Below, one piece after another: positions 1 through 6,731 of a stretch of 6,731 nt of DNA (its first letter is position 1; every line of letters begins with the position of its first letter). Position numbers and translations under genes: made by a program. Below the pieces are notes generated by a model. It was given only the letters and a program-made list of their open reading frames with translations. It was not told where the DNA came from and made no database searches. The stretch spans positions 1 to 6,731 of the forward strand of contig JALVIU010000403.1 in NCBI GenBank assembly GCA_027028665.1, read 5' to 3'. The DNA is from Candidatus Atribacteria bacterium (GTDB taxonomy: Bacteria; Atribacterota; JALVIU01).

Positions 1-2
1 AG

Positions 3-1187
3 GTGAAATTAACAAAGTTAAAAGGTGAACGAGAAAAGCTTTTGGAATTTCTTTCTGATAAAAAGAGACGACAGGATAGAAATAAAGAGATCCTTTCTGA
101 TTTTAAAAGGTATATTTTTGAAAAGACAGGGATAGATATATCGGGATTTACATTAGAAAAGGTGGAAGAACTTTTTGCAAAAGAAAAAAGACAGCTTGAA
201 AATGATATAAAAAACCTAAGGCACCTACAGGAAAGTATAGCTACATCTAAAGAGAAAATCTTGATCCTTAAAAGGGATTTAGAGGAGAAGAGGAAGGAAT
301 TGTCCTCTATAAATGAAGAACTCACCTCTGAAGAGGAACTATTTTTAAAAGAATTGAAGAAGAAAGGGTATGAGACATTTGAAGAGGTAAGGGCATTTTC
401 CCTTAAAGAAGAAGAGATAGATAGGCTTGAAAAAGAAAGGGAACAATACAATAGCCGCCTTGTTGTATTGATAGAAAAACAGAGAGATCTATCTCTTTTT
501 TTAAAGAATGAAAAAGATATTGAGAAGAGACTTATAGAGGCAGAGGAGGGTATAAAGTTTTTAAAGGAAGAGATAAAAGAGATCAACATCTCGATAATTA
601 CCCTAAAGGAAAATTTAAAAAAAATGAGAGAAGGTATAGAGAAAAAGAAGAAGATAGAGAAAGAAATGAGTATACTTGATAAAAGATTGGGGATTTACCA
701 CACGATCCTCCAGGACCTCCAGAGTGATAGGCTTCCAGATTATGTACTGGCAACTGTAATGGATACACTTACAGAGAGGGCAAGTGAGAGTCTTAACCTT
801 CTTTCTGATGGGAGATATACCCTTCAGCTTGATGAAAACGATGATATTGTGGTGGTAGATGTTTGGAATGGGGGAGAGGTAAGGCCTGTGGGTACCCTCT
901 CAGGAGGGGAGGTTTTTGCCGCATCCCTGGTGCTTGCTATATCTTTAAGAGATCTGGTTCAGGGCAAAGGAATACTTGATACATTTTTTATTGATGAAGG
1001 ATTTGGTGCACTGGATAAGGAAACAAGAGAAAAGGTAGTAGATGTACTTGGGTCTCTAAGTGAAACAGGTAAACTTGTGGGGATTATTACCCATGTAGAG
1101 GAGCTTGCCATGAATTTCCCTATAGGCTTTAGGATTCATAAATCTCCTCAGGGTTCAGAAATAGAGGTGATAAACCCTGTAAGGTAA
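3..1187 (+). CDS. sbcC: SbcC, exonuclease subunit ATPase (C-terminal part, 5' end outside window)
   Basis: This is the C-terminal part of the SMC/Rad50-like ATPase that works with the SbcD nuclease to open hairpins and process DNA ends in the cytoplasm. Residues 1 to about 225 of the visible part are a charged Lys/Glu-rich coiled coil. The C-terminal ATPase lobe follows, with the ABC signature LSGGE at 299-303, a hydrophobic Walker B ending in D331-E332, the D-loop GALD at 335-338 and the switch histidine H364. Full SbcC is roughly 850-1100 residues. The N-terminal Walker A and the CxxC zinc hook are absent here and should lie upstream. No cysteine occurs in the visible part. The GTG at position 3 is merely the first in-frame codon in the window, not a credible start. 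A RecF/Rad50-like relative is possible, but the LSGG to FIDEGFG spacing fits SbcC well. Confidence 0.88.
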   Translation: MKLTKLKGEREKLLEFLSDKKRRQDRNKEILSDFKRYIFEKTGIDISGFTLEKVEELFAKEKRQLENDIKNLRHLQESIATSKEKILILKRDLEEKRKELSSINEELTSEEELFLKELKKKGYETFEEVRAFSLKEEEIDRLEKEREQYNSRLVVLIEKQRDLSLFLKNEKDIEKRLIEAEEGIKFLKEEIKEINISIITLKENLKKMREGIEKKKKIEKEMSILDKRLGIYHTILQDLQSDRLPDYVLATVMDTLTERASESLNLLSDGRYTLQLDENDDIVVVDVWNGGEVRPVGTLSGGEVFAASLVLAISLRDLVQGKGILDTFFIDEGFGALDKETREKVVDVLGSLSETGKLVGIITHVEELAMNFPIGFRIHKSPQGSEIEVINPVR

Positions 1188-1297
1188 TATTTGTAGAGTA
1201 CATTTTTAATTTTAAACTTTTTATAAATTTTTTATCTTAACTGAAAATTAGGACGATTATTGTATAGATAGTATGAAGAATCTACTGCTGGTAGTGG

Positions 1298-1325
1298 TTG
1301 AAAAAATAAAAAAGTATGGTATAAT
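1298..1325 (+). promoter_or_regulatory. Sigma-70-type promoter with extended -10, upstream of yjfB-like gene
   Basis: The -35 element TTGAAA (1298-1303) is separated by 16 bp from a perfect TATAAT -10 (1320-1325). The -10 is preceded by TGG, giving an extended -10 motif. Transcription would start near 1332, only a few bases before the ribosome binding site at 1334-1342, so the leader is very short. The rest of the 162-bp gap after sbcC (1188-1297) is very AT-rich. It shows no GC-rich hairpin with a T-run, so no sbcC terminator can be called. The AT-rich tract could act as an UP element, but this is inference. Confidence 0.8.
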
Positions 1326-1349
1326 AAAAAATGAAAGGGGGAATGCCAC

Positions 1350-1544
1350 ATGAATGGAGTGGGAAATGTTACCCTCAATGCCAGATCTATCGAGATGATG
1401 AATAATTTATTGAAAAACGTAACAGATAAGAACATGGATTTTATGAATAAGATGGTGAAATATGACACAGAGCAAAAGGTCCAGGCTGTTCAAAATTCTT
1501 TAAAGGAGTTTGGCATAGGTACTATTTTAGATATGTATGGTTAG
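1350..1544 (+). CDS. Small YjfB-like putative motility protein, 64 aa
   Basis: This is a 64-residue protein with no signal peptide or membrane segment. It is rich in methionine (7 of 64) and asparagine, and residues 10-53 are likely helical. It ends with a Gly-rich LD motif (GIGTILDMYG). The size, helical middle and C-terminal G-x-LD tail resemble the small YjfB family annotated as putative motility proteins, whose biochemical role is unknown. The resemblance is from memory and weak, so I give no symbol. The coding call is firmer: ATG at 1350 lies 7 nt after the Shine-Dalgarno AAAGGGGGA (1334-1342), behind a near-consensus promoter. An ATG at 1343 is out of frame. The stop codon lies only 29 bp before the cobalamin riboswitch with no terminator between, so transcripts may continue into the btu unit. 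Confidence 0.72.
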   Translation: MNGVGNVTLNARSIEMMNNLLKNVTDKNMDFMNKMVKYDTEQKVQAVQNSLKEFGIGTILDMYG

Positions 1545-1573
1545 GTAGATTTGGTATTTAAACAATTGAATAT

Positions 1574-1710
1574 CTTTTGAGGTGTAAGGGAAATCGGTGA
1601 AAATCCGATGCGGCCCCGCCACTGTAACCTGAGTTGAAGCTCTTCAAAACCACTGGGGAAACCTGGGAAGGGAAGAGTGGATCAGGAAGCCAGGAGACCT
1701 ACCTCAAGAG
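1574..1710 (+). promoter_or_regulatory. Cobalamin riboswitch aptamer
   Basis: The conserved core elements are visible in order: GGTGAAAATCC (1596-1606), CCCGCCACTGTA (1615-1626) and a B12 box AGCCAGGAGACCTACC (1688-1703), which differs at one position from the usual AGYCAGGAGACCTGCC. The closing P1 helix pairs 1574-1583 (CTTTTGAGGT) with 1701-1710 (ACCTCAAGAG), 10 bp with one G-U pair. A peripheral helix can pair CCACT (1650-1654) with AGTGG (1676-1680). Such RNAs bind adenosyl- or other cobalamins and normally repress downstream B12 transport or synthesis genes. The next gene here starts a B12 importer, which fits. The preferred cobalamin form cannot be told from sequence. I find no convincing dedicated promoter in 1545-1573. 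Confidence 0.95.
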
Positions 1711-1717
1711 GGATGTA

Positions 1718-1746
1718 TTACTTCCTTCGCGGGTTTAAGGAAGTAA
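1718..1746 (+). promoter_or_regulatory. P13-type kissing hairpin of the cobalamin riboswitch
   Basis: A hairpin pairs 1718-1727 (TTACTTCCTT) with 1737-1746 (AAGGAAGTAA), a perfect 10-bp stem with a 9-nt loop at 1728-1736. The loop holds GCGGG (1729-1733), the exact reverse complement of CCCGC (1615-1619) in the conserved L5 region of the aptamer. Cobalamin riboswitches are known to use an L5-L13 kissing contact to couple ligand binding to the expression platform, so this is most likely that hairpin. It is followed by A residues rather than T, so it is not itself a terminator. Confidence 0.75.
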
Positions 1747-1774
1747 AAAAGGAGCCTGCGAGGCTCCTTTTTTT
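1745..1774 (+). terminator. Intrinsic terminator of the riboswitch expression platform
   Basis: GGAGCCT (1751-1757) pairs perfectly with AGGCTCC (1761-1767) around a GCG loop. An A-run at 1745-1750 extends the pairing into the 7-T tract at 1768-1774. This is a textbook intrinsic terminator placed between the aptamer and btuF, leaving 29 bp to the btuF start. That position points to transcriptional attenuation: cobalamin binding would favour the terminator and stop btuFCD expression. Confidence 0.9.
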
Positions 1775-1803
1775 GCTTTAATATAAAAAAATAGGAGGTT
1801 TAT

Positions 1804-2703
1804 ATGAAGAAATTCAGGTTAGGTTCTTTAATTTTAATTTTATTTTTACTCACTTTTTCTTCTTTTGCCTTTTCTTATCCTATAACAGTTACAGATTCTA
1901 CAGGTACATCAATTACATTTGACAAAGAGCCCCAGAGAATAGTCTCCTGTGCCCCTTCAAATACAGAGATAATATTTGCTCTGGGCAAAGGAGATAAGCT
2001 GGTAGGTGTAACAAATTATGCAGATTATCCAGAAGAGGCGAAAAAAATAGAGAAGATAGGAAAAATGACACCTCTTAATGCGGAAAAAATTCTTTCATTG
2101 AAACCAGATATTGTATTCTGTTACGGAGGTTTCCAGCTTAAAGAAGCTTTAAAGCTTAGAGAGCTGGGATTAAAGGTTGTTATTTTTGAGCCAAAAACCG
2201 TAGAAGAAACCTTAAAAACTATATCGATAATGGGTGATATACTGAATGCAAGAGCCAGAGCAGAAGAGATATTAAGTGATTTCAAAAGGAGGCTTGATGT
2301 TATATCTTCAAAAGTAAAAAGTATTCCTATTGATAAGAGGCCAAAGGTATTTATAGGTAGTATGTATGAACCCATATATTCTCCAGGTAAAGGCACCTTT
2401 TTGGATGAACTTATAAAAATTGCAGGGGGAAGAAATATAGTAACTACTACAGGGTGGTCTAAAATAAGTCCTGAATTTGTAGTAAAAGCAAACCCCGATG
2501 TAGTAATTATACCTATAGGGGTTATGAGTATGACAAATTTGGACGAAGCAAAGAAAAAACTTTCTCAAAAAGAGGTGTACAAAAATTTAAAAGCCACAAA
2601 AGAAGGAAGGATCTATTTTATAGATGAAAATCTTGTTTTTAGACCCGGGCCAAGACTTATAGAAGGGATAGAGAAATTATATTATTTTTTCTATGAAAAA
2701 TAG
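1804..2703 (+). CDS. btuF: BtuF, periplasmic cobalamin-binding protein of ABC importer
   Basis: This 299-residue protein belongs to the helical-backbone periplasmic binding protein family (PF01497 type) that delivers vitamin B12 or iron chelates to a BtuC-type permease. Residues 1 to about 24 form a signal peptide (MKKFR, then a hydrophobic core), with likely cleavage after AFS or SFA. There is no lipobox cysteine, so the mature protein should be soluble in a periplasm. Family features include RIVSCAPSNTEI at 45-56, the VGVTNYADYP stretch at 67-76, KPDIVF at 100-105 and the SPGKGTFLDELIKIAGG segment at 193-209. ATG at 1804 is set by an AGGAGGT ribosome site at 1793-1799. The substrate is inferred from the riboswitch upstream; by sequence alone a haem or siderophore binder could not be excluded. 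The 3' end overlaps btuC by 11 nt. Confidence 0.9.
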   Translation: MKKFRLGSLILILFLLTFSSFAFSYPITVTDSTGTSITFDKEPQRIVSCAPSNTEIIFALGKGDKLVGVTNYADYPEEAKKIEKIGKMTPLNAEKILSLKPDIVFCYGGFQLKEALKLRELGLKVVIFEPKTVEETLKTISIMGDILNARARAEEILSDFKRRLDVISSKVKSIPIDKRPKVFIGSMYEPIYSPGKGTFLDELIKIAGGRNIVTTTGWSKISPEFVVKANPDVVIIPIGVMSMTNLDEAKKKLSQKEVYKNLKATKEGRIYFIDENLVFRPGPRLIEGIEKLYYFFYEK

Positions 2704-3694
2704 TATATTCAATAAAATAATCTTAATAACTCTTATATTAATTTTTTTTACTTTATTTTCTGTGACAATAGGAAGTGTTAAAATTCCACTTAAAGATGTT
2801 ATATCTATATTGAGCGGCAAGAGTGTAGATGATAGTTTAAAGGTCATAGTTCTCAGGCTTAGAATGCCGAGGATTGTAATGGCTATAATTGCTGGAGGGA
2901 CACTTTCTGTAATAGGTGCCTCCCTCCAGGCTCTTTTTAGGAACCCTCTTGCAGACCCGTATATAATAGGGATCTCCTCAGGCGCTGCACTTGGTGCTAC
3001 TTCTACTTTTTTTCTTGAAAGAATAACAGGAAAATTTTTTGTTTTTTATTTGCCTTTTTTTTCTTTTTTTGGCGCACTTCTTACAATGTTTTTAGTTTAT
3101 AGGATTTCTCTTGTTGGGGTAAAGGTAATAATAGAAAATTTGCTTCTTTCAGGTATTATAGTAGGTTTTATAGCAAGTGCTCTTATCACTCTTATTATAG
3201 CTTTTGCGGGGAGAGAAGTGCATGATATTTTATTCTGGCTTATGGGAGATTTATCACATACTACGTGGCAGCAAATTTTTATTATAATTGGGCCTATAGT
3301 CTTTGGAGTAACTTATATATTAAGACTTTCTCAGGATTTAAATGCCATGTCTTTAGGAGAAGAGGTAGCTTATAATCTTGGAATAAATCCAGAAAGACTT
3401 AAAAGGTCCGTGTTTTTTATATCTTCCTTTCTTATAGGTGCTATTGTTTCATTCTCGGGCATAATAGGATTTGTAGGGCTTATAATTCCTCATATTATAA
3501 GACTTATGGTAGGATCTGATCATAAGGTAGTTTTGCCTGCATCTATACTCATGGGAAGCACTTTTTTGCTTTTATGCGATGATATTGCAAGAACAGTAAT
3601 TGCACCGAGAGAACTTCCGATAGGAGTAATTACTTCTCTTATAGGTGCTCCAGTATTTATATATTTATTGAAGAGAGTTGGATACAATGAATAA
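2693..3694 (+). CDS. btuC: BtuC, cobalamin ABC transporter permease (FecCD family)
   Basis: This 333-residue inner-membrane permease has many hydrophobic helices (about ten expected, first helix at 8-27) and would form the B12 channel as a dimer. Family hallmarks are visible: LRLRMPR (54-60), the QALFRNPLADPYIIGISSGA segment (79-98), FWLMGDL (181-187), the cytoplasmic LGEEVAYNLGI loop (221-231) that should contact the ATPase, GFVGLIIPHIIR (259-270) and the ELPIGVITSLIGAP end (307-320). Length is typical for BtuC/FecCD. ATG at 2693 lies inside the btuF 3' end (11-nt overlap). No good Shine-Dalgarno sits in front of it, and an in-frame stop lies at 2669, so translation is probably coupled to btuF. 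The specificity for cobalamin comes from context; the family also includes iron-siderophore permeases. Confidence 0.9.
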   Translation: MKNSIFNKIILITLILIFFTLFSVTIGSVKIPLKDVISILSGKSVDDSLKVIVLRLRMPRIVMAIIAGGTLSVIGASLQALFRNPLADPYIIGISSGAALGATSTFFLERITGKFFVFYLPFFSFFGALLTMFLVYRISLVGVKVIIENLLLSGIIVGFIASALITLIIAFAGREVHDILFWLMGDLSHTTWQQIFIIIGPIVFGVTYILRLSQDLNAMSLGEEVAYNLGINPERLKRSVFFISSFLIGAIVSFSGIIGFVGLIIPHIIRLMVGSDHKVVLPASILMGSTFLLLCDDIARTVIAPRELPIGVITSLIGAPVFIYLLKRVGYNE

Positions 3695-4457
3695 AATAAT
3701 AAAAGTAAAAAATGTAACATTTTTTTATAATAGTGGATTTTCTATACAAAAGGTAACTTTCTCTGTTAGTAAAGGAGAATTTTTAGGTATAATAGGTCCT
3801 AATGGTTCTGGAAAAACCACTTTATTAAAACTTATTACAGGATTTTTACCTCAAAAAAAAGGAGATATTTTTTTAAAAAATAAGAAATTAAGTAAGTGGA
3901 GCTTTCAGGAGAGGGCTAAAATCATAACTGTTGTTCCTCAGGATATCTATACTTTTTTTAATTTTAGAGTTAGGGAAATTGTTTCTCTTGGCAGGTTACC
4001 CTATAGAAGTGAAAAAAACCCAGTAAAAGATGAAAAAATTATTAGAGAAGCTATGGAAAAGACAGATGTGTTAAGATTTGAAAATAGAAGATTTTTTTCA
4101 TTAAGTGGAGGAGAAAGACAGAGAGTTCTAATAGCAAAATCTTTTGCTCAAGAGACAGAGATACTTCTCCTTGATGAATTCACAAGTCATCTTGATATAT
4201 ATCACCAAAAGGGAATTATAGATATTCTTGAGAAAGAAAGAAAGAGAAAAGAGCTTACAATAATTGCTACTTTTCACGATATAAATCTTGCAAGCATTCT
4301 CTCTGATAATCTAATTATATTTAAAAATGGTCATATATTATCAAGTGGACACCCCAAGGATATTATTAATAATTCCAATATTAAAGAAGCTTATTTTATA
4401 GATCCTGTGATAAGTTTTCATCCAAAATATGGTGTACCTCAGATTTTTTATCCGTAA
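3687..4457 (+). CDS. btuD: BtuD, cobalamin ABC transporter ATP-binding protein
   Basis: This is the 256-residue cytoplasmic ATPase that powers BtuC. All nucleotide-binding motifs are intact: Walker A GPNGSGKT (37-44), Q-loop Q85, signature LSGGERQ (139-145), Walker B ILLLDE (159-164), D-loop SHLD (167-170) and switch histidine H197. Walker B is followed by FT rather than the commoner PT. I chose ATG at 3687, which overlaps the btuC stop by 8 nt and leads straight into the usual MNKIIKVKNVTF beginning. A TTG at 3678 would add three residues but is less likely. A weak GAGAG lies about 9 nt upstream, so coupling to btuC is likely. The stop codon is 2 bp from that of mgsA on the other strand. No outer-membrane BtuB receptor is seen in the window. 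Confidence 0.9.
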   Translation: MNKIIKVKNVTFFYNSGFSIQKVTFSVSKGEFLGIIGPNGSGKTTLLKLITGFLPQKKGDIFLKNKKLSKWSFQERAKIITVVPQDIYTFFNFRVREIVSLGRLPYRSEKNPVKDEKIIREAMEKTDVLRFENRRFFSLSGGERQRVLIAKSFAQETEILLLDEFTSHLDIYHQKGIIDILEKERKRKELTIIATFHDINLASILSDNLIIFKNGHILSSGHPKDIINNSNIKEAYFIDPVISFHPKYGVPQIFYP

Positions 4458-4459
4458 TT

Positions 4460-4939
4460 TTATTTTACTACTCTAAATTTTTCTATAAACTTCTTTCTCC
4501 TTGCCTCATAATCTATAAGTCTTCTTTCATATTCTTCATGCATTAGATGAGATGAAATAAGAAAATCCGCTGTTGCTCTATTGCATGCAAAGGGTATATT
4601 CCAGACTGTAGCTAACCTTATAAGTGCTTTTACGTCAGGATCGTGAGGCATAGGCTCTAAGGGATCGCAGAAAAAAATAAGAAAATCTATTTTCCCTTCC
4701 GCAATCATTGCGCCTACTTGTTGGTCTCCTCCAAGAGGTCCACTTTTTAATCTTGTTATATTGAGACCTAACTCTTTGGATAATAATTGTCCAGTTGTTC
4801 CTGTTGCATACAAGTTATGCATAGAAAGTGTTCCTTTATTAAATCTTGCCCACTCAAGTAGATCTTCTTTTCTATTATCATGTGCAATTAATGCTATATT
4901 CTTTACCCTTTTCATTTTAATAATTCTATGTGAATCCAT
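4460..4939 (-). CDS. mgsA: Methylglyoxal synthase
   Basis: This cytoplasmic enzyme converts dihydroxyacetone phosphate to methylglyoxal and phosphate, a bypass of lower glycolysis usually restrained by phosphate. At 159 residues it is close to the 152 of the E. coli enzyme. Motifs run in family order: [15 protein letters not shown] (16-30), the phosphate-binding ATGTTG (45-50), [17 protein letters not shown] (66-82), [15 protein letters not shown] (92-106) and the [16 protein letters not shown] end (115-130). By alignment from memory, D72, H99 and D102 match E. coli D71 (the catalytic base), H98 and D101. The ATG at 4939 is 7 nt from a strong AAAGGGAGGT ribosome site (4947-4956). The TAA stop of the preceding gene lies within that site, only 15 bp upstream, so the two are probably cotranscribed. 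I found no convincing promoter of its own. Confidence 0.95.
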
Positions 4940-4954
4940 TTTTACTACCTCCCT

Positions 4955-6106
4955 TTAAAGATTATTTTTATAGGATAGTTTGAAGTCTCCTATTAGACCT
5001 TTTTCTCCATTATTTTTTTGATATGTAGAGACTGAAGTAAGGAGAGAGCTTTTGTATGTGAGCTTAAGTTTTAGATAATTGAGGTTTATAGAGCTTATCC
5101 CAGCTTTATATAAGGGGGTAAGTTCTCCCTTTTCTGAGATCCCGTTTCTATTTAGATCTCTGAAGAGGAGAAGTCTTTTAAACATAGGATCTTTAAGGTT
5201 TAGTATTCCATTTTTATCCCAATCTAATTTGGCAAGCTCCAAAAATCCATTAAAGGCCCCATTTTGGTCCCCAAAGAGTTCTTTTCCATTGTCTATTTTA
5301 CCATTTAGATTTCGATCAAGTGCCAGGAATGCATCATCACCTGTAATCCAGCTTGTAAGTTCCTTTTTGCCATCCCCATTTATGTCAAACATTACGCCAT
5401 CTTTTGTATTGACAAGATCAAATCCATCTCCATCCAGATCTATGATAAGTGGATCTGCTTGTTGTTGCATGTGTGTTACCTTTATATCTATTGCCATCTT
5501 GAGTTTTATACTTTTCATAGTTTTAGAGATTGACATATTTTCTTTGGATTTATTTATTATCCTTTCCTTCTGTACAATTTCTAACTTAAGGCCAATCTTT
5601 ATGTGGGTCCTTTCTGCTATGGCCTGTAGGTCTCTCTGGTTTGCAGACTGAATTTTATTTGCGATTCTTTTTATCTGGTTTTCGATGTGTGACATTGCAT
5701 TTTTGTGCATATTTTTGAGTTTTAAGGCGTGATCCATCTTCTTTGCAAGTTTCTCTGCGGCTTCTGGATTGTTCTCTTCCAAAAATTCCATAAGTATAAG
5801 ATATTTTTTGGCAACTTCTGGATCGTCTTTGTAAAGTTCATTAATTTGATCTGCTACCTTTTTTGCAAGCTCCGGATCTGAGGATGTCCATTTTAGTGTT
5901 TTTAGAGAATTGTATCTTGTATCTCTTATTTGGGTGCGCGAAAGACTTAGCATGGAGTAATCAATACTTAGATTTAAATTATATTTACTCAGCTTTTTGT
6001 AGCTTGTTTGATCCCTCTTTTGAATAAGCTCTTTTCGAACATTTAAACTCTCAGAGGCAGATAGGTGAAAAGAGGAAAAATTTAAACTCTCTCGTGCAAT
6101 CTCCAT
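4955..6106 (-). CDS. Uncharacterised protein with C-terminal EF-hand-like calcium-binding loops
   Basis: This is a 383-residue protein with no signal peptide or membrane helix. Residues 1-60 are serine-rich and probably flexible, and 75-215 are charged and helical. Residues 218-341 carry five DxDxDG-type calcium loops: D223-L-D-G-D, D241-I-N-G-D, D264-R-N-L-N (then IDNGKELFGD), D295-W-D-K-N and D317-L-N-R-N (E328 at position 12). The C-terminal block resembles the calcium-binding segment PLxLDLDGDG...ELFGD known from large secreted RTX-type and adhesin proteins and from many uncharacterised proteins of this size. It has no RTX nonapeptide repeats. Start ATG at 6106 is fixed by AAGGAGG (6114-6120). 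A sigma-28 type promoter and a hairpin lie upstream, and mgsA follows at 15 bp. Export by a signal-independent route (flagellar or type I) is conceivable but not shown. Function unknown. Confidence 0.88.
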   Translation of the reverse strand: MEIARESLNFSSFHLSASESLNVRKELIQKRDQTSYKKLSKYNLNLSIDYSMLSLSRTQIRDTRYNSLKTLKWTSSDPELAKKVADQINELYKDDPEVAKKYLILMEFLEENNPEAAEKLAKKMDHALKLKNMHKNAMSHIENQIKRIANKIQSANQRDLQAIAERTHIKIGLKLEIVQKERIINKSKENMSISKTMKSIKLKMAIDIKVTHMQQQADPLIIDLDGDGFDLVNTKDGVMFDINGDGKKELTSWITGDDAFLALDRNLNGKIDNGKELFGDQNGAFNGFLELAKLDWDKNGILNLKDPMFKRLLLFRDLNRNGISEKGELTPLYKAGISSINLNYLKLKLTYKSSLLTSVSTYQKNNGEKGLIGDFKLSYKNNL

Positions 6107-6131
6107 TTTTATCCCTCCTTGGAAATAATTT

Positions 6132-6151
6132 TACTACCATCCATGGTAGTA
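6132..6151. repeat. Inverted repeat / 5'-UTR hairpin upstream of the calcium-binding protein gene
   Basis: TACTACCAT (6132-6140) and ATGGTAGTA (6143-6151) form a perfect 9-bp inverted repeat with two central bases, or a 7-bp stem with a 6-nt loop in RNA. A second small palindrome, TAGTACTA (6147-6154), overlaps its edge. In the minus-strand transcript the hairpin would fall within a few bases of the predicted start site and before the ribosome site. It could stabilise the mRNA 5' end or be a regulator's operator. No T-run follows on either strand, so it is a poor terminator for the TRAP gene. Confidence 0.6.
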
Positions 6152-6159
6152 CTACTAAT

Positions 6160-6186
6160 ATATCGGTTTTTTTCTTTATAATTTTA
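6160..6186 (-). promoter_or_regulatory. Sigma-28 (FliA/SigD) type promoter for the calcium-binding protein gene
   Basis: Read on the minus strand, TAAA (6186-6183) is followed after exactly 15 nt by ACCGATAT (6167-6160). The flagellar sigma-28 consensus is TAAA-N15-GCCGATAA, so the -35 core is 4/4, the spacing exact and the -10 6/8 with CCGATA intact. Transcription would start near 6153, giving a leader of about 47 nt. An alternative reading with TATATT as a sigma-70 -10 lacks any -35 match at 16-18 bp. The -35 lies only 10 bp past the TRAP permease stop codon. Confidence 0.6.
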
Positions 6187-6196
6187 TTGGAAAAAT

Positions 6197-6731
6197 TTAT
6201 TTGGTAGCTATACGTGGTAGAATTAGGAGAAATAGTATAATTCCTATTCCTATAATATTAAGATATAATATTTTTATGAGAAGTAAGATACCTGCAATGA
6301 TAAGAAGAATCCTTTGAAGAGGTGTAAGTAATGAGGTGAAGTATCCCATTCCTGCTGCACTTATAACAGTTATAGCAAGCAATGAGCGAATAAGTCCATA
6401 CACTGTAGCAAGTGGATGAGAAAGAAGTAAAAGGGAATTATCATATACAAAGAGATATGGAATGATAAACGCAGAAAACCCTAAGAGAAGAGCAAATTTT
6501 GCCGTTTTTACCCAGTTTGCATCTGCAATGCCTGCTGCTATGTAGACAGCTCCACATACAGGGGGAGTAATGGCGGAAATAATGGCAAAGTAAAATACGA
6601 ATAGATGTGCAGCAATAGGATGTATGCCAAGTTTTATAAGTGCAGGTCCGCCAATGACTACAGCTACAAGATAAGCTGCAGTTGTAGGTACTTCCATTCC
6701 AAGGATAAGAGAAGTAATCATGGTAAGTAGG
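6197..6731 (-). CDS. TRAP transporter fused permease (DctM/TAXI type), C-terminal part
   Basis: These are the last 177 or so residues of a TRAP transporter membrane subunit. The frame stays open to the right edge of the window, and the residues before the internal ATG at 6721 (LLT) continue the typical motif, so the true start lies outside. Numbered from that Met, conserved features are SLILGMEVPTTAAY (4-17), the PALIKLGIHPIAAHLFVFYF stretch (26-45), ITPPVCGAVYIAAGIA (51-66) and FIIPYLFVYD (85-94), followed by three or so hydrophobic helices to the C-terminus. This long helical tail is typical of the fused 4TM/12TM permeases paired with TAXI solute-binding proteins, which import carboxylates using an ion gradient. 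The substrate is not inferable here. The usual glycine-rich GMGLPTT appears as GMEVPTT, a mild divergence. Ribosome site and partner genes are not visible. Confidence 0.88.
   Translation of the reverse strand, partial: LLTMITSLILGMEVPTTAAYLVAVVIGGPALIKLGIHPIAAHLFVFYFAIISAITPPVCGAVYIAAGIADANWVKTAKFALLLGFSAFIIPYLFVYDNSLLLLSHPLATVYGLIRSLLAITVISAAGMGYFTSLLTPLQRILLIIAGILLLIKILYLNIIGIGIILFLLILPRIATK

Follow-up and report, generated by a model that had tools for sequence, protein, structure and literature searches.

The self-processing module (SPM) has been characterized in FrpC of Neisseria meningitidis (PDB 6sjw, 6sjx) and is also known from ApxIVA. FrpC is a large, iron-regulated RTX protein secreted by a type I system. 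Its SPM is unfolded without calcium, binds calcium at about 150 uM, breaks an Asp-Pro bond through strain and leaves an anhydride that joins lysines (PMC7078468). In the solved structure four sites bind calcium stably, and a fifth is transient and formed by other residues (PMC7078468). This reaction is one of few known ways for a protein to make a reactive anhydride and join itself to others. It has been engineered as a ligation tool (PMC7846742, PMC12538545), but the module has been described as exclusive to a subset of RTX proteins (PMC7078468), and a recent panel of SPM homologues stayed within close FrpC relatives (PMC12538545). Here we analysed a 6,731-nt stretch of DNA from a Candidatus Atribacteria bacterium (contig JALVIU010000403.1 of assembly GCA_027028665.1, hereafter the window), in which a gene for a small protein with an SPM of the FrpC type, but without RTX repeats, lies behind a promoter of the type used by the flagellar sigma factor FliA/SigD (sigma-28). 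The pairing of gene and promoter recurs across many bacterial phyla and appears to link this chemistry to motility for the first time.

A sigma-28 type promoter upstream of the gene

A sequence-only reading of the window had proposed that a sigma-28 type promoter places an uncharacterised five-loop calcium-binding protein in the late flagellar or motility regulon. The motif is real. As shown in Table 1, TAAA is followed by exactly 15 nt and then ACCGATAT, which matches 10 of 12 positions of TAAA-N15-GCCGATAA. The -10 element matches 6 of 8 positions, with the core CCGATA exact and deviations from consensus at both ends (A and T), and it ends 53 nt before the ATG, which is preceded by a good ribosome-binding site. 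The pattern TAAA-N15-RCCGATAW occurs once in the window, with 0.01 expected from shuffles.

Table 1. Features of the 6,731-nt window discussed in the text.
Feature	Position	Strand	Remarks
-35 element	6183-6186	-	TAAA
-10 element	6160-6167	-	ACCGATAT; consensus GCCGATAA
Predicted transcription start	about 6153	-	
Inverted repeat	6132-6151	-	9 bp, TACTACCAT-GG-ATGGTAGTA, just after the predicted start; MFE -11.8 kcal/mol, z -2.5
Ribosome-binding site	6113-6119	-	AGGAGGG
Stand-alone SPM protein gene	4955-6106	-	383 aa; ATG at 6106
N-terminal half	5453-6106	-	residues 1-218; 1-64 predicted disordered, 66-165 mostly helical (predicted); predicted passenger that becomes linked
Scissile pair	5450-5455	-	Asp218-Pro219 (FrpC Asp414-Pro415)
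Self-processing module, FrpC type	4958-5452	-	residues 219-383
Methylglyoxal-synthase-like gene	4460-4939	-	PF02142; starts 15 bp after the SPM gene
Upstream TRAP-transporter gene	ends at 6197	-	
Weak sigma-70-like pair	6234-6261	-	9/12; inside the TRAP-transporter ORF
Region of a 64-aa ORF of no known family	1298-1544	+	behind an 11/12 sigma-70-like promoter with a TG extension
Cobalamin riboswitch	1563-1720	+	Rfam 96 bits; ahead of a BtuF/FecCD-type ABC transporter operon; ordinary

To determine whether the match could be due to chance, the whole 1.79-Mb assembly was scanned. TAAA-N16-CCGATA occurs 7 times, against 3 for the reversed control, so that one hit alone would be suggestive rather than conclusive. 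Of the six other exact hits only one sits before a flagellar gene (fliS); one precedes an HU gene with its own sigma-70-like pair and the rest are inside or antisense to coding sequence. A scan allowing one mismatch gave 17 hits against 4 for the control. No sigma-70 pair was found within 6107-6196, but the upstream TRAP-transporter gene runs in the same direction and contains one weak pair. The motif could thus be a chance match, with the gene read from the TRAP-transporter operon or from the weak sigma-70 site, but we consider this very improbable given the conservation of the motif upstream of relatives in several phyla, with independent replication (see below), and given that the distance to the start codon matches that in relatives. 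The inverted repeat would form a hairpin at or near the 5' end of the mRNA and could be a stability element or an operator, a role that is only inferred. The methylglyoxal-synthase-like gene may be co-transcribed with the SPM gene from the sigma-28 promoter.

Flagellar genes in the host genome

The genome was then examined for flagellar genes and fliA. Genes read as flhB-flhA-flhF-flhG and a ycgR-like gene lie together on contig C8 (all but flhA were assigned by eye). On contig C142, fliS has its own TAAA-N15-ACCGATAA 42 bp before the start; a 188-aa protein of no known Pfam family (3-566, plus strand, of the fliS locus) lies directly before fliS, and the sigma-28-like site overlaps its last codons. 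The end of contig C187 holds the last 38 aa of a sigma factor whose five NCBIfam matches are all FliA/WhiG/sigma-28 models, followed by fapA, a 114-aa ORF and genes that read as cheR, cheB and cheA (the che assignments are by eye). A separate full-length sigma factor, on contig C366, is of the SigB/F/G type. Neither a flagellin N-domain nor FlgM was detected, although the assembly is fragmented and this is weak evidence of absence. The regulon is therefore reconstructed across metagenome-binned contigs, with fliA seen only as a 3' fragment. Two further contigs (C57 and C274) share the same stretch near an end, with a small difference, probably an unmerged assembly overlap or repeat.

The protein carries a predicted FrpC-type self-processing module

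Pfam and NCBIfam do not name the protein, and no family of either database covers it and its relatives beyond weak EF-hand-type hits. The sequence-only reading had counted five loops: five D-x-[DN]-x-[DN]-G motifs are present (from D223, D241, D264, D295 and D317). What it missed is the identity of the protein, which is a stand-alone FrpC-type SPM. Residues 219-383 match PDB 6sjx (phmmer E 9e-28), with about 39% identity. An AlphaFold2 model built from 30 relatives is confident over the SPM (block means of pLDDT about 92-98 for residues 221-380) and matches 6sjx with a Foldseek E of 1e-15 and a TM-score of 0.80 by target length. EF-hand calcium-binding proteins such as EfhP of Pseudomonas have similar D-x-D-x-D-G type loops, but no EF-hand Pfam model reaches its cut-off for this protein and the predicted fold is that of the SPM, not of paired EF hands.

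The active site and calcium-binding residues of FrpC (PMC7078468) were mapped onto the protein. The scissile Asp414-Pro415 is D218-P219. FrpC ligands D419/D421/D423, D456, D462/N464/E474, D499 and D521/N523/E532, as well as the fifth-site residues D478 and D579, have identical counterparts, and D280 and D374 of the window protein are among the conserved residues. The port residues W451 (W253 here), L475, G477 and G491 are also conserved. If nearly all known calcium ligands are kept, some are not identical: N501 is D, D503 and D525 are N, and position 468, listed as a ligand N in the published account, reads I in the alignment and K270 here. W519, which stacks with W451 in FrpC (a structural role, not reported as catalytic), is F315. 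Unlike FrpC, the protein has no RTX repeats and an unrelated N-terminal half. No type I secretion genes were found in the window. No hydrophobic N-terminus was seen (15-residue KD 0.37, against 2.58 for the window's binding protein), and the first 64 residues have a pLDDT under 50. The lack of a Sec signal and an unstructured N-terminus are necessary, but not sufficient, for a flagellar type III export substrate.

The absence of a recognised export signal, together with genes near cheA-cheW or motB in a few relatives, could point to a cytoplasmic calcium sensor that tunes motility or chemotaxis, with the SPM fold used only for calcium-induced folding and no cleavage. We regard this as unlikely, since the Asp-Pro bond and the residues of the transient fifth calcium site are conserved and the FrpC SPM binds calcium at a concentration far above the cytosolic level (PMC7078468).

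Stand-alone relatives and conservation of the promoter

A genome scan gave 58 stand-alone relatives (up to 520 aa, mostly 260-480), defined by length and absence of RTX repeats, and 21 RTX or large proteins. The stand-alone set comes from Riflebacteria/Ozemobacter, Hydrogenedentota, Sumerlaeota, Omnitrophota, Chitinivibrionales, Planctomycetes, Alpha- and Gammaproteobacteria and others. In an alignment of 30 of them D218-P219 is invariant. As one of the two scan patterns demanded Asp-Pro, the less biased counts are those of the stand-alone relatives that do not carry that pattern, 39 of 43 of which have Asp-Pro, and of the Hydrogenedentota loci found by profile search, 23 of 23 of which have it. 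A scan of viral contigs with the single protein found nothing, because it picks non-conserved stretches, whereas alignments worked. Three IMG/VR contigs of about 77-169 kb (L042, L043 and L044) encode an SPM; in L042 it has Asp-Pro and is the C-terminus of a 526-aa protein with a lipoprotein-like start, a possible phage use of the module.

To determine whether the promoter is conserved, 300 nt around the start of 57 stand-alone genes were searched for TAAA-N15/16-GCCGATAA. A match of at least 10/12 was found for 24 genes, of at least 11 for 9 and of 12/12 for 5, against means of 1.0, 0.09 and 0.01 for two hundred permuted motifs. At 10 or more the reverse strand gave 2, downstream regions 2 and gene interiors 3; other genes in the same loci gave 13 of 478 and RTX-type SPM genes 0 of 19. 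A second set of 16 Hydrogenedentota genes that were not in the first scan gave 14 at 10 or more and 12 at 11 or more, against a mean of 0.2 for permuted motifs at 10 or more. Without assuming the motif, CCGATA is the most frequent of all permutations of its letters upstream of relatives (37 of 74, mean 4.2), and TAAA/TCAA/TGAA lies 15, 16 or 17 nt before it in 32 of 36 cases and never at 12-14 or 18-20. Related genomes are not independent, but the sites come from several phyla. The conservation makes the sigma-28 type promoter convincing, and the regulatory interpretation of the sequence-only reading is supported.

Association with flagella and secretion genes

FlhA is found in 32 of 33 genomes with a stand-alone gene and in 12 of 17 with RTX-type genes (Fisher p 0.014), although FlhA models can also match injectisome gates. 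In 68 Hydrogenedentota genomes, 31 of 33 with a strong match have FlhA, against 15 of 33 without a match (two weak matches left out; p 3e-5, not corrected for relatedness). In the host phylum the gene is patchy: none of the other 49 genomes has it, although 14 of them have flhA. It is thus an accessory and not needed for flagella. The gene of the window is not in a flagellar cluster and its product is not a filament, cap, hook-junction, motor or chemotaxis protein. Most relatives are likewise not inside flagellar clusters, although a few stand-alone genes lie near cheA/cheW, motB or fliF/fliG.

A type I secretion ABC gene lies beside 8 of 21 RTX-type genes but 1 of 58 stand-alone genes. It remains possible, if less likely, that the protein is sigma-28-regulated but secreted by another route (an unlinked type I exporter or an unknown one) and acts as a surface or extracellular adhesin of motile cells, with no direct contact with the flagellum. 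FrpC and its kin are type I-secreted and link to cell-surface proteins (PMC7078468), most relatives are outside flagellar clusters, and flagellar regulons probably include adhesins and secreted factors. However, the stand-alone proteins have no RTX repeats, linked type I genes are rare, and the SPM reaches the very C-terminus, where a type I signal would have to lie.

Discussion

The explanation we favour, with reasonable though not full confidence, is that the gene is a late (class 3) member of the sigma-28/FliA flagellar regulon and encodes a stand-alone, non-RTX SPM protein. When the flagellar hook is complete and FliA is freed, FliA-RNA polymerase would transcribe the gene from TAAA-N15-ACCGATAT, a step strongly supported by sequence and conservation although the start site is predicted and not mapped. 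In the low-calcium cytosol the SPM would stay unfolded, as shown for FrpC (PMC7078468), which would suit passage through a narrow export channel; as there is no Sec signal and no adjacent type I secretion genes, the flagellar type III apparatus is inferred to be the most likely route. Outside, calcium would fold the SPM, strain the Asp218-Pro219 bond and break it, leaving a reactive Asp218 anhydride on the N-terminal half. This is inferred from the conserved active-site residues and has been shown only for FrpC-type proteins. The N-terminal half would then be linked by an isopeptide bond to a lysine of a neighbouring protein, perhaps flagellin or another surface protein. Promoter and homology are well supported, but no experiment shows transcription, cleavage, export or linkage, and the export route and the target are unknown.

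A more speculative possibility, which we consider doubtful but cannot rule out, is a widespread flagellar clip-and-link system, in which sigma-28-controlled SPM proteins leave unfolded through the flagellar export channel, meet external calcium, cut themselves at Asp-Pro and covalently graft their variable N-terminal halves onto the filament or onto surfaces the flagellum touches, giving calcium-gated covalent decoration or anchoring of flagella.

The SPM and the sigma-28 promoter are both known, and it is their combination that appears new: among the papers searched that hold both terms, judged by titles and term counts and without subscription papers, none joins the SPM to the flagellar regulon. 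A second, non-RTX home in the flagellar regulon of many phyla would offer compact, diverse modules for protein ligation, suggest a covalent step in flagellar biology that has not been reported in the papers searched, and give the SPM chemistry a new biological setting.
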